DNA from: Pandoraea pneumonica
GTDB lineage: Bacteria > Pseudomonadota > Gammaproteobacteria > Burkholderiales > Burkholderiaceae
DNA: 64,000 nt
Reading direction: 5' to 3'
Assembly: GCF_902459645.1 (NCBI RefSeq)
Contig: NZ_CABPSK010000007.1
Location: 1 to 64,000, forward strand
In this document: positions 1-64,000 of the stretch, piece by piece
Position numbering within the stretch: the first letter of the stretch is position 1
Layout of the letters: each line of letters opens with the position of its first letter
The notes under the pieces: generated by a model
Told to the model about the DNA's origin: nothing
The model's input: only the letters and a program-made list of their open reading frames with translations
Databases searched by the model: none
Translations under genes and position numbers: made by a program

Positions 1-69
1 GGCTTTCCAGCCCGTCGCACTTACTTGCTTCGCTGCTTTCGCTGCGTCGCTGTCGTTGCGAGAGACGAG

Positions 70-98
70 ATATTAGTGAAAACCCGGAACCAGCGCAA
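70..98 (-). promoter_or_regulatory. Strong leftward promoter, rRNA-operon-like
   Basis: Read on the minus strand, TTGCGC (93-98) and TAATAT (70-75) are separated by exactly 17 bases, a near-ideal sigma-70 arrangement. The transcript would leave the window at the left edge. The following sequence is a GCAACGACAGCGACGCAGCG-type leader with no start codon or ORF, which resembles rRNA leader regions of Burkholderiales. The link to an rRNA operon is inference, because the operon itself is outside the window. Confidence 0.5.
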
Positions 99-129
99 GC
101 CCTTTGTGAAAATAATTTGAAAACCCATG

Positions 130-157
130 AAAAAGCCCCGTCGAGACGGGGCTTTTT
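130..157 (-). terminator. Rho-independent terminator of the solute-binding protein gene
   Basis: An A-run, GCCCCGT, a 4-base loop and ACGGGGC followed by TTTTT form a symmetric hairpin that can end transcription on either strand. It lies 25 bases past the stop of the leftward solute-binding protein gene. Confidence 0.85.
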
Positions 158-181
158 CCTTATTCACAACCGCTCACACCC

Positions 182-982
182 TTACTTCTTGCCGAAGTAG
201 CGCTGATAGATGGCGTCGTAAGTCCCATCCGCCTTGATCGCCTCGATGCCTTTATTGATCTTGGCCAGCAGCTCGGCATCGCCCTTGCGCACGGCAATCC
301 CGTAATACTCCTTCGGGAAGTTGCTGTCCGCGACCGTGCGCAGCTTGGCATTCGGATTATTCGTGATGAAGTTCACCACCACACCGTTGTCGGCCACCAC
401 CGCGTCCACGCCACCCGCTTCAAGTTCCTTCATCGCCAACGGCGTGCCTTCGAAGCGTTTGACCGACGGGTTGTTCTTACCCATGAGCTTCTGCACGACC
501 TCATCGCCCGTCGTGGCCGTCTGCACGCCGACTTTGAGCGACTTCAAGTCATCAAAACTCTTCACGCTGGAATTCGCCGGCACGGCAATCAACTGCGACG
601 CCTCGAAGTAAGGCGTCGAGAAATCCATCTGCTTGCGGCGCTCATCCGTAATCGTGATCGCCGAGATAAGAATGTCGCGATCGCCTTGCACCAGCGAATT
701 GAAGATGCCTTCGAACGGCGTATTGATGAAACGTATCGCGATGCCCGCCTTGTCGGCCACGGCCTTCATCACATCGATATCGAAACCGGCAATCTGGCGG
801 TTATCGGTCTCAAACTCGAACGGCGCATAGGCTGCGTCCGAGCCGACCACGTAGACAGGCTGCGAACCGTCCGGCCCGACCGAGCGACCGGCCGCCGTTT
901 CTTCTTTCTTCCCGCAGGCACCCAACAACAGCCCTGAAGCCACGACCAGGGCCAGCGCAAATGCACGTCGATTCATCGACAT
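182..982 (-). CDS. Amino-acid ABC transporter solute-binding lipoprotein
   Basis: A 266-residue family-3 extracellular solute-binding protein that would capture an amino acid or similar small ligand in the periplasm for an ABC importer. The N-terminus has two Arg, a hydrophobic stretch and a lipobox ending LLGAC, so Cys23 should be lipidated. The SBP_bac_3 fold follows from about residue 42, with the family's typical GFDIDVMKAVADKAG segment. AAGGAC about seven bases upstream supports this start over the Met at codon 3. No permease or ATPase gene is adjacent, so the partner transporter is encoded elsewhere or the protein is an orphan. The ligand cannot be read from sequence. Confidence 0.9.
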   Translation of the reverse strand: MSMNRRAFALALVVASGLLLGACGKKEETAAGRSVGPDGSQPVYVVGSDAAYAPFEFETDNRQIAGFDIDVMKAVADKAGIAIRFINTPFEGIFNSLVQGDRDILISAITITDERRKQMDFSTPYFEASQLIAVPANSSVKSFDDLKSLKVGVQTATTGDEVVQKLMGKNNPSVKRFEGTPLAMKELEAGGVDAVVADNGVVVNFITNNPNAKLRTVADSNFPKEYYGIAVRKGDAELLAKINKGIEAIKADGTYDAIYQRYFGKK

Positions 983-1021
983 CGTCTTGTCCTTGCTGAA
1001 AAAACCGGCAGCCTAACATAC

Positions 1022-1046
1022 GACGGCCTCCAAAAAGGAGGCCGTC
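1022..1046 (-). terminator. Hairpin downstream of paaF
   Basis: A perfect 10-bp stem, GACGGCCTCC / GGAGGCCGTC, with a five-base loop lies 18 bases after the paaF stop and before the solute-binding protein start. There is no T-run after the stem on the minus strand, so termination strength is uncertain. Confidence 0.6.
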
Positions 1047-1064
1047 ACAGTTTCTCATGCAGTT

Positions 1065-1844
1065 TCAGCGATGCTTGAACACTGGCTTACGCTTCTCGAC
1101 GAAAGCGGCCATGCCTTCCTTCTGATCTTCAAGCGCGAACAGCGAATGGAACAGACGGCGCTCGAACTGCACGCCCTCGTCCAACGTCGATTCAAAGGCG
1201 CGATTGACCGCCTCTTTCGCGGCCATCACCACCGGCAGCGAGTATTCGCAAATCGTATTGGCCGCGCCAAGCGCTTCTTCTAGCAGCTTGTCGAGCGGCA
1301 CGATACGCGACACCAACCCCGCACGTTCAGCTTCCACCGCGTCCATAAAGCGCGCCGTCAGACACATATCCATGGCTTTCGCCTTCGACACGGCGCGCGT
1401 CAGACGCTGCGTGCCGCCCGCGCCCGGAATGACGCCCAGCTTGATTTCCGGCTGACCAAACTTGGCGTTGTCCGCCGCAATGATGAAATCGCACATCATC
1501 GCCAACTCGCACCCGCCGCCAAGCGCGAAGCCCGACACCGCCGCGATCACCGGCTTGCGAATGCGGCGCACCGTCTCCCAGTTGCGCGTGATGTAGTCGC
1601 CCTTGAAGACGTCGGCAAACGTGTACTTCGACATCATGCCGATGTCGGCACCGGCGGCGAATGCCTTCTCGCTGCCCGTGATGACCATACAGCCGATGGC
1701 TTCATCGGTATCGAATGCGGTGAGCGCCGTGCCCAGTTCATCCATCAGCGCGTCGTTCAATGCGTTGAGGGCCTTCGGGCGGTTCAGCGTAATCAGACCG
1801 ACGCGACCACGCGTCTCCACCAGAATGTTCTCGTACGTCGTCAT
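1065..1844 (-). CDS. paaF: Enoyl-CoA hydratase, PaaF-like (phenylacetate degradation)
   Basis: A 259-residue crotonase-family protein predicted to hydrate 2,3-dehydroadipyl-CoA in the last steps of aerobic phenylacetyl-CoA breakdown. The oxyanion segment AAGAD (63-67) and both catalytic acids, Glu113 (GGGCE) and Glu133 (QPEIKLG), are present. The C-terminus ends in the typical [10 protein letters not shown]. It is transcribed away from paaN across a 403-base region holding a symmetrical operator-like dyad. The same paaF / paa divergent layout is known in Burkholderia. Crotonases are hard to tell apart, so a general short-chain enoyl-CoA hydratase is possible, but the neighbourhood favours PaaF. 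Confidence 0.8.
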
Positions 1845-2098
1845 CCTCTTATTCCTCCAGTCAAAGTCTCGTCTTGTGATTCAGGGGCTGGCGGCGCGCT
1901 CGGCTGACCATGGATAGCGGTCGGCCGCGCGTCGACTGTAGTGGATAGGCATGATGCCATCGATCCCCCGCCCACGCATCTCTCGTTCCGCCATGCAAAC
2001 GGCCTGCCGACGGTCGTTCCGGCGCCCCTTCGAGCCGCCGAAATATTCGGGGAAAACCCGGCATCATCACGTGCCACGCCCGAAAGATTTGATGCTAT

Positions 2099-2128
2099 AT
2101 TAACAAACCAACCGGTCGGTCAATTAAT
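2099..2128. promoter_or_regulatory. Symmetric dyad in the paaF-paaN intergenic region, putative PaaR (TetR) operator
   Basis: The dyad is centred between 2113 and 2114. ATTAA (2099-2103) mirrors TTAAT (2124-2128), and the core ACCAACCGGTCGGT (2107-2120) has a single mismatched pair; 11 of 15 positions pair. On the minus strand TTGACC (2118-2123) followed 15-16 bases later by TAATAT can be read as the paaF promoter, so a bound protein would cover its -35. TetR-type PaaR control of paa genes is known in Burkholderia; assigning this site to PaaR is inference. The rest of 1845-2247 shows no gene. Confidence 0.6.
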
Positions 2129-2247
2129 GTTGACGCCGACTAAATGACAGCACGTCGTCTGCGCTGCCCGCAAGTCCTCGTTCGCGAGGGGGTGTAGGCA
2201 GACAGCTAACCCGCCAGCCGCACTCCGACACGGACAAACCCGCCACC

Positions 2248-3942
2248 ATGACCCATCCCCTCTTCGCCAAACACCAAGAGACTCTTGAGCGCGCCCTTCA
2301 GGCCATCGCCACGCGTGGTTATTGGAGCCCGTTTACCGAAATGCCGAGCCCGCGCGCCTATGGCGAGACGGCGGCGGCCGACGGTGAAGCCGCTTTCAAA
2401 CAGTATCTGAACGCCGCATTCCCGCTCGAACAAGCTGGCAGCACCGGTAGCGCCGGTCAGGAAACGTCGCCGTTCGGCTTCGCCCTCGGCACGACCTACC
2501 CCGGTTTCGAGATCGACACCCTGCTCGCCCGCGTGAGCGATGCGCACAAGACGTACCGCGCCGCCACCCCGGACGCCTGGGTCGGTGTCTCGCTCGAAAT
2601 TCTCAAGCGCCTGAACGCACGCAGCTTCGAGATGGCCAACGCCGTGATGCACACGACCGGCCAGGCCTTCATGATGGCGTTCCAAGCTGGCGGCCCGCAC
2701 GCCCAAGACCGTGGCCTCGAAGCCGTGGCCTACGCGTGGGACGAACTGCGCCGCATCCCGGCTGACGCTTACTGGGAAAAGCCGCAGGGCAAGAACCCGC
2801 CGCTGGCGATGGAAAAGCGTTACACCGTCGTGCCGCGCGGCGTCGCGCTGGTGCTCGGCTGCTGCACGTTCCCGACGTGGAATGGCTACCCGGGCCTGTT
2901 CGCGAGCCTTGCCACCGGCAATGCCGTCATCGTCAAGCCGCATCCGGGCGCGATTCTGCCGCTCGCGATCACTGTGAAGATTGCCCGTGAAGTGTTGAAG
3001 GAAGCCGGTTTCGATCCGGACGTCGTCACGCTGGCTGCGACCAACCCGAACGACGGCGAGATCGTCCAGCAACTGGCCAAGCGGGGCGAAGTGCGTGTGA
3101 TCGACTTCACCGGCAGCACGGCCAACGGCGACTGGCTGGAGACGAATGCCCGTCAGGCGCAGGTCTATACCGAGAAGGCTGGCGTGAATCAGATCGTGAT
3201 CGATTCGACAGACGACCTGAAGGGCGTGGCCCGCAACATCGGCTTCTCGCTGGCGCTCTACTCGGGCCAGATGTGCACGGCCCCGCAAAACATCTATATC
3301 CCGCGCGACGGCATCCAGACGGCCGACGGCCATGTGTCGTTCGACGACGTGGTCGCAGCGATTGCCGGTAGCGTGCAAAAGACGTGTAGCGACCCGGCCA
3401 AGGCGGTCGAACTGCTCGGCGCCATTCAGAACGAAGGCGTGGTCGCGCGCATCGACGAAGCCCGCAAGGTGGGTCGCGTCGTCCTCGACAGCCAGACACT
3501 CCAACACCCGGCCTTTGCCGACGCCCGCGTACGCACGCCGCTGATCGTGGCGCTCGACGTGGCCGATGAAGCCGTCTACACGCGTGAATGGTTTGGCCCG
3601 ATCGCCTTCGTGATCGCCGTCGACAGCGGCAAGCAAGCCTTCGAACTGGCCGGTCGCATTGCTGCCGAACATGGCGCACTCACGTTGTCGGCTTACACGA
3701 CGACGGCCGAAGGCGAAGCCCAAGCGCTCGACGCCGCCATCGAAGGCCGTGTGGCCCTCTCGCTGAACCTGACCGGCGGCGTGTTCGTGAACCAGTCGGC
3801 GGCTTACTCGGATTACCACGGCACCGGCGGCAACCCGGCGGCGAACGCGAGCCTGGCCGACGCGGCCTTTGTGTCGAATCGCTTCCGTGTCGTGCAGAGC
3901 CGCCACCACGTGCCGGCCAAGTCCGACGCGGGCGCCGCCTGA
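2248..3942 (+). CDS. paaN: Phenylacetate degradation aldehyde dehydrogenase PaaN (PaaZ-type)
   Basis: A 564-residue aldehyde dehydrogenase of the PaaN group, expected to oxidise the ring-opened semialdehyde 3-oxo-5,6-dehydrosuberyl-CoA semialdehyde. The catalytic cysteine is Cys343 in SGQMCTAPQN, and Glu309 sits where ALDHs carry the general base. E. coli PaaZ (about 680 residues) has an extra C-terminal hotdog hydratase domain that opens oxepin-CoA. This protein ends right after the ALDH fold, so that hydrolase must be a separate polypeptide. It is first in the rightward paaN-J-G-I-K run. The next gene starts 180 bases on, after a small hairpin. Confidence 0.88.
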   Translation: MTHPLFAKHQETLERALQAIATRGYWSPFTEMPSPRAYGETAAADGEAAFKQYLNAAFPLEQAGSTGSAGQETSPFGFALGTTYPGFEIDTLLARVSDAHKTYRAATPDAWVGVSLEILKRLNARSFEMANAVMHTTGQAFMMAFQAGGPHAQDRGLEAVAYAWDELRRIPADAYWEKPQGKNPPLAMEKRYTVVPRGVALVLGCCTFPTWNGYPGLFASLATGNAVIVKPHPGAILPLAITVKIAREVLKEAGFDPDVVTLAATNPNDGEIVQQLAKRGEVRVIDFTGSTANGDWLETNARQAQVYTEKAGVNQIVIDSTDDLKGVARNIGFSLALYSGQMCTAPQNIYIPRDGIQTADGHVSFDDVVAAIAGSVQKTCSDPAKAVELLGAIQNEGVVARIDEARKVGRVVLDSQTLQHPAFADARVRTPLIVALDVADEAVYTREWFGPIAFVIAVDSGKQAFELAGRIAAEHGALTLSAYTTTAEGEAQALDAAIEGRVALSLNLTGGVFVNQSAAYSDYHGTGGNPAANASLADAAFVSNRFRVVQSRHHVPAKSDAGAA

Positions 3943-4003
3943 TCTTCATTCGGACAACATCCCCCTTCTATATATAGAGAGAGCGAACGCGCACACCGGC
4001 TGC

Positions 4004-4029
4004 GGGAAGTCACTACCATGGTGACTCCC
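4004..4029 (+). other. Stem-loop between paaN and paaJ
   Basis: GGG(A)AGTCAC at 4004-4013 pairs with GTGACTCCC at 4021-4029 around a seven-base loop, with one bulged A. There is no T-run. It could be an mRNA processing or stability hairpin that sets paaJ expression relative to paaN. An upstream in-frame ATG at 4018 falls in the loop and lacks a ribosome site. Confidence 0.4.
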
Positions 4030-4122
4030 TGCGGCACCGACGGCAGGCGGGGCACCAAGCACCCGGCACCCGCCGCCTCCGCACCGCGCGAACCCCGCCT
4101 TTCAAGACAGGAACGAGACATC

Positions 4123-5325
4123 ATGACCGAAGCCTTCATCTGCGACGCGATCCGCACCCCCATCGGCCGTTACGGCGGTGCCCTGAAGGACGTTCGCGCC
4201 GACAACCTCGGTGCCATTCCCCTCAAAGCGCTCATGGCGCGCAACCCGAATGTCGATTGGACGCTGATCGACGACGTGATCTACGGCTGCGCGAACCAAG
4301 CCGGTGAAGACAACCGCAACGTGGCGCGCATGTCCGCGCTGCTCGCCGAGTTGCCCATCGACGTGCCGGGTGCCACGCTCAACCGCCTGTGCGGCTCGGG
4401 GATGGATGCCATCGGCAGCGCTTCGCGCGCGATCAAGGCGGGAGAAGCCGGTCTGATGATTGCCGGTGGCGTCGAGTCGATGACGCGTGCCCCGTTCGTG
4501 ATGGGCAAGGCCGACAGCGCCTTCGCCCGTCAAGCCGCCATCTTCGACACGACGATCGGCTGGCGTTTCATCAACCCGCTGATGAAGGCGCAATACGGTG
4601 TGGATTCGATGCCGGAAACGGCTGAGAACGTTGCCGACGACTTCAAGATCAACCGCGCCGATCAAGATCTGTTCGCGCTGCGCAGCCAAGAGAAAGCCGC
4701 TCGTGCACAAGCCGACGGCACGCTGGCTCAAGAAATCACCCCCGTCTCCATTGCTCAGAAGAAGGGCGACGCGATCGTCGTCGAGCACGATGAGCATCCG
4801 CGCGCCACGAGCCTCGAAGCGCTGGCCAAGCTCAAGGGCGTTGTGCGCCCCGATGGCACGGTGACCGCCGGTAACGCCTCGGGCGTGAACGACGGCGCGT
4901 GCGCCCTGCTGCTGGCGAGCGAGAGCGCCGCCAAGCTGCACGGCCTGACCCCGCGCGCTCGCGTGCTGGGCATGGCAACGGCGGGTGTCGCACCGCGCAT
5001 CATGGGCATCGGCCCGGCACCGGCCACGCTCAAGCTGCTCAAGCAACTGAACATGACGCTCGACCAGTTCGACGTGATCGAACTCAACGAAGCGTTTGCC
5101 AGCCAAGGGCTCGCCGTGCTGCGTCAACTCGGCATTGCCGACGACGATGCGCGCGTGAACCCGAACGGCGGCGCCATTGCGCTGGGCCATCCGCTGGGTG
5201 CCTCGGGCGCGCGTCTCGTGACGACGGCCATGTATCAACTGCACCGCACCGGCGGCCGCTACGCCCTTTGCACGATGTGCATCGGCGTGGGTCAAGGCAT
5301 CGCCATTGCTATCGAGCGCGTCTAA
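4123..5325 (+). CDS. paaJ: 3-oxoadipyl-CoA / 3-oxo-5,6-dehydrosuberyl-CoA thiolase
   Basis: A 400-residue thiolase that would release acetyl-CoA twice in the phenylacetate lower pathway, giving succinyl-CoA plus acetyl-CoA. The acyl-accepting Cys90 lies in NRLCGSG, the His of GHPLGASGAR and the second Cys of CTMCIGVGQG complete the active site, and NEAFA is intact. ATG 4123 is preferred because it gives the family's usual 400 residues and a TEAFICDAIRTPIGR start. The longer frame from 4018 would add 35 Pro/Arg-rich residues unlike any thiolase. It lies between paaN and paaG on the same strand. Confidence 0.92.
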   Translation: MTEAFICDAIRTPIGRYGGALKDVRADNLGAIPLKALMARNPNVDWTLIDDVIYGCANQAGEDNRNVARMSALLAELPIDVPGATLNRLCGSGMDAIGSASRAIKAGEAGLMIAGGVESMTRAPFVMGKADSAFARQAAIFDTTIGWRFINPLMKAQYGVDSMPETAENVADDFKINRADQDLFALRSQEKAARAQADGTLAQEITPVSIAQKKGDAIVVEHDEHPRATSLEALAKLKGVVRPDGTVTAGNASGVNDGACALLLASESAAKLHGLTPRARVLGMATAGVAPRIMGIGPAPATLKLLKQLNMTLDQFDVIELNEAFASQGLAVLRQLGIADDDARVNPNGGAIALGHPLGASGARLVTTAMYQLHRTGGRYALCTMCIGVGQGIAIAIERV

Positions 5326-5365
5326 ACGCGCCGCTACCGCACGAGACACCCGGAGGAAGCCCCCG

Positions 5366-6148
5366 ATGACTGCCACGATTCAACTGACGCTGGAAGCCAA
5401 CGTCGCCACGATCACGCTCAACCGCCCGGAGAAGCTCAACAGCTTCACCCGGCAGATGCATGCCGAACTGCGCGATGCGCTCGACACCGCACAGGCGAAG
5501 GGCGCGCGCGCCATCGTGCTGACCGGTGCCGGACGCGGCTTCTGTGCAGGGCAGGATCTGGCGGACCTCGACTTCACCCCGGGCGCTTCGACCGATCTGG
5601 GCGCGCTGATCGACGAGAACTTCAACCCGCTGGTACGCAAGCTGCGCGCCATGCCGATGCCGGTGATCGCTGCCGTGAACGGCATCGCGGCGGGCGCCGG
5701 AGCCAATTTGGCGTTGGCGTGCGACATCGTGCTGGCCGCCAGCTCGGTCAACTTCATTCAGGCATTCGTGAAGATCGGCCTGCTGCCCGACACCGGTGGC
5801 ACGTGGTTCCTGCCGCAACGCATCGGCATGGCACGTGCGATGGCGCTGGCCATGCTCGGCGACAAGCTCTCTGCGGAGCAAGCCGCCGAGTGGGGCCTGA
5901 TCTGGCGCTGTGTCGACGACGAGGCGCTGATGGACGAAGCCCAGAAGCTTGCCGCGAATCTCGCCACGCAGCCCACCAAGGCACTCGCCACGATCAAGGA
6001 AGCGCTGTACGCGTCGGCAACCAACACGCTCGACCAGCAACTCGACCTCGAGCGCGACAGCCAACGCGCATTGGGCGCTTCGTATGACTATGCCGAAGGC
6101 GTGAACGCGTTCCTCCAGAAACGCGCGCCAAAGTTCGAGGGCCGCTGA
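5366..6148 (+). CDS. paaG: Ring-1,2-epoxyphenylacetyl-CoA isomerase (oxepin-CoA forming)
   Basis: A 260-residue crotonase-superfamily protein placed as PaaG, which converts ring-1,2-epoxyphenylacetyl-CoA to 2-oxepin-2(3H)-ylideneacetyl-CoA and also shifts double bonds later in the pathway. The oxyanion segment AGQDLADL and the AAGAGANLALACD core are visible. The Asp-containing LPDTGGTW segment, where hydratases carry a catalytic Glu, is typical of PaaG isomerases. GGAGGAAG 7 bases upstream fixes the ATG at 5366. It follows paaJ by 40 bases and precedes paaI by about 110 bases, so it is very likely one transcript. Confidence 0.88.
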   Translation: MTATIQLTLEANVATITLNRPEKLNSFTRQMHAELRDALDTAQAKGARAIVLTGAGRGFCAGQDLADLDFTPGASTDLGALIDENFNPLVRKLRAMPMPVIAAVNGIAAGAGANLALACDIVLAASSVNFIQAFVKIGLLPDTGGTWFLPQRIGMARAMALAMLGDKLSAEQAAEWGLIWRCVDDEALMDEAQKLAANLATQPTKALATIKEALYASATNTLDQQLDLERDSQRALGASYDYAEGVNAFLQKRAPKFEGR

Positions 6149-6257
6149 TCGGCCCCTCGATCTAAAGAGAAAAGCAGCGACGCGAACCGAACGCCAAAAC
6201 CATAAGCGCCGCGCGAGAGACCAGCACCATTACAAGACGAACGAGACGAGAGACACC

Positions 6258-6716
6258 ATGAGCCTGACCGCCCCCGCAGGAAAAGCCGTATCCGACATGT
6301 CGCCCGAAGAACTGGCGCGCGCCACGGGCGATGCGATGTACAGCACCGACCGTGCGAGCCAATGGCTGGGCATGGAGTTGCAGGAAGTGCGTCCCGGCTA
6401 CGCCCGCATGAGCATGCGCGTGCGCGACGAATTCCTCAACGGTCACGCCATCTGCCACGGCGGCCTGATGTTCACGCTGGCCGACTCGACGTTCGCTTTC
6501 GCCTGCAACAGCTACAACATCAACACGGTGGCGGCCGGTTGCAGCATCGAATTCATCAAGCCGGTGTTCGGCGGCGACACGCTCACGGCTGAAGCGCAGG
6601 AGCAAATGCTGTCGGGCCGTCACGGCGTCTACGACATTCGCGTGACCAACGCGGCAGGCGAAGTGGTGGCGATGTTCCGCGGCAAGTCCGCACAGATCAA
6701 GGGCAACGTCATCTGA
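6258..6716 (+). CDS. paaI: Hydroxyphenylacetyl-CoA thioesterase
   Basis: A 152-residue single hotdog-fold thioesterase of the PaaI family. It is thought to hydrolyse dead-end CoA esters such as hydroxyphenylacetyl-CoA and so rescue CoA when the pathway stalls. The signature HGGLMFTLADSTFAFA is intact and Asp76 is the expected catalytic acid. The length matches the family. It sits between paaG and paaK on the same strand, as in Burkholderia paa clusters. Substrate preference is inferred from family and context. Confidence 0.9.
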   Translation: MSLTAPAGKAVSDMSPEELARATGDAMYSTDRASQWLGMELQEVRPGYARMSMRVRDEFLNGHAICHGGLMFTLADSTFAFACNSYNINTVAAGCSIEFIKPVFGGDTLTAEAQEQMLSGRHGVYDIRVTNAAGEVVAMFRGKSAQIKGNVI

Positions 6717-6797
6717 CGCTGTCCGGCAACGCGCGAGCCCACGCTCGCGAGTCACAACAAACAGTACGTGTAAGTCGTAAGCCCCAAGGAGACAGAC

Positions 6798-8093
6798 ATG
6801 ACCACCGCCTTGCCGCTCGATCCGATCGAGAAAGCGAGCCTCGACGAACTGCGCACGCTTCAGCTTGAGCGGCTGAAGACCACGCTGCGGCATGCCTATG
6901 AGAACTCGCCGGTGTACCGGCGCAAGTTCGACGAGGCTGGCGTCCATCCGGATGATCTGAGCACGCTGGCCGATCTGGCCAAGTTCCCGTTCACGACCAA
7001 GAAGGATCTGCGCGACAGCTACCCGTTCGGCATGTTTGCGGTGCCGATGGAGCAGGTCTCGCGCATTCACGCCTCGTCGGGCACGACGGGCAAGCCGACG
7101 GTGGTGGGCTACACGGCCAACGACATCAGCAATTGGGCCGATCTGGTGGCGCGTTCCATTCGCGCCTCGGGCGCGCGTCGCGGCGACAAAGTGCATGTGA
7201 GCTACGGCTACGGCCTGTTCACGGGCGGCTTGGGCGCTCACTACGGTGCCGAGCGTGCCGGCCTGACGGTGATTCCGTTCGGCGGCGGCCAGACCGAGAA
7301 GCAGGTGCAACTGATTCAAGACTTCAAGCCCGACATCATCATGGTCACGCCGAGCTACATGCTCGCAATTGCCGACGAGTTGGAACGTCAGGGCATGGCG
7401 GCTGCCGATTCGTCGCTGCGCATCGGTATCTTCGGCGCAGAGCCGTGGACCAACGACATGCGCGTGGCGATCGAGAAGCGCATGGGCATCGACGCGGTCG
7501 ATATCTATGGCTTGTCGGAAGTGATGGGCCCGGGTGTGGCGTGCGAATGCGCCGAGACGAAAGACGGCCCGACCATCTGGGAAGACCATTTCTTCCCCGA
7601 AATCATCGATCCGGAGACGGGCGAAGTGCTGCCCGACGGCGAGTTCGGCGAACTGGTGTTCACGTCGCTCACGAAGGAAGCGTTGCCGATCATCCGTTAC
7701 CGCACGCGCGACCTCACGCGTTTGCTGCCGGGCACGGCGCGCACGATGCGCCGCATGGAGAAGATCACCGGCCGCTCGGACGACATGATGATCATTCGTG
7801 GCGTGAACGTGTTCCCGTCGCAGATCGAAGAGTTGCTGCTGCGCCAGCCGGTGCTCTCGCCGCACTATCAGATCGTGCTGGACAAGGAAGGCCCGATGGA
7901 CACGATGGAAGTCGACGTCGAAGCCGCTGTGGGCTGCAACGACGACGCCGCGTTGAAGACGGCTGGCAGCGAACTCAAGCGCGACATCAAGACGCTGATC
8001 GGCGTGTCGTGCGCGGTACGCGTGCGTCCGGTGGGCGGTATCGAGCGCTCGGTGGGCAAGGCACGCCGCGTGGTGGATAAGCGCCCGCGCTAA
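6798..8093 (+). CDS. paaK: Phenylacetate-CoA ligase
   Basis: A 431-residue adenylate-forming ligase that activates phenylacetate with ATP and CoA, the entry step of the pathway. The nucleotide loop SSGTTGKPT (93-101), the YGLSEVMGPG motif and the C-terminal GRSDDMMIIRGVNVFPSQIE segment are all intact. The length is usual for PaaK. CAAGGAG lies about nine bases before the ATG. It is the last gene of the run and is followed 43 bases later by a strong terminator. The ring epoxidase genes paaABCDE are not in the window, so the pathway is spread over more than one locus. Confidence 0.95.
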   Translation: MTTALPLDPIEKASLDELRTLQLERLKTTLRHAYENSPVYRRKFDEAGVHPDDLSTLADLAKFPFTTKKDLRDSYPFGMFAVPMEQVSRIHASSGTTGKPTVVGYTANDISNWADLVARSIRASGARRGDKVHVSYGYGLFTGGLGAHYGAERAGLTVIPFGGGQTEKQVQLIQDFKPDIIMVTPSYMLAIADELERQGMAAADSSLRIGIFGAEPWTNDMRVAIEKRMGIDAVDIYGLSEVMGPGVACECAETKDGPTIWEDHFFPEIIDPETGEVLPDGEFGELVFTSLTKEALPIIRYRTRDLTRLLPGTARTMRRMEKITGRSDDMMIIRGVNVFPSQIEELLLRQPVLSPHYQIVLDKEGPMDTMEVDVEAAVGCNDDAALKTAGSELKRDIKTLIGVSCAVRVRPVGGIERSVGKARRVVDKRPR

Positions 8094-8135
8094 GTCTGAC
8101 GTTGCATCAAACGCGCCGCCGTCGCTGCGGCGATA

Positions 8136-8169
8136 AAAAAGCCCGCGATATCGCTATCGCGGGCTTTTT
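8136..8169 (+). terminator. Rho-independent terminator of the paa operon
   Basis: A perfect stem AAAAAGCCCGCGATA / TATCGCGGGCTTTTT with a 4-base loop and trailing TTTTTG. Its symmetry means it can also serve leftward transcription. Confidence 0.92.
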
Positions 8170-8248
8170 GTTTTCAGCGCGAAGAACTAGGGCGCCTCAA
8201 TCGATGCGGCAGTGATTCAGCGCCGCAACGTTCCCCTGCCCTCACGGC

Positions 8249-9391
8249 TTACTGATTCGGCAGAAACACCCACATGCGGCCGCTTTGGCGCATGCGCCCG
8301 GCCAGATCGCCTGCGTCGTCGCCCAGGCCCCAGAAGAAGTCGGCGCGCACGCCGCCTTTGATGGCGCTGCCGGTATCTTGCGCAAACATCAAGCGGCTGA
8401 TTGGCGCGTTAGCCTGTGCCCCGAACGGCGGGCGCGTGGTGGAGAGAAACACCGGACTGCCCAGCGGAATCGATGCCGGATCGACGGCAATCGAGCGTTC
8501 TGCGGTGAGCGGCACACCGAGCGCCCCGATGGGGCCTTCGATGCCGCCCACGCCATGATTCGGCATCTCGCGGAAGAACACGAAGCGCGGATTCACGTCG
8601 AGCAGCGCGTCGACACGCGACGGATTCGCCTTCGCCCACGCGCGAATGCCTTGCATCGTCGCTTGGGCGGCGGTGATCTCGCCACGGTCGATCAGCCAGC
8701 GGCCGATGGACTTGTAAGGCTGATCGTTATTCCCGGCGTAGCCCACGCGCATGACCGTGCCGTCGTCGAGCAGCACCTGACCGGAGCCCTGCACTTGCAG
8801 GAAAAACGCTTCGATGGGGTCGTCCACGTAGACCAGCTCATTGCCGCGCAGCATGCCGCTGCGGTTGAGTTCAGCACGTGCGGGCAGCGAGCCCACCTTG
8901 CGCCCAGCGGGCCAGCGATAGAGCGCAGTCTGATAGATACCGCTACGTACGCGCGAGCCATGCAGTAACGGCTCGTAGTAGCCGGTGATCAGGCCCGACT
9001 GCGTGCCATCGGAGTTGGCCATCCGAAACGGCGTAAAGTACTGCTCGAAGAACTGGCGCACCGACGCCGGGTCGAGGTCGTCGAGATGCTCGGCCGCACG
9101 GCAGGCAGGCTGCCAGTTGGTTTGACGCCCAAGCTTCACGCAGCTTTGTGCGAGCGCGAGGCGGGCGCCGATGAGCGAGTCGTCCTGCCAGCCATCGACT
9201 TGCGACCACGACACGGCTTGCATGCGCCCAGCCCCCGTGGGCGGCGATGCGACGTTCGACGGCGGCGTGCCTGGACGATAAGCGTCCTTGGGCGGCACAC
9301 TCGAACAACCGTAAAGCAATGCGGCAAATGCGGCGAGCGCCAGGCCCCGGCCGGCACGCCACCGCCCGAACACATTCAGGGAAAGCATCAT
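8249..9391 (-). CDS. mltA: Membrane-bound lytic murein transglycosylase A (lipoprotein)
   Basis: A 380-residue MltA-family enzyme that cleaves peptidoglycan glycan strands to 1,6-anhydromuropeptides at the inner face of the outer membrane. The lipobox LLYGC puts the lipidated residue at Cys29. The C-terminal 3D domain with its conserved aspartates (FAQDTGSAIKGGVRADFFWG) is complete. The start at 9391 gives a normal signal peptide, although no ribosome site is visible; the Met at 9388 is equally possible. The frame stays open well upstream through antisense of apaG, which is not coding. Its start codon overlaps that of a rightward small gene. Confidence 0.88.
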   Translation of the reverse strand: MMLSLNVFGRWRAGRGLALAAFAALLYGCSSVPPKDAYRPGTPPSNVASPPTGAGRMQAVSWSQVDGWQDDSLIGARLALAQSCVKLGRQTNWQPACRAAEHLDDLDPASVRQFFEQYFTPFRMANSDGTQSGLITGYYEPLLHGSRVRSGIYQTALYRWPAGRKVGSLPARAELNRSGMLRGNELVYVDDPIEAFFLQVQGSGQVLLDDGTVMRVGYAGNNDQPYKSIGRWLIDRGEITAAQATMQGIRAWAKANPSRVDALLDVNPRFVFFREMPNHGVGGIEGPIGALGVPLTAERSIAVDPASIPLGSPVFLSTTRPPFGAQANAPISRLMFAQDTGSAIKGGVRADFFWGLGDDAGDLAGRMRQSGRMWVFLPNQ

Positions 9392-9638
9392 GGGTAATTT
9401 GTTCGATGAATATCCGGCCTTGCTGGTCTTGCCGGAAGTCTTGCTGGCGATCGTGATCGTCGCCGCGATTGTGGTGATGCGTCGCAAGCCGTCGCGCACC
9501 CGCCGGGTGCGCCAGATGCGGGAAAGACCGGTGCGTCCGATGCCGAGCGACACGGTCGACGGCATCGATGACCCCGCCTCCGCTCGCCCGCTGGATGATC
9601 CGCTCAAACGCGAAGACTGGTCGGACGATCGCCGCTGA
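9390..9638 (+). CDS. Small single-span membrane protein, function unknown
   Basis: An 82-codon frame in the gap between mltA and apaG. Residues about 11-31 form one hydrophobic span (PALLVLPEVLLAIVIVAAIV), followed by a strongly basic patch MRRKPSRTRRVR and an acidic tail. AGGGAAAG 5 bases before the ATG is a fair ribosome site, and third positions are mostly G/C like real genes here. Its start codon overlaps the mltA start on the other strand. I do not recognise a family. A basic-inside single span could mark an envelope or division-associated accessory. Confidence 0.5.
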   Translation: MGNLFDEYPALLVLPEVLLAIVIVAAIVVMRRKPSRTRRVRQMRERPVRPMPSDTVDGIDDPASARPLDDPLKREDWSDDRR

Positions 9639-9723
9639 CCCCACTGCCCCGCCTCTGAACACATCGCGGGCGTTCCCTCCGACCACCCCGCGCCCGCTTG
9701 CTCCGCCTCGCGCATGCCGCCCC

Positions 9724-10098
9724 TCAGTGCAGGGTGCGCGGCATGGTGAGCGCAAATTCGGCGATCGGCGCTTCGAAGCGCGTGCCGTCCTCGGCCACGC
9801 AGAAGTATTCGCCGCGCATGGTGCCGACCGGCGTGCCGACCATGGCCCAGCTCGTGTATTCGAACTGTTCGCCCGGTTGCAGGAACGGCTGGTGCCCCAC
9901 GACGCCGAGGCCGTTGACCTCTTGCACCTTGTTGTCGCCATCGGTAATGACCCAATGGCGCGAGATCAATTGCGCAGGCACTTCCCCGCTGTTGCGAATC
10001 GTGATCGTATAGGCGAAGGCGAATTGCCGACGGTCCGGTTCCGACTGCTCGGGCAGGTATTGCGGGCGCACCGTGACGGTAAATTCGTACTGGCTCAT
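9724..10098 (-). CDS. apaG: ApaG family protein (Co2+/Mg2+ efflux protein ApaG)
   Basis: A 124-residue ApaG domain protein with an immunoglobulin-like beta fold and the conserved FAYTITIRNSG and RHWVITDGDN stretches. Its biochemical role is poorly defined. The name comes from the apaGH locus, and E. coli mutants show metal-efflux and stress phenotypes. It is full length and divergent from rpe. In this group apaG commonly neighbours mltA and rpe, as here. Confidence 0.92.
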   Translation of the reverse strand: MSQYEFTVTVRPQYLPEQSEPDRRQFAFAYTITIRNSGEVPAQLISRHWVITDGDNKVQEVNGLGVVGHQPFLQPGEQFEYTSWAMVGTPVGTMRGEYFCVAEDGTRFEAPIAEFALTMPRTLH

Positions 10099-10319
10099 CG
10101 GGTGTTCCTGTTGCGCATACGTGCGGTATTTAGGTCTGTCTGGTCTTGCTGGCCGGTGCCGATACCTTCGTTGCTGGCACCTGCCGCGCGTCCAGCGCGT
10201 GTCGTCTTGATTTGCAAGGCATTCTGCGGCAAGTCGCCGCAGGGGGCAACCGGCTTTCAGACAGGCATCTGACGAAAGCTTTAAAATAGCGCTTTTGACG
10301 CTCTACCCCCCATCACGCC

Positions 10320-11009
10320 ATGACGCAATTCTGCATCGCCCCCAGCATCCTGTCCGCCGACTTTGCCCGGCTGGGCGAAGAAGTCCGTAACGTCGTGGCC
10401 GCCGGTGCCGACTGGATTCACTTCGACGTGATGGACAACCATTACGTTCCCAACCTGACGATCGGTCCGCTGGTCTGCGAGGCGATCCGCCCGCACGTGG
10501 ACGTGCCGATCGACGTGCACCTGATGGTACGCCCGGTCGACCGTATCGTGCCGGACTTTGCCAAGGCCGGTGCCAACCTGATTACCTTCCACCCGGAAGC
10601 CTCGGAACACATCGACCGCACGCTGGGCCTGATTCGCGATAACGGCTGCAAAGCCGGTCTGGTCTTCAACCCGGGCACGCCGCTGAATTACCTCGATCAC
10701 GTGATGGATCGCCTCGACATGATCCTGATCATGTCGGTCAACCCGGGCTTCGGCGGCCAGTCGTTCATTCCTGAAGCGCTCAACAAGCTGCGCGCCGTGC
10801 GTGCCCGCATCGACGCTTACACCGCCGAGACCGGCCGTCAAATCCGTCTGGAAATCGACGGCGGCGTGAAGGTGGACAACATTGCCGAGATCGCTGCCGC
10901 GGGTGCCGACACCTTTGTGGCGGGCTCCGCCATCTTCGGCAAACCCGACTACAAGGCGGTAATCGACCAAATGCGCGCGGAACTGGCCAGCGTGGCCACC
11001 GCCGCGTAA
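10320..11009 (+). CDS. rpe: Ribulose-phosphate 3-epimerase
   Basis: A 229-residue TIM-barrel enzyme interconverting ribulose 5-phosphate and xylulose 5-phosphate in the pentose phosphate pathway. The N-terminal [15 protein letters not shown], the HFDVMD metal site, HLMV, the [12 protein letters not shown] loop and EIDGGV are all present, giving the His/Asp metal ligands. It starts the rpe-gph pair, with 27 bases to gph. The upstream 221 bases contain TAAAAT (10282-10287) as a possible -10 and a perfect CTGCGGC / GCCGCAG stem-loop (10224-10242). Confidence 0.95.
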
Positions 11010-11036
11010 TAAGGCGAACACCATAAGGCCGACGCC

Positions 11037-11774
11037 ATGTCCACGCCCCTGAACTCGAACGACATCTCCCGCGACCTGCACCTGGACGGCATCCGTGCCG
11101 TGCTCATCGACCTTGACGGCACGCTCGTCGACACGGCCGGTGATTTCGGCGTTGCCCTCAATGCCATGCTGGCCGATCTGGGCGCCGCCCCGGTGCCGAC
11201 CGAGCGCCTGATGACGTTCGTGGGCAAGGGCACGGCCAATCTCGTGCGCAAGACGCTCGCCGAGCGCCTGCCCGAATCAGAGATCGACGCCCATTTCGCG
11301 CGCGCCCAAGACAAGTACGAAGCCGTCTACACGTCGATCAACGGCGAGAACACGGCGCTCTACCCGGAAGTCCGTGAAGGTCTCGCAGCCTTGCGCGCTG
11401 CCGGGTTGCCGGTGGCGTGCATCACGAACAAGCAACATCGTTTCGCGGTCGCGCTGCTCGAACACTACGGTCTGCTCGACCAATTCGACCTGGTGTACGG
11501 CGGCGATTCGTGGCCGAAGCGCAAGCCCGATCCGATGCCGCTCGTCAAAGCGTGCGAGGCGTTCGGCGTCGCACCGGCGCAAGCCGTGCTGGTCGGCGAC
11601 TCGGGCAACGATGCGCAAGCGGCACGCGCGGCGGGCTGCCGCTCGCTCACGGTGCCGTACGGCTACAACCATGGCGAATCTATACAAACGATTGACACCG
11701 ATGGTATAGTCGCCTCAATTCTGGGCGCCGCCCGGGCCATCGTGCCTAAGGCAACGCCCTCACTGGCAGGCTGA
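11037..11774 (+). CDS. gph: Phosphoglycolate phosphatase
   Basis: A 245-residue HAD-superfamily phosphatase that removes 2-phosphoglycolate, a product of DNA-end repair. HAD motif I is LIDLDGTLVDTAGDF with both Asp residues, motif II is ITNK, and motif III/IV is KPDPMPLV plus VGDSGNDAQAA. The gph-trpE order is standard in Burkholderiales. The last 30 codons are relatively AT-rich for this genome and contain the likely trpL-trpE promoter. Confidence 0.93.
   Translation: MSTPLNSNDISRDLHLDGIRAVLIDLDGTLVDTAGDFGVALNAMLADLGAAPVPTERLMTFVGKGTANLVRKTLAERLPESEIDAHFARAQDKYEAVYTSINGENTALYPEVREGLAALRAAGLPVACITNKQHRFAVALLEHYGLLDQFDLVYGGDSWPKRKPDPMPLVKACEAFGVAPAQAVLVGDSGNDAQAARAAGCRSLTVPYGYNHGESIQTIDTDGIVASILGAARAIVPKATPSLAG
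11682..11710 (+). promoter_or_regulatory. Candidate trpL-trpE promoter inside the gph 3' end
   Basis: TGGTATAGT (11702-11710) is an extended -10. ATACAA (11682-11687) lies 17 bases upstream as a weak -35, and TTGACA (11692-11697) is an alternative -35 for a start further on. CTATAC (11680-11685) and GTATAG (11704-11709) form a perfect inverted repeat around it, a possible repressor site. Transcription would give about 130 bases of RNA before the trpL start. Confidence 0.45.
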
Positions 11775-11847
11775 AATCTTTCGGCGCATTGCCAATCTTC
11801 ACACTGCATTCAAACGCATGTTCCTGAACAAGAAACGGAGTCTGAGC

Positions 11848-11892
11848 GTGATCGACCGGGGGGCCTGGCCCTGGCGACGCTGGTCCTGCTAA
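11848..11892 (+). CDS. trpL: trp leader peptide (TrpL) of trpE
   Basis: A 14-codon frame, GTG start to TAA, encoding MIDRGAWPWRRWSC. Three of the 14 codons are TGG, in the pattern Trp-Pro-Trp-Arg-Arg-Trp. GGAG lies seven bases before the GTG. An in-frame ATG at 11818 would make it 24 residues but has no ribosome site. It lies between gph and trpE, 402 bases before trpE. A cluster of Trp codons in a very short translated frame upstream of a trp gene is the hallmark of ribosome-mediated attenuation, where stalling at low charged tRNA-Trp changes RNA folding. Confidence 0.82.
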   Translation: MIDRGAWPWRRWSC

Positions 11893-12294
11893 ACCCTTCT
11901 CACAGGGTGGCCGGGACCGCTGGAGCTCGTCTTCAGCAACCCGTTTCTTGCATCGTTGTTGTTCCCAAGATTTATTGCACTGACTTTATTGCGCTGACGC
12001 GCCGTTTTGCACGGCGCGCGTCTTCGTCAAGACACGATTCTGTCGTCGCGCCGCCGTACGCTCTCGCGTGCTTATCCGGCTGGCGCGATACACCGAACCC
12101 GAGTCCCGGCGACGGCTGGCGAGCGTGCCATCGGTAAGATGGCACGCTCGGGCAGCGGCAGGGCACCAACGACGCAGATCGACCGCAGGTCGGCCTCCCC
12201 GAAAATGCTTTCAGATTTTCTTAACGCCAACCCAAGCCAATCCACGCCGATTCTGCGGGCCCACCCGCCGGCAAACTTGCAGGCAGAGTGCACC
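11893..12294 (+). promoter_or_regulatory. trpE leader RNA region with several hairpins
   Basis: ACCCT/AGGGT (11893-11908) directly follows the leader stop. CCTGGCC over the Trp codons (11864-11870) can pair with GGCCGGG (11909-11915). CGGG..GCTG/CAGC..CCCG (11912-11943) is followed by TTTCTT and is the best terminator candidate. A perfect 12-bp stem (12120-12131 / 12139-12150) lies further down without a T-run. The exact attenuation switch cannot be assigned by eye. No other gene is seen in this stretch. Confidence 0.55.
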
Positions 12295-13800
12295 ATGACC
12301 GAACTCGAATTCAAATCGCTGGCCAACGAAGGCTATAACCGCATCCCGCTGATCGCCGAAGCCTTCGCCGATCTCGATACGCCCCTCTCGCTCTACCTCA
12401 AGCTGGCGCTGGGCGACCGGCGCGGCGCGAACACCTTCCTGCTCGAATCGGTTGTCGGCGGCGAGCGCTTCGGCCGTTACTCGTTCATCGGCTTGTCGGC
12501 CCACACGCTGCTGCGCAGCTTCGGCCCCAAGACCGAAGTGGTGCGCGACGGTGCCGTCGTCGAAACGCACGAAGGCGACCCGCTCGATTTCATCACCCAG
12601 TTCCAAGCGCGCTTCAAGGTGGCCCTGCGCCCCGGCATGCCGCGCTTTGCCGGTGGCCTGGCGGGCTACTTCGGCTACGACGCCGTGCGCTACATCGAGA
12701 AGAAGCTCGCCCACACCGCGCCGCGCGACGACCTGAACCTGCCCGACATTCAGTTGCTGCTCACGGAAGAACTCGCCGTGATCGACAACCTCACCGGCAA
12801 GCTCTACCTCATCATCTACGCCGACCCCACGGCGCCCGAAGCCTACTCGAAAGCCCGTCTGCGTCTGCGCGACCTGCGCACGCGCCTCAAGGCACCGGTC
12901 GACGCGCCGGTCACCTCCGGCAGCGTGCGCACCGAAACCTTCCGCGAATTCGCCAAGCCCGACTATCTGGCCGCCGTCGCTAAAGCGAAGGAAGCCATCG
13001 CCGCAGGCGAATTGATGCAGGTGCAGGTGGGCCAGCGTCTGATCAAACCGTATCGCGACTCGCCGCTCTCGCTGTATCGCGCGCTGCGCTCGCTCAATCC
13101 GTCGCCGTACATGTACTTCTACAACTTCGGCGACTTTCAGGTGGTGGGTGCATCGCCCGAGATTCTCGTGCGGCAGGAGCGCCGTCAAACGCCCGACGGC
13201 GTGCATGAAATCGTGACGATTCGCCCGCTCGCAGGCACACGCCCGCGCGGCGCCACCCCCGAGCGCGATGCGGAATTGGCCAAAGAGCTGCTTAGCGATC
13301 CGAAAGAAATTGCCGAACACGTCATGCTGATCGACTTGGCGCGCAACGACGTGGGCCGCATCGCGCAAACCGGCACGGTCGAAGTCACCGACAAGATGGT
13401 CATCGAGAAGTACTCGCACGTGCAGCACATCGTGAGCTCGGTCGAGGGCCGTCTGCAAGACGGGTTGTCGAACATTGACGTGCTGCGCGCGACGTTCCCC
13501 GCTGGCACACTCACGGGCGCACCGAAGGTCCGCGCCATGGAGTTGATCGACGAGTTGGAGCCGGTCAAACGCGGCCTGTATGGCGGCGCCGTCGGCTACC
13601 TGTCGTTCGGTGGCGAGATGGACGTGGCTATCGCCATTCGCACGGGCATCGTCAAAGACGGCAATCTCTATGTGCAAGCCGCTGCCGGTATCGTTGCCGA
13701 CTCGGTGCCCGAATCGGAATGGCAAGAGACGGAGAACAAGGCACGCGCGGTGTTGCGCGCGGCCGAGCAAGTGCAGGACGGGCTCGACGCCGAGTACTGA
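12295..13800 (+). CDS. trpE: Anthranilate synthase component I
   Basis: A 501-residue chorismate-utilising enzyme making anthranilate from chorismate with ammonia from TrpG, the first committed tryptophan step. The N-terminal region carries the LLES feedback-inhibition segment. The catalytic half has GELMQVQVGQR, RPLAGTRPRG and FPAGTLTGAPKVRAMELIDELE, all intact. ATG 12295 gives the normal length; the open frame further upstream is leader RNA. It stands alone: two hairpins follow it, and its partner trpG is about 9.8 kb downstream, unlike the contiguous trpEGDC of relatives. Confidence 0.95.
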   Translation: MTELEFKSLANEGYNRIPLIAEAFADLDTPLSLYLKLALGDRRGANTFLLESVVGGERFGRYSFIGLSAHTLLRSFGPKTEVVRDGAVVETHEGDPLDFITQFQARFKVALRPGMPRFAGGLAGYFGYDAVRYIEKKLAHTAPRDDLNLPDIQLLLTEELAVIDNLTGKLYLIIYADPTAPEAYSKARLRLRDLRTRLKAPVDAPVTSGSVRTETFREFAKPDYLAAVAKAKEAIAAGELMQVQVGQRLIKPYRDSPLSLYRALRSLNPSPYMYFYNFGDFQVVGASPEILVRQERRQTPDGVHEIVTIRPLAGTRPRGATPERDAELAKELLSDPKEIAEHVMLIDLARNDVGRIAQTGTVEVTDKMVIEKYSHVQHIVSSVEGRLQDGLSNIDVLRATFPAGTLTGAPKVRAMELIDELEPVKRGLYGGAVGYLSFGGEMDVAIAIRTGIVKDGNLYVQAAAGIVADSVPESEWQETENKARAVLRAAEQVQDGLDAEY

Positions 13801-13810
13801 TCCCGCCAAC

Positions 13811-13836
13811 GGTGCAACGCCGCGCAGCGTTGCACC
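13811..13836 (+). other. Perfect stem-loop just after trpE
   Basis: GGTGCAACGC and GCGTTGCACC form a perfect 10-bp stem with a 6-base loop 10 bases after the trpE stop. No T-run follows. It probably protects the 3' end of the trpE mRNA. Confidence 0.55.
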
Positions 13837-13898
13837 AAAGTGAAGCCGCTTGCTGTTTGAAACGCGGTGGCTTTACATATATTGCATGCGAATAAGCA

Positions 13899-13944
13899 GG
13901 GCTCCGAATCGATCCTCTACTCGATTCGGGGCCCTTGTTGATTT
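13899..13944 (+). terminator. Rho-independent terminator of trpE
   Basis: GGGCTCCGAATCGA pairs with TCGATTCGGGGCCC (14 pairs including one G-T) and is followed by TTGTTGATTT. It isolates trpE from the efflux operon downstream. Confidence 0.82.
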
Positions 13945-14039
13945 AGCACAACCGTTCGCTTTTTTTCGGCCACTTTGGTATACGCCGATTGACGTCACCA
14001 CGCTATAGTTGGCATGTCCGTCGGGAGGCCGAAACTTCT

Positions 14040-15602
14040 ATGGCGAAACCATGCAATTCACGTATGCGTTCGGGCGTTGCGAATACCCTCGCGATGTCTG
14101 CAAGAGCCGCACTGATCGTTACTGCACTCAGTACATTGAGTGCGTGTATTTCGATGGCGCCCACTTACGAGCGCCCTGCGGCGCCGATCGCAGGCACCTG
14201 GACGCCTGACACGGCGGCCCCTGCCACCCCCGCATCGCAACCGGCTGCCACGCTCAGTTGGGGCGAATACTTCGCCGATCCGCAACTGCGCAGCCTTATC
14301 GAAACCGCGCTCGCCAACAATCGCGACTTACGCGTGGCGCTCTCGCGTGTCGAACAAGCGCGCGCGGCGTATGGCATTCAACGCGCCGATTTATTTCCCT
14401 CTCTGGGCGTAGGTGCGAGCGAAACCCGCCAGCGCCTGCCCGGCGATCTGAGCCTCACCGGCAACCCCTATATCAGCAGCCAATATCAGGTCGGCTTGGG
14501 TCTTGCGTCGTGGGAGCTCGACTTCTGGGGCCGCATTCGCAATCTTAAAGATGCGGCACTCGACGATTATTTGGCCTCCGATGCATCCCGCCGCGCGCTC
14601 GAACTGAGCCTGATCTCACAAGTCGCGCAAACGTGGCTGAGTCTGCGCGAGTACGACGAGCGCCTCACGCTCGCACAGCAGACGGTCGACAGCCGCGCCG
14701 AGTCGTTGCGTATCTTCACGCGGCGCGAGCAGGTCGGCTCCACGTCGAAGCTCGATCTCACAGAAGTCACAACACTCTGGCAGCAAGCGCGCGCGCTCGT
14801 CACACAGCTTGAACAGCAACGTGCCGTGCAAGCCCATGCCTTGCAGGTACTCGTCGGCGCACCGATCGATACGTCGCCGAACAAAGTCGACCGTACCGTC
14901 GACGACGCCGGTCTCATGCGCGATCTTGAACCCGGCCTGCCGTCGTCGCTGCTCGAAGACCGCCCCGACATCATCGCTGCCGAATACCAATTGCGCGCCG
15001 CCCACGCGAATATCGGCGCGGCTCGCGCGGCCTTCTTCCCGCAGATCACCCTCACGGGCTCGGTCGGCACCGCCAGCAGCGCGCTCGATGGTCTGTTCAA
15101 AGCGGGCAGCGCCGCGTGGGCGTTCACGCCGAGCATCAATCTCCCGATCTTCCAAGGCGGGCGTCTCGTGAACAATCTCGATCTCGCCGAAGCACGGCGC
15201 GTCGAGTCGGTTGCGAACTACGAAAAGACGATTCAGGGCGCGTTTCGCGATGTCGCCGATGCCTTGAGTGCGCGCCGCTGGCTCGCTGAGCAGGTCACGA
15301 TTCTGCAAGCCACGCAAGACGCGCAGGCAGAACGCGCACGCTTGGCCAAGTTGCGTTACGACCACGGCGCGGCGGCCTTCCTTGAAGTGCTCGACGCCCA
15401 GCGCGACCTGCTCGTTGCCGAACAACAAACCGTGCAGACACGCCGCGCGCTGCTCTCGGCGCGCGTGTCGCTTTACACGGCGCTCGGCGGCGGCAGCCGC
15501 CTGATGCCTGCGGCCGATGCGCCGGGCGGCCCCTTCGCGCGTACGTCGCGCGTGGTCGTGCCCTCCACGGCAACCGTGCCCGCGCAGCCGCCCGTCCAAT
15601 AA
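14040..15602 (+). CDS. Outer-membrane efflux lipoprotein, NodT/TolC family
   Basis: A 520-residue RND/ABC-type outer-membrane factor forming the exit channel of a tripartite pump. The lipobox LSTLSAC places the lipidated Cys at position 36. Two OEP repeats with long coiled-coil helices follow, with the typical [17 protein letters not shown] and [12 protein letters not shown] segments. GGGAGG about 12 bases upstream supports ATG 14040; a longer frame from 13989 lacks one. It is first in a four-gene run with the fusion protein, ATPase/permease and permease. Substrate is unknown. Confidence 0.87.
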
Positions 15603-15619
15603 ATAAGAGGTCAAAGAAC

Positions 15620-16693
15620 ATGACGCTTCCGAACGCCAAGAAACTGGTTCCCGCACTGATCGTGCTCGTCGTCATCGGCCTCGGTTGGTATGGATGGAAG
15701 ACCTACAGCAACACCGGCCCCGGGGCAGGCTTCGCCAGCGGCAACGGCCGCATCGAAGCGACCGAAGTCGATGTCGCGACCAAGCTCGGCGGCCGCGTGC
15801 TGGACATCTACGTCAAGGAAGGCGACTTCGTCAAAGCGGGTCAGGTGCTCGCCAAGATGCAGATCGACACCCTCAACGCGCAGCGCGACGAAGCGCGCGC
15901 GCAATATCAACAAGCCGTGACCAATGTCGCCGCCATTCAGGCGCAGGCGGCGGCGCGCGTGTCCGATAAAGCCACGGCAGAAGCCAACGCCGCCGCACGC
16001 GAAGCTGAGCTCGATGCCGCACAACGCCGTCTCGCCCGCTCGGAAACGCTCTCGAAGGAAGGCGCCTCGTCGGTGCAGGAACTCGATGACGACCGCGCCC
16101 GAGTACGCAGTTCTCGTGCAGCGGTGAACGCCGCTCGCGCACAGATTGCCGCCGCGCAATCGGCTGTGGAAGCGGCCAACGCGCAGGTCACGGGCGCGAA
16201 GTCGACGGTGGAAGCCGCACAGGCGACCGTCAATCGCATTGAAGCCGACATTGCCGACAGCGACTTGAAAGCCCCGCGCGACGGCCGCGTGCAATACCGC
16301 GTGGCGCAGCCAGGCGAAGTGCTGGCGGCGGGCGGCAAAGTGCTGAACTTGGTCGACTTGTCGGACGTGTACATGACGTTCTTCTTGCCCGAAGCCGTCG
16401 CGGGCCGCCTTGCCATGGGCGCCGAAGCGCGCATCATTCTCGACGCCGCGCCGCAGTACGTGATTCCCGCGAACATCTCGTTCGTCTCGAGCACCGCGCA
16501 GTTCACGCCGAAGACGGTCGAAACCGAGAGCGAACGCCAAAAGCTGATGTTCCGCGTTCGCGCGCAGATTGCGCCCGAGCTGCTGCAACAGCATCTGAAG
16601 CTCGTGAAAACGGGGCTGCCCGGCGTGGCGTGGGTAAAGACCGATAGTCAGGAAGCGTGGCCGGCCCAGTTGCAGACCAAGCTGCCGCAGTGA
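15620..16693 (+). CDS. HlyD-family periplasmic membrane fusion protein
   Basis: A 357-residue adaptor linking inner-membrane ABC permeases to the outer-membrane factor. One N-terminal membrane anchor (about 8-25) is followed by a biotinyl-lipoyl-like half ([15 protein letters not shown]), an Ala/Gln-rich coiled-coil hairpin at about 85-205, then the second lipoyl half ([20 protein letters not shown]) and a beta-barrel domain. It follows the outer-membrane factor by 17 bases and precedes the ATPase by 10. The family is the YhiI/YbhG type that works with ABC rather than RND pumps. Confidence 0.87.
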
Positions 16694-16703
16694 GCGCCGC
16701 ATC

Positions 16704-19475
16704 ATGACGGCCCCCCTCCCTCCTCCCGCTAGCGACGGCGCACCGCCAGTCGTCCATGTGGCGGGCGTCACGCTGCGCTACGGCCGCAAGACGCTTGCAC
16801 TCGATGACGTCTCGCTCGACATTCCGTCGCAACTCATGGTCGGGTTGATTGGTCCCGATGGCGTCGGCAAATCCACGCTGCTCTCGCTGATCGCCGGAGC
16901 GCGCGCCGTGCAAACGGGCACGGTGGAAGCCTTGGGTGGCGACATGGCGAGCAAAGCGCACCGCGATCTCGTGTGTCCGCGCATTGCTTACATGCCACAG
17001 GGCCTGGGCAAGAATCTCTACCCAACGCTGTCCGTCGAAGAGAATCTGCAATTCTTCGCACGCCTGTTCGGACACGATGCCGCCGAGCGCCGCCGCCGTA
17101 TCGACGATCTGACGCGCAGCACGGGCTTACAACCGTTTCTCGCGCGCCCCGCGGGCAAGCTGTCGGGCGGCATGAAGCAGAAACTCGGCTTGTGCTGTGC
17201 GTTGATTCACGACCCCGATCTGCTGATTCTCGACGAGCCGACGACCGGCGTCGATCCGCTCGCGCGCGCGCAGTTCTGGGATCTGATCGCGCGCATTCGC
17301 CGCGAGCGGCCGACCATGAGCGTCATCGTTGCCACGGCCTATATGGACGAGGCGCAGCGCTTCGACTGGCTCGTCGCAATGGACGCAGGCAAGGTACTCG
17401 CCACCGGCACGCCCGCCGAGTTGCTTGCGCGCACGCATCGAGACAATCTCGAAGCGGCCTTCATCGACCTGTTGCCCGACGACAAGAAGCGCGGCTACGA
17501 GCCGGTCGTCATCCCGCCGCTGCACATCGACGAACACACGGAGATCGCTATCGAGGCGAAGGGCCTGACGATGCGCTTCGGCGATTTCGTCGCCGTCGAT
17601 CATGTGGATTTCCGTATCCAGCGCGGTGAAATCTTCGGCTTTCTCGGCTCGAACGGCTGCGGCAAGTCGACCACGATGAAAATGCTCACCGGCTTGCTGG
17701 AAGCGAGCGAGGGGCAGGCGTGGCTGTTCGGCCGCGAGGTCAATCCGAAAGACATCGATACGCGCCGCCGCGTGGGCTACATGTCGCAGGCGTTCTCGCT
17801 CTATACCGAGCTGACCGTCCATCAGAATCTGGTGTTGCACGCGCGGCTGTTCCACGTGCCGGAAGCCGAAGTCCCCGCGCGAGTGGATGAAATGGTACGG
17901 CGCTTCGATCTGGCCGAAGTGCGCGACGCGCTGCCTGACAGCATTCCGCTCGGCATGCGCCAACGCTTGTCGCTTGCGGTGGCGATGGTGCATAACCCCG
18001 AGCTGCTGATTCTCGACGAGCCGACATCGGGCGTCGACCCGGTAGCGCGCGACAATTTCTGGCGTTTGTTGGTGGAGCTCTCGCGCCGCGATCGCGTGAC
18101 GATCTTCATCTCGACGCACTTCATGAACGAGGCCGACCGCTGCGACCGCATCTCGCTGATGCATGCGGGGCGAGTGCTGGTCTCCGACCCGCCAGCGAAG
18201 ATCACGAAGGATAAAGGCGCTGCCACGCTGGAGCAGGCGTTTATCGAATATCTGGTGGAAGCGGGCGGTGGCACGCCCGAGGCACCGGAATCGGCAACGC
18301 CCACGTCAGTTAGCGCAGCGCCCGCCGACACCGCACACACACACCACAAAGCCTTCTCGCTCGGCCGCATGATCAGCTATCTGTGGCGCGAGACGCTGGA
18401 ATTGCAGCGCGACCCGGTGCGCGCCACGCTCGCCCTCGTCGGCTCGCTCGTGCTGATGCTCGTGATGGGCTACGGCATCAGCATGGATGTGGAAGATTTG
18501 CGCTACGCCGTGCTCGATCGCGACCAGACCACGCTCAGCCAGAACTACGCGCTCAACATTGCGGGCTCGCGCTACTTCATCGAACAGCCGCCGATTCTCG
18601 ATTACGACGACATGGACCGCCGCCTGCGCGACGGCGAACTGGCGCTGGCGATCGAGATTCCCCCGGGCTTTGCTCGTGACGTATCGCGCGGCAAGAACGT
18701 GCAAATCGGCGCGTGGATCGACGGGGCGATGCCGATGCGTGCCGAGACCGTGCAAGGCTATGTGCAGGGCATGCATCAGAACTGGCTGGCGGATCAATCG
18801 TTACGCCGCTTGGGCGTGCGCTCGACATCGTCGCTCGACATCGAAACGCGCTATCGCTACAACCCCGACGTAAAGAGCCTGCCCGCGATGGTGCCCGCCG
18901 TGATTCCGCTGTTGCTGCTGATGCTGCCCGCAATGCTCACGGCGCTGTCGGTGGTGCGCGAGAAGGAGCTCGGCTCGATCCTGAACCTGTACGTCACCCC
19001 GGTCACGCGCACGGAATTTCTTATCGGCAAACAGATTCCGTACGTGGCGCTCGCCATGCTGAACTTCCTGCTCATGGCGCTCATTGCCGTGACGCTGTTC
19101 GGCGTGCCGATCAAGGGTAGCTTCCTCACGCTGATTAGCGCCGTCTTCATCTTCAACGTGGTCGCCACCGGCATCGGCCTGCTCGCGTCCACTTTCACCC
19201 GCAGCCAGATTGCGGCCCTGTTCTTCACGATGATCGGCACGATGATCCCGGCGATTCAGTTCTCCGGCATGCTCACGCCGGTGCCGTCGATGGAAGGCTC
19301 GGGCCGGTTTATCGGCGAGATTTACCCGGCGACCTACATGCTGATCATCAGCCGGGGCGTCTTCAACAAGGCGTTAGGCTTTGCCGATCTGGGCAATGCC
19401 TTCTGGCCGATGCTCGTCGCCGTGCCCGTGATTCTGGGCGCCACGATCCTGCTGCTCAAGAAACAGGACAAATGA
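16704..19475 (+). CDS. Fused double ABC ATPase / ABC-2 permease (RbbA/YhiH-like)
   Basis: A 923-residue fusion: ATPase 1 (about 15-245), ATPase 2 (about 280-510) and a C-terminal ABC-2 permease (about 560-920) with a large periplasmic loop and six predicted spans. Walker A1 is GPDGVGKST (50-58) with [11 protein letters not shown] and [13 protein letters not shown]. Walker A2 is GSNGCGKST with [13 protein letters not shown], but the second signature is [11 protein letters not shown] rather than LSGG. That divergence is typical of the RbbA/YhiH group. Its last 4 bases overlap the next permease (ATGA), so the two are translationally coupled and likely form a heterodimeric exporter. Confidence 0.9.
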
Positions 19476-20689
19476 TGGCGAGCTCCCCGACACCCCCATC
19501 GCCGCCTCCCGCGCACGCCAACGTGCCTGCGAAGGCCGAAAAGCCGCAACGCTCGCACGCTTGGCGGCGGCATCTGGCCAACATCTTCCGCCTTGGCGTG
19601 AAAGAGCTATGGAGTCTGGTGCGCGACCCGATGATGCTCGTGCTGATCATCTACACGTTCACGGCGTCGGTGTATTCGTCGGCGACCGCGCAGCCCGACA
19701 CGCTGCATCTGGCACCGATCGCCATCGTCGACGAAGACGCTTCGCCACTCTCCGCACGCATCGTCTCGGCGTTCTATCCGCCGCAGTTCACGCAGCCGCG
19801 CATGATTACTGCTGACGCAGTGGACCGAGGCATGGACGAAGGCGCGTACACCTTCGCGCTGAATATTCCGCCGAATTTTCAGGCCGACGTGCTCGCGGGC
19901 CGCCATGCGGAAGTGCAGTTGAACGTGGACGCCACGCGCATGAGTCAGGCGTTCTCGGGCAGCGGCTACGTGCAGCAGATTGTGTCGGCCGAGGTGCGCG
20001 AGTTCGTTCAGCGATACCGATCGAATGTCGAGTTACCGGTGGAACTGGCGCTGCGCGTGCGCTTCAACCCGACGCTGGAGCGTGCGTGGTTTGGCGCGCT
20101 CATGCAGATCATCAACAACATCACCATGCTGTCGATCATTCTCACGGGCGCGGCCCTGATTCGGGAGCGCGAACACGGCACCATCGAGCATTTGCTCGTC
20201 ATGCCGGTGACACCGACCGAGATCATGCTGGCGAAAGTCTGGTCGATGGGCATGGTGGTGCTGATCGCCGCGGCGATGTCGCTTTGGCTGATTGTGAGCG
20301 GTGCCTTGCATGTGCCGATCGGCGGATCGGTGGCTCTGTTCCTGCTGGGCGCGACGCTGCACCTCTTTGCGACCACGTCGATGGGTATCTTTTTGGCGAC
20401 GCTGGCCCGCTCGATGCCGCAGTTCGGCATGTTGTTGATTCTGGTGCTGCTGCCGCTGCAAATGCTCTCGGGCGGGAACACGCCGCGCGAGAGCATGCCG
20501 AAGGTGGTGCAGGACATCATGCTGGCCGCGCCGACGACGCACTTCGTCGAGCTGGGGCAGGCCATTTTGTTCCGTGGCGCCGGAATCGGCGTCGTGTGGG
20601 TGCAGTTCGTGGCACTGGCGGTGATCGGTGCCGTGTTCTTCGCCTTCTCGCTGCGGCGGTTTCGCCGCACGCTCAGTTCGATGGCCTGA
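19472..20689 (+). CDS. ABC-2 type permease (YhhJ-like)
   Basis: A 405-residue integral membrane protein with a cytoplasmic N-terminal tail, one early span (about 50-68), a long periplasmic loop to about 205 and five further spans. Characteristic motifs are [18 protein letters not shown] and [15 protein letters not shown]. It is the partner half-permease for the preceding fusion protein, coupled through the ATGA overlap. It closes the efflux operon. The ninety bases that follow before the DUF3141 gene hold no clear terminator. Confidence 0.88.
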
Positions 20690-20778
20690 CGCGCTGAATT
20701 TGATGCACATGGCGCGAGCCAACTGCGCTCGCGCCGCGTCGGCCTACCCTGTCATGCCGGATTTGTGAGGTCATTGCC

Positions 20779-23232
20779 ATGCCCGCCAAGTCGTCCGCCG
20801 CACTCCAACGCCAAACGTCCCGCGCCAGCGCATCGACGCCTGCCGATGCCCCTTGGCTCGCCGTCAATCCATGGCTGGCCAACATGCCGTGGATGGCCAA
20901 CATGCCGTGGATGGCCGCCGCCGCCGAATACGCGGTCGACGCGTGGCAGCGCAGCGTGTTGTTTGCCGACGTGATGCGCCAGCGCGGCAATCAGTATCAG
21001 GGACACCTTGCGGAATCGGCACCGAACGTGCTCGACTTCCCGGCGGAAGTCATTCTGGACGGTCACGATTTGCCGCGTCCGTGCAATTACTGCTTGATGC
21101 GCATCACGCCGCCGGACGACACCCCCAGCCTGCCCAATGCCCGGCCGTTCGTCGTGGTCGATCCGCGCGCGGGTCACGGGCCGGGCATTGGCGGCTTCAA
21201 GCCCGATAGCGAGATCGGTGCCGCCCTGCGCGCGGGTCATCCGTGCTATTTCGTCGGTTTTCTGCCCGACCCGGTGCCGGGGCAGACGGTGGAAGACGTG
21301 ATGCACGCGGAAGCGGCATTTCTCGAGAAAGTCATCTCGATGCACCCCGAGAGTGCGGGAAAACCGGCCGTGATTGGCAACTGTCAGGCGGGCTGGCAAG
21401 TGCTGATGACGGCGGCCATGCGCCCGGAGTTGTTCGGCCCGATTATCGTGGCCGGTGCCCCGCTGTCGTACTGGGCAGGCTGGCGCGGGCGCAACCCGAT
21501 GCGGTATTCCGGCGGACTGCTGGGCGGTAGTTGGCTCACCGCACTCACGAGCGATCTGGGCGACGGGCGCTTCGACGGCGCCTGGCTCGTGCAGAACTTC
21601 GAGAACCTCGATCCGGCCAACACGCTCTGGCGCAAGAAATACCACCTCTACGCCAACGTCGACACCGAGGCACCGCGCTATCTCGGCTTCGAGAAATACT
21701 GGGGCGGCCATGTGTTTCTCAATGCAGTGGAGATGCAGTACATCGTCGACAACTTGTTCGTCGGCAACCGCCTCACGAGTGCGGAACTGATTACTAGCGA
21801 CGGCATCCGGCTCGACCTGCGCAATATTCGCTCGCCGATCGTGGTGTTCTGCTCGTATGGCGACAACATCACGCCACCGCCGCAGGCGCTCGGCTTCATC
21901 ACCGACATGTACCGCGACGATGCCGAAGTGTTCAGCCACGATCAGACCATCGTGTACGCCACGCACGACAGCATCGGGCACTTGGGCATCTTCGTGTCGA
22001 GCAGCACGGGGCGTAAGGAGCATCGCAAGTTCGTCAACAACATCGATCTGATCGACGTGTTGCCTGCGGGCATTTATCAGGCGCAGATCGCCGACAAAAC
22101 GGCCGACACGCCACACCGCGAATTGATCGATGGCGACTACGTGATGTCGATTCAGCGCCGTAGCATCGACGACGTGCGCGCCATCGTGCAGCCCGACCCG
22201 GAAAGCGACCGGCGCTTTGCGGCCGTAGCCCACCTCTCCGATATCAATCTCGGGTTGTATCGCAGCCTTGTGCAGCCGTGGGTTCGCGCGATGGTCACAC
22301 CTAATTCGGCGTACTGGCTACGCCTGCTGCACCCGCTGCGAGTGAGCTACGAGATGTGGTCGGACCGTAATCCGTTTGCCGCACCCTTTGCCGAGAAGGC
22401 CGAGCGTATTCGTGAAACACGGCAGCCGGTGTCGGCGGACAACCCCTTCCTGGCGATTCAGACGGCCGTGTCGACGGCTATCGAGCAGTCGCTCAACTTC
22501 TATCGCGACATACGCGACGACGGCTACGAAAAGGCGTTCGAACTGATCTACGGCCAGCCGTGGGTGCAGGCGCTTGCCGGGTTACACGGCAGCGACGGCG
22601 CGGCAGTGCGTGTGCATCCGGGCACTTCGCCGGAGCACATCGCTTTCGTGAAAGAGGCGCTCGCGCATCGTCAACATGAGTTGCATCAGGGCGGCGCGCT
22701 CGAGGCTGGGATTCGTGCGCTGCTGTGGGTGCATCGCCTGCATGGCGAAGCGGACGAGCGCCAGTTCAATCTGGCGCGCTCGTTGCCCCGCCGGGAAAGC
22801 GACATGTCCATCGAAGACTTTCGTGCGTTGATCCGCCGTCAGGCGGGCCTGCTGCGCATGGCGCCGGATGCGGCCATGAACGCTATCCCGGGCATGCTTG
22901 CGCATGCGTCGCCCGATCAAATCCGCCTGGTGGCCAAGGCGGTCAAGGACTTGAGCTTCGCGGTGCCGATCGACGACAGCGAAGAGAGCGATCTGAAACG
23001 CGTGCTGGCACTCTTTGAAGACGCGGCTGCCAAGCAGGAAGAGAAGCAGGAAGTGCCGACAAAGACTGATCCCCCCCGGACACCCCGCACGCCTCGGACT
23101 GCCGCCAGCCGGAAAGCCGCGTCGCCTGGGGCACCCAGCGTTGCGCCGCGCAAGCGCACCGTGGCCGCCAAGAAAAGTGCCGCTGCCACCACCCAACCCG
23201 CGGGCCCGCGAAAAGCGAAGAAAGTGCCGTGA
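20779..23232 (+). CDS. DUF3141 alpha/beta-hydrolase with PHA-synthase-like Cys nucleophile
   Basis: An 817-residue protein of the DUF3141 family, often named 3-hydroxyalkanoate synthetase in genome entries although activity is unproven. The nucleophile elbow is GNCQAG (Cys202), the G-x-C-x-G form used by PHA synthases. Asp362 (YGDN) and His401 (SIGHLGIFVSS) are plausible triad partners. The N-terminus carries a tandem NMPWMA repeat, which in a phasin-like context could bind granules or lipid. The last about 60 residues are Lys/Arg/Pro/Ala-rich, like histone-like or PhaF tails. It separates the efflux operon from trpG. A polymer or fatty-acyl role is inference. Confidence 0.75.
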   Translation: MPAKSSAALQRQTSRASASTPADAPWLAVNPWLANMPWMANMPWMAAAAEYAVDAWQRSVLFADVMRQRGNQYQGHLAESAPNVLDFPAEVILDGHDLPRPCNYCLMRITPPDDTPSLPNARPFVVVDPRAGHGPGIGGFKPDSEIGAALRAGHPCYFVGFLPDPVPGQTVEDVMHAEAAFLEKVISMHPESAGKPAVIGNCQAGWQVLMTAAMRPELFGPIIVAGAPLSYWAGWRGRNPMRYSGGLLGGSWLTALTSDLGDGRFDGAWLVQNFENLDPANTLWRKKYHLYANVDTEAPRYLGFEKYWGGHVFLNAVEMQYIVDNLFVGNRLTSAELITSDGIRLDLRNIRSPIVVFCSYGDNITPPPQALGFITDMYRDDAEVFSHDQTIVYATHDSIGHLGIFVSSSTGRKEHRKFVNNIDLIDVLPAGIYQAQIADKTADTPHRELIDGDYVMSIQRRSIDDVRAIVQPDPESDRRFAAVAHLSDINLGLYRSLVQPWVRAMVTPNSAYWLRLLHPLRVSYEMWSDRNPFAAPFAEKAERIRETRQPVSADNPFLAIQTAVSTAIEQSLNFYRDIRDDGYEKAFELIYGQPWVQALAGLHGSDGAAVRVHPGTSPEHIAFVKEALAHRQHELHQGGALEAGIRALLWVHRLHGEADERQFNLARSLPRRESDMSIEDFRALIRRQAGLLRMAPDAAMNAIPGMLAHASPDQIRLVAKAVKDLSFAVPIDDSEESDLKRVLALFEDAAAKQEEKQEVPTKTDPPRTPRTPRTAASRKAASPGAPSVAPRKRTVAAKKSAAATTQPAGPRKAKKVP
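20881..20916 (+). repeat. 18-bp tandem duplication in the DUF3141 gene
   Basis: Two exact copies of AACATGCCGTGGATGGCC lie head to tail, encoding NMPWMA twice after a diverged NPWLA unit. The unit length keeps the frame, so copy number may vary among strains. Confidence 0.9.
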
Positions 23233-23373
23233 AGCCCAGTGGGCGGGGCAGAATCGTCGAACGACGGGCACTGACGCGCGCACATTCTTGCGAGAAATGA
23301 CTCGATCGCGCGAGAAAATCGCCGTTTGACCGCTTTTTGCGACACGCCGCCCACGAGCGGCGGCGGTTGCTGC

Positions 23374-23379
23374 TACAAT
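23374..23379 (+). promoter_or_regulatory. Candidate -10 of the trpL-trpGDC transcript
   Basis: TACAAT lies 10 bases before the leader ATG. A start site seven bases downstream would leave only about 3-4 untranslated bases. No convincing -35 is seen at 16-18 bases, so activator help or a different promoter is possible. Confidence 0.35.
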
Positions 23380-23389
23380 CGCCGTCACT

Positions 23390-23458
23390 ATGAAGTCGTT
23401 TCTGTCTTCCTCCCTCCTCTGGTCGCCCCTGACCGCTGCCCTGCGCTGGTGGCGGTAA
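23390..23458 (+). CDS. trpL: Second trp leader peptide, upstream of trpG
   Basis: A 22-codon frame, ATG to TAA, starting [11 protein letters not shown] and ending TAALRWWR. It has three TGG codons, two of them adjacent just before the stop, as in classical TrpL peptides. It lies 133 bases before trpG, at normal attenuator distance. Almost no 5' untranslated sequence is left if TACAAT is the -10, and no Shine-Dalgarno is visible, so translation may be leaderless, as reported for rhizobial trpL. It is unrelated in sequence to the leader before trpE apart from the Trp/Arg pattern. Confidence 0.78.
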
Positions 23459-23591
23459 CCCGCCACGTCTATCTCATCCCCATAGCGCCCTCCCCCGCGG
23501 AACGCGAAGTCAATGTGGGGGCACGCTCAGGGGAAATTCGCAAATCTCATGCGTTCGACATTCCATTGTCACCAGACGAACAGGGACCATC
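23459..23591 (+). promoter_or_regulatory. trpG leader RNA region
   Basis: CCCCC (23492-23496) can pair with GGGGG (23517-23521) around a CGCG-GAA-CGCG inner hairpin, and alternative pairings with GGGG at 23530-23533 are possible. No run of T follows any stem, so control may act on translation start of trpG or through Rho. The 23233-23373 part holds no gene. Confidence 0.45.
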
Positions 23592-24179
23592 ATGCTGCTG
23601 ATGATCGACAACTACGACTCGTTTACCTACAACATCGTCCAGTACTTCGGTGAATTGGGCGAAGACGTGCGCGTCTTCCGCAACGACGAAATCACGCTCG
23701 ACGCGATTCACCAACTCTCCCCCGACCGCATCTGCCTCTCGCCCGGCCCGAGCTGCCCGGCCAACGCCGGCATCACGCTCGACGTGCTCAAGCGCTTCGC
23801 TGGCGAAATTCCGATTCTCGGCGTCTGCCTCGGCCATCAGGCCATTGGCGAAGCCTTCGGCGGCAAGGTCGTGCGCGCTCAGCAAATCATGCACGGCAAG
23901 GTGAGCGAGATCGAAACCACGCAACAAGGCGTGTTTGCCGGCCTGCCCAAGCGCTTTACCGTCACCCGCTATCACTCGCTGGCCATCGAGCGCGACTCGC
24001 TGCCCGACTGCCTCGAAGTGACCGCGTGGACCGACGACGGCGAAATCATGGGCGTGCGTCACAAGACGCTCGACGTCGAAGGCGTGCAGTTCCACCCGGA
24101 GTCGATACTCTCGGAACACGGCCATGCCGTGCTGCGTAATTTCCTGCAAGCCGCCCCGCGCGCGGTGCAAGCGGCCTAA
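23592..24179 (+). CDS. trpG: Anthranilate synthase component II (glutamine amidotransferase)
   Basis: A 195-residue class I glutamine amidotransferase that feeds ammonia to TrpE, and may also serve aminodeoxychorismate synthase as in many bacteria. The triad is complete: Cys79 in GVCLGHQ, His168 and Glu170 in FHPES. AGGGA lies before ATG 23592. It opens the trpG-trpD-trpC run and is 31 bases from trpD. It is separated from trpE by about 9.8 kb. Confidence 0.95.
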
Positions 24180-24210
24180 TAAAAGACTCGGCAGAGGAGA
24201 GAAGTTTTCT

Positions 24211-25239
24211 ATGATTACCCCGCAAGAAGCCCTGCAACGCACCATCGAACACCGCGAAATCTTCCACGACGAGATGCTGCACTTGATGCGTCTCATCATG
24301 AAGGGCGAGATTTCACCGGTCATGTCGGCAGCCATCATCACCGGACTGCGCGTGAAGAAGGAAACCATCGGTGAAATCGCCGCAGCGGCACAGGTGATGC
24401 GCGAGTTTGCCAATCATGTCGATGCGCCCGCCGACGAGCACTTCGTCGATATCGTGGGCACCGGCGGCGATGTTTCGCACACGTTCAATATTTCCACCGC
24501 ATCGATGTTCGTCGCGGCGGGCGCTGGCGCGAAAGTCGCCAAGCACGGCAATCGCGGCGTGAGCTCGAAGTCGGGCAGCGCCGACGTGCTCGAAGCGCTG
24601 GGCGTGAACATCATGCTCTCGCCCGAGCAAGTGGCCGAGTGCCTGCGAGAAGTCGGCATCGGCTTCATGTTCGCGCCGAATCATCACCCCGCCATGAAGA
24701 ACGTCGCGGCCGTGCGCAAGGAAATGGGCGTGCGCACGATCTTCAACATTCTTGGCCCGCTGACCAATCCCGCCGGTGCACCGAACCAGCTGATGGGGGT
24801 GTTCCACCCTGACCTGGTCGGTATTCAGGTGCGCGTGATGCAGCGTCTGGGCGCGGAGCACGTGCTCGTCGTCTACGGCAAAGACGGCATGGACGAAGTG
24901 TCGCTGGGCGCCTCCACGCTCGTGGGCGAGCTCAAGGACGGCAAGGTCACGGAATACGAAATTCATCCGGAAGACTTCGGCTTGCAAATGGTGAGCAACC
25001 GCAGCCTGAAAGTCGGTAGCGCCGAGGAATCGAAAGCCATGCTGATCGAAGCCCTCGACGACACCCCGGGCACCGCGCGCGAAATCGTGGCGCTCAACGC
25101 GGGTACGGCGCTCTACGCGGCCAATCGCGCGGCGAGCATCGGCGATGGCATCCAGATGGCGCGCGAATCCATCACGAGCGGCGCAGCACGCGCGAAACTC
25201 GACGAGTTCGTGCAGTTCACGCAACGATTCAAAGCGTAA
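24211..25239 (+). CDS. trpD: Anthranilate phosphoribosyltransferase
   Basis: A 342-residue enzyme joining anthranilate to PRPP. The PRPP loop GTGGD (83-87), the [15 protein letters not shown] segment and the [11 protein letters not shown] motif are complete. GAGGAGAG lies 9-10 bases before ATG 24211, fixing the start; a longer frame from 24124 overlaps trpG and lacks family similarity. Middle gene of trpGDC. Confidence 0.95.
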
Positions 25240-25312
25240 ATTGACGGTCTGACATCGCCGATTGACCACACCGATGTCAGACCCACTATTCAAGCCTGAA
25301 ATACCGATCGCT

Positions 25313-26125
25313 ATGTCTACCGTTCTCGACAAAATTCTGGCCGTGAAGGCCGAAGAAGTTGCCGCCGCCAAGCGCGCCCGCGACCTGATTAGCCTGCGCC
25401 GCGATGCGGAAGCGACTGTGGGCGACAGCGAATTGGGCACGCGCGACTTCGTGGGCTCGCTGCGCACGAAGATCGATGGCGGCCTGTCCGGCGTGATCGC
25501 CGAGATCAAGAAGGCCAGCCCGTCGAAGGGCGTGATTCGCGAGAATTTCGTGCCCCCGGCCATTGCCGAGTCGTATCAACAAGGCGGCGCCGCGTGCCTG
25601 TCGGTGCTCACCGACGAACAGTTCTTCCAAGGCAAGCCCGAATACTTGAAGGCGGCGCGTGCGGCGTGCGATCTGCCGGTGCTGCGCAAAGACTTCATGA
25701 TCGACGCCTATCAGGTGTATGAAGCGCGCGAGATGGGGGCCGACTGCATTTTGCTGATCGCCGCCGCGTTGGAGCTGGCGCATATGCGCGATCTGGAAGC
25801 GCAGGCGCACGAGCTGGGCATGGCGGTGCTGGTGGAAGTGCACAACGGCCGCGAGCTCGATGCGGGCCTTGAGTTGAGCACGCCGCTGCTGGGCATCAAC
25901 AATCGCAATTTGCACAACTTCGAAGTGACGCTGGACACGACGCTGGGCCTGCTCAAGCACATTCCGCAAGATCGTCTGGTGGTCACCGAGTCGGGGATCC
26001 TGTCGCGCGACGACGTAACGCGCATGCGCGCGGCCAACGTCAATGCCTTTCTCGTCGGCGAAGCCTTCATGCGCGCGCCCGAGCCGGGCGAGGCGCTCGC
26101 CACGCTGTTCGACATGCCGCGCTGA
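25313..26125 (+). CDS. trpC: Indole-3-glycerol phosphate synthase
   Basis: A 270-residue TIM-barrel enzyme closing the indole ring from CdRP. The catalytic Lys/Glu set is visible in [32 protein letters not shown] and VTESGI. ATG 25313 gives the normal [20 protein letters not shown] start. ATG 25274 and TTG 25262 are in frame, but neither has a good ribosome site and both would add non-family residues. It ends the trp run, with the CYTH gene 14 bases on. Confidence 0.93.
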
Positions 26126-26139
26126 ACGGGAACGGCACG

Positions 26140-26835
26140 ATGGCCATCGAACGCGAACTCAAACTTGCCCTGCCGGGCGACCTCCCCACCGCACGCGCCG
26201 ACGCGCTCATCGCGCATCTCGATCACCTGCCCGGTGCCGAGGCCCGCGGCGAACGCCATCTCGTGAACCGGTATTTCGATACGCCCTCGCTTGCGCTCTC
26301 GCGTGCCAAAGCGGCATTGCGCCTGCGCTATGTCGCGCGCGACGGACATCCGGGGCAGTGGCTGCAAACGTTGAAGTCGGTCGGTGAAGCGCGCGATGGA
26401 CTGCATGTGCGCCACGAGTGGGAACAGCCGGTCAAGGGCGAAGCCCTTGAACTCGACGCGCTGATCGCGGCATGCGACGTGCCTGCCACGGCGGCCATGT
26501 TGCGCGACGAAGGCGACAGCGTCGTCGCGCAGTTCGAAACGAACTTCGTCCGGCGGCTGTGGCGCTATATCGCGGGGGATGGCACGGCAGTGGAGATTGC
26601 CTTCGACCGTGGTGAAGTCGCCGTTGTCTCAGGCGGTCAGCGTCATACGGAACCGCTGCTCGAAGTCGAGCTGGAGTTGCTCGATGCGCCCGACGACGAT
26701 CGCGAGGGTCAGGGCGAGCGCATGCTCTTCGCGCTGTCGCAAGATTTGCGGCAAGTGCTGCCCGAGTTGCACAGCGACGATGTGAGCAAAGCGCAGCGCG
26801 GCTATCGCCTGCGCCAAAAAGTGCTTGGCGGCTGA
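26140..26835 (+). CDS. CYTH domain protein (inorganic triphosphatase-like)
   Basis: A 231-residue tunnel-fold protein beginning with the defining ExExK-type motif IERELKL. CYTH proteins bind triphosphates and metal, and most bacterial ones hydrolyse inorganic triphosphate. The later acidic/basic strands (RYFDTPSLALSRAKAALRLR, EIAFDRGEV, LLEVELELL) match. The C-terminal CHAD domain found in some relatives is absent. It is packed between trpC (14 bases) and ung (51 bases), so it is probably on the trp transcript without a known link to tryptophan. Confidence 0.85.
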   Translation: MAIERELKLALPGDLPTARADALIAHLDHLPGAEARGERHLVNRYFDTPSLALSRAKAALRLRYVARDGHPGQWLQTLKSVGEARDGLHVRHEWEQPVKGEALELDALIAACDVPATAAMLRDEGDSVVAQFETNFVRRLWRYIAGDGTAVEIAFDRGEVAVVSGGQRHTEPLLEVELELLDAPDDDREGQGERMLFALSQDLRQVLPELHSDDVSKAQRGYRLRQKVLGG

Positions 26836-26886
26836 ACGTCAGCTATTCACCGCCCTTCGAATCCACGCCTTTCAAAGACGCCTCGC

Positions 26887-27750
26887 ATGACATCACGCGC
26901 ACGAGCGAAATCCAACGACGCCCATCAGCGCTCCTTGTTCGACGAACCGGCCGCAGACACCGCCGATGCACCGGTTGAAACAGCGGCCACCGCCACGTCT
27001 GGCGATGCGGGTGAACCGCGCGTCGCGGGTCCGTTGCAGGGCCGTGTCGAAGATCAATTCGATGCGCTTCCCACCGCGTGGAAAGCGCTGACGGCACCGT
27101 TTGTGGCGAGCGACGCTTACGGCCCGTTGTGCCGATACGTCGACGCCGAAGTGTCCGCAGGGAAGACGGTCTATCCGGCCGATATTTTTCATGCGCTGCG
27201 AATGACCTCGCCGCAAGACGTCAAAGTCGTGATCCTCGGGCAAGACCCGTATCACGGCGACGATCATGGCATCGCGCAAGCGCACGGCATGGCGTTCTCG
27301 GTGCAGCGTGGGGTGCGCGTGCCGCCGTCGCTGCGCAACATCTACAAAGAGATCGAACGCGATCTGGGTGTGTCGCCGCCCTCGCACGGCAATCTCGATG
27401 CGTGGGCGAAGCAAGGGGTGTTGCTGCTGAACACGACGCTCACGGTGGAAGCGGGCAATGCGGCGAGCCATGCAAAACCGTTCAAGAAGGGCGGCTGGCA
27501 AGCGTGCACGGACACCCTGCTCGGTGGCCTCGCGGCCCAACAGGGACCGTTGGTGTTTCTGCTCTGGGGCAGTCATGCGCAGGCGAAAGCCCCGCTGCTT
27601 TCGGGCCACGGCCACTTGCTGCTCGAAGCCCCGCACCCCTCGCCCCTCTCGGCCCATCGCGGCTTTCTCGGCTGCGGCCACTTCAGCGCCGCCAACGCCT
27701 TCCTCGAGCAGCACGGCAAGACCCCGATCGACTGGCGCGTGCCGGATTGA
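26887..27750 (+). CDS. ung: Uracil-DNA glycosylase, family 1
   Basis: A 287-residue base-excision enzyme removing uracil from DNA. The catalytic water-activating Asp120 is in GQDPYHG, and the C-terminal HPSPLSAHRGFLGCGHFS loop has the second His. There is an N-terminal extension of about 50 Ala/Thr-rich residues, longer than in E. coli Ung (229). The trpC / ung neighbourhood is usual for Burkholderiales. A small hairpin with T-run follows about 90 bases on. Confidence 0.95.
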   Translation: MTSRARAKSNDAHQRSLFDEPAADTADAPVETAATATSGDAGEPRVAGPLQGRVEDQFDALPTAWKALTAPFVASDAYGPLCRYVDAEVSAGKTVYPADIFHALRMTSPQDVKVVILGQDPYHGDDHGIAQAHGMAFSVQRGVRVPPSLRNIYKEIERDLGVSPPSHGNLDAWAKQGVLLLNTTLTVEAGNAASHAKPFKKGGWQACTDTLLGGLAAQQGPLVFLLWGSHAQAKAPLLSGHGHLLLEAPHPSPLSAHRGFLGCGHFSAANAFLEQHGKTPIDWRVPD

Positions 27751-27842
27751 TCGATCAAATGCTAGCTTTGGCGATCATTTCTGAGGCGCCTCGGCCTTTT
27801 TGATCGTCATAGCTATCAAGCGGGATCAAGCGGGCGATAACA

Positions 27843-27868
27843 CGACGGCAAATTACCGTCGCTGTTTT
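27843..27868 (+). terminator. Possible terminator after ung
   Basis: CGACGG, a 7-base loop and CCGTCG, then CTGTTTT. The short 6-bp stem makes it moderate. A 10-base tandem ATCAAGCGGG repeat lies just upstream. Confidence 0.5.
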
Positions 27869-27945
27869 ATCTACCGAAATATACGACCCCATAGATCATT
27901 TCAATCGTTTACACGCTTTCCTGAACATATTAAACTTCCGGCCGT

Positions 27946-27976
27946 AATGAGAATTCGTCTCATTATCAAATGATAA
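27946..27976. promoter_or_regulatory. Fur-box-like dyads before the siderophore receptor
   Basis: AATGAGA-ATTCG-TCTCATT (27946-27964) is a perfect 7-5-7 inverted repeat resembling proteobacterial Fur boxes. It partly overlaps TTATC-AAAT-GATAA (27963-27976), a second dyad. Overlapping Fur sites are common at iron-uptake promoters. It lies about 60-90 bases before the receptor ATG in an AT-rich stretch. Confidence 0.7.
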
Positions 27977-28037
27977 GAATCGTGCGTTGCCCGGCCCGTC
28001 AGGCGCTCGACGGTGACGCCACAGCCGGAACACACGT

Positions 28038-30296
28038 ATGTCTATCGCTTTCCAGACGCGCCAGCGTCTGCTCGTGACCGCCTGCGCCATGCTCGCCGCC
28101 GGTGGCACCTTCGCCCTTCCCGCTTCCGCACAATCCGTTCAGCCCGCCACCGCCACGACGCCAGCGCAGCCCGCTCAGTCCGCCGGTACGGACACGGCCG
28201 TCGCCCTGCCGACCACGCAAGTCAGCGAGAGCGCCCTCCCGTCGGCCATGCAGACCACGACCTTGCCGTCGTACAAGTTTGTGGCCCCGTTGCGCGACAC
28301 GCCGCGCTCGGTCACGGTGATTCCCGAAGAACTGATCAAGCAGACGAACGCGACCACGTTCGCCGACGCACTCAAGACCGTGCCCGGCATCACGTTCCTC
28401 GGCGGCGACGCGGCAGCGAACCCCTCGGCTGACCGTCCGGTCATTCGCGGCTTCGAATCGCGCAACTCGATCTTCGTCGACGGTATGCGCGACTCCGGTG
28501 TGCAAAACCGTGAGACGTTCGCCATCGAGAACATCAGCGTCATCAAGGGCCCGGACTCGGTCTACGCCGGACGCGGCGCCGTGGGCGGCAGCATCGACAT
28601 CACGACGAAAACGCCGCGCCTCGACGACTTCACCAACGCGAGCCTCGGCTTGGGCACCGACAGTTACAAGCGCCTCACGCTGGACGTGAACCGTCAGATC
28701 AACGATCAGACCGCCGTCCGCCTGAATGCGATGGGCTTCGACGCCGATCAGGCTGGCCGCACCAACGTCTACAGCAAGCGCTGGGGCATCGCCCCGTCGG
28801 TGGCCTTCGGTCTGAACAGCCCGACCACCGTCACGTTCAGCTACTACCACCTGAACTCGTATGACATGCCGGACTTCAGCGCACCGTTCCGCTCGGCAGG
28901 CGGCACGCCCGACGGCGGCTTCCAGCGCAACCAGTTCTACGGCCTGAACAACCGCGATTACCGCCGCGGACAAACCGACACCGGCGAAATCAAGATCGAG
29001 CACCGCATCAACGACACGTGGAAAGTGAAGAACACCACGATGGTCGGCCGCTCGACGCTCGACTACGTCGCGACGAACCCGCAGTTCCAATCGGCCAGCT
29101 CGAACATCATTTCGTTGCAGGCCAAGAGCGGCAAGTACGCCACCAACAGCATCGCCAACCAAACCGAACTCACGGGCAAAACCACCCTGTTCGGCTTCGA
29201 GCACACGCTCACGGCGGGTATGGAATTCAGCAACGAGCAAAGCCGCTACGAAGGCTATCTCGTGCAAGACAGCGCCGGTAACAACATCCGCTCGGGCGGT
29301 CCGTGCTCGGTCGCCTACAACTGCACCACCATCGGCGGCTGGAATCCGGATAACCCATGGACCGGCAGTCTGGTGCTCAATGGCGATAAGGCCTTCCCCG
29401 GTGCGGCCACGAACACGCGCACCGATGTCGCATCGGCCTACTTGTTCGACAGCGTGAAGCTCTCCGAGCGCTGGCTGCTCAACGCCGGGGCGCGTTTCGA
29501 CCGCTTCGACGTGCACGCCGTGCAAGCGGGCGCCCCCGATCTGAAGAACATTTCGAACCTGTTCAGCTTCCAGTTGGGCGTGGTCTACAAGGTGCTGCCG
29601 ACGCTTAGCCTGTACGCCTCGTACGGCACGTCGGCCAACCCGCCGGGCGCGAATAGCGGTCTTGGCGGTGGCACCGATCAGATCACGGCGGGCAATTCGA
29701 ACCTCGCGCCTGAGCGCAGCCGCAATATCGAAGTCGGCGCGAAATGGGATGTGCTGGAGCAGCGTCTGTCGCTTACCGCCGCCCTGTTCCAAACCGACAA
29801 GACCAACGCGCGTGTCAGCGACGGTCTGGGCGGCACGATCAATGCAGGCAGCCAGCGCGTGCGCGGCGCTGAGCTCGGCTGGGCCGGTAACCTGACGTCG
29901 CACTGGCGCGTGTTCGGCGGCTACTCGTATCTGGACGCGATCACGACGGATGCCGGTCCGAGTGCACCGGGTGCGTCAGGCCTGCCGATGGTGATGGTGC
30001 CCAAGCACAACGTCACGCTGTGGACCGACTACGAAGTGCTGCCGAAGCTCACGCTCGGCGCAGGCATGACGCTCTCGAGCCTCACCTACGCGTCGGTCTC
30101 CGCCACCACGCGCAAATGGACGCCGGGCTATGCACGCTTCGACGCGATGGCAACGTATCGCATCTCGCGCACCGTCGATCTGCAACTCAACGTGCAGAAC
30201 ATCTTCGACAAGAAGTACTACGCCAGCGCGTACCCGATCTACGCAACGTGGGCCCCGGGCCGCAGTGCCATGCTCACGCTGAACTTCCATCAGTGA
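28038..30296 (+). CDS. TonB-dependent siderophore receptor
   Basis: A 752-residue outer-membrane receptor of the FhuA/FpvA-like siderophore group. A signal peptide ends near ALPASAQS (about residue 32). The plug domain carries PRSVTVIPEELIKQ, PVIRGFESRNSIFVDG and the GPDSVYAGRGAVGGSI box. The beta-barrel ends with the usual LQLNVQNIFDKKYYAS and terminal LTLNFHQ. There is no N-terminal signalling domain, so it should not control a sigma factor. The upstream Fur-like dyads indicate iron repression. The siderophore is unknown, and no biosynthesis or ABC uptake genes are adjacent. Confidence 0.92.
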   Translation: MSIAFQTRQRLLVTACAMLAAGGTFALPASAQSVQPATATTPAQPAQSAGTDTAVALPTTQVSESALPSAMQTTTLPSYKFVAPLRDTPRSVTVIPEELIKQTNATTFADALKTVPGITFLGGDAAANPSADRPVIRGFESRNSIFVDGMRDSGVQNRETFAIENISVIKGPDSVYAGRGAVGGSIDITTKTPRLDDFTNASLGLGTDSYKRLTLDVNRQINDQTAVRLNAMGFDADQAGRTNVYSKRWGIAPSVAFGLNSPTTVTFSYYHLNSYDMPDFSAPFRSAGGTPDGGFQRNQFYGLNNRDYRRGQTDTGEIKIEHRINDTWKVKNTTMVGRSTLDYVATNPQFQSASSNIISLQAKSGKYATNSIANQTELTGKTTLFGFEHTLTAGMEFSNEQSRYEGYLVQDSAGNNIRSGGPCSVAYNCTTIGGWNPDNPWTGSLVLNGDKAFPGAATNTRTDVASAYLFDSVKLSERWLLNAGARFDRFDVHAVQAGAPDLKNISNLFSFQLGVVYKVLPTLSLYASYGTSANPPGANSGLGGGTDQITAGNSNLAPERSRNIEVGAKWDVLEQRLSLTAALFQTDKTNARVSDGLGGTINAGSQRVRGAELGWAGNLTSHWRVFGGYSYLDAITTDAGPSAPGASGLPMVMVPKHNVTLWTDYEVLPKLTLGAGMTLSSLTYASVSATTRKWTPGYARFDAMATYRISRTVDLQLNVQNIFDKKYYASAYPIYATWAPGRSAMLTLNFHQ

Positions 30297-30327
30297 TGGC
30301 GTAATCGCGTAGACACGCAAGCGTAAA

Positions 30328-30361
30328 AAGGGGGATTCAGTCGCACGACCGAATCCCCCTT
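30328..30361. terminator. Terminator between convergent receptor and pirin genes
   Basis: AAGGGGGATTC / GAATCCCCCTT, an 11-bp stem. On the minus strand it is followed by TTTTTACGC, the better T-run, so it serves the leftward pirin gene best and probably both. Confidence 0.8.
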
Positions 30362-30422
30362 CTGCATTCATGCCCATCGTATTGCCGCGATATGACGTCA
30401 CCCCGGCATCAACCCGGCGGGG

Positions 30423-31340
30423 TCAAAGCGTTCCCATCGATCCTTGCTGATAGCGCCGCATGAGGTTGATGAGGTCTCCCTCATCGCGCGCCGCAAAGTT
30501 GCCGCGAAACACCACCGGTTCATCGAGCGGCACACCGCCCACCAGCAGCAGCCTGGCGCCCTCGCGCCCCGCCATCTGCCATTCGCCCGGCGGTAACAGC
30601 AAAGCCTCTACACCGCCGCCATCGGCACGCAGTGCATGATCGGCCAGCGCCGCCTCACCCTGCGCGACCAACGCCACCCAACGGCGGCCATCGCACGGGA
30701 TGGTGAGCGCGCGCAAATCGTCGGCGCGCCAGTCGAGGCGCAGCAACGTCGTGGGTTTCTCGTCAGGAACGCATTCGCTCGCAGCGGTATCGCCGGGCGC
30801 AACGTGCCGTCCATCCCATTCGCCGCAGACGAGCGTCAAGTCGAGCGCGCCCGCTTGCCAGTGGGGCATCGCGGCGGCGCGCAATACGGTTTGCTCGGGG
30901 GCGCCATGCGCATGCCGCCCGGCACGATTCACCACGAGCCGTACACCGCGCACGGTCTTGCAAAGGTCTGACGGCACGTCGTCGTGCACGGTGCCGCAAT
31001 TGGCTTCGAGCCAAAGCAGATCGCCGGGGTCGAGCGTGTCGTCGCCGCCTTGCGCATTGCGGCTGCGCAACGACGTCGTCGATTCGGGAAACAGATAGGT
31101 CACCACGGCACATCCGGCATGCGGATGCGGGGGAATACTCGCGCCGTGACGGCGAAAGACGTCGATCGACAGAAACGGATCTGTCTCGTCGACCTGATCG
31201 AAAACACCCGCCCCCGCAGCCGCAGCACAGCGGCCGGGCCGGGAGACGGGAAGCACGCGCGGATTGGCCGTCGCGCCGGCATGGGCGGCCGGACGCTTCG
31301 TCACACGAGTCCGCAGGGAGACGGCATTCGAGTTAGCCAT
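30423..31340 (-). CDS. Pirin family protein (bicupin)
   Basis: A 305-residue protein with the pirin N-terminal cupin: DPFLSIDVFRR, PPHPHAG and GDLLWLEANCGTVHDDVP match the metal-binding HPH...H pattern. The fourth ligand, a Glu in typical pirins (VHSEMP), reads Asp here, so metal binding may be altered. Some pirins are quercetinases; others are regulators. The N-terminal 45 residues are Ala/Arg-rich and look like a loose extension, so a later start is possible. It lies 95 bases downstream of azoR in the same direction. Confidence 0.72.
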   Translation of the reverse strand: MANSNAVSLRTRVTKRPAAHAGATANPRVLPVSRPGRCAAAAGAGVFDQVDETDPFLSIDVFRRHGASIPPHPHAGCAVVTYLFPESTTSLRSRNAQGGDDTLDPGDLLWLEANCGTVHDDVPSDLCKTVRGVRLVVNRAGRHAHGAPEQTVLRAAAMPHWQAGALDLTLVCGEWDGRHVAPGDTAASECVPDEKPTTLLRLDWRADDLRALTIPCDGRRWVALVAQGEAALADHALRADGGGVEALLLPPGEWQMAGREGARLLLVGGVPLDEPVVFRGNFAARDEGDLINLMRRYQQGSMGTL

Positions 31341-31435
31341 TCAGGGGTCCGCACGTACGGGAGAACTTGTTGCTAATGACGCTGAGTGCACGAAACCCGG
31401 CACGCTGATGTAGCGCGCCGGGTGGGTGCATTCAA

Positions 31436-32035
31436 TTACAGCGCAGCGATCGCGTCGCGGGCGTTCTTGAAACCGGCAGCGGCCGATTCCGGACCACGTG
31501 CCAAACCTTCGGCGAAGATGAAGTTCACGTCGGTCATGCCGAGGAAGCCGAGAATCGCCTTCAGGTACGGGGTCTGGCTGTCGGCCGGGGTGTCCTTGTA
31601 GTTGCCGCCACGGGCGAACGCGACGAACACCTTCTTGCCTTGAATCAGGCCTTCCACCGTACCGTCTTCACGGTAGCGGAACGTCACGCGAGCGCGGGCG
31701 ATCCAGTCGAAGTAAGCCTTCAGTTGCGACGGCACTTGGAAGTTGTACAGCGGCACGCCGAACACGACGTAGTCGGCGGCTTGAATTTCGGCAATCAGTG
31801 CGTCGCTGCGCGCGATGATGGCGTTCTGCTCGGGCGAGCGTTGATCTTCCGGCGTGAAGAACGCGCCGATCACAGCTTCGTCCAAGTGCGGCACGCCATC
31901 GGCCAGCAGGTCGCGTACGACCACGTTGGCACCGGGGTTCTTTGCGACCAGTTGCGCCACGGTTTCGTTGGCGAGCGTGGTCGAGTTGGCACCCTGCGAA
32001 CGGGCGGCGGAATTGATTTGCAGAATCGTGGTCAT
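31436..32035 (-). CDS. azoR: FMN-dependent NADH-azoreductase / quinone reductase
   Basis: A 199-residue flavodoxin-fold enzyme that reduces quinones and azo compounds with NADH. The FMN-binding start [16 protein letters not shown], the [22 protein letters not shown] stretch and the FARGGNY loop match AzoR. It is divergent from a LysR-type regulator, with a palindrome between them, so induction by electrophiles or quinones through that regulator is likely. The pirin gene follows on the same strand. Confidence 0.88.
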
Positions 32036-32174
32036 TGCGGTGGCTCCTAAGCCTGGGGGTCGGTAAATCCGTCCACGCAGGCCCCCTTCACCGGGGATGC
32101 CGTCAATTGCGTGTCGGCTTAGGTTGAATTCTAGTTACCCACAAAAATGAAACAAGCCGCTAAAATCGAATTGT

Positions 32175-32194
32175 TTGTTCCCATTTTGGAACAA
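32175..32194. promoter_or_regulatory. LysR-type operator between azoR and its regulator
   Basis: TTGTTCC-CATTTT-GGAACAA is a perfect 7-6-7 inverted repeat containing the T-N11-A pattern used by LysR regulators. It is about 87 bases before the regulator start and 140 before azoR. Confidence 0.65.
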
Positions 32195-32280
32195 TAGATT
32201 TGCCCGGCCCGGGTAGCGATTTCACACAATGGACGCGACGCCAGAAGGCGCTGCGAGGTGTCCCCTAGGAGCGCACTGCG

Positions 32281-33231
32281 ATGATTGACGATCTGAACGA
32301 CATGCTGATCTTCGCCGAAGTCGTGCGCTCGGGAAGCATCACCCGGGCAGGCGAGCGGCTCGATTTGCCGAAGGCCACGGTCAGCCGCCGACTGTCGCGG
32401 CTGGAGACCCGGCTGGGCACGCGGCTGCTGCACAAAACCACGCGACGGCTCGAACTCACCGAAGTGGGCGAAGCGTATTACGAACGTTGTTTGCCGATTC
32501 TGGAAGAGGTCGAAGAGACACGCGACTTCGCCTCGCAACTCTCCAACAAGCCGCGCGGACGCCTGCGTATCACCGCCCCCGCCGACTTTGCCACGCAATG
32601 GCTGGCGCTGCCGCTCGCCACGTTCTGCGCGGCATATCCCGAGATCACTGTCGATGTCGATTTGAGTTCACGGCAGGTCGACTTGATCGCCGAGCGCGTC
32701 GATGTCGCCATTCGTGCGGGTCAACTCTCCGATTCCACGCTCGTGGCGCGTCCGTTGCTGATGCTCACGCGAAGCCTCTATGCGAGTCCGCTCTATCTGA
32801 GCGCGACCGGCCTGCCCGAGGTGCCCGAAGAACTCGCCGGACACCGCTACGTGATTCTCCAAGGCGCGCGGCGGCTCTTCAACACCGACACGTTGCATAA
32901 GGGCCGCCAACGCGTCGACATCACGATGCATGGCGCGATTCAGGTCAACAGCATGGGGATGGTCAAGGAGATGGCGCTGGCGGGCAGCGGCATTGCCGCG
33001 CTGACCGACATTCTGGCCGAAGATGCGTTGCGCACCGGCCGTCTGGTGAAGGTGCTGCCCGAGTGGTCGCTACCGGCCAGCCCGGTGCATTTGGTAACGC
33101 CCTCGCGCCGCTTTCTGCCGAGAAAGACCCAAGTCTTCATCGAACATATGCTCGCGGTCGCGCGGACCTGCCCCGAAGAGAACCGCGACCCGGCTGTGCC
33201 GGGTCCGGCGCCCGTCGAGGCTAAGCGCTGA
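32281..33231 (+). CDS. LysR-family transcriptional regulator
   Basis: A 316-residue LTTR. The N-terminal winged helix-turn-helix is DMLIFAEVVRSGSITRAGER...ATVSRRLSRLETRLGTRLL (about 4-60), followed by the effector-binding domain with RLRITAPADFATQWLALPLA and PVHLVTPSRRFLPRKTQVF. AGGAG lies ten bases before the ATG. It resembles regulators beside quinone reductases and probably controls azoR through the dyad upstream. It converges with the M61 peptidase gene. The 72 bases between hold an imperfect direct repeat but no clear terminator. Confidence 0.88.
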   Translation: MIDDLNDMLIFAEVVRSGSITRAGERLDLPKATVSRRLSRLETRLGTRLLHKTTRRLELTEVGEAYYERCLPILEEVEETRDFASQLSNKPRGRLRITAPADFATQWLALPLATFCAAYPEITVDVDLSSRQVDLIAERVDVAIRAGQLSDSTLVARPLLMLTRSLYASPLYLSATGLPEVPEELAGHRYVILQGARRLFNTDTLHKGRQRVDITMHGAIQVNSMGMVKEMALAGSGIAALTDILAEDALRTGRLVKVLPEWSLPASPVHLVTPSRRFLPRKTQVFIEHMLAVARTCPEENRDPAVPGPAPVEAKR

Positions 33232-33303
33232 TTACGCGCTTAGCCACTGCATTACGTCGTCGCGTTAAATTGCCGCATTAGATTGTCGCGGTAAATCGTC
33301 ACG

Positions 33304-35115
33304 TCAGGCCGCCGCATTCAGCCATTTCTCGCGGCGTTGCGCGGCAGCGCGATCGCGCGTTGCCGTAATGCGGTACTGCGTCACTTCAGGCGCGTCGAGC
33401 GTGAGCGTGGTTTCGCGCAATTCGTCGCGACGGAACGCATGCAGGCGCACCTGATCGCCCGCGCGATAGCGTTCGAGCAACTTGTCGAGATTGCCCGTCG
33501 TCACGCGCAGGCCATCGATCGCGACGAGCGTATCGCCCGCCGACAACCCCGCCGCTTGCGCCGCCCCGCCGTCGAGCACCTGCGCGAGGGCAAGATCGTC
33601 GCCGCGTTTGGCGGTCTTCGCGCCCAGCGACGGGCGGCCATGTTCCGGCGTCACCGGGGCCAACGTCAGACCGACACGCTCCAACAACGACGCGAGCGGT
33701 AAATCGCGCGTGCCGTTGATCGCCGTCGCGAAGAATTCCGACAGGTCGACACCCGACACTTCCTCGAACAACGGCTGCACCGCGTCTTCGGCAATGCCGA
33801 TGGGCGAGCCGCGATAGAAATCGCGCCCGTAGCGCTGCCACAGCGCCCGCATGATGTCGTCGAGCGACTTCTGGCCGCGCGTTTGCGTGCGGATGGTCAA
33901 GTCGAGGGCGAGCGCGATCAGCGAACCTTTCGTGTAGTAGCTCACGATCGCGTTCGGTGCGTTCTCGTCCTGACGGTAATACTTCGTCCACGCATCGAAC
34001 GAGCTCTCAGCCACGGTTTGTTTCAGGCGGCCGCTGCCGCGCAGTACGTTGGCCACCGTCTTCGCGACCAGTTCGTAATACGCCGGGGCATCGATCACGC
34101 CGCTGCGCACGAGCATCAGATCGTCGTAATACGACGTGAAGCCTTCGAACAGCCACAACAGGCGCGTGTAGTTTTCCTGATCGAGCGTGTACGGCGCGAA
34201 CGCTGCCGGTTTGATGCGCTTGACGTTCCACGTGTGGAAGTACTCGTGGCTCACTAAGCCGAGAAAGCCGCGATACGCGTCGCTCATCTTCGCCTGCCCT
34301 TGCACCGGCAAGTCGTTGCGGCTGGCGAGCAGCGCGGTGGAGGCGCGATGCTCCAGCCCACCGTAGCCGTCGCCGACCGTCATGAGCAAGAACACATAAC
34401 GCTGCATGGGCACACGCGAGCGCGTGCTGGCGCCCGGCTCGAACAGCCGGATCTGCGATTCGCAGATCTTCTTCATATCGCGCAGCAAACGATCCAGATC
34501 GAGATTCGGCACGGGGCCGGTAATCGCAACCTCGTGCGTCACGCCGCACGCCTTGAAGGTGCCGTGCACAAACGTGCCGAGCTCCACCGGCGAGTCGATG
34601 AGTTCGTCGTAATCGGCCGCCACGTAGCGCCCGAAGTCGAGCGCGTTCGTCCCCTGCGCGGGTTCGAGCGCCGTTGCCACGCGCCACGCCTTGTAAGCGA
34701 CACCGCGCGGACGCAGGATGTCGACCTCACAGGGCGAAGTTTCCTGTCCTTGCACACGCAGAAACACGCTGGTGCCGTTGAAGAAGCCGTGCGTGTCGTC
34801 CAGATGCGCCGCGCGCACCGAGAGATCCCACGCATAGACTTCGTAGGTCACGATCAGCGTGCCTTTGCAGGGCGCTGCCTGCCACGTGTGCTTGTCGAGC
34901 TTGTCGAGCGCCACCTTGCGGCCACGGCACGTCGCACCGATGGTCACGATGTTGCGAGCGAACTCGCGCACCATGTAGCTCCCCGGAATCCATGCGGGCA
35001 GCGTAAAACGCTGGCCTTCGGGTGCGGGGTTGGAGACCGTGACGCTCACTTCGAACAAGTGAGCGGCGGGCGACTTCGGAACAATGGCGTACCGAATGGA
35101 AGGCGTAGCTTTCAT
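33304..35115 (-). CDS. M61 family glycyl aminopeptidase-like metalloprotease with PDZ domain
   Basis: A 603-residue M61 peptidase. The zinc site is complete: HEYFH (290-294) and Glu324 in WLFEGFTSYYDD. A beta-sandwich N-terminal domain precedes it, and a PDZ domain lies at about 500-585 (GLSAGDTLVAIDGLRV). There is no signal peptide, so it is probably cytoplasmic. Characterised family members cleave N-terminal Gly/Ala. It is last in a leftward ubiH-like, dsbC, M61 run, 41 bases after dsbC. Confidence 0.88.
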   Translation of the reverse strand: MKATPSIRYAIVPKSPAAHLFEVSVTVSNPAPEGQRFTLPAWIPGSYMVREFARNIVTIGATCRGRKVALDKLDKHTWQAAPCKGTLIVTYEVYAWDLSVRAAHLDDTHGFFNGTSVFLRVQGQETSPCEVDILRPRGVAYKAWRVATALEPAQGTNALDFGRYVAADYDELIDSPVELGTFVHGTFKACGVTHEVAITGPVPNLDLDRLLRDMKKICESQIRLFEPGASTRSRVPMQRYVFLLMTVGDGYGGLEHRASTALLASRNDLPVQGQAKMSDAYRGFLGLVSHEYFHTWNVKRIKPAAFAPYTLDQENYTRLLWLFEGFTSYYDDLMLVRSGVIDAPAYYELVAKTVANVLRGSGRLKQTVAESSFDAWTKYYRQDENAPNAIVSYYTKGSLIALALDLTIRTQTRGQKSLDDIMRALWQRYGRDFYRGSPIGIAEDAVQPLFEEVSGVDLSEFFATAINGTRDLPLASLLERVGLTLAPVTPEHGRPSLGAKTAKRGDDLALAQVLDGGAAQAAGLSAGDTLVAIDGLRVTTGNLDKLLERYRAGDQVRLHAFRRDELRETTLTLDAPEVTQYRITATRDRAAAQRREKWLNAAA

Positions 35116-35156
35116 GGCGTGCGTGGCGTGGGTGGACGCTTCTTATGTAGGAGGGC

Positions 35157-35909
35157 TTACTTGACGGTGGCGAGTGCCTTTTCCAGTTCGTCGGCGGGCA
35201 CAGCACCCGGCAGACGGCGGCCGTCGGACAGAATGATCGTCGGCGTGCCCGTCACGTTATAGCTGTGGCCGAGCGCCACGTTCTGCTTGACCGGACCGTC
35301 GTCGCACTTCGCCGTGGGCGTGGCCGGGGCCTTCTTGTCGATCATCCAGTCGTGCCAGGCCTTGAGGCGGTCGGTCGAGCACCAGATGGCCTTCGACTTG
35401 GCGTCCGAATCCGGGCCGAGCACCGGATACAGGAAGGTGTAGACGGTGATGTTGTCGATGTTCGACTTCAGCGTCTCTTCGAAACGCTTGCAGTACGGGC
35501 AGTTCGGGTCGGAGAAGACGGCGATCTTGCGGCTGCCGTTGCCCTTCACGAACTTGATGGCGCGATCGAGCGGCAGCTTGGCGAAGTCGACCTTGTTCAG
35601 TTCGGACTGACGCGCTTCCGTGAGGTTTTGACGCGTCTTGGTATCGACCAGATTGCCGCCCAGAATCACGTACTGTGCCTTCTCGTCGGCGTAGATGATC
35701 TCGCCGCCCACCGCCACTTCATAGAGCCCCGGCACCGGCGTGCGCGCCACCGACTTCACGGGGGCATCGGCACCGAGCGTCTTCTGCACGGCGCTTTTCA
35801 CGCGGTCGAGCGTCGCGTCCGGCTTGTTCTGCGCGACGGCCAGCGTGGTGACACCGGCGGCGCAAACCGCTGCGATAGCAAGCGCCGCGGCGCGATAACG
35901 TTGCAACAT
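35157..35909 (-). CDS. dsbC: Thiol:disulfide interchange protein DsbC
   Basis: A 250-residue periplasmic disulfide isomerase. A signal peptide ends near TTLAVAQ (residue 27), then comes the DsbC dimerisation domain (about 30-95), a linker helix and the thioredoxin domain with Cys137-Pro-Tyr-Cys140 in FSDPNCPYCKRF. DsbC usually has CGYC; CPYC is a common betaproteobacterial variant. The cis-Pro region GTPTIILSDGRR is intact. It lies 88 bases after the ubiH-like gene. Confidence 0.93.
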   Translation of the reverse strand: MLQRYRAAALAIAAVCAAGVTTLAVAQNKPDATLDRVKSAVQKTLGADAPVKSVARTPVPGLYEVAVGGEIIYADEKAQYVILGGNLVDTKTRQNLTEARQSELNKVDFAKLPLDRAIKFVKGNGSRKIAVFSDPNCPYCKRFEETLKSNIDNITVYTFLYPVLGPDSDAKSKAIWCSTDRLKAWHDWMIDKKAPATPTAKCDDGPVKQNVALGHSYNVTGTPTIILSDGRRLPGAVPADELEKALATVK

Positions 35910-35997
35910 CGAATTTCTCCAGAAGTAGTGTCGTGCTTGAGAGTGCGTGGGGATGCGTGGCGCGGGGCTGGCCAGCGATCGCTAGCCCGCCGAAGCG

Positions 35998-37194
35998 TCA
36001 GCCCAGCGCGCGGCCGATCAGGAATTTCTTCAGGAAGGGCAGCATGTTCACGCCGTCGAGCCCGGCATTGCGCGCGAACTTCGCGAGCGGGCTGTTCACC
36101 GAGAACAGCTTGTGCAGCCCGTCCGTCGTGAAGGCCATGCTGCCGATGTCTTCCTTGCGAGCGCGCTCGTAGCGGCGCAGCACGGTGGCGTCACCGCAAT
36201 CGCGGAACGATTCGCGCGCCGCAATGGCATCGCCGAGCGCCGCGACATCGCGCAGGCCGAGGTTCATGCCCTGCCCGGCCAGCGGATGCACGACGTGTGC
36301 CGCATCGCCGATCAGCGCGACACGCTGCGCAATCAGACGTTTGGCCTGTGCGAGCACCAGCGGAAAACCCTGCGCGCGGGCTGAGACCGGCGTGAGCTGG
36401 CCGAGTTCACCTTTCGCGAAGGTGCCGATACGCTCGGCAAGGTCTTTGGGATCGAGCGCGAGCAACTGATTGGCGTGACCGTCAGCGGCCGACCAGACGA
36501 GCGAGACGTGCTGATCCGGCAGCGGCAGCAGCGCAATGATCTCGCCATCGTGAAACCATTGAAACGCCGTATCGCGGTGCGAGCGCTCCGCGCGGAAGTT
36601 GCACACCACACCGAGTTGCTCGTACGGACGCACCGAGCCATCGAGGCCCGCTGTGCTTCGCACCCACGAATGCGAACCGTCGGCACCGACCACAAGCGAC
36701 GCGCGCAGCACCTTGCCGTCCGAGAGCCGCACCGAGGCCGCTTCGGCATCGACTTCGAGGGTGTCGGCGCGGGCATCGACCCAGTGCACTTGCGGGGAGA
36801 AACGCAGCGCGGCGTCGAGCGCGCGTTCCAGATTGGCGGATTCAGCAATCCATGCCAACTGGGGCACGGCGGCCTGATACGCCGAGAAATGCAGACTGCC
36901 GCGTTCGTCGCCGAACACTTCCATGTCGTAGACGGGGTTCACGCGGGCGGGATCGACGGCTTGCCAGACACGCATGCGCTCGAACAGCGCTTGCGAGCTG
37001 GACGACAGCGAGTAGATGCGGGCGTCCCACGGGTCGCCGCCGTTGCCCGGCGCGGCCTGTGCGGCGGCGGGCTGAGCGAGCAGCGCGACCGACAGCCGGG
37101 CTTGCGAAAGCAGCAAGGCAGCGGCCTTGCCGATCAGACCGCCACCGACGACGATCACGTCGTGCGTTTGGCTCGAAGTTTGGGATTGGGCCAT
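35998..37194 (-). CDS. UbiH/COQ6-family FAD-dependent hydroxylase (ubiquinone biosynthesis)
   Basis: A 398-residue flavoprotein monooxygenase. The Rossmann GGGLIGKAAALLLSQ, the middle LVVGADGSHSWVR and the GDAAHVVHPLAGQGMNLGLRD motif are intact. It hydroxylates a ring position of the ubiquinone precursor; whether C5, C1 or C6 (UbiI, UbiH or UbiF/M) cannot be told from sequence. The ATG at 37194 starts the usual fold; a GTG at 37227 would add 11 residues. Neither has a clear ribosome site. It is first of three leftward genes with dsbC and the M61 peptidase. Confidence 0.87.
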   Translation of the reverse strand: MAQSQTSSQTHDVIVVGGGLIGKAAALLLSQARLSVALLAQPAAAQAAPGNGGDPWDARIYSLSSSSQALFERMRVWQAVDPARVNPVYDMEVFGDERGSLHFSAYQAAVPQLAWIAESANLERALDAALRFSPQVHWVDARADTLEVDAEAASVRLSDGKVLRASLVVGADGSHSWVRSTAGLDGSVRPYEQLGVVCNFRAERSHRDTAFQWFHDGEIIALLPLPDQHVSLVWSAADGHANQLLALDPKDLAERIGTFAKGELGQLTPVSARAQGFPLVLAQAKRLIAQRVALIGDAAHVVHPLAGQGMNLGLRDVAALGDAIAARESFRDCGDATVLRRYERARKEDIGSMAFTTDGLHKLFSVNSPLAKFARNAGLDGVNMLPFLKKFLIGRALG

Positions 37195-37388
37195 GCGGCG
37201 AATGCAGCGCCCGCGCCATGACAGCACGAGCCGACTGGTTCTGAAAACGAGATGGCGTATTGTCGCACGCCTGCCGCCGGGGCGATGCCCGGGTGCCTAG
37301 GGCCTGCCTGCGACCGAGCGTCGCGCGCACGGCGCCCAGCGCTATACTTCCGCGCAGATCGCGTGCTTCTGCACAAGGGAGATTACAA

Positions 37389-38276
37389 ATGCGTCTCGAC
37401 GACGAACAAGAAAGCCAAAATGTTGAAGATCGCCGGGGCAGTGGCGGCGGATTCGGAGGGCGCACGACCATCGGCATCGGCACGATCGTGGTGGCGCTGG
37501 CGGCCTCGTATTTCTTCGGCATCGACCCGCGGGTGATTATCGAAGGCTCGCAGATGTTGCAGGGACAGACGCAGTCGCAGCCCTCGCCCTCTCAGCGGGC
37601 CCCGGCCAACACCGCGCCGGCTACCGATCCCAAGATCGTCTTCACGCGACGCGTGCTCGGCAACATCGAGCGGACTTGGACCACCGTCTTCCAGACGCAG
37701 TTGAATCGCCAATATGTCGCGCCCAAGCTGGTGGTGTTCTCCGGCGCGACGGCGACCGCCTGTGGCACGGGACAAACGGCGATGGGGCCGTTTTACTGCC
37801 CGGGCGACCGTCAGGTGTACATCGATCTCGAGTTTTACGACGAATTGCAGCGCAAGTTCGGCGCGGGCGGCGATTTCGCGCAAGCGTATGTGATCGCGCA
37901 CGAAGTCGGCCATCACGTGCAGAACCTGTTGGGCATCTCCGACCAGTTCGACGCGGCGCGCCGGCGTCTGTCCGAAGCGCAGGCCAATGCGTTGTCGGTG
38001 CGGCTGGAATTGCAGGCGGACTGTTTTGCGGGCGTGTGGGCGAACAATGCGGCGAAGGCGAAGCAGCAGTTGTTCGAGCCGGGCGATATCGAGCAGGGCT
38101 TGAAAGCGGCGGCGGCCATTGGCGACGACCGTTTGCAGCAGCAGTCGCAGGGCCGTGTGGTGCCCGAGTCGTTCACGCACGGCACGAGTGCGCAGCGGGT
38201 GTATTGGCTGCGCGAGGGGTTGCAATACGGGGATGTGCGCAAGTGCGACACGTTCTCGGCCAAGCAGCTTAGCTGA
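37389..38276 (+). CDS. Neutral zinc metallopeptidase, YpfJ family
   Basis: A 295-residue membrane-anchored putative metallopeptidase. A short cytoplasmic Gly-rich N-terminus (SGGGFGGRTTIG) precedes one span at about 27-44. The active site is HEVGH (171-175) in the YVIAHEVGHHVQNLLG signature, with LELQADCFAGVWA supplying a further ligand. GGGAG nine bases before ATG 37389 fixes the start; the longer frame from 37260 is non-coding. It is divergent from the ubiH-like gene and upstream of ychF. Substrate unknown. Confidence 0.9.
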   Translation: MRLDDEQESQNVEDRRGSGGGFGGRTTIGIGTIVVALAASYFFGIDPRVIIEGSQMLQGQTQSQPSPSQRAPANTAPATDPKIVFTRRVLGNIERTWTTVFQTQLNRQYVAPKLVVFSGATATACGTGQTAMGPFYCPGDRQVYIDLEFYDELQRKFGAGGDFAQAYVIAHEVGHHVQNLLGISDQFDAARRRLSEAQANALSVRLELQADCFAGVWANNAAKAKQQLFEPGDIEQGLKAAAAIGDDRLQQQSQGRVVPESFTHGTSAQRVYWLREGLQYGDVRKCDTFSAKQLS

Positions 38277-38391
38277 GCACGGTTGGACGGCGCGGCCGAT
38301 AACGCGACCAATGACTCGGCGGAAAACGCGGGCGAAGCGGGTACAATAGCGGACTTTCCGCGACGCAACACCGGATTTAACAGGATTTAGC

Positions 38392-39486
38392 ATGAGCCTC
38401 AAATGCGGCATCGTCGGCTTGCCCAATGTCGGCAAATCGACCCTTTTCAATGCGCTGACCAAGGCGGGCATCGCTGCCGAGAACTACCCGTTCTGTACGA
38501 TCGAGCCGAACGTTGGCGTGGTCGAGGTGCCGGACCCGCGTCTGGGCAAGCTCGCCGAGATCGTCAAACCCGAGCGAATCATGCCGGCAACGGTGGAATT
38601 CGTGGACATCGCCGGTCTGGTGGCGGGCGCGTCCAAGGGTGAAGGGCTGGGCAACCAGTTCCTCGCGAACATTCGCGAAACCGATGCGATTACGCACGTC
38701 GTGCGTTGCTTCGAGGATGAAAACGTCATCCACGTGTCCGGCAAGGTCAACCCGATCTCCGACATCGAAGTGATCAACACCGAACTCGCGCTGGCCGACC
38801 TGGGCACCGTCGAGAAGGCGTTGCAGCGTTACACGAAGGCAGCCAAGTCGGGTAACGACAAGGAAGCGGCCAAGCTGGTGGCGGTGCTCGAGAAGGTGGT
38901 GCCGGTGCTCAACGAAGCGCGCCCGGTGCGCTCGATCAAGCTCTCGGACGACGAGCTCGCGCTGATCAAGCCGTTCTGCCTGATCACGGCCAAGCCGACG
39001 ATGTATGTGGCGAACGTGAAGGACGACGGTTTCGAGAACAATCCGCATCTGGATGCGGTGCGCAAGTACGCTGAAGCCGAGAATGCGCCTGTCGTGGCCG
39101 TGTGCGCTGCGATTGAAGCCGAAATCGGCGACATGGACGACGCCGACAAGGCCGAGTTCCTGGCCGACATGGGCATGGACGAGCCGGGCCTGGACCGCGT
39201 GATTCGCGCCGGTTTCAAGCTGCTGGGCTTGCAGACGTACTTCACGGCTGGCGTGAAGGAAGTGCGCGCGTGGACGATTCACGTGGGCGACACGGCACCG
39301 CAAGCGGCCGGCGTGATCCACACCGACTTCGAGCGTGGCTTCATCCGCGCGCAAACCATCGCGTTCGACGACTACATCCAGTTCAAGGGCGAGCAAGGCG
39401 CGAAAGAAGCCGGCAAGATGCGCGCCGAAGGCAAGGAATACGTCGTGCACGACGGCGACGTGATGAATTTCTTGTTTAACGTCTGA
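38392..39486 (+). CDS. ychF: Redox-regulated ATPase/GTPase YchF
   Basis: A 364-residue Obg-related P-loop NTPase that prefers ATP and associates with ribosomes. G1 is [10 protein letters not shown]3 DIAGLV, and the NVKD element occupies the NKxD position, the change that lets YchF use ATP. The C-terminal TGS domain is complete ([13 protein letters not shown]). TACAAT (38342-38347) is a possible -10. It is followed by a strong terminator. Confidence 0.96.
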
Positions 39487-39541
39487 GTCGGCTGACAGTT
39501 GATTTGTGGTGGCGGACGGGGTAACGCGTTCGCTGCCAAAG

Positions 39542-39587
39542 AAAACACCCCGGATAGCAGTGGTTCGCCGCTGATCCGGGGTGTTTT
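39542..39587. terminator. Bidirectional terminator between ychF and the toxin gene
   Basis: A perfect 14-bp stem, AAAACACCCCGGAT / ATCCGGGGTGTTTT, with T-runs on both strands. It serves convergent ychF and the toxin-antitoxin pair. Confidence 0.93.
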
Positions 39588-39606
39588 CGTTTGCGAGGTG
39601 ATTGGG

Positions 39607-39948
39607 TTAGCCGGTGAGCAGACGATTCTCGAGAACCGTCTGCATGTCCCGTCGCCCGTCAGCGACAACGTAGATCACCACTTGCTTGTCGAGGATGCGA
39701 TAGATGACCCGATAGGGTTTGAAGGTGACCTGACGAAACTCTTTGATGCCCAGCCACGCCAATTCTCTGGGATAGTTACCGCGCTCCGGCCATTGCGCGA
39801 GACTTTCCACGACTTTCATCAGTTGATCGAGCACGTGATCCGCATTTTGCGGGCAGTCGAACTCGCCGATGTAGTCGTAAATCGCTTCAAGGTCGCTTTC
39901 TGCCCCCGGGGTCATGGTCACTTTGTATTTGACCTGCCCTTTCGTCAT
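39607..39948 (-). CDS. RelE/ParE-type toxin
   Basis: A 113-residue RelE/ParE-superfamily toxin. The pattern VTMTPGAESDLEAIYDYIGEFD, WPERGNYPRELAWLGIKEFRQV and YRVIYRILDKQVVIYVVADGRRD is characteristic. Whether it cleaves mRNA or blocks gyrase is not decidable from sequence; the overall shape is closer to ParE. Its ATGA start overlaps the antitoxin stop by 4 bases, so the antitoxin is made first and translation is coupled. Confidence 0.88.
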   Translation of the reverse strand: MTKGQVKYKVTMTPGAESDLEAIYDYIGEFDCPQNADHVLDQLMKVVESLAQWPERGNYPRELAWLGIKEFRQVTFKPYRVIYRILDKQVVIYVVADGRRDMQTVLENRLLTG

Positions 39949-40229
39949 TCCACCGACCCTCGCTTTTTACGAAGACGTGCCACGACATCGGCAACCGGCT
40001 TGACGTTACCTGCCTCAACGTCTTGATTACCGAGCGCAAGCAGCTTGAGGAGCGCTAGGGTTTCCTGTGTGGCTTCGTAAGAAGCCACGTCCACGAGAAC
40101 GGCCTTCGCTTCGCCGTTTTGCGTAATGATCAGCGGCATGCGTTGTTTTGCAAGCGTCGTGAGGACCTCCGCCGCGTTTGCCTTCAGATAGCTGATCGGC
40201 TTGACCTGCGTCGAGTAGCGCATTTCCAT
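39945..40229 (-). CDS. Phd/YefM-type antitoxin
   Basis: About 94 residues from the Met at 40229 (a 5-residue longer form starts at 40244). The Phd/YefM DNA-binding half is STQVKPISYLKANAAEVLTTL with IITQNGEAKAVLVDVASYE. The C-terminal tail would wrap the toxin. GACT-N6-AGTC (40260-40273) with repeated TATAG just upstream is a plausible autoregulatory operator overlapping the promoter. An isolated type II module with no other mobile genes nearby. Its 40245-40442 upstream region holds no gene. Confidence 0.88.
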   Translation of the reverse strand: MEMRYSTQVKPISYLKANAAEVLTTLAKQRMPLIITQNGEAKAVLVDVASYEATQETLALLKLLALGNQDVEAGNVKPVADVVARLRKKRGSVE

Positions 40230-40442
40230 GATTCCAATTCCCAAGTAAGACCGAATATAGACTTTTTATAGTCCGACCTCAACGACATACGTCTCAAGGG
40301 GTCCTGGGGAGTATGGAAGCGATTCGTGCGTGCTAATCCGATAATGACACGGCGATATGAACTCGCAACGCGCCGCCCTTGGCGGGCGTGGCCTTCCAGA
40401 GCGGAAGCGTTTTGCCCGACATAGCGGTTTATCAGACTGCAC

Positions 40443-40964
40443 TCACGCCGCGCCGTGGGTATCGTCAGCCTCAGATGCCATCTCGTCGTAATCCCCCTCT
40501 TCCGACACCCCGGTGCCGACCACAACAAACCCGTGCCGCAAATAAAACGCCGTCGCTCGCGCGTTGTTCACCAGACATTTGAGCCGATAGCGATGTGTCG
40601 GCCAGCCTGGAAGCGCACGCAGTAGCGCTGTGCCCGCGCCTTTGCCCTGCGACGATTCGCGCACGTAGAGCATGTGGATGAAATCGTCCGCTGGCCACAC
40701 GGAGACGAAGCCGAGGATTTCACCATCGCCCCGCCTCGCGACGTGAATCGTCTCGCCCTCCGCGTGCACCGCGAAGTCGCCGTACTGAAATCGCTCCGGA
40801 GGCACCCATGTCATGGTCTGCCGTCGTAGATCCAGATACATCTGGGCAAGCACTGGGAAATCTGCCACCGCTGCGACTTCGATGGCGAACGCATTTCCCC
40901 TCGCGCTAATGTTGCCGCCATCGCCGCTGTCGCCGAGATCACCGATGCCGCTCACGCGTCCCAC
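40443..40964 (-). CDS. GNAT family N-acetyltransferase
   Basis: A 173-residue acetyl-CoA-dependent transferase. The acetyl-CoA loop is RESSQGKGAGTALLRA, preceded by the beta strands DFIHMLYV and followed by LKCLVNNARATAFYLRHGF. Substrate is unknown. The first about 25 Gly-rich residues look dispensable, so a later start is possible. It overlaps the end of the GntR gene by 13 bases on the same strand, so they are co-transcribed. Confidence 0.82.
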   Translation of the reverse strand: MGRVSGIGDLGDSGDGGNISARGNAFAIEVAAVADFPVLAQMYLDLRRQTMTWVPPERFQYGDFAVHAEGETIHVARRGDGEILGFVSVWPADDFIHMLYVRESSQGKGAGTALLRALPGWPTHRYRLKCLVNNARATAFYLRHGFVVVGTGVSEEGDYDEMASEADDTHGAA

Positions 40965-41668
40965 CCCTCACGAATGATTTGCGCAATCCGCTCGCCGGTC
41001 TCCCGGTTGTGCGCCTGCACCAGTGCGACCGCTCCGGCGTCGTCACCCACCGCGCAAAGGCGCAGCAACTTCCGATGCTCTTCGTGCGAGCGCTGCGCAT
41101 TCCCCTGCGTGCGCCACGAGAGGAACAAATACCGGCCGAGATTCAAACGCGCCGTCGCAACCGCCCGCTGGAAATAGGGTCGTTCGGCTTTCGCGTACAA
41201 CATCGCGTGGAACGCCGCATTGCGCGCCACAACGTCCGCGAGATCCGTCGCCGCCTCCAGCGCATCGAGCGACGCTTCGGCGCGTGCCAGATCTGCGCGC
41301 GACAAATTCGGCATCGCCAGCGCCATCAACCGCCCTTCCAGCAGCGCACGGAAATCCGCCAGCTCTATCGCATCACGCTCGGTCAGCGATGCCACCACCG
41401 TGCCGCGATTCACCCGGCTGAGCGCCAATCCGTCTGCCGCCAGCATCGTGAGCGCCTCGCGCACCGGCACATGACTCACCCCCAGCGCTGCCGCTAAATG
41501 ATCCTGCCGCAACGCCTCGCCCGGCTTCAACTCGCCACGGCCAATCTGCTCACGCAGCATCTCGTAAGCCCGCTCAGTGGCCGTTCCGGCTGCCGATGTG
41601 GACCCCGCTTCCGACCCCAGATCCGACCCTGCTCCCGACGCTGCATTCGATCCCATGTCTTGGCTCAT
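40952..41668 (-). CDS. GntR-family regulator, FCD/FadR subgroup
   Basis: About 238 residues from the Met at 41668. The winged helix is AYEMLREQIGRGELKPGEALRQ...LGVSHVPVREALTMLAADGL, followed by an all-helical FCD ligand domain (NAAFHAMLYAKAERPY, HRKLLRLCAVGD). The metal ligands Asp/His of FCD are likely retained. The frame remains open to 41701, but that would run through the operators. It is divergent from the DASS transporter and probably represses it through two TA-rich palindromes in the shared promoter; the transported anion is the likely ligand. Confidence 0.87.
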   Translation of the reverse strand: MSQDMGSNAASGAGSDLGSEAGSTSAAGTATERAYEMLREQIGRGELKPGEALRQDHLAAALGVSHVPVREALTMLAADGLALSRVNRGTVVASLTERDAIELADFRALLEGRLMALAMPNLSRADLARAEASLDALEAATDLADVVARNAAFHAMLYAKAERPYFQRAVATARLNLGRYLFLSWRTQGNAQRSHEEHRKLLRLCAVGDDAGAVALVQAHNRETGERIAQIIREGWDA

Positions 41669-41686
41669 CCGTGACGCTCTCGGCAA

Positions 41687-41718
41687 ATTATATATAATCA
41701 CGCAAAATTATATATTAT
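41687..41718. promoter_or_regulatory. Paired TA-rich operators for the GntR regulator
   Basis: ATTATATATAAT (41687-41698) is a perfect palindrome, and ATTATATATTAT (41707-41718) is a near copy. Their centres are 20 bases apart, two helical turns, so both lie on one DNA face. They sit just before the transporter's GGAG and start, where they would block its promoter. Confidence 0.7.
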
Positions 41719-41729
41719 CTGGAGCCGCC

Positions 41730-43238
41730 ATGTCACAAGCCAGCCCACCGCCTGCCGCCAGCGGGGTCGCAGCCCCCTCCGCTCCCGCCGTCCCGGCCAC
41801 CCCCGCCACCCCCGCCATCCCTGCCATCCCTGCCGACGCCTTTGCCCCCGGCCGACGCTGGCGTCACGGCGTCGTCGTTGGCATCAGTGCCGCGCTGGGC
41901 GTCGCGCTATACGGGGCAGGATTGCGCGGCGATGCGCTCTCCGTGGCCGTCATCGTCACGCTCTGTCTTGGCTACTGGGCCACCGGCTGGCTGCCCGACT
42001 TCCTCGTCTCGCTGCTGCTGATGTTTCTGCTCGCCGCAGGCACTTCGCTCGGAGCCGATGTCGTCTTCTCCGGCTTTACGTCGGGGGCGTTCTGGCTAGT
42101 GTTCAGCGGTGCCGTCATCGGCATGGCACTGGCGGTGACAGGACTCGGTGAGCGTGTCGCGCGCCAGTTGGCCGCCCACTGCGGACACGCCTACGGACTC
42201 GCTCTCGCGGGCTTTGTCGCCATCGCCTTCGTGCTGTCGCTCGTCATGCCCTCCACGCTCGGACGCATCGCCATCCTCGTGCCGATCGTGCTGAGTTTCT
42301 GCGACCGCGTCGGCTTTGCCGCCGATCGCCCGGGCCGCACAGGGCTTCTGCTCGCTACCGCCCTGGCCAGTTGCGAATTGTCGAGCGCCATCCTGCCCGC
42401 AAACCTGCCAAATCTCGTCATGGCCGGGAGTGCCGAAACGGTGCTGGGCATTCGCCTCGGCTACGCCGAATACGCCCTCGCGTTCGTCCCTGCGCTGGCC
42501 GTCGTGCGCGGCGTGGTGCTCGTCGTCGTCGCCATGTGGATGTTCCCCGACCGGCTGAGCGCCGCCGACCTTACCGCCACTCAGGCACGCGGCGATGCAA
42601 CGCGTGCAATGAGTGCGGCAGAGCGCCGCCTGCTCGGCGCATTGGCGCTGATGTTGGGTCTCTGGTTCACCGAGCCGTGGCACCACGTCTCGGCAGGTTG
42701 GGTAGGACTCGGCGTGGCATTGCTATGCCTCGGCCCGTTGCGACTGGTGAATCTGGATGCGTTTCTAAAGCAGGTGAAACTCGCGCCGCTGTGGTTTGTT
42801 GCCGCCATCATCGGGCTGACGGCGGCAGTCGATCACGCGGGTCTAGCTGACGCGTTGCGCCCGGCACTCGCGCACCTCGACCTCGCGCAAATGTCCGCTA
42901 TCCCCGCCTATCTCGTGCTGGTCGCGTTATCCATTGCGCTTATGTTTGCCGTCACGTCGAACGCTGCCCCGGCGCTGTTCACACCGCTGGTCCCAGCACT
43001 AGCTCAAGGAGTGGGGGCAGCGGCACCGCTAGGCGTGAAGACCGTGTTGTTGACGCAGGCGGTCGGCATCTCGACGATCGTGTTGCCGTATCAAGCACCG
43101 CCGCTCATTCTCGCGATGGCGCTTGCAGGCATCGGACTCCGAGACGCCACCCGCTTTTGTGCCGCCACGGCTGCGCTCTCGCTGGTCACCGTATTGCCCA
43201 TCAACGCACTTTGGTGGCGTGCGATTGGGCTGATGTGA
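41730..43238 (+). CDS. DASS/SLC13-family anion symporter
   Basis: A 502-residue inner-membrane transporter with about 11-12 hydrophobic spans. The layout resembles divalent anion:sodium symporters, with repeated helix-hairpin segments (SAILPANLPNLVMAGS and VTSNAAPALFTPLVPA) in which an SNT-like motif becomes SNA. The N-terminal about 40 residues are a Pro/Ala low-complexity tail with a repeated TPA/IPA unit. GGAG lies 5 bases before ATG 41730. Substrate is likely a dicarboxylate, sulfate or organosulfonate, unresolved. Control is by the divergent GntR gene. Confidence 0.8.
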   Translation: MSQASPPPAASGVAAPSAPAVPATPATPAIPAIPADAFAPGRRWRHGVVVGISAALGVALYGAGLRGDALSVAVIVTLCLGYWATGWLPDFLVSLLLMFLLAAGTSLGADVVFSGFTSGAFWLVFSGAVIGMALAVTGLGERVARQLAAHCGHAYGLALAGFVAIAFVLSLVMPSTLGRIAILVPIVLSFCDRVGFAADRPGRTGLLLATALASCELSSAILPANLPNLVMAGSAETVLGIRLGYAEYALAFVPALAVVRGVVLVVVAMWMFPDRLSAADLTATQARGDATRAMSAAERRLLGALALMLGLWFTEPWHHVSAGWVGLGVALLCLGPLRLVNLDAFLKQVKLAPLWFVAAIIGLTAAVDHAGLADALRPALAHLDLAQMSAIPAYLVLVALSIALMFAVTSNAAPALFTPLVPALAQGVGAAAPLGVKTVLLTQAVGISTIVLPYQAPPLILAMALAGIGLRDATRFCAATAALSLVTVLPINALWWRAIGLM

Positions 43239-43682
43239 CGCCTGTGTTCCGCTGGCGTGAGGTTTTACGTGGCCATCCGAGCCAAAACTTCAAACGCTGG
43301 TTTGCCACAGTCACGCGACAAGCGTGATCCTTTCGGAGACCGTCTCGTCTAATATAAGACCATGCCTTGACGATTTCGCGCGGCATTGCACGATGTCTCG
43401 ATGTTCGAACGAATTCAGCGGTATCGGGCCATCCACCGCAAACCCAAGCGCTAACGCACAACGCCAACGTACGCGCCATCTCGGGAATGCCCTGCTTGAG
43501 CTTGTCGCGCGCGCACCGTGACAATCAGTGCGACAGGCGGTAAATCGCGAACGACGAGAAGGCGAAGACAACGCATCCAGCGCCCCGCCGTGGCACCGCA
43601 ACGTCGTAATACCGAAAAGAACAGCAACAAAACATCAGCGTAGTCGAGCATCGCAGTCTTCATGCAGCCAGGGGGGTTTGGC
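43239..43682. other. 444-base stretch without a convincing gene
   Basis: No frame here has the codon pattern of neighbouring genes. A TAATAT-containing dyad, GTCTAATATAAGAC, near 43348-43361 is the only notable feature and could be a promoter or operator for the glycosyltransferase run. Two leftward frames of about 100 codons look like chance frames. Confidence 0.4.
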
Positions 43683-44984
43683 ATGACATCGAAGCCGTCC
43701 GCAGTGGTTGACGCCGAAACGCGCTCGCGCCCGCACTGGAGCGACGACCGCGCGCGCGTGCGCTTATACGCTTTCGCGGGCTTACTTTGCCTGCTCGGCG
43801 CCTTGGGCGTCTGGTGCAAACTGCATTTCTTCACCGATCCGCCCAGAATCGGCCCCTTCGGCTTGGACTTCCTGCCGTTCTGGGGTGCATCGCATCTCGT
43901 GCTGGAAGGGCATCCGCTCGATGCTTACAACGTCGAGCTCATGACCCGCGTGCAACTGGCCGCAGAGCCTTGGACAGCGAAATTGGGTGGCTACATGCCG
44001 TGGCTTTACCCGCCCGTCATGATGGTGTTCCTCACGCCCGTCGCGTTCCTGCCGTTTCTTCCGGCCTACTTCATCTACGCGGGTATCGGCTTTGCTCTGT
44101 ACTACGCGGCATTGCGGCGTACCGCTCCCTGGCAGGATGCCCGTCTGCCGACGCTGGGTTTTTCCGGTGTGATGCTCGTCATCCTCTCCGGTCAGATTGC
44201 CCTTTACACCACAGCCATGGCTGGCTTCTCGCTGGTGCTGCTTCGCAAGCGCCCGGTGTGGGCGGGCATTGTCGCCGGGCTGCTTTTCGTCAAACCGCAT
44301 GTCGCGCTGCTCTTCCCTCTGGCGTTTCTCTGCGCCCGCCAGTGGCGCGCGCTCGCCGCATGTATCGCCACCGTCGCCTTCATGACGATACTGGCCGCTG
44401 CGGTGTTCGGCATCGATGCCTACGTCGCTTTCTGGCAAGCCAACGAGTACGCGCGGCAAAGCCTCACCAACGGCACCGCTCAACTCGACAGAATTCCGAC
44501 GTTCTTCATTGCCGCGCGCATGATGGGCGCTCCGAAACTCGTGGCGCTCGCCATCCACGGGGTGATCGCACTCGGCGTCGTCGCGGTGGTCATCGATTTC
44601 TGGCGACGTCCCACGCCGTTCGCCTTACGCGCCGCCATGCTAATTTGCGCGACGACGCTGATCAGCCCCTATCTCTACGATTACGACCTCGCCATGCTCG
44701 CGCTGGTGATCGCGTGGTATGTGCGCGACGGCGTGGCGCGCGGCTGGCTGCGCGGCGAGCGCGAGTGGCTGGTTGCGCTGTGGATCACGCCGCTGTTCGG
44801 CCTGTTCTTCGTGTTGTTCGTCCACTTCCAGATCATGCCGTTCGTGACGCTGGCAACGCTCGGCATGCTCTGGCGGCGCCGACGCCGTCTCGCCCAGGTT
44901 CCCGATCTGCCCGATGTCTTCGATCGGCGTGTCGACACTGCTGTCCATCGTGCCCCCGGCACGACCCATGCGTTCACGAGGTGA
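43683..44984 (+). CDS. GT87-type (DUF2029) polyprenyl-phosphate-dependent glycosyltransferase
   Basis: A 433-residue multi-span protein with about 9-10 hydrophobic segments. The family's early periplasmic motif is visible in FGLDFLPFWGASHLVLEG, where Asp is the likely catalytic base, with GGYMPWLYPPVMMVFLTP and LLFVKPHVALLFPLAF. GT87 members transfer mannose or similar sugars from polyprenyl-phosphate on the outer face of the membrane. AGGGGGG before ATG 43683 supports this start over the Met at 43662. It is 4 bases upstream of the GT2 gene, so they form one unit. Confidence 0.82.
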   Translation: MTSKPSAVVDAETRSRPHWSDDRARVRLYAFAGLLCLLGALGVWCKLHFFTDPPRIGPFGLDFLPFWGASHLVLEGHPLDAYNVELMTRVQLAAEPWTAKLGGYMPWLYPPVMMVFLTPVAFLPFLPAYFIYAGIGFALYYAALRRTAPWQDARLPTLGFSGVMLVILSGQIALYTTAMAGFSLVLLRKRPVWAGIVAGLLFVKPHVALLFPLAFLCARQWRALAACIATVAFMTILAAAVFGIDAYVAFWQANEYARQSLTNGTAQLDRIPTFFIAARMMGAPKLVALAIHGVIALGVVAVVIDFWRRPTPFALRAAMLICATTLISPYLYDYDLAMLALVIAWYVRDGVARGWLRGEREWLVALWITPLFGLFFVLFVHFQIMPFVTLATLGMLWRRRRRLAQVPDLPDVFDRRVDTAVHRAPGTTHAFTR

Positions 44985-44988
44985 CCCG

Positions 44989-46107
44989 ATGCCACGCGCT
45001 ACCGACACCCGCCACACGCCCGACACCCCACGCGCGCCGCTCGTCTCACTGGTCGTGCCTTGCCACAACGAGGCCCCGGCGCTGGACGCCTTCTATCGCG
45101 CCATCGCCCCCGTGCTCGAGAGCGTGCCGCACGTTCGCTTCGAAATCGTCTGCGTGAACGACGGCAGTACCGACGACACGCTCGACGTACTGCTCGCCCT
45201 GCGCCGACGCGATGGCCGCATTCGCGTGGTGGACTTCACGCGTAACTTCGGCAAGGAAGCCGCGCTAAGTGCCGGGATCGACGAAGCCATCGGCGACGCT
45301 GTCATCCCCATCGACGCCGATCTGCAAGACCCGCCCGGGCTCATCCCCGTGATGATCGAACGCTGGCGAAACGGCGCCGAAGTTGTGCTCGCCAAGCGCA
45401 CCAATCGGGCGAGCGACAGCGTTGCCAAGCGTGTCGCCGCTGGCTTGTACTACCGCGTGCACAACCGGCTCTCCGAAGTGAAACTGCCGGAAAACGTCGG
45501 TGACTTCCGGCTCATCGACCGGCGTGTCGTCACAGCGCTCAAGCAGTTGCCCGAGCGCCGCCGCTTCATGAAGGGCTTGTTCGCTTGGGTGGGCTTTCAC
45601 ACCGAAATCGTGGAGTACGTGCGCGAGCCCCGCAGTGCAGGCCAATCGAAGTTCTCCGGCTGGCGGTTGTGGAATTTCGCATTGGAAGGCATCACCAGCT
45701 TCAGCACGGTGCCGCTGCGCTGCTGGACTTACATCGGCATATCGCTCGCACTCGCCTCATTGGCCTACGGCAGCTACATCACCCTGCGTACGATCATCCA
45801 CGGCATCGATGTGCCCGGCTATGCCTCGCTGCTCGTGGGAATCTTGTTCCTCGGCGGCATTCAGCTCGTGGGGATTGGCGTGATCGGCGAGTACGTCGGG
45901 CGTATTTATTACGAATCGAAGGGTCGTCCGCTCTATCTCGTGCGCCGTCGCTATCAGGCAAGCGGCAAGGTCAGTCATCTGCCCGCGCGCTTAGGAGCGC
46001 GAGCGCCGCGACATCTCCATGAGAGCCTCACGCTTACGCGCCGCGATACGTCCAGAACCGATGCAATAAAAACGTCGCGGGCGGCACGATCAGTACGACA
46101 GCCATAA
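44989..46107 (+). CDS. Family 2 glycosyltransferase, GtrB/ArnC-like
   Basis: A 372-residue polyprenyl-phosphate glycosyltransferase. The GT-A domain has VVPCHNE, CVNDGSTDDTLD and DADLQDPP (the DxD-type metal site). Two C-terminal spans (about 245-265 and 280-305) and the RIYYESKGRPLYLVRR tail match GtrB. The tail runs about 40 residues beyond the family norm and overlaps the convergent GtrA gene by 74 bases. GAGGTG before ATG 44989 fixes the start. It should charge undecaprenyl-phosphate with a sugar for the neighbouring GT87 protein or another transferase. Confidence 0.88.
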   Translation: MPRATDTRHTPDTPRAPLVSLVVPCHNEAPALDAFYRAIAPVLESVPHVRFEIVCVNDGSTDDTLDVLLALRRRDGRIRVVDFTRNFGKEAALSAGIDEAIGDAVIPIDADLQDPPGLIPVMIERWRNGAEVVLAKRTNRASDSVAKRVAAGLYYRVHNRLSEVKLPENVGDFRLIDRRVVTALKQLPERRRFMKGLFAWVGFHTEIVEYVREPRSAGQSKFSGWRLWNFALEGITSFSTVPLRCWTYIGISLALASLAYGSYITLRTIIHGIDVPGYASLLVGILFLGGIQLVGIGVIGEYVGRIYYESKGRPLYLVRRRYQASGKVSHLPARLGARAPRHLHESLTLTRRDTSRTDAIKTSRAARSVRQP

Positions 46108-46483
46108 TGCCCAGCCAGTGATTGCCGCCCAGCCGCTCGACGGCACCGGCGGTCATCGTCGTGAGCCATAACCCGAAAAGCGACACCACCACAAAGCGCA
46201 CCAAGCTCGCGCGCTGTGGCCGCGCAGAAAAGCTCCAAAGCGTGTTGAGCAGATAAGAGCACGGGTTAGCGACACAAAACGCCACTGCATTCGCCAGCGC
46301 CGGACCCACGCCAAATCGATCGATGAGCGTGATCGCTACGATCACGTGCACTGCCGTCGCAATCACCCCCGAGACGCCGAACCGCAACAGCGGCACGAAC
46401 ACCGTGCGCGCATGCGGCGACGCGCGCCAGCGTTGCAGGCGAGATGCCATGGAAGTCGAGGACGTCGGTCGCGGATCGGGCAT
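46034..46483 (-). CDS. GtrA-like flippase
   Basis: A 149-residue four-span membrane protein. LLRFGVSGVIATAVHVIVAI, ALANAVAFCVANPCSYLLN and FLLHRFWTYR are diagnostic of GtrA, which is thought to flip polyprenyl-linked sugars. ATG 46483 and ATG 46450 are both possible; neither has a clear ribosome site. It is encoded opposite to the GT2 gene with overlapping 3' ends, an uncommon arrangement because gtrA and gtrB are normally co-transcribed. Confidence 0.85.
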   Translation of the reverse strand: MPDPRPTSSTSMASRLQRWRASPHARTVFVPLLRFGVSGVIATAVHVIVAITLIDRFGVGPALANAVAFCVANPCSYLLNTLWSFSARPQRASLVRFVVVSLFGLWLTTMTAGAVERLGGNHWLGIMAVVLIVPPATFLLHRFWTYRGA

Positions 46484-46675
46484 TGGCACAGAGGTTGTCA
46501 GTCGGATTGGATCGCGAGCCCGGGCAGATTTGCGGGATTGAAAGCACCCCGAGGCCCATCGAGTATAGGGATTTCTTCCACCTCGCGGAATATGGGTTGC
46601 AACTCCTGAATATCTGAATAGGATTGCTGGGTACTTCGCAAGAACAATACCCCCAAAGAAGACAGGAGGAAGACA

Positions 46676-49132
46676 ATGCAACGCCCCCATGCCACATACG
46701 CCATCCACGCCATCGGCGCACTCGCGTGCGCCTTCGCCACGTGGAGCGCGTCTGTGCAGGCCGCCGAGGCCAACGCCACGCCCGCGGCCCCGTCATCCGA
46801 AACGCTCACCGTCGCCGGACTCTCGCAACCGGCCGACATCCTCATCGATCGTAACGGTGTGCCGCATATCTTCGCGGCCAACGAGCGCGACGGCTTCTTC
46901 GTGCAAGGCTTCAACGCCGCGCGCGACCGCTTGTTTCAAATCGACTTGTGGCGACGCCGCGGCCTCGGCCAGCTATCGGAAGTCTTTGGCCGGGCTTACG
47001 TCGCGCAGGACGATGCCGCGCGGCGCTTCGTCTATCGCGGTGACATGGCGACCGAATGGCGACGCTACGGTCCCGATGCCAAACCAGCCGCTGAAGCCTT
47101 CGCGGCAGGCGTGAACGCCTATATCGATTGGCTCGCCGCCCACCCCGATCAGATGCCGTACGAATTCCGCACGGTCGGCTACTGGCCCGCCAAGTGGACG
47201 GCCGAAGACATCGTGCGGATTCGCAGCCACGGCCTCACGCGCAACCTCAAGAGCGAAGTGGCGCGCGCGAAAGTGGTGTGCAAAGCGTCGCTCGACGCCG
47301 ACAGCGTGCGCGTGGGCCTGCAACCGGCGTGGAAAACGCAAGTGCCCGCCGGGCTCGATCCGTGCCTGCCCGACGATCTGCTCAAAGTCTTCGATCTGGC
47401 CACGCAAGGCGTGAAGATCACCAAGGAGTCGCTGCAACGCGCCGACGCCGACATCATTCAAGTGGCCGAAGCCGGGCCGTACGACGTGTCGACCGAATCG
47501 GCCGAGGGTAGCAACAACTGGGTGATCTCGCCGCAAAAATCGGCGACCGGGCGCGCCATCATGGCGAACGACCCGCACCGCGCCTACGCGGCACCCAGCC
47601 TGCGCTACATCGTGCAAGTGAGCACACCGACGCTCAACCTGATCGGCGCGGGCGAACCGGCGATTCCGGGCGTGGCCATCGGCCACAACGGCACCATCGC
47701 CTTCGGCCTCACGATCTTCAACATCGATCAGGAAGACCTCTACGTCTACGAACTGAACCCGGCCAACCCCGACCAATACCGCTATCGCGGTAAGTGGGTG
47801 TCGATGCGCACGGCGCACGAAACGATCAACGTGCGCGACGGTGCGCCTGTGGAGACCGATCTCAAGTTCACCCGGCATGGCCCGGTGATCTACGTCGACG
47901 CGGCCAAGCACCGCGCTTACGCCGTGCGCACGGCGTGGCTCGAACCCGGCATGTCGCCGTACTTCGATGCCATGCGCTATATGCGCGCGAAGAACTACGC
48001 GCAGTTCCAGAAGGCGCTCGACACGTGGGGCGCGCCGACGGTGAATCAGGTCTACGCCGACACGGCGGGCAACATCGGCTGGGTGCCCAGCGGTATGGCA
48101 CCGATTCGTCCGAACTGGGACGGCCTGATGCCCGTGCCGGGCGACGGCCGCTATGAGTGGGCGGGCTTCTGGCGACGCGACCAATTGCCGTCGGCGTACA
48201 ACCCGGCGACCGGCTACTTCACGACGTCGAACGAAATGAACATGCCCGCCGGCTATCCGTACGATCAACGCAAGCTCGGCTTCGAATGGACCAACGGTTC
48301 ACGGCATGCGCGCATCGACGAAGTGCTCAAGGCGAAGGACAAGGTCTCCATCGAAGACTCCGAGCGCTTGCAAAACGACATTGTGTCGATTCCGGCACGG
48401 CGTCTGATGGCGCTGCTCGCACCGCTCTCGAGCGACGATCCGCAAACCGCAGCCGCCCTCAAGTTGCTCAAGGGCTGGGATGCCAATATGCGCGCAGACT
48501 CCGCACAGGCCGCGCTCGAAGAGGTGTGGTTCAGCCGTCATCTGGGCCGTGCATACAAGAACGCCGTGCTGCCGAAGGCCGCCGCCGACAGCTTCGGGGC
48601 ACCCGATCCGGCCCCGATGCTCGACGCCCTTGAACAACCCGCCGCCCGCTTCGGCGAGAACGCCAACGCCAAGCGCGACGCCGTGCTGCTTGCCAGCCTC
48701 GGCGAAGCGTGGGGCGAGATGGTCAAGTTGCAAGGCAGCGACCCGGGCGCATGGCAATGGGGCAGGCTTCAGACCAACCTGAACGCGCACCCGCTGGCCG
48801 ATGCCGTCGACCCGGCCATGCGTGCGAAGCTCAACGTCGGTCCGTTGCCCAAGGGCGGCAGTGCGTTCACGCCGAACCAGTCGACGTATCGCGTGAGCGA
48901 CTTCCGGCAGACCAACGGGCCGTCGTTCCGCATCGTCGTCGACGTGGGCAACTGGGACAACACGCGCGCCATGAACCTGCCGGGAGAGTCGGGCAATCCG
49001 GACAGCCCGCACTATCGCGACCTCGCGCAGAAATGGCTCGACGGCGAGTACTTCAAGCTGCCGTACACCCGTGCAGCCGTCGAGGCCGAAACGGAAACGC
49101 GCTTGCATCTGGTGCCGGAGGCGTCGCGTTGA
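46676..49132 (+). CDS. Penicillin-acylase-family Ntn-hydrolase (acyl-homoserine-lactone acylase-like)
   Basis: An 818-residue periplasmic amidohydrolase made as a precursor. A signal peptide ends near SVQAAEA (about residue 30), followed by the alpha subunit with GVPHIFAANERDGFFVQGF and a spacer. Autocleavage is expected before Ser279 in AEG-SNNW, making Ser279 the N-terminal nucleophile. GEPAIPGVAIGHNGTIAFG and the beta-subunit Asn are intact. Relatives include AHL acylases such as PvdQ/QuiP and penicillin G acylase; the substrate is not readable. AGGAGGAAG 5 bases before ATG is excellent. It ends at a strong terminator. Confidence 0.9.
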   Translation: MQRPHATYAIHAIGALACAFATWSASVQAAEANATPAAPSSETLTVAGLSQPADILIDRNGVPHIFAANERDGFFVQGFNAARDRLFQIDLWRRRGLGQLSEVFGRAYVAQDDAARRFVYRGDMATEWRRYGPDAKPAAEAFAAGVNAYIDWLAAHPDQMPYEFRTVGYWPAKWTAEDIVRIRSHGLTRNLKSEVARAKVVCKASLDADSVRVGLQPAWKTQVPAGLDPCLPDDLLKVFDLATQGVKITKESLQRADADIIQVAEAGPYDVSTESAEGSNNWVISPQKSATGRAIMANDPHRAYAAPSLRYIVQVSTPTLNLIGAGEPAIPGVAIGHNGTIAFGLTIFNIDQEDLYVYELNPANPDQYRYRGKWVSMRTAHETINVRDGAPVETDLKFTRHGPVIYVDAAKHRAYAVRTAWLEPGMSPYFDAMRYMRAKNYAQFQKALDTWGAPTVNQVYADTAGNIGWVPSGMAPIRPNWDGLMPVPGDGRYEWAGFWRRDQLPSAYNPATGYFTTSNEMNMPAGYPYDQRKLGFEWTNGSRHARIDEVLKAKDKVSIEDSERLQNDIVSIPARRLMALLAPLSSDDPQTAAALKLLKGWDANMRADSAQAALEEVWFSRHLGRAYKNAVLPKAAADSFGAPDPAPMLDALEQPAARFGENANAKRDAVLLASLGEAWGEMVKLQGSDPGAWQWGRLQTNLNAHPLADAVDPAMRAKLNVGPLPKGGSAFTPNQSTYRVSDFRQTNGPSFRIVVDVGNWDNTRAMNLPGESGNPDSPHYRDLAQKWLDGEYFKLPYTRAAVEAETETRLHLVPEASR

Positions 49133-49163
49133 TTTGATTCAGTCTGATTCAATAAGGAAATGA

Positions 49164-49204
49164 AAAAACGGCCGGTCGGGTGTCATCCCGAACCGGCCGT
49201 TTTT
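49164..49204. terminator. Bidirectional terminator between acylase and MFS genes
   Basis: AAAAACGGCCGGTCGGG pairs with CCCG-A-ACCGGCCGTTTTT with one bulged A and a 6-base loop. It serves both convergent genes. Confidence 0.92.
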
Positions 49205-49233
49205 CCGTGGTGCCCTAGCGTGCGATCCGTGGA

Positions 49234-50733
49234 TCAGTGACCGCCCGCCACAAACTCAGGCTTGTCGCGCTTCGCGCCACGCGTGCGGTCGACCGCATTG
49301 GTCGGCACGAGCAGCAGCAAAATCACCACACCCACCGAAATCGCAAGAATCGACAGGAACGTGAGGTGCAGCGAATGTTGCAGCACCGCGCGAATCGCCT
49401 GATCGGCCGCCGTCGCCACACCGCGATCTTCCAGCACGTGACGCAACTGGTCGGAGCTCACCGTGCCCAACCCGCTCGAATGCGTCAGCCCATAGTTGAG
49501 CACCGCACCGAAAAGCATGGCCCCGAGCGTGCTGCCCAGATTCCGCGAGAAGATATTCGACGCCGTCGCACTACCGCGCTGCGACGTATCGACGAGCTCC
49601 TGAATCAGCACCAACGCACTGACGCTGCCCGTGCCCATCGAAAAGCCCATCAGCAGCGAGCCAAAACCGGCCATCACCGGCGAGCTGTTCGGGCCGAGCA
49701 ATGCAAACACAATGCCGCCCAGGGGCATCAGCAGGCTGCCGAGCACCAGCACGCGGCGTAGGCCGAAGCGCGTGAACGTCTTGGCCGCGACGGTCGCGCC
49801 GACCGGCCAGCCCACCATGATCATCGTGAGCGCCATGCCCGCGACCACCGGCGTCTGCTTGAGCACACCCTGCGCGTACATCGGCAAGAACGTCGTCAGC
49901 CCCATGAGCACCATGCCCGAGAGCAGCGTTGCTGCGTTGGCTGCGGCAATCGGGCGTCGGCTCCACAGCGCGAACGAAATCATCGGGTCTTTCGCGCGGC
50001 GCTCTTGCCAGACGAAGAGCATCGACGCGACGGCACACACCAGCACGCCCGCCCACACATGTGTGTCGGTAAAGGCGTTGGCATCGGTCAGCGCGATCAT
50101 CAGCGCCGCCACGGCAATCGTGAAGAACACGGCACCGAGGAAGTCGATGCTCGGTTTCTGGCGCGGTGCCTCTTCGTGCAAATAGACGATGAAGCCGACC
50201 GCGGCCAGCAAACCGATGGGGATGTTGATCCAGAAAATCCACGCCCACGACAGGTCGCGGATGATGATGCCGCCGAGCATCGGCCCGAGCACCGCTGAAA
50301 TCGCCCACACGCTCGCCAGATAGCCCTGCACCTTGCCGCGCTCGCTGATCGGGTAATAGTCGGCGATGATGGTCAGGCTCACCGGCTGGATACACGCCGC
50401 GCCCACGCCCTGCAACAAGCGGAAGACGATCATCGCGGGCATCGACCACGCAAGGCCGCCGCCGAGCGACGCCAGCAAGAAGATCACGATCCCGACGAGC
50501 ACCACCGGCTTGCGGCCGTATAGATCGGCGAGTTTGCCGAACACCACGGTCATGGCGGTTTGGGTGAGCAAGAAGGCGGAGAAGACCCAGCTATACAAAT
50601 TCAAGCCGCCCAGTTGGGCGACGATTTGCGGCATGGCGGTGGAAATGATCGTGGCTTCGATGGCGACCATAGAGGTCGCCGCCATGACGGATGCCACGAT
50701 GAACGGCCGCACGGAATTGCGGTTAGCAGACAT
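49234..50733 (-). CDS. MFS drug exporter, DHA2 (EmrB/QacA) family, 14 spans
   Basis: A 499-residue major-facilitator protein with 14 predicted spans. Motif A is GKLADLYGRKPVVLVG, motif C is ASVWAISAVLGPMLGGIIIRD, and the D1 motif is near the start (VASVMAATSMVAIEATIISTAMPQI). It would export drugs or other toxic organics with proton exchange. There is no adjacent membrane fusion protein, so it probably works as a single component. The upstream region up to 51075 has no divergent regulator. Confidence 0.9.
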   Translation of the reverse strand: MSANRNSVRPFIVASVMAATSMVAIEATIISTAMPQIVAQLGGLNLYSWVFSAFLLTQTAMTVVFGKLADLYGRKPVVLVGIVIFLLASLGGGLAWSMPAMIVFRLLQGVGAACIQPVSLTIIADYYPISERGKVQGYLASVWAISAVLGPMLGGIIIRDLSWAWIFWINIPIGLLAAVGFIVYLHEEAPRQKPSIDFLGAVFFTIAVAALMIALTDANAFTDTHVWAGVLVCAVASMLFVWQERRAKDPMISFALWSRRPIAAANAATLLSGMVLMGLTTFLPMYAQGVLKQTPVVAGMALTMIMVGWPVGATVAAKTFTRFGLRRVLVLGSLLMPLGGIVFALLGPNSSPVMAGFGSLLMGFSMGTGSVSALVLIQELVDTSQRGSATASNIFSRNLGSTLGAMLFGAVLNYGLTHSSGLGTVSSDQLRHVLEDRGVATAADQAIRAVLQHSLHLTFLSILAISVGVVILLLLVPTNAVDRTRGAKRDKPEFVAGGH

Positions 50734-51075
50734 TGTTTTTATGAAGTGGGGGCGAGACGCGTTTCGGACGGCGAAAGACGGGGATCGAACGTGGCGGGGG
50801 TACCGCGCGCGTAGTCAAGACGACTCGGGCCAGTTGATGGCGACAAGCATAGCCGAACGAGGGAAAACGCGTATGACGTGCCGACGCGCCAGTGCCGAGC
50901 GACTGCAAAGCCTTATGCCACGGGGGTTTCGGCTCGGCAAAACCCTAGCGGAAGATGGGTTTTGGAAGGTTTGGCACAGCCAAACCCGCCCCCTGAGCAA
51001 ACACTGCCCGTTTTTGCCTTTCCAGCGCGCCGAAGGTGTTGCTTTTGGCGCGAACGGCAGGCTTACCGCTGCGGC
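50734..51075. other. 342-base intergenic stretch
   Basis: No credible gene. A perfect GGTTTGG-CACAG-CCAAACC stem-loop (50968-50986) lies about 90 bases after the first GlsB gene and may end its transcript. CGCGCC/GGCGCG flanks another weak stem near 51025-51055. The remainder should contain the MFS promoter, not identified. Confidence 0.4.
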
Positions 51076-51315
51076 CTATCGTCGCACCAGACGCAGCAAC
51101 GCGAGCAACACGATCGCCCCGATGGTGGCCGTGATGATGCGACCGAGCGTGCCGTGTCCGATGGCGATGCCCAGCTTCGCGAGCAGCCATGCGCCGACAA
51201 ACGCCCCGATCACCCCGACGATAATGTCGCCGATGAGACCGAAGCCGCCGCCGACCACCAGTCCGGCGAGCCAGCCAGCGACCAGCCCGACCAACAAGAG
51301 AGTAAGAATGCTCAT
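51076..51315 (-). CDS. GlsB/YeaQ/YmgE-family membrane protein (copy 1)
   Basis: A 79-residue transglycosylase-associated-like membrane protein with three hydrophobic spans, rich in Gly and Ile/Val. LVGLVAGWLAGLVVGGGFGLIGDIIVGVIGAFVG is the family core (two overlapping segments, shown here as about residues 6-40). It is a general-stress-associated inner-membrane protein of unknown function. It lies 22 bases downstream of a second paralogue on the same strand; the two probably form a pair. Confidence 0.85.
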   Translation of the reverse strand: MSILTLLLVGLVAGWLAGLVVGGGFGLIGDIIVGVIGAFVGAWLLAKLGIAIGHGTLGRIITATIGAIVLLALLRLVRR

Positions 51316-51337
51316 GATTGCTCCCGGTGCGCGGGCG

Positions 51338-51595
51338 TCAGGCGGTGCCGCGGCTGCGCTTGATGGCGCCGTAAATCACCAGCAGCACGATCGCGCCGAT
51401 GATCGAGGCGATCCAGCCGGCCGATTGGCCTTCGGTGTAGAGGTGGAGGAACTGTCCGACATATTTGGCGAGCAGCGCGCCGGCAATGCCGAGGATGATG
51501 GTCATGATGATGCCCATGCTGTCCCGGCCGGGATGCAGGGCGCGTGCGATGAGACCGACGATCAGACCGACGACGATGGTGCCGATAATGCCCAT
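51338..51595 (-). CDS. GlsB/YeaQ/YmgE-family membrane protein (copy 2)
   Basis: An 85-residue paralogue of its neighbour, with the core MGIIGTIVVGLIVGLIARAL, the following HPGRDSMGIIMTIILGIAGA and a third span near the C-terminus. TTGGAG about 8 bases before the ATG at 51595 sets the start; the frame open to 51724 is not coding. The conserved HPG-D element, missing from copy 1, is typical of one YeaQ subgroup, so the two copies may act as a heteromer. Confidence 0.85.
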   Translation of the reverse strand: MGIIGTIVVGLIVGLIARALHPGRDSMGIIMTIILGIAGALLAKYVGQFLHLYTEGQSAGWIASIIGAIVLLVIYGAIKRSRGTA

Positions 51596-51877
51596 GACGT
51601 GTCTCCAAGGACGGGAACCCGAACGCAGTATATCGCCTATTTCCGGCCTGTCGACGACCGCGTCGCTGGCAACGTGGCGGCATTTATTGCTCAATATTTC
51701 AGCAATCTGTGCCGCCGACGGCACAACGCTATGCCCGGTATAAGTGAACGCTATTTGTCAAAAAGGCGTCACTGCGCGATGATGGCAAGCACCGTCCCGG
51801 TGCGTTGGGCGTGGGCTCGCCGGAAACGGGCATCGCGTCGACGCGCTATAATCTGGGGCTATTAGATCCCCCACACC

Positions 51878-53158
51878 ATGCAACTGCTCGCTCTCGGCCT
51901 GAACCACCACACGGCGCCCGTCTCGCTGCGCGAACGGGTGGCGTTTCCGTTCGAGCGAATCGAGCCGGCGCTGGCGGGCCTGAAAAGCCTGTGGAACGAC
52001 CGGTCGAGCGCCCCCGAGGCCGCCATCCTGTCGACGTGCAATCGCACGGAGATCTACTGCGTCACCGACGACGCCGCCGCCCGCGAGCGGGCCGTGCACT
52101 GGCTGTCGCAGTTCCATAACATCCCTGCGGGCGATCTCGCCCCCCATCTCTACGCCCTGCCCCAGTCCGACGCCGTGCGCCACGCGTTTCGTGTCGCGAG
52201 CGGTCTGGATTCGATGGTGCTCGGCGAAACCCAGATTCTCGGACAGCTGAAAGATGCCGTGCGTACCGCCGCCGAAGCTGGCGCGCTGGGCACGTATCTG
52301 AACCAGTTGTTCCAGCGCACGTTCGCGGTGGCCAAGGAAGTCCGCGGCCAGACCGAGATCGGTGCGCATTCGGTGTCGATGGCCGCTGCGGCGGTACGTT
52401 TGGCCCAGCGCATTTTCGAGAGCATCAGCACGCAGAAAGTGCTGTTCATCGGCGCGGGCGAGATGATCGACCTGTGCGCGACGCACTTCGCTGCGCAAAA
52501 TCCGAAAGCCCTCTACATCGCGAACCGTACCGCCGAGCGCGGCGAGAAGCTCGCCGAACGATTGGGTGGCAACGCCATTCGCCTGTCCGAGCTGCCGCAA
52601 CGCCTGCACGAGTTCGATATCGTCGTCTCGTGCACGGCCAGTACGCTGCCGCTGATCGGTCTGGGTGCGGTCGAGCGCGCGATCAAGGCACGCAAGCACA
52701 AGCCGATGTTCATGGTCGACTTGGCCGTGCCGCGCGACATCGAGCCCGAAGTGGGCCGCCTCACCGACGTCTTCCTGTACACGGTGGACGATCTCGGCGC
52801 GGTGGTGCGCGAAGGCAATGCGCTGCGTCAGGCGGCGGTCGCGCAGGCCGAGGCGATCATCGAGACGCGCGTGCAGCACTTTATGCAATGGCTCGACGCG
52901 CGCAGCGTCGTGCCGGTCATTCGCGACATTCACGGCACGGCCGAAGCGATGCGCATGGCCGAACTCGAGCGTGCGCAACGCATGCTCGCACGCGGCGACG
53001 ACCCTGCCGCCGTGCTCGAAGCCCTGTCCCAGTCCCTCACCAAGAAATTCCTGCATGGCCCGACGCACGCGCTGAACACGGCGCGCGGCGAATCGCGCGA
53101 GCAAATCATTCACCTCATTCCCGAACTGTTCCGCACCTCGGGATCTTCCGACAAATAG
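51878..53158 (+). CDS. hemA: Glutamyl-tRNA reductase
   Basis: A 426-residue enzyme reducing glutamyl-tRNA to glutamate-1-semialdehyde, the first step of C5 tetrapyrrole synthesis. Catalytic Cys54 is in [10 protein letters not shown], the LGETQILGQ segment and the NADPH fold ([13 protein letters not shown]) are intact, and a C-terminal dimerisation helix ends the protein. TATAAT (51847-51852) is a clean -10 about 26 bases before the ATG, with a poor -35. The stop is directly followed by the prfA ATG with no gap. Confidence 0.96.
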
Positions 53159-54241
53159 ATGAAAGCGAGCATGCAAGCCAAGCTCGACCAGTTGACGCAA
53201 CGTCTGGTCGAGCTTGATGGCCTATTGAGCCAGGGCGACGTCACGCGCGATCTGGACAACTACCGCAAGCTCACCCGCGAACACGCCGAGCTGGCGCCCG
53301 TTGTCGCGCAATATCAGCAGTACCGCCAGGCGCAGAACGATGTGACGGCGGCGCAGGAGATGGCGTCCGATCCGGAAATGCGTGAATTTGCCGAAGCGGA
53401 AGCTGCGGACGCCCGCACACGCATGGACGACATGGAAGGCTCGCTCCAGCGCATGCTGCTGCCGCGCGACCCCAACGACGAGCGCAACATCTATCTGGAA
53501 ATTCGCGCGGGCACGGGTGGCGACGAATCGGCGCTCTTCGCGGGCGACTTGCTGCGCATGTACACGCGCTACGCCGAGCGTCAGCGCTGGCAAGTGGAAA
53601 TCATGTCGGCCAGCGAGTCGGATCTGGGCGGCTACAAAGAAGTGATCGTGCGCTTGATCGGTCAGGGCGCCTATTCGCGTCTGAAGTTCGAATCGGGCGG
53701 CCATCGCGTGCAACGCGTGCCCGCGACCGAGACGCAAGGCCGCATTCACACGTCGGCTTGCACCGTGGCCGTGATGCCCGAAGCCGACGACGTCGCTGAC
53801 GTTGAAATCAACCCGGCCGATATCCGTATCGACACGTTCCGCGCCTCAGGCGCGGGCGGTCAACACGTGAACAAGACCGACTCGGCCGTGCGTATTACGC
53901 ACTTGCCGACGGGCATCGTCGTGGAATGTCAGGACGACCGCTCGCAGCATCGCAACAAAGACAAGGCGCTCAAGGTGCTCGCCGCCCGTATCAAAGACGC
54001 GCAGATGCGGGCGCAGCAGGCCAAGGAAGCGGCCACGCGCAAGAGCCTGATCGGCTCGGGCGATCGCTCCGAGCGCATTCGCACTTACAACTTCCCGCAA
54101 GGGCGGATGACGGACCACCGCATCAACCTCACGCTCTACAAGCTCGAATACATCATGGACGGCGACCTCGACGAGATGGTCAACGCGTTGGTGACCGAGC
54201 ATCAGGCGGAGTTGCTGGCGTCGCTGGGCGAGACCGACTGA
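53159..54241 (+). CDS. prfA: Peptide chain release factor 1
   Basis: A 360-residue release factor for UAA/UAG. The anticodon-like tripeptide PAT (188-190) and the GGQ loop (233-235, [15 protein letters not shown]) are intact. The ATG follows the hemA TAG without a spacer, and the TGA shares one base with the prmC ATG. PrmC methylates the Gln of GGQ, so the coupled order makes sense. Confidence 0.96.
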
Positions 54242-55152
54242 TGTCGCAGGAACGGCCGGAAGGCGCATCCTCACCGGCGGCACCGGCGACGCTGTCTGCG
54301 GACGGTGCCGATACCGTTGGGGCCACGGTCGCCACGGTAGCAACACTGTTGCGCGAGCCCGGCCTGCCGCCGATGGAAGCGCGCATTTTGCTTGCTCACG
54401 TCCTCGGCTGGTCGCGCACGCAGTTGATTACACGCGACCGCGAACCGCTCGCCCCCGCCACGGTGGCCGCCTATCAAGCCCTACGCGCGCGTCGCATCGC
54501 GGGTGAACCCATCGCGTACCTCACCGGCACCCGGGAATTCTTCGGCCTGACGCTCGCCGTGAGCCCGTCGGTCCTCATCCCTCGCCCCGAAACCGAATTA
54601 CTGGTGGAACTGGCGCTCGCCCGCCTCGAAGGGTGTACGGCACCGCGTGTGCTCGACCTCGGCACCGGCAGTGGCGCGATTGCCCTGGCCATCGCCCACA
54701 GCCGCCCCGACGCCCAACTCACGGCGCTCGACCGCTCGCCGCAGGCACTGGCCGTGGCCACGGCCAACGCCCAGTCACTCGGACTCGCCTCGCGGGTCCG
54801 TTTTCTGGAAAGCGACTGGTATGGCGCGCTGGCGGCTGACGTTGCCCCGTTCGACATGATCGTCTCGAACCCGCCCTACATCGTCGCGGGCGACGAACAC
54901 CTCTCGCAGGGCGACCTGCGCTTCGAGCCCGCCGACGCCCTGACCGATCACGCCGATGGTCTGGCCGCCTTGCGGGTCATCGTCGCGGGGGCCGCGTCGC
55001 GCCTCAAGCCCGGTAGCTGGCTGCTCTGCGAGCACGGCTACCATCAAGCGACCGACGTACGCGCGCTGTGCAGCGCGGCGGGTTTTCTCGACGTGTTCTC
55101 CGAGCGCGATCTGGCCGGGATCGAGCGCACCACGGGCGGCCGGCGCGCCTGA
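54241..55152 (+). CDS. prmC: Release-factor glutamine methyltransferase
   Basis: A 303-residue SAM-dependent methyltransferase acting on the GGQ glutamine of release factors. Motif I is VLDLGTGSGAIALA and the catalytic NPPY is at 210-213. The PRPETE loop is present. The start overlaps the prfA stop by one base. The N-terminus has about 25 extra Ala/Ser-rich residues relative to E. coli PrmC. Confidence 0.95.
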   Translation: MSQERPEGASSPAAPATLSADGADTVGATVATVATLLREPGLPPMEARILLAHVLGWSRTQLITRDREPLAPATVAAYQALRARRIAGEPIAYLTGTREFFGLTLAVSPSVLIPRPETELLVELALARLEGCTAPRVLDLGTGSGAIALAIAHSRPDAQLTALDRSPQALAVATANAQSLGLASRVRFLESDWYGALAADVAPFDMIVSNPPYIVAGDEHLSQGDLRFEPADALTDHADGLAALRVIVAGAASRLKPGSWLLCEHGYHQATDVRALCSAAGFLDVFSERDLAGIERTTGGRRA

Positions 55153-55281
55153 ACCGGGGTCCGCGAGGGTCGGCGGTGGGCGGGTGCAGAGCACGAGAAG
55201 GGCACGCACCAACGGGCGCAACGGAAAACCGCTAAAATGGCGGACACGCCGATTTTCCGGCATCCCCACGGGCTTTCCACC

Positions 55282-55596
55282 ATGACTACCCAGCAACGTA
55301 TTCAGCAAATCGTCACCGACCATCCCGTCGTGCTCTTCATGAAGGGCAATGCGCAATTCCCGATGTGCGGCTTCTCGGGCCGCGCCGTGCAGATCCTGAA
55401 GGCCTGCGGCGTGGACAACCTGTTCACGGTCGACGTGCTGCAAGACGAAGAAATCCGTCAGGGCGTGAAGGAATTCGCCAACTGGCCGACCATTCCCCAG
55501 CTCTACATCAACGGCGAATTCGTCGGCGGCTCGGACATCATGATGGAGATGTATCAGAGCGGCGAACTCAAGCAGATTCTCGCCGAACTCGCCTGA
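55282..55596 (+). CDS. grxD: Monothiol glutaredoxin, Grx4 type
   Basis: A 104-residue CGFS-type glutaredoxin that carries [2Fe-2S] clusters for Fe-S assembly. The CGFS motif is Cys29-Gly-Phe-Ser32 in [12 protein letters not shown], with [19 protein letters not shown] binding glutathione. ATG 55282 is chosen because the 15 codons before it do not match the family. Same strand as prmC, 10 bases before ubiX. Confidence 0.95.
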
Positions 55597-55606
55597 TTTC
55601 CCTGCG

Positions 55607-56215
55607 ATGACTGTCTCGACGGGCGCCCCGCGCCCCGCACGCATGATCGTCGCCATCACTGGCGCGACGGGTGCCGTCTACGGGGTGCGTCTGCTTGAGC
55701 GCCTACGGGCGCTCGGCAACGTCGAGACCCATCTGCTCGTCTCGAGCGCCGGTTGGCTGACACTGCGTCACGAACTGGGGCTGGAGCGCAGCGACTTGCA
55801 GGCGCTCGCCGACCAGTACCACAGCGTGCGCGAAGTCGGCGCCAACATTGCCAGCGGCTCGTTTGCCACCACCGGCATGGTGATCGCGCCCTGCTCGATG
55901 AAAACGCTGGCGAGCGTCGCGCACGGCCTGTCGGACAACCTGATTGCCCGCGCCGCCGATGTCACGCTCAAAGAACGCCGCCGCCTCGTCATGATGGTGC
56001 GCGAAACGCCGTTCAATCTGGCGCATCTGCGCAATATGACAGCGGTCACGGAGATGGGCGGCATCGTCTACCCGCCGCTGCCCGCGTTCTACAACCGTCC
56101 CGAATCGCTCGACGCCATGGTCGACGACACCGTCGGACGCGTGCTCGACCTGTTCGGCCTTGCGCCGCAGGTTTCCACCAGTTGGTCCGGACTCGGCAAG
56201 GACGCCGAAGCTTAA
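55607..56215 (+). CDS. ubiX: Flavin prenyltransferase
   Basis: A 202-residue UbiX protein that prenylates FMN to the cofactor of UbiD decarboxylase in ubiquinone synthesis. ITGATGAVYGVRLLERL, the GSFATTGMVIAPCSMKTLA flavin site and the RETPFNLAHLRNM segment are intact. It is the last of the hemA-to-ubiX run. It converges with a VOC gene 4 bases away, with no visible terminator between. Confidence 0.95.
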   Translation: MTVSTGAPRPARMIVAITGATGAVYGVRLLERLRALGNVETHLLVSSAGWLTLRHELGLERSDLQALADQYHSVREVGANIASGSFATTGMVIAPCSMKTLASVAHGLSDNLIARAADVTLKERRRLVMMVRETPFNLAHLRNMTAVTEMGGIVYPPLPAFYNRPESLDAMVDDTVGRVLDLFGLAPQVSTSWSGLGKDAEA

Positions 56216-56219
56216 GCGC

Positions 56220-56744
56220 TCACCTCACCCCGTCCAGCCAGCGTTGCAGCGTATCGAACGCCCCTTGCGGCTGACCTGCGGCCGACTCGGGTGTCGCGAC
56301 ACACAATTCCAGCATGACTTCGTTCGGATCGAGCAGATACAAATGCTCGCCGTCGCCATGACGCTCGACGACGAACGGCACCTCGTGCGTGTTCAGACGC
56401 GACTTCCAGCGCTCGAGCGCCTCGCGATCGCGTACGCGCAAGGCCACGTGATGAATCTGCGTTGCCGGGGTATCGGGGTGGGAGACGGGGGCCAGACCGT
56501 CGCAATTGAAGAAGGCCAGCGCCTCGCCGGGGGCAATTTGGTAGCTCACCAGCAGGTACGGCTTGCCCCAGAGGCGGCTCATACCGGTCTGTGCGCCCGC
56601 CAGCGTGAAGCCCATGATATCGACGTAGAAACGGTGTGTTTGAGCCGCGTCGTAACTCGGATAGGCAACGTGGTCGATGGCGACAGGCGTGACAGGTGCC
56701 GACGAGGTGACGGCAGTGCTGGGTTCGAGAACGGCTTGACTCAT
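56220..56744 (-). CDS. VOC (glyoxalase/dioxygenase) superfamily protein
   Basis: A 174-residue paired-beta-alpha protein. Metal ligand positions are suggested by VAIDHVAYPSYD at the start, HHVALRV in the middle and EVMLELCV near the end. The function is open: glyoxalase, dioxygenase or resistance protein. GGGAG six bases before the ATG at 56744 supports this start; upstream Met codons up to 56837 are in frame but weaker. Promoter not identified. Confidence 0.78.
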   Translation of the reverse strand: MSQAVLEPSTAVTSSAPVTPVAIDHVAYPSYDAAQTHRFYVDIMGFTLAGAQTGMSRLWGKPYLLVSYQIAPGEALAFFNCDGLAPVSHPDTPATQIHHVALRVRDREALERWKSRLNTHEVPFVVERHGDGEHLYLLDPNEVMLELCVATPESAAGQPQGAFDTLQRWLDGVR

Positions 56745-56987
56745 CGCGGACTCCCTCACGGACTCCATCGCATTGCTTCCGGCCATCACATCGACGAATT
56801 TCGCCAACATCACCGGCGCGTGCCGGTAGGACGGCATGCGGGAACTGCGTCTGTAGTGTAGTCGCGTAACCCGCGTCACGACAACCGAGTGCCAGCCGCA
56901 GCCGCATCGACTATAGTAAAAACGCCACACTTTGCGCGCCAAGGCGCGTCCCCTCGTGGTGTGACACCTTCGCGACCGGAGTTCGAT

Positions 56988-57281
56988 ATGGAGACCGCCT
57001 TCTCGCCTGTTGTCCTGTATGCCGTGCTGACGCTGGTATTTGTGATGCTTGTCCTTGTCGTGCCCGTGGGCGCCCGCTGGCGTCAGGTGGCGTGGCCGGC
57101 ATCGATGCCACCGCTCTCGGCGCACCGTCCGGGCGACTTGCTCGGCGCACCGCGCACGCCTTATTGGCGCTCGCCGAACGACACCCGAGAGTTACGACGC
57201 CCGTCCTACTTTGCGACTTCGGAGCGGCGCGGGCGCCGCCCTGCGAGCTTTCTCGCGCCGCGCGATCACGACTGGCGCTAA
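56988..57281 (+). CDS. Small single-span membrane protein, function unknown
   Basis: 97 residues from the ATG at 56988, which has GGAG six bases upstream. One hydrophobic span (about residues 8-27, VVLYAVLTLVFVMLVLVVPV) is followed by a basic, Pro/Arg-rich tail. I do not recognise a family. Codon use fits the genome. It is followed by a CACCGCC/GGCGGTG hairpin, consistent with a real transcript end. Confidence 0.6.
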   Translation: METAFSPVVLYAVLTLVFVMLVLVVPVGARWRQVAWPASMPPLSAHRPGDLLGAPRTPYWRSPNDTRELRRPSYFATSERRGRRPASFLAPRDHDWR

Positions 57282-57352
57282 ACCCCTAAGCCCACTAAGC
57301 CGGGATTTCGCAGGTTTCCTTACGCCTTGTTACATCTGTAGTCCTGTGGTTG

Positions 57353-57376
57353 CACCGCCTCGGGGCGGTGTTCCTT
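57353..57376 (+). terminator. Short terminator after the 97-residue gene
   Basis: CACCGCC-TCGG-GGCGGTG with a stable tetraloop, followed by TTCCTT. A weak T-run makes it moderate. Confidence 0.5.
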
Positions 57377-57407
57377 AGAATCGGACCAGATCAAACAAGG
57401 AGAACAG

Positions 57408-57725
57408 ATGCAACGTCACCACTGGATCGCAGCGGCGGGTCTCGCCGCTGCGCTCGTCTCGGGCAGCGCGCTCGCGCGCACCGATGTCTCGGTCAACATC
57501 GGCATTCCCGGCCCGGCCATCGTGGCCCCTGCCCCGGTTTATGTCGCTCCCCCCGTGTACGCAGCCCCCGCGCCGATGATGGTCGCGCCGCCCCCGCCGG
57601 TGGTTTATGGCCCGCGTCCGCACTATTGGCGCGGCCCGCCGCCGGGCCACTGGCGTCACGATCGAGACTGGGATCGACGCGGCTGGGACCGCCGCGACTA
57701 TCGCCACGACGGCCATCGCCATTGA
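57408..57725 (+). CDS. Small secreted Pro/Ala- and His/Arg-rich protein
   Basis: 105 residues with a clear signal peptide (IAAAGLAAALVSGSALA, cut about residue 24). The mature part has an Ala/Pro/Val repeat segment (APAPVYVAPPVYAAPAP) and ends in a His/Arg/Asp-rich tail with WDRRGWDRRDYRHDGH. Such proteins are common in Burkholderiaceae and are often named YXWGXW-like or hypothetical. AAGGAG 6 bases before the ATG and a strong terminator after the stop support expression. A metal- or acid-binding envelope role is a guess. Confidence 0.75.
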   Translation: MQRHHWIAAAGLAAALVSGSALARTDVSVNIGIPGPAIVAPAPVYVAPPVYAAPAPMMVAPPPPVVYGPRPHYWRGPPPGHWRHDRDWDRRGWDRRDYRHDGHRH

Positions 57726-57755
57726 TAGCGCCAGCTACATCGGCCGCGCCTCAAC

Positions 57756-57791
57756 AAAAAACCCCGCGAGTTTGCGCTTGCGGGGTTTTTT
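57756..57791 (+). terminator. Rho-independent terminator
   Basis: AAAAAACCCCGC / GCGGGGTTTTTT with a 12-base loop, followed by a further T-rich stretch. Confidence 0.92.
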
Positions 57792-57792
57792 G

Positions 57793-58068
57793 TTTTTCGA
57801 CTGTTTTTCGCGCTATGCCGTCATCGATGCAATGCCTGCATAAGGCCGACGTAATTCATGCCACATGCGTGCCTAATCACCGATCGATGAATATTCATTA
57901 AATATTCGCGTGTGATTTCGATGTGCTGAATTTCGTTTCGCAACGCCTCCATTAAACATCTTTTTACCGCCGCAATTACACCTTAATTGCCTCACTTGGC
58001 AACACGAGTTTTTAGCGTTTTCTTACGTAGAATTACGATGGTCTGACCGAATCATTTCATCAGGTAAA
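57793..58068. other. AT-rich spacer with nested palindromes
   Basis: Clearly lower in GC than the rest of the window. GCAATTA-CACCT-TAATTGC (57972-57990) is a perfect dyad, and TTGCC/GGCAA overlaps its right end. It lies after the small lipoprotein gene on the minus strand, where it may act as a transcription end. No reading frame is seen. Confidence 0.4.
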
Positions 58069-58182
58069 TCAATAGCGATAGCAGCACGGGTGTCCGTAAT
58101 AACCCCCGTAATACGGCCGAGCCGGAACCACGACGCATCCGGCGAGCGTGACGGCAAGCAATGCAGCAACGAGCAACTTCAT
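58069..58182 (-). CDS. 37-residue lipoprotein, Tyr/Gly-rich
   Basis: An ATG-to-TGA frame of 37 codons. The first half is a textbook lipoprotein signal, MKLLVAALLAVTLAGC, with Cys16 as the lipidated residue. Val-Val-Val-Pro follows, then a short Tyr/Gly tail with YYGGYYGH and a Cys-Cys pair. GGAG lies six bases before the ATG. The mature part is only 22 residues. It is too short for usual gene callers. The function is unknown. The Tyr/Gly-rich tail resembles small envelope-stress lipoproteins. Confidence 0.75.
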   Translation of the reverse strand: MKLLVAALLAVTLAGCVVVPARPYYGGYYGHPCCYRY

Positions 58183-58306
58183 GATCTGACTCCAGATGAA
58201 AAGGAACCTGCGGGAGCGCGAGTCCGTTCGATTCCTTTATATCTTTGGCCTGATCCGAAGCCCATCACGCGTCTGTAAGCCGTGTAAGCGAAGGTTGCCA
58301 AACGGG

Positions 58307-58333
58307 CAAAGTGTCGCACTTTGTTACGTAACA
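58307..58333. promoter_or_regulatory. Two adjoining perfect palindromes, putative enhancer site
   Basis: CAAAGTG-TCG-CACTTTG (58307-58323) and TGTTACGTAACA (58322-58333) abut, with a further GTAACA half-site at 58351-58356. They lie about 120-147 bases upstream of the predicted sigma-54 start, the usual distance for an enhancer-binding protein. Confidence 0.5.
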
Positions 58334-58427
58334 TGCGGCGGAACAACGCCGTAACACGCCAGCAACCGCTCACACCCACCTATCCGGAAACCCAATAACG
58401 ACGCGGGTTTGCGATTTCCACGACGAC

Positions 58428-58443
58428 TGGCACAAGGCTTGCA
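58428..58443 (+). promoter_or_regulatory. Sigma-54 (RpoN) promoter
   Basis: TGGCAC-AAGGC-TTGCA matches the consensus TGGCACG-N4-TTGCW at every fixed base except the G at position 7. GG and GC dinucleotides are 10 bases apart, as required. The predicted start is about 58454. Confidence 0.65.
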
Positions 58444-58452
58444 TAGTCTTAG

Positions 58453-58534
58453 ATGCCGCACTCTCAATTGCCCCGAAGAGCGCGGCATTGATGTCAGCCT
58501 CCTCCCGCGACTGACGTGGGAGGAGGTCTTTTTT
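58453..58534 (+). ncRNA. Putative sigma-54-dependent small RNA (~80 nt)
   Basis: The predicted transcript starts at the 5' base of a stem-loop: ATGCCGC (58453-58459) pairs with GCGGCAT (58482-58488), and inside it CTCT (58461-58464) pairs with AGAG (58477-58480). This leaves a 12-base loop, CAATTGCCCCGA. A 9-base single-stranded stretch and a Rho-independent terminator follow. There is no ribosome site and no open frame of meaningful length. The C-rich loop could pair with Shine-Dalgarno sequences. I know of no matching RNA family. Confidence 0.55.
58498..58534 (+). terminator. Rho-independent terminator of the putative small RNA
   Basis: CCTCCTCCC (58498-58506) / GGGAGGAGG (58518-58526), a perfect 9-bp stem, then TCTTTTTT. 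Confidence 0.88.
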
Positions 58535-58870
58535 CCGACACGCCTCAGCGTCATTTCTTCTGCACCGTTCGCGTGCAAATCCCCTCGTATTGCCAATTCA
58601 TCTGAGCGTTTGAAATGTATTGACGCTATAACAGCGTCGACATCGCGCCTGTTTCATTTATCTTTAAATCTTTATTCGGCGCGGCTTTCCGGGTGTTTTG
58701 GCCTTTCGCGGCAAAAACAACATGCGGGTAGCCACTAATCTCAAGTTGACTTTCCAACTGTCGTAATCGCGTCTATAGAGGAGTGCGCGTCAACTCCTGG
58801 GCGACGCAAAAAATCCTTTTCGTGACGGCCGCACGACACGCGCCGGGGCAAGCGTATCAGGGAGAAGGTC
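58535..58870 (+). promoter_or_regulatory. Upstream region of the chemoreceptor operon
   Basis: No gene. GACGCT-ATAAC-AGCGTC (58622-58638) is a perfect dyad. CTCAAGTT, 12 bases, then GTCGTAAT near 58739-58766 loosely resembles a sigma-28 flagellar promoter. GGGAGAAGG lies just before the chemoreceptor ATG. Confidence 0.35.
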
Positions 58871-60568
58871 ATGGAAATCGCCACGCCTGAATTCCAAATG
58901 GAACAGCAGGAACTACAGGCCATCAGCGCCGCACTCAACCGCGTACAGGCGGTCATCGAGTTCGATTTGCAGGGCCGCGTCATGCATGCAAACGACAATT
59001 TCTTGCAGACGCTCGGTTACCGGCTCGACGAAATTCAGGGGCAGCACCATCGCATGTTCTGCGAGCCCGACTACGCCGCTTCGCAGGCCTATCGCGATTT
59101 CTGGGCGAAGCTCGGCCGCGGCGAATTCGACTCGGGCGAGTACAAGCGCGTCGCCAAGGGCGGCCGAGACGTGTGGATTCGCGCCTCGTATAACCCGGTG
59201 TTCGATGCCAACGGCGTGCCGTACAAGGTGATCAAGTTCGCCACCGACGTCACTGCCGAGCGCGCCCGCCAGGCGGAGTTCGAGAGCAAAGTGCGGGCGA
59301 TGGATCTGGCGCAGGCGGTCATCGAGTTCAATCTCGACGGCACCGTCACCAAGGCCAACGACAACTTCCTCAAGACGCTGGGCTATTCGTTCGACGACAT
59401 CAAGGGCAAGCATCACCGCATGTTTTGCGAGCCCGACTATGCGGCGTCCGACGTCTATCGCGAATTCTGGGCCAAGCTCAATCGTGGCGAATTCGATTCG
59501 GGCCGCTACAAGCGGATCGGACGCGGCGGGCGCGAAGTCTGGATTCAGGCGACCTACAACCCGATCCTCGACATGAACGGCCGCCCCTACAAGGTGGTGA
59601 AGTTCGCGACCGACATTACGCAACAGGTCGAACTCGAAGCCAGCGTGAAACGCCGCGCCGAAGAAGACCAACGCAAGGTTGCCGCCCTGCTGAACACCGT
59701 GAATCGCGCGGCCGCGGGCGATCTGACCGGTGACATCCCCGTGAGCGGCACCGACCCGATCGATCAGTTAGCCGAAGGCATCCGTCACATGATGGACGAC
59801 CTGCGCGGCGTGATCGGCAAGGTGGTGAATTCCGCTGGCGAGTTCTCGGGCGCCTCGCGCGACATCGCCGAGCGTGCCAACACTGTGGCTACCGGAGCAC
59901 AGGCTCTGGGCGCGACGGTCGAGGAAATGAACGCGTCTATCGAAGAACTGACCGCATCGATCAACTCGATTGCCGACAACACCAAGGGCGCCGACCAGCT
60001 CGCCAAGGCCACGCAGCAGGAAGCCGAGACCGGCGCGCGTGCCATCGCCCGCTCTGTCGAAGCGATGGAATTGATCAATAAGTCGTCGGAAGACATCAGC
60101 GAAATCGTCAAGGTGATTGGCGAAATCGCCGGTCAAACCAACTTGCTGGCGTTCAACGCCGCCATCGAAGCGGCACGCGCCGGTGAGCATGGCCTGGGCT
60201 TCTCGGTGGTGGCAGACGAAGTGCGCAAGCTTGCCGAGCGCTCGTCGCAGGCCACCAAGGAAATCTCGAAGCTCATCAACGAGTCGACCAAGCGCGTGGC
60301 ACAAGGCAGCGAAGTGTCGAAGCTGGCGGGCGATGCCTTCGAGAAGATCGTCGGCGGCGTGTCGCGCACGACGCAGGCGATCTCCGAAATCTCGTGCGCC
60401 GCGGAAGAACAACTGGTGGCCGCACGCGAAGTGAGTTTGGCGATTCAGCACGTGGCCGAAGAGACCGAGAAGTCGGCGGGCGCGTGCGAGACCATCGCGC
60501 AAGCCACGTCCGGGCTCACCCAGGAGGCCGAGGCACTCGACCAAACCGTGTCGCGCTTCAAGGTCTGA
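58871..60568 (+). CDS. Soluble double-PAS methyl-accepting chemotaxis protein (BdlA-like)
   Basis: A 565-residue chemoreceptor without membrane spans or periplasmic domain. Two PAS domains (about 14-130 and 136-252) are close copies of each other: both carry the same [13 protein letters not shown] block and FATD ending. The signalling region (about 300-555) has the conserved hairpin tip [20 protein letters not shown]. BdlA of Pseudomonas, with PAS-PAS-MCP and no span, controls biofilm dispersal; the resemblance is in architecture. It starts a run with cheR, cheD and a triple-CheW gene. Confidence 0.9.
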
Positions 60569-60632
60569 AGCCAGACTGACGTTCCCTTCGATCTGTCACG
60601 ACTGACGCGTCCGTACTTCCGGAGAGCCCGAC

Positions 60633-61475
60633 ATGGAAATCGAAGCCGACGCCGACCCCAGTACTCAGCTCGCACTGTTGCGCGCCGTGCACCGGCACAC
60701 CGGCATCTCGATGAACGAAAAGAAATGGACGATGTTGCAAGGCCGGTTGCGCCCGCGCCTGCGCACATTGTCATTGCGTTGCTATCGCGACTATCTGGCG
60801 CTGCTGGAGAACACGCCCGACGAAGTGCGTAACTTCGTGAATCTGGTCACGACCAACGAGACCACGTTTTTCCGCACACCGCGCGTGTGGGATTACTTCG
60901 CACAGCACTTTTTGCCGCGCTGGCAGGAAGCGAAGCATGGCCGCCCGTTCCGTATGTGGTCGGCGGCCGCCTCCAGCGGCGAAGAAGCGTATTCGGCGGC
61001 GATGATCTGCGAGGAATTCCGCGTGCGGCATCCGGACTTCCAGTATCAGATTCACGCGACCGACATCTCGAGCCAAGTGCTGGCGGTGGCGATGGCGGGC
61101 AACTACGGCGGCCGCAGCATCGACGGCCTGAAGCAGCAGCGCCCCGGCCTGCTGGCAAAGTACTTCCGGCCCAGCGTGGGCGGACACACGGTCGTGCCCG
61201 AACTGCGCACCCACATCACGTTTGCCGAGCACAACCTGTATCAGCGCATGGCGCGCCGCGAGGCGTTCGATCTGATCATGTTGCGCAACGTGCTGATCTA
61301 CTTCGAAGCCCCCGATCAGGAGCGGGTACTAGAGAACGTGCGCCACACGCTCACGTCCGAAGGCGTACTCATCGTGGGCGAGTCGGAATCGCTCTCGCGC
61401 CTGTCGACCGGCTACCGGTTCGAACAGCCGCTCATTTACCGAAATCAGGGAGCGCCGAATGGGGTCATCGCATGA
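60633..61475 (+). CDS. CheR-type chemoreceptor glutamate methyltransferase
   Basis: A 280-residue SAM methyltransferase that methylates receptor glutamates for adaptation. The N-terminal helical domain (about 1-85) ends at LVTTNETTFFRTP. The SAM motif reads WSAAASSGEEAYSAAM, with Ala where many CheRs have Cys. LIMLRNVLIYF matches motif III. The C-terminus is short, with no TPR. GGAGAG 6-8 bases upstream fixes the ATG. It overlaps cheD by 17 bases. Confidence 0.9.
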   Translation: MEIEADADPSTQLALLRAVHRHTGISMNEKKWTMLQGRLRPRLRTLSLRCYRDYLALLENTPDEVRNFVNLVTTNETTFFRTPRVWDYFAQHFLPRWQEAKHGRPFRMWSAAASSGEEAYSAAMICEEFRVRHPDFQYQIHATDISSQVLAVAMAGNYGGRSIDGLKQQRPGLLAKYFRPSVGGHTVVPELRTHITFAEHNLYQRMARREAFDLIMLRNVLIYFEAPDQERVLENVRHTLTSEGVLIVGESESLSRLSTGYRFEQPLIYRNQGAPNGVIA

Positions 61476-61986
61476 CATTCAGGTGTTGATGGGCGAAGTG
61501 CGTATTGGACGTGGCGAAGATGTGCTGCGTGCGACGCTCGGCTCGTGTGTCGGCATCGCACTGATGTGGCGCTCGCGTGGTTTGTACGGCCTCGCGCACT
61601 GTCTGTTGCCCGAAGCCCCCGCACCGACGCTCGCGATTGGGGCGAAATATGTGACGCAAGCCGTCCCGTCGCTGCTCGCCCTGATGAAAGCGGAAGGTGC
61701 GCGGCGCAGTGAAATCGAAGCCGTCATCGCGGGGGGCGGCAACATGATGCCGCACCAGCCGCCCGCCCGGCATGGGCTGATCGGCGTGGCTAACGCCAAG
61801 ATGGCACAGGCGCTCATCGCCGAGACCGGCATTCCGATCGTGCACGTGGAAGTGGGCGGCGAAGTGGGACGGCAAATCATCGTCGATTGCGCCCGTCACG
61901 CCTTTTTCGTGCGCGTGATCGGTTCGAACGGTGCCACCGAGGTACCGCGCCGCCCGGCGCTCCGACTCGTGGGACGTGGAACATGA
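61459..61986 (+). CDS. cheD: Chemoreceptor glutamine deamidase CheD
   Basis: A 175-residue CheD that deamidates receptor glutamines and can dock on CheC phosphatases. The catalytic pair is Cys30 in TLGSCVGIAL and His47 in GLAHCLLP. IEAVIAGGGNMM and the NAKMAQALI stretch are intact. The start lies inside the cheR gene and the stop overlaps the next ATG (ATGA), so the three are translationally coupled. No cheC is in the window. Confidence 0.93.
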   Translation: MGSSHDIQVLMGEVRIGRGEDVLRATLGSCVGIALMWRSRGLYGLAHCLLPEAPAPTLAIGAKYVTQAVPSLLALMKAEGARRSEIEAVIAGGGNMMPHQPPARHGLIGVANAKMAQALIAETGIPIVHVEVGGEVGRQIIVDCARHAFFVRVIGSNGATEVPRRPALRLVGRGT

Positions 61987-63839
61987 ACGCACGCACACCC
62001 GGTTTTCCGTTTCTCCATCGCGACGCGCTGGCCGGTACGACCGTGCTGCCGCCGACGATGTCGCCGCTTCAGAACTATGCCGGGCGAAGCGCGTATGGCT
62101 ATGGCACTGGGCACGTGGTATCGACGCAGGTCGCAAAGACTGCACCGATCGAACCCGAGAGCACCGTGCCATCCGTCGACACGGAGGCAATCGATGCGGC
62201 GCTCGTCGATACGGCACTGCTAAGTGCGCCAAGTGAGACGTCGGTGGCACCGCCAGCGCTCGCTAGCCCGCCAGTCGCTCGGCGCGCAGCGAGTGCCGAC
62301 GATGTCGAAGTCTTCGGCTCGTTTCATCTAGGCGACGTGGAGTTTGCGCTGCCGATCGCCGCGTTGCAGGAGGTGGTGAACTACCCGTCGCGCATCACGC
62401 CGGTGCCGCTCTCGCCCCCGTTTCTGCTCGGGCTGTTCAACTTGCGCGGCACGCTGATTCCGATTGTCGATCTGAAGCCGTTGCTGGCGATGACTTCCGG
62501 AGCCGAGTCAGGTGCCGTCGCCGGACTCGCCCATGCGAGCGAGAAGATCGCTATCGTCGACGTCGACGGGGTGCGCGTGGGACTGCTGTTCGACACCACC
62601 GGCGAGATTCTGCGCGTGCGGGCTTCGCAACGCACCGGCTTCGAATACGATGCGGGGCACACCGCGCCCCCAGTGGTCTCGGGAGCGATCAAGCTCGATG
62701 GGGGCGACCGCATTCTGCAAATTCTCGCGCCGGGCGCGCTCGTCCATATCGAAAACATGCCGCAGTTGCTCGCGCGGCAGTCGTTGAACGCGCCCCAGCG
62801 CCGCCAGCAACGCCAGCGCTTGCAATGCGTTTCGTTCACCGTAGAGCACTCGCGACTCGCGCTGCCGATGAGCGCCATTCGCGAAATCATCCGCATTCCA
62901 GAGTTGCAGAATTCGGCGCTGGCGAGCGTGTTCTGCGTCGGCATGCTCAACCTGCGTGGCACCGTGGTGCCTGTCATCGACTTCGCGCACTTTCTCGGCT
63001 TGCACGCCTGCCGCCCCGACGCCGACGTGGCGGGCACCGCCGCCGACCCGCGCCGCATTCTGATCGTGAAACAGGAAGACGTGCACTTCGGCCTGCTCGT
63101 CGACGCGGTGGACAGCATCGTGACGTACTACGCCGACGAGCTGCTGGCGATGCCGTCGTTCAGCACGTCGCACGCGCAACTCTTCGCTGGCTGCATCACG
63201 CGCGACGATGCCGACGACATCGTGCTGCTCAATGCCGACGAGCTCTTTACGCATGCGCAGGTGCTCGAACTCACCCGCGGGCACCGCGACTTGTACCGTG
63301 AAGGCGACGGTGCCGCGCTCGGCAAAAGCAGCGCGACGGCCAGCTTCGGTGCGAACAAGTCCTCGCGCGGTACGCGACACGCGTACGTGTCGTTCCGCTT
63401 GCAGCACATGCTGGCCGTACGGCTCGATCAGTTGCGCGAAATCATTCACGACTCGCCTGACGTCATCCCCGCGCCGGGGGCCCCGGCGTTTGTGCGCGGC
63501 ATGCTCAATCTTCGGCGCGAATTGGTGACGATCGTCGATCTGCGGGCGCTCTACGGCATGCCCGCGCAAGACGATACGCAGGCGCGCAAGATTCTGGTGA
63601 TCGAGCACGGCAAAGACAAATTCGGGCTGCTGGTGGACGCCATCGAAAACATCGTGACGCTGGACGAAGCCGACAAGTTGCCGGTGCCCGCGATGCTGCT
63701 GGGGCGCGCTACACACGAGATGCGCAACGACATGCGTGATGCGGTGGAATTGCCGACATCGGATGGCGTCGCGCGCACGGCCATGCTGCTGGACCTGCAA
63801 CCGCTCAAATTGCGGTTGGAGACGGCGCTCGCGCTGTAA
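61983..63839 (+). CDS. Triple CheW-domain coupling protein
   Basis: A 618-residue protein with a low-complexity N-terminus (about 1-105) and three CheW domains at about 107-248, 290-430 and 467-610. Each has the CheW core: LFNLRGTLIPIVDL, MLNLRGTVVPVIDF and MLNLRRELVTIVDL. CheW links receptors to CheA. Three in one chain could cross-link receptor arrays or bind without a kinase domain. There is no CheA, CheY or CheB in the window, so these must come from elsewhere. ATG 61983 overlaps the cheD stop. Confidence 0.9.
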   Translation: MNARTPGFPFLHRDALAGTTVLPPTMSPLQNYAGRSAYGYGTGHVVSTQVAKTAPIEPESTVPSVDTEAIDAALVDTALLSAPSETSVAPPALASPPVARRAASADDVEVFGSFHLGDVEFALPIAALQEVVNYPSRITPVPLSPPFLLGLFNLRGTLIPIVDLKPLLAMTSGAESGAVAGLAHASEKIAIVDVDGVRVGLLFDTTGEILRVRASQRTGFEYDAGHTAPPVVSGAIKLDGGDRILQILAPGALVHIENMPQLLARQSLNAPQRRQQRQRLQCVSFTVEHSRLALPMSAIREIIRIPELQNSALASVFCVGMLNLRGTVVPVIDFAHFLGLHACRPDADVAGTAADPRRILIVKQEDVHFGLLVDAVDSIVTYYADELLAMPSFSTSHAQLFAGCITRDDADDIVLLNADELFTHAQVLELTRGHRDLYREGDGAALGKSSATASFGANKSSRGTRHAYVSFRLQHMLAVRLDQLREIIHDSPDVIPAPGAPAFVRGMLNLRRELVTIVDLRALYGMPAQDDTQARKILVIEHGKDKFGLLVDAIENIVTLDEADKLPVPAMLLGRATHEMRNDMRDAVELPTSDGVARTAMLLDLQPLKLRLETALAL

Positions 63840-63858
63840 AAGTGGGTTCGACGCAGGG

Positions 63859-63890
63859 CCCTGCGGCGTGTCGGGGGGCACGCCGCAGGG
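63859..63890. terminator. Strong hairpin at the end of the chemotaxis operon
   Basis: CCCTGCGGCGTG / CACGCCGCAGGG, a perfect 12-bp stem with an 8-base loop, 20 bases after the triple-CheW stop. No T-run on either side. Confidence 0.55.
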
Positions 63891-63950
63891 GTAGTTCGCG
63901 AGACGGTAGGCGCTCGGCGAATCTCCCTGTGATTGTCCGTTGGTGCCGCG

Positions 63951-64000
63951 TTAGTGCAGGCCCAGTTCGCGGCGCACCTGCGCCAGAAAGCGGCGCATGA
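63951..64000 (-). CDS. C-terminal end of a leftward gene cut by the window edge
   Basis: On the minus strand the last codons read MRRFLAQVRRELGLH then TAA (63951-63953). Codon use fits a real gene. Too little is present to name it. It converges with the chemotaxis operon. Confidence 0.45.
   Translation of the reverse strand, partial: MRRFLAQVRRELGLH

Follow-up and report, generated by a model that had tools for sequence, protein, structure and literature searches.

The intergenic region between a short divergent lipoprotein-like open reading frame (ORF) and a chemoreceptor gene of Pandoraea pneumonica raises the question of whether it harbors a dedicated regulatory RNA, how such an RNA would be switched on and on which message it might act. 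The locus was analyzed in its 64-kb window (the whole stretch of 64,000 nucleotides) and by comparison with other genomes. We read it as a new family of RpoN-dependent, base-pairing and non-coding small RNA (sRNA) of about 81 nt, to which we assign a probability of roughly 0.75. The features on which the argument draws are as follows.

58069-58182, minus strand: divergent lipoprotein-like ORF of 37 aa that shares the upstream region (lipoprotein by reading of the signal)
58322-58333, no strand assigned: palindrome TGTTACGTAACA, a possible enhancer site whose left arm does not vary across the 25 aligned loci
58351-58356, plus strand: second GTAACA box, a possible enhancer half-site that lies 21-23 bp away from the first
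58428-58443, plus strand: predicted sigma-54 (-24/-12) promoter TGGCACAAGGCTTGCA, an exact consensus match; core identical in 26/26 loci
58454-58534, plus strand: predicted small RNA, ~81 nt, ends predicted (fold, alignment of 25 loci, covariance model, 26/32 genomes)
58455-58486, plus strand: 5' hairpin with the 9-nt loop AAUUGCCCC and proposed seed UUGCCCCG (consensus structure and pair counts)
58497-58534, plus strand: predicted intrinsic terminator (CCUCCUCCC...GGGAGGAGG, then a U-rich tail), from a terminator scan; compensatory changes at two pairs
58741-58766, plus strand: sigma-28-like promoter of the chemoreceptor gene; same pattern in 24/26 loci
58844-58851, plus strand: leader segment CGGGGCAA of the chemoreceptor message, complementary to the loop UUGCCCCG; present in 22/26 loci
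58871-60568, plus strand: chemoreceptor (PAS, PAS, HAMP and MCPsignal by domain search), candidate target

Promoter, fold and boundaries of the predicted unit

The first-pass annotation had claimed a near-consensus -24/-12 promoter, and this element in fact matches TGGCACNNNNNTTGCW exactly, with no second exact match within the window. When one mismatch is allowed, two matches are found in the window versus 2.4 expected, so that on its own the motif does not exceed what chance would give. It is conservation that raises the unit above chance: a DNA search of 32 Pandoraea genomes found it in 25 and a covariance model in one more, and none of the nine core promoter bases (TGGCA and TTGC) varies in any of the 26 loci. 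The spacing from -24 to -12 is likewise fixed in 26/26, as expected of the GG/GC elements of sigma-54 units, and the distance from promoter to RNA core is 42 or 43, while identity over the 25 aligned loci is 0.65 in the promoter spacer and 0.52 in the 15 bp upstream. In the genome of this strain (5.85 Mb), TGGCAYNNNNNTTGCW has 24 exact matches versus 9 for the reversed control; 14 of the 23 others overlap open frames by a rough filter, and several of these directly precede a start codon. The same genome has an rpoN gene, and from gene and promoter together we consider control by RpoN very likely. Another exact sigma-54 element of this genome (L159 position 1501, G000:C2:50280) directly precedes a chemoreceptor-like gene, named by reading.

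By the distance rule from the -12 C (58442) to +1, transcription is predicted to start 12 bases further on, at ~58454. This position coincides with the foot of the 5' hairpin, as the annotation had it in placing the start at the first base of a stem-loop. The 82 nt from 58453 to 58534 fold at -42.6 kcal/mol, versus -23.9 (sd 3.2) for shuffled sequences (z -5.8), and none of 200 shuffles folds as well. The strong Rho-independent terminator claimed about 80 bases downstream is found as a stem of 13 pairs (58497-58527) followed by a T6 run ending at 58534, giving a unit of ~81 nt; the number of terminator-like sites in the region shows no excess (2 versus 2.4 expected from shuffles). The 5' arm of the terminator stem, CCUCCUCCC (58498-58526), resembles an anti-Shine-Dalgarno sequence and is buried in the predicted fold. 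An inverted repeat, GACGCTATAACAGCGTC, lies at about 58623-58640, between terminator and receptor gene.

Over the 25 aligned loci, column identity is 0.95 in the 5' hairpin, 0.98 in its loop (the most conserved part of the RNA) and 0.91 in the terminator stem, versus 0.655 in the next 65 bp. Pair statistics were taken on 21 distinct sequences. Standard pairs occupy 99.1% of pair cells, and 99.6% in the terminator stem; three pairs are changed on both sides, with compensatory changes present in both stems, so that the paired positions are conserved as the annotation would require. The covariation score is above that of all shuffles (0/500 reach it), and when the partners are slid as a control, pairing falls to 49-69%. 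Of five measures used for pair support, two do not rise above the shuffles, namely pairs changed on both sides (reached in 128/500) and the number of pair types (362/500). Since relatedness alone can lift sequences above such shuffles even where there is no structure, we rest the structure on the sum of the evidence. Taken across genomes, this comparison establishes the predicted promoter, structure and unit boundaries, and we infer from them that the unit would be transcribed.

The statement that no reading frame or ribosome site lies within the unit has to be amended in its first part. A 12-codon ATG...TGA frame at 58453-58491 spans the hairpin exactly in this genome, and frame and stop are kept in several other loci by eye, as would be expected if the unit were translated, without a leader, into a very short peptide. 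The position of the start codon, however, reads ATG in three, GTG in four and TTG in one of the 26 loci, thus offering a start in only eight, and GCG in 13. The compensatory changes fit the stems, and no ribosome site is seen by eye. As the start codon is not conserved, the conclusion that no protein is made stands, and we consider such a peptide extremely unlikely. With an independent unit, an intrinsic terminator, a conserved structure and no conserved ORF, the locus shares these properties with trans-acting base-pairing sRNAs, in keeping with the dedicated non-coding RNA that had been proposed from the fit of promoter, hairpin and terminator.

Distribution of the unit and comparison with known RNAs

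The covariance model was built from the alignment of the 25 loci found by DNA search, and the 26th copy, in G028 (P. terrae by eye), is a divergent one that scores 48 bits. In all 26 loci, and thus in 26 of the 32 Pandoraea genomes, an intact copy and the same promoter precede the same receptor gene. Among 398 genomes of the family, searched with strict filters, 29 have a match at E <= 0.01: the 26 with intact copies, two Pandoraea whose only matches are weak ones at other places (27-28 bits), and a single genome outside the genus, whose match of 33.1 bits resembles by eye the terminator only. In some of the sRNA-bearing genomes there are additional weak hits, either on the strand opposite the unit or at other places. 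A search of 399 genomes of the order with strict filters, a set that overlaps in part with the family genomes, matched the genome of this strain and five others, those five at 27-31 bits. Outside Pandoraea, no match above about 33 bits was thus obtained in the 398 family and 399 order genomes, and a plasmid search gave no match. As far as searched, the putative sRNA is restricted to the genus.

P. terrigena (G029; loci L073 / L204) carries a decayed copy that lacks promoter and terminator, with promoter, core and terminator all decayed by eye and the receptor gene remaining. Promoter, hairpin and terminator of the predicted unit are conserved together as a single block, and both the promoter and the RNA are decayed in this one genome, which offers a natural loss for comparison. 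In G021 the upstream region of the lipoprotein-like gene is kept, with no sRNA and no receptor within the 0.9 kb covered, and G018, G023, G025 and G030 have no match to the unit or to the upstream region.

A second copy of the sRNA was considered for extra matches in five genomes and rejected, as these are likely due to chance and lie, by reading, in sense orientation inside the coding sequence of an ABC-transporter ATPase. In these five Pandoraea genomes (L026-L030, near position 1501), a LivF-like gene carries on its coding strand 22-35 nt that match loop and 3' arm (85-100%), with a best E of 1e-5; the genome of this strain has no such match at the search threshold. The likeness may reflect origin, mimicry or chance.

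Known sigma-54-dependent sRNAs form a small class, and GlmY of Escherichia coli can be driven by sigma-54. None of the families of Rfam 15 matches the window at the gathering cut-off, and the highest score of a permissive scan is 20.1 bits, where the cut-off is 74. The lowest E-value of that scan (0.052, 17.2 bits) belongs to P11 (RF00625); it arises mainly from a promoter-like TGGCAC...TGCATAGT stretch in the model, whereas the RNA part aligns poorly and the score is far under the gathering score of 70. The Pandoraea sRNA has no Rfam match to GlmY or to the Qrr family, with both of which it was compared through Rfam only. Qrr1 of Vibrio fischeri is, like the unit proposed here, a sigma-54-dependent sRNA driven by enhancer-binding proteins (PMC10162802). 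NrsZ of Pseudomonas aeruginosa is described as an sRNA of 226 nt under NtrB/C (PMC6321483), whereas no NtrC-type site is recognised at the Pandoraea locus by the NtrC consensus. NcS25 is an 84-nt sRNA of Burkholderia, Paraburkholderia and Pandoraea, which in contrast to our unit lies at a different locus, adjoining a porin gene, and for which its authors saw no upstream sigma-54 motif (PMC10117139). In the titles and abstract openings listed for the literature on Pandoraea small RNAs, Burkholderia RpoN and sRNAs, NrsZ/P11, P11 with RpoN, CbrB sites and sigma-54 sRNAs, the RNA described here is not reported.

The comparison with CrcZ bears on how the RNA would act. This sigma-54-type sRNA of 407 nt sequesters Hfq (PMC6321483), and the Pandoraea unit could analogously be a real sRNA that serves as a decoy for Hfq or another RNA-binding regulator, or as a mimic of another RNA, in place of pairing with messages. 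The match of loop and 3' arm to the LivF-like coding strand, a gene named by reading, could be taken in the same sense. Against this, the unit is only ~81 nt long, has a single conserved loop and shows by eye no motif that recurs, and the LivF-like match lies in coding sequence, is missing from this genome at the threshold and may be chance. We therefore regard a decoy as unlikely, and base pairing in trans through the conserved loop as the probable mode of action.

Upstream boxes and candidate activators

The region upstream of the promoter contains two conserved GTAACA-type boxes, for which GTAACG, GTTACA and GTGACG were allowed as variants. The 21-23 bp between the two boxes correspond to about two helical turns, and the second box precedes the -24 element by 76-78 bp (14 loci) or by 65-67 bp (12 loci), two classes that are one helical turn apart. 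As this shift is possibly a single ancestral indel, it is modest evidence. The arrangement suggests that of an enhancer, and the boxes are candidate sites for an activator. In crcZ and crcY, the subsites of CbrB are the hexamers TGTTAC and GTAACA, and neighboring subsites are separated by 20-25 bp and face the same side of the helix (PMC6296734). CrcZ and CrcY thus share with the Pandoraea unit a dependence on sigma-54, here predicted, as well as the same hexamers and a similar spacing. In contrast to the CbrB sites, the forward box in Pandoraea directly abuts the first reverse box, and CbrAB is described as exclusive to Pseudomonads (PMC6296734).

The palindrome TGTTACGTAACA occurs exactly once in the genome of this strain and once more with one mismatch, versus five per strand for its reversed control; as the control is commoner with one mismatch allowed, the motif is not enriched genome-wide. 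It is kept in two genomes without an intact sRNA (P. terrigena and G021), whereas the second box is lost in the former and altered in the latter. Because the palindrome is kept where the sRNA is decayed or gone, it may belong to, or be shared with, the divergent lipoprotein-like gene. The region upstream of that gene (58230-58333) is very conserved, including the direct repeat TGTAAGCCGTGTAAGC and TTTGTTACGTAACA, and is kept where the sRNA is lost. A site for IHF between enhancer and promoter was matched, by the IHF consensus, in 0/25 loci.

Nine strong matches to enhancer-binding proteins are encoded in the genome, two further weak ones (28 bits) being left out; names were given by reading of the sequence, except for VpsR (Pfam). 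The receiver-type activators seen are an NtrC-like one (by reading) and a DctD-like one (receiver domain). Six of the nine have close orthologs (66-95% identity) in the sRNA-bearing genomes G017, G028 and G020. Since the same six are also found in G021 and P. terrigena, presence and absence single out no activator. Close orthologs of a second PrpR-like protein and of a V4R-type protein are missing from all three sRNA-bearing genomes checked, and those of an AcoR-like protein from two of the three. A scan for GTAACA and TGTTAC over 220 bp upstream of each of the 23 further exact sigma-54 matches in the genome gave nothing but one lone TGTTAC; the sigma-54 promoters of prpB-like, TorF-like porin, dctA-like and AmtB-like genes (names by reading) are among those without boxes. 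No pair of boxes was found in 13-14 kb around four candidate activators, and none of the activators of this genome could be matched to the GTAACA-type boxes.

The chemoreceptor as neighbor and candidate target

A BdlA-like chemoreceptor operon had been named as the neighbor, and this holds: BdlA-like is a fair label for the architecture of the receptor with its two PAS domains, and the genes that come next are cheR, cheD and one that encodes three CheW domains. The closest relatives of this receptor in named genomes are from Pandoraea. This constant neighbor admits another reading of the unit, as a sigma-54-driven leader or attenuator of the operon, from which read-through would feed the receptor gene 337 nt downstream. 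The same gene indeed follows in 26/26 loci, at a distance from loop to start codon of 297-459 nt. The sigma-28-like promoter, assigned by the sigma-28 consensus, follows the terminator in 24 of the 26, however, and the receptor therefore appears to have its own start. The near-complete pairing of the terminator stem and the low identity of the 65 bp beyond it also speak against a leader. We consider a leader or attenuator quite unlikely and retain the independent sRNA.

The leader of the receptor message does, on the other hand, contain a possible site for that sRNA. CGGGGCAA lies 20-27 nt before the start codon, and the duplex of leader and loop is calculated at -20.1 kcal/mol; in this genome, CUCUC of the sRNA also pairs with GGGAG of the Shine-Dalgarno sequence. 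Among 50 genes of the window, the receptor counted with them, its duplex ranks first, and it is stronger than that of any of the 61 genes called in further loci of the genome; the 111 gene starts were called by a simple script, with some calls probably wrong. The 8-nt match turns up in 2.2% of leader shuffles that preserve dinucleotides, and 38 of 6394 60-mers of the window contain one. When internal structure is counted, the interaction amounts to -4.7 kcal/mol, which is matched by 9/300 shuffles and 12/300 genomic 90-mers. In four of the 26 loci (L016, L024, L025 and L205), CGGGGCAA is altered or absent while the seed is kept, and in three loci a change in the loop leaves 7 pairs. Target site and loop show no co-variation, native duplexes averaging -17.80 versus -17.77 for mismatched species pairs. 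We regard the chemoreceptor message as a plausible target and the best candidate found, an assignment that is tentative.

Other targets were sought in three genomes with the 14-base complement of the loop, allowing up to two mismatches. Matches number 63, 55 and 55, versus 17, 21 and 12 for the reversed-pattern control, but the sRNA itself and coding sequence are also among the hits. Among the 30 of these 173 matches that were given as loci, there was no convincing site at a start codon.

Our data are consistent with the following course of events. Sigma-54 RNA polymerase would bind at 58428-58443, and an enhancer-binding protein seated on the GTAACA boxes, which lie some 98-132 bp ahead of the start, would open the polymerase complex. 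Transcription would run from the base of the 5' hairpin to the intrinsic terminator, with Hfq probably, as a putative partner, on the U tail. The exposed loop UUGCCCCG would act as seed in pairing with the ribosome-binding regions of target messages, and in this genome CUCUC of the sRNA could also cover the GGGAG Shine-Dalgarno sequence of the receptor, such that a cell under the sigma-54 signal would make less receptor. In its most specific form, the model is a riboregulatory switch on chemotaxis peculiar to Pandoraea, in which an activator other than CbrB at CbrB-like TGTTAC/GTAACA boxes would drive a genus-specific sRNA, whose loop and 5' arm would cover the leader and Shine-Dalgarno sequence of the adjacent PAS receptor. 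This full version we consider doubtful. If true, the sigma-54 program of the sRNA and the sigma-28 program of the receptor would meet at one message.

Pandoraea includes opportunistic lung pathogens. The sRNA described here has clean comparative evidence, is small enough for full testing and lies outside the Rfam families. If the chemoreceptor is its target, sigma-54 would be linked to chemotaxis at the level of RNA.
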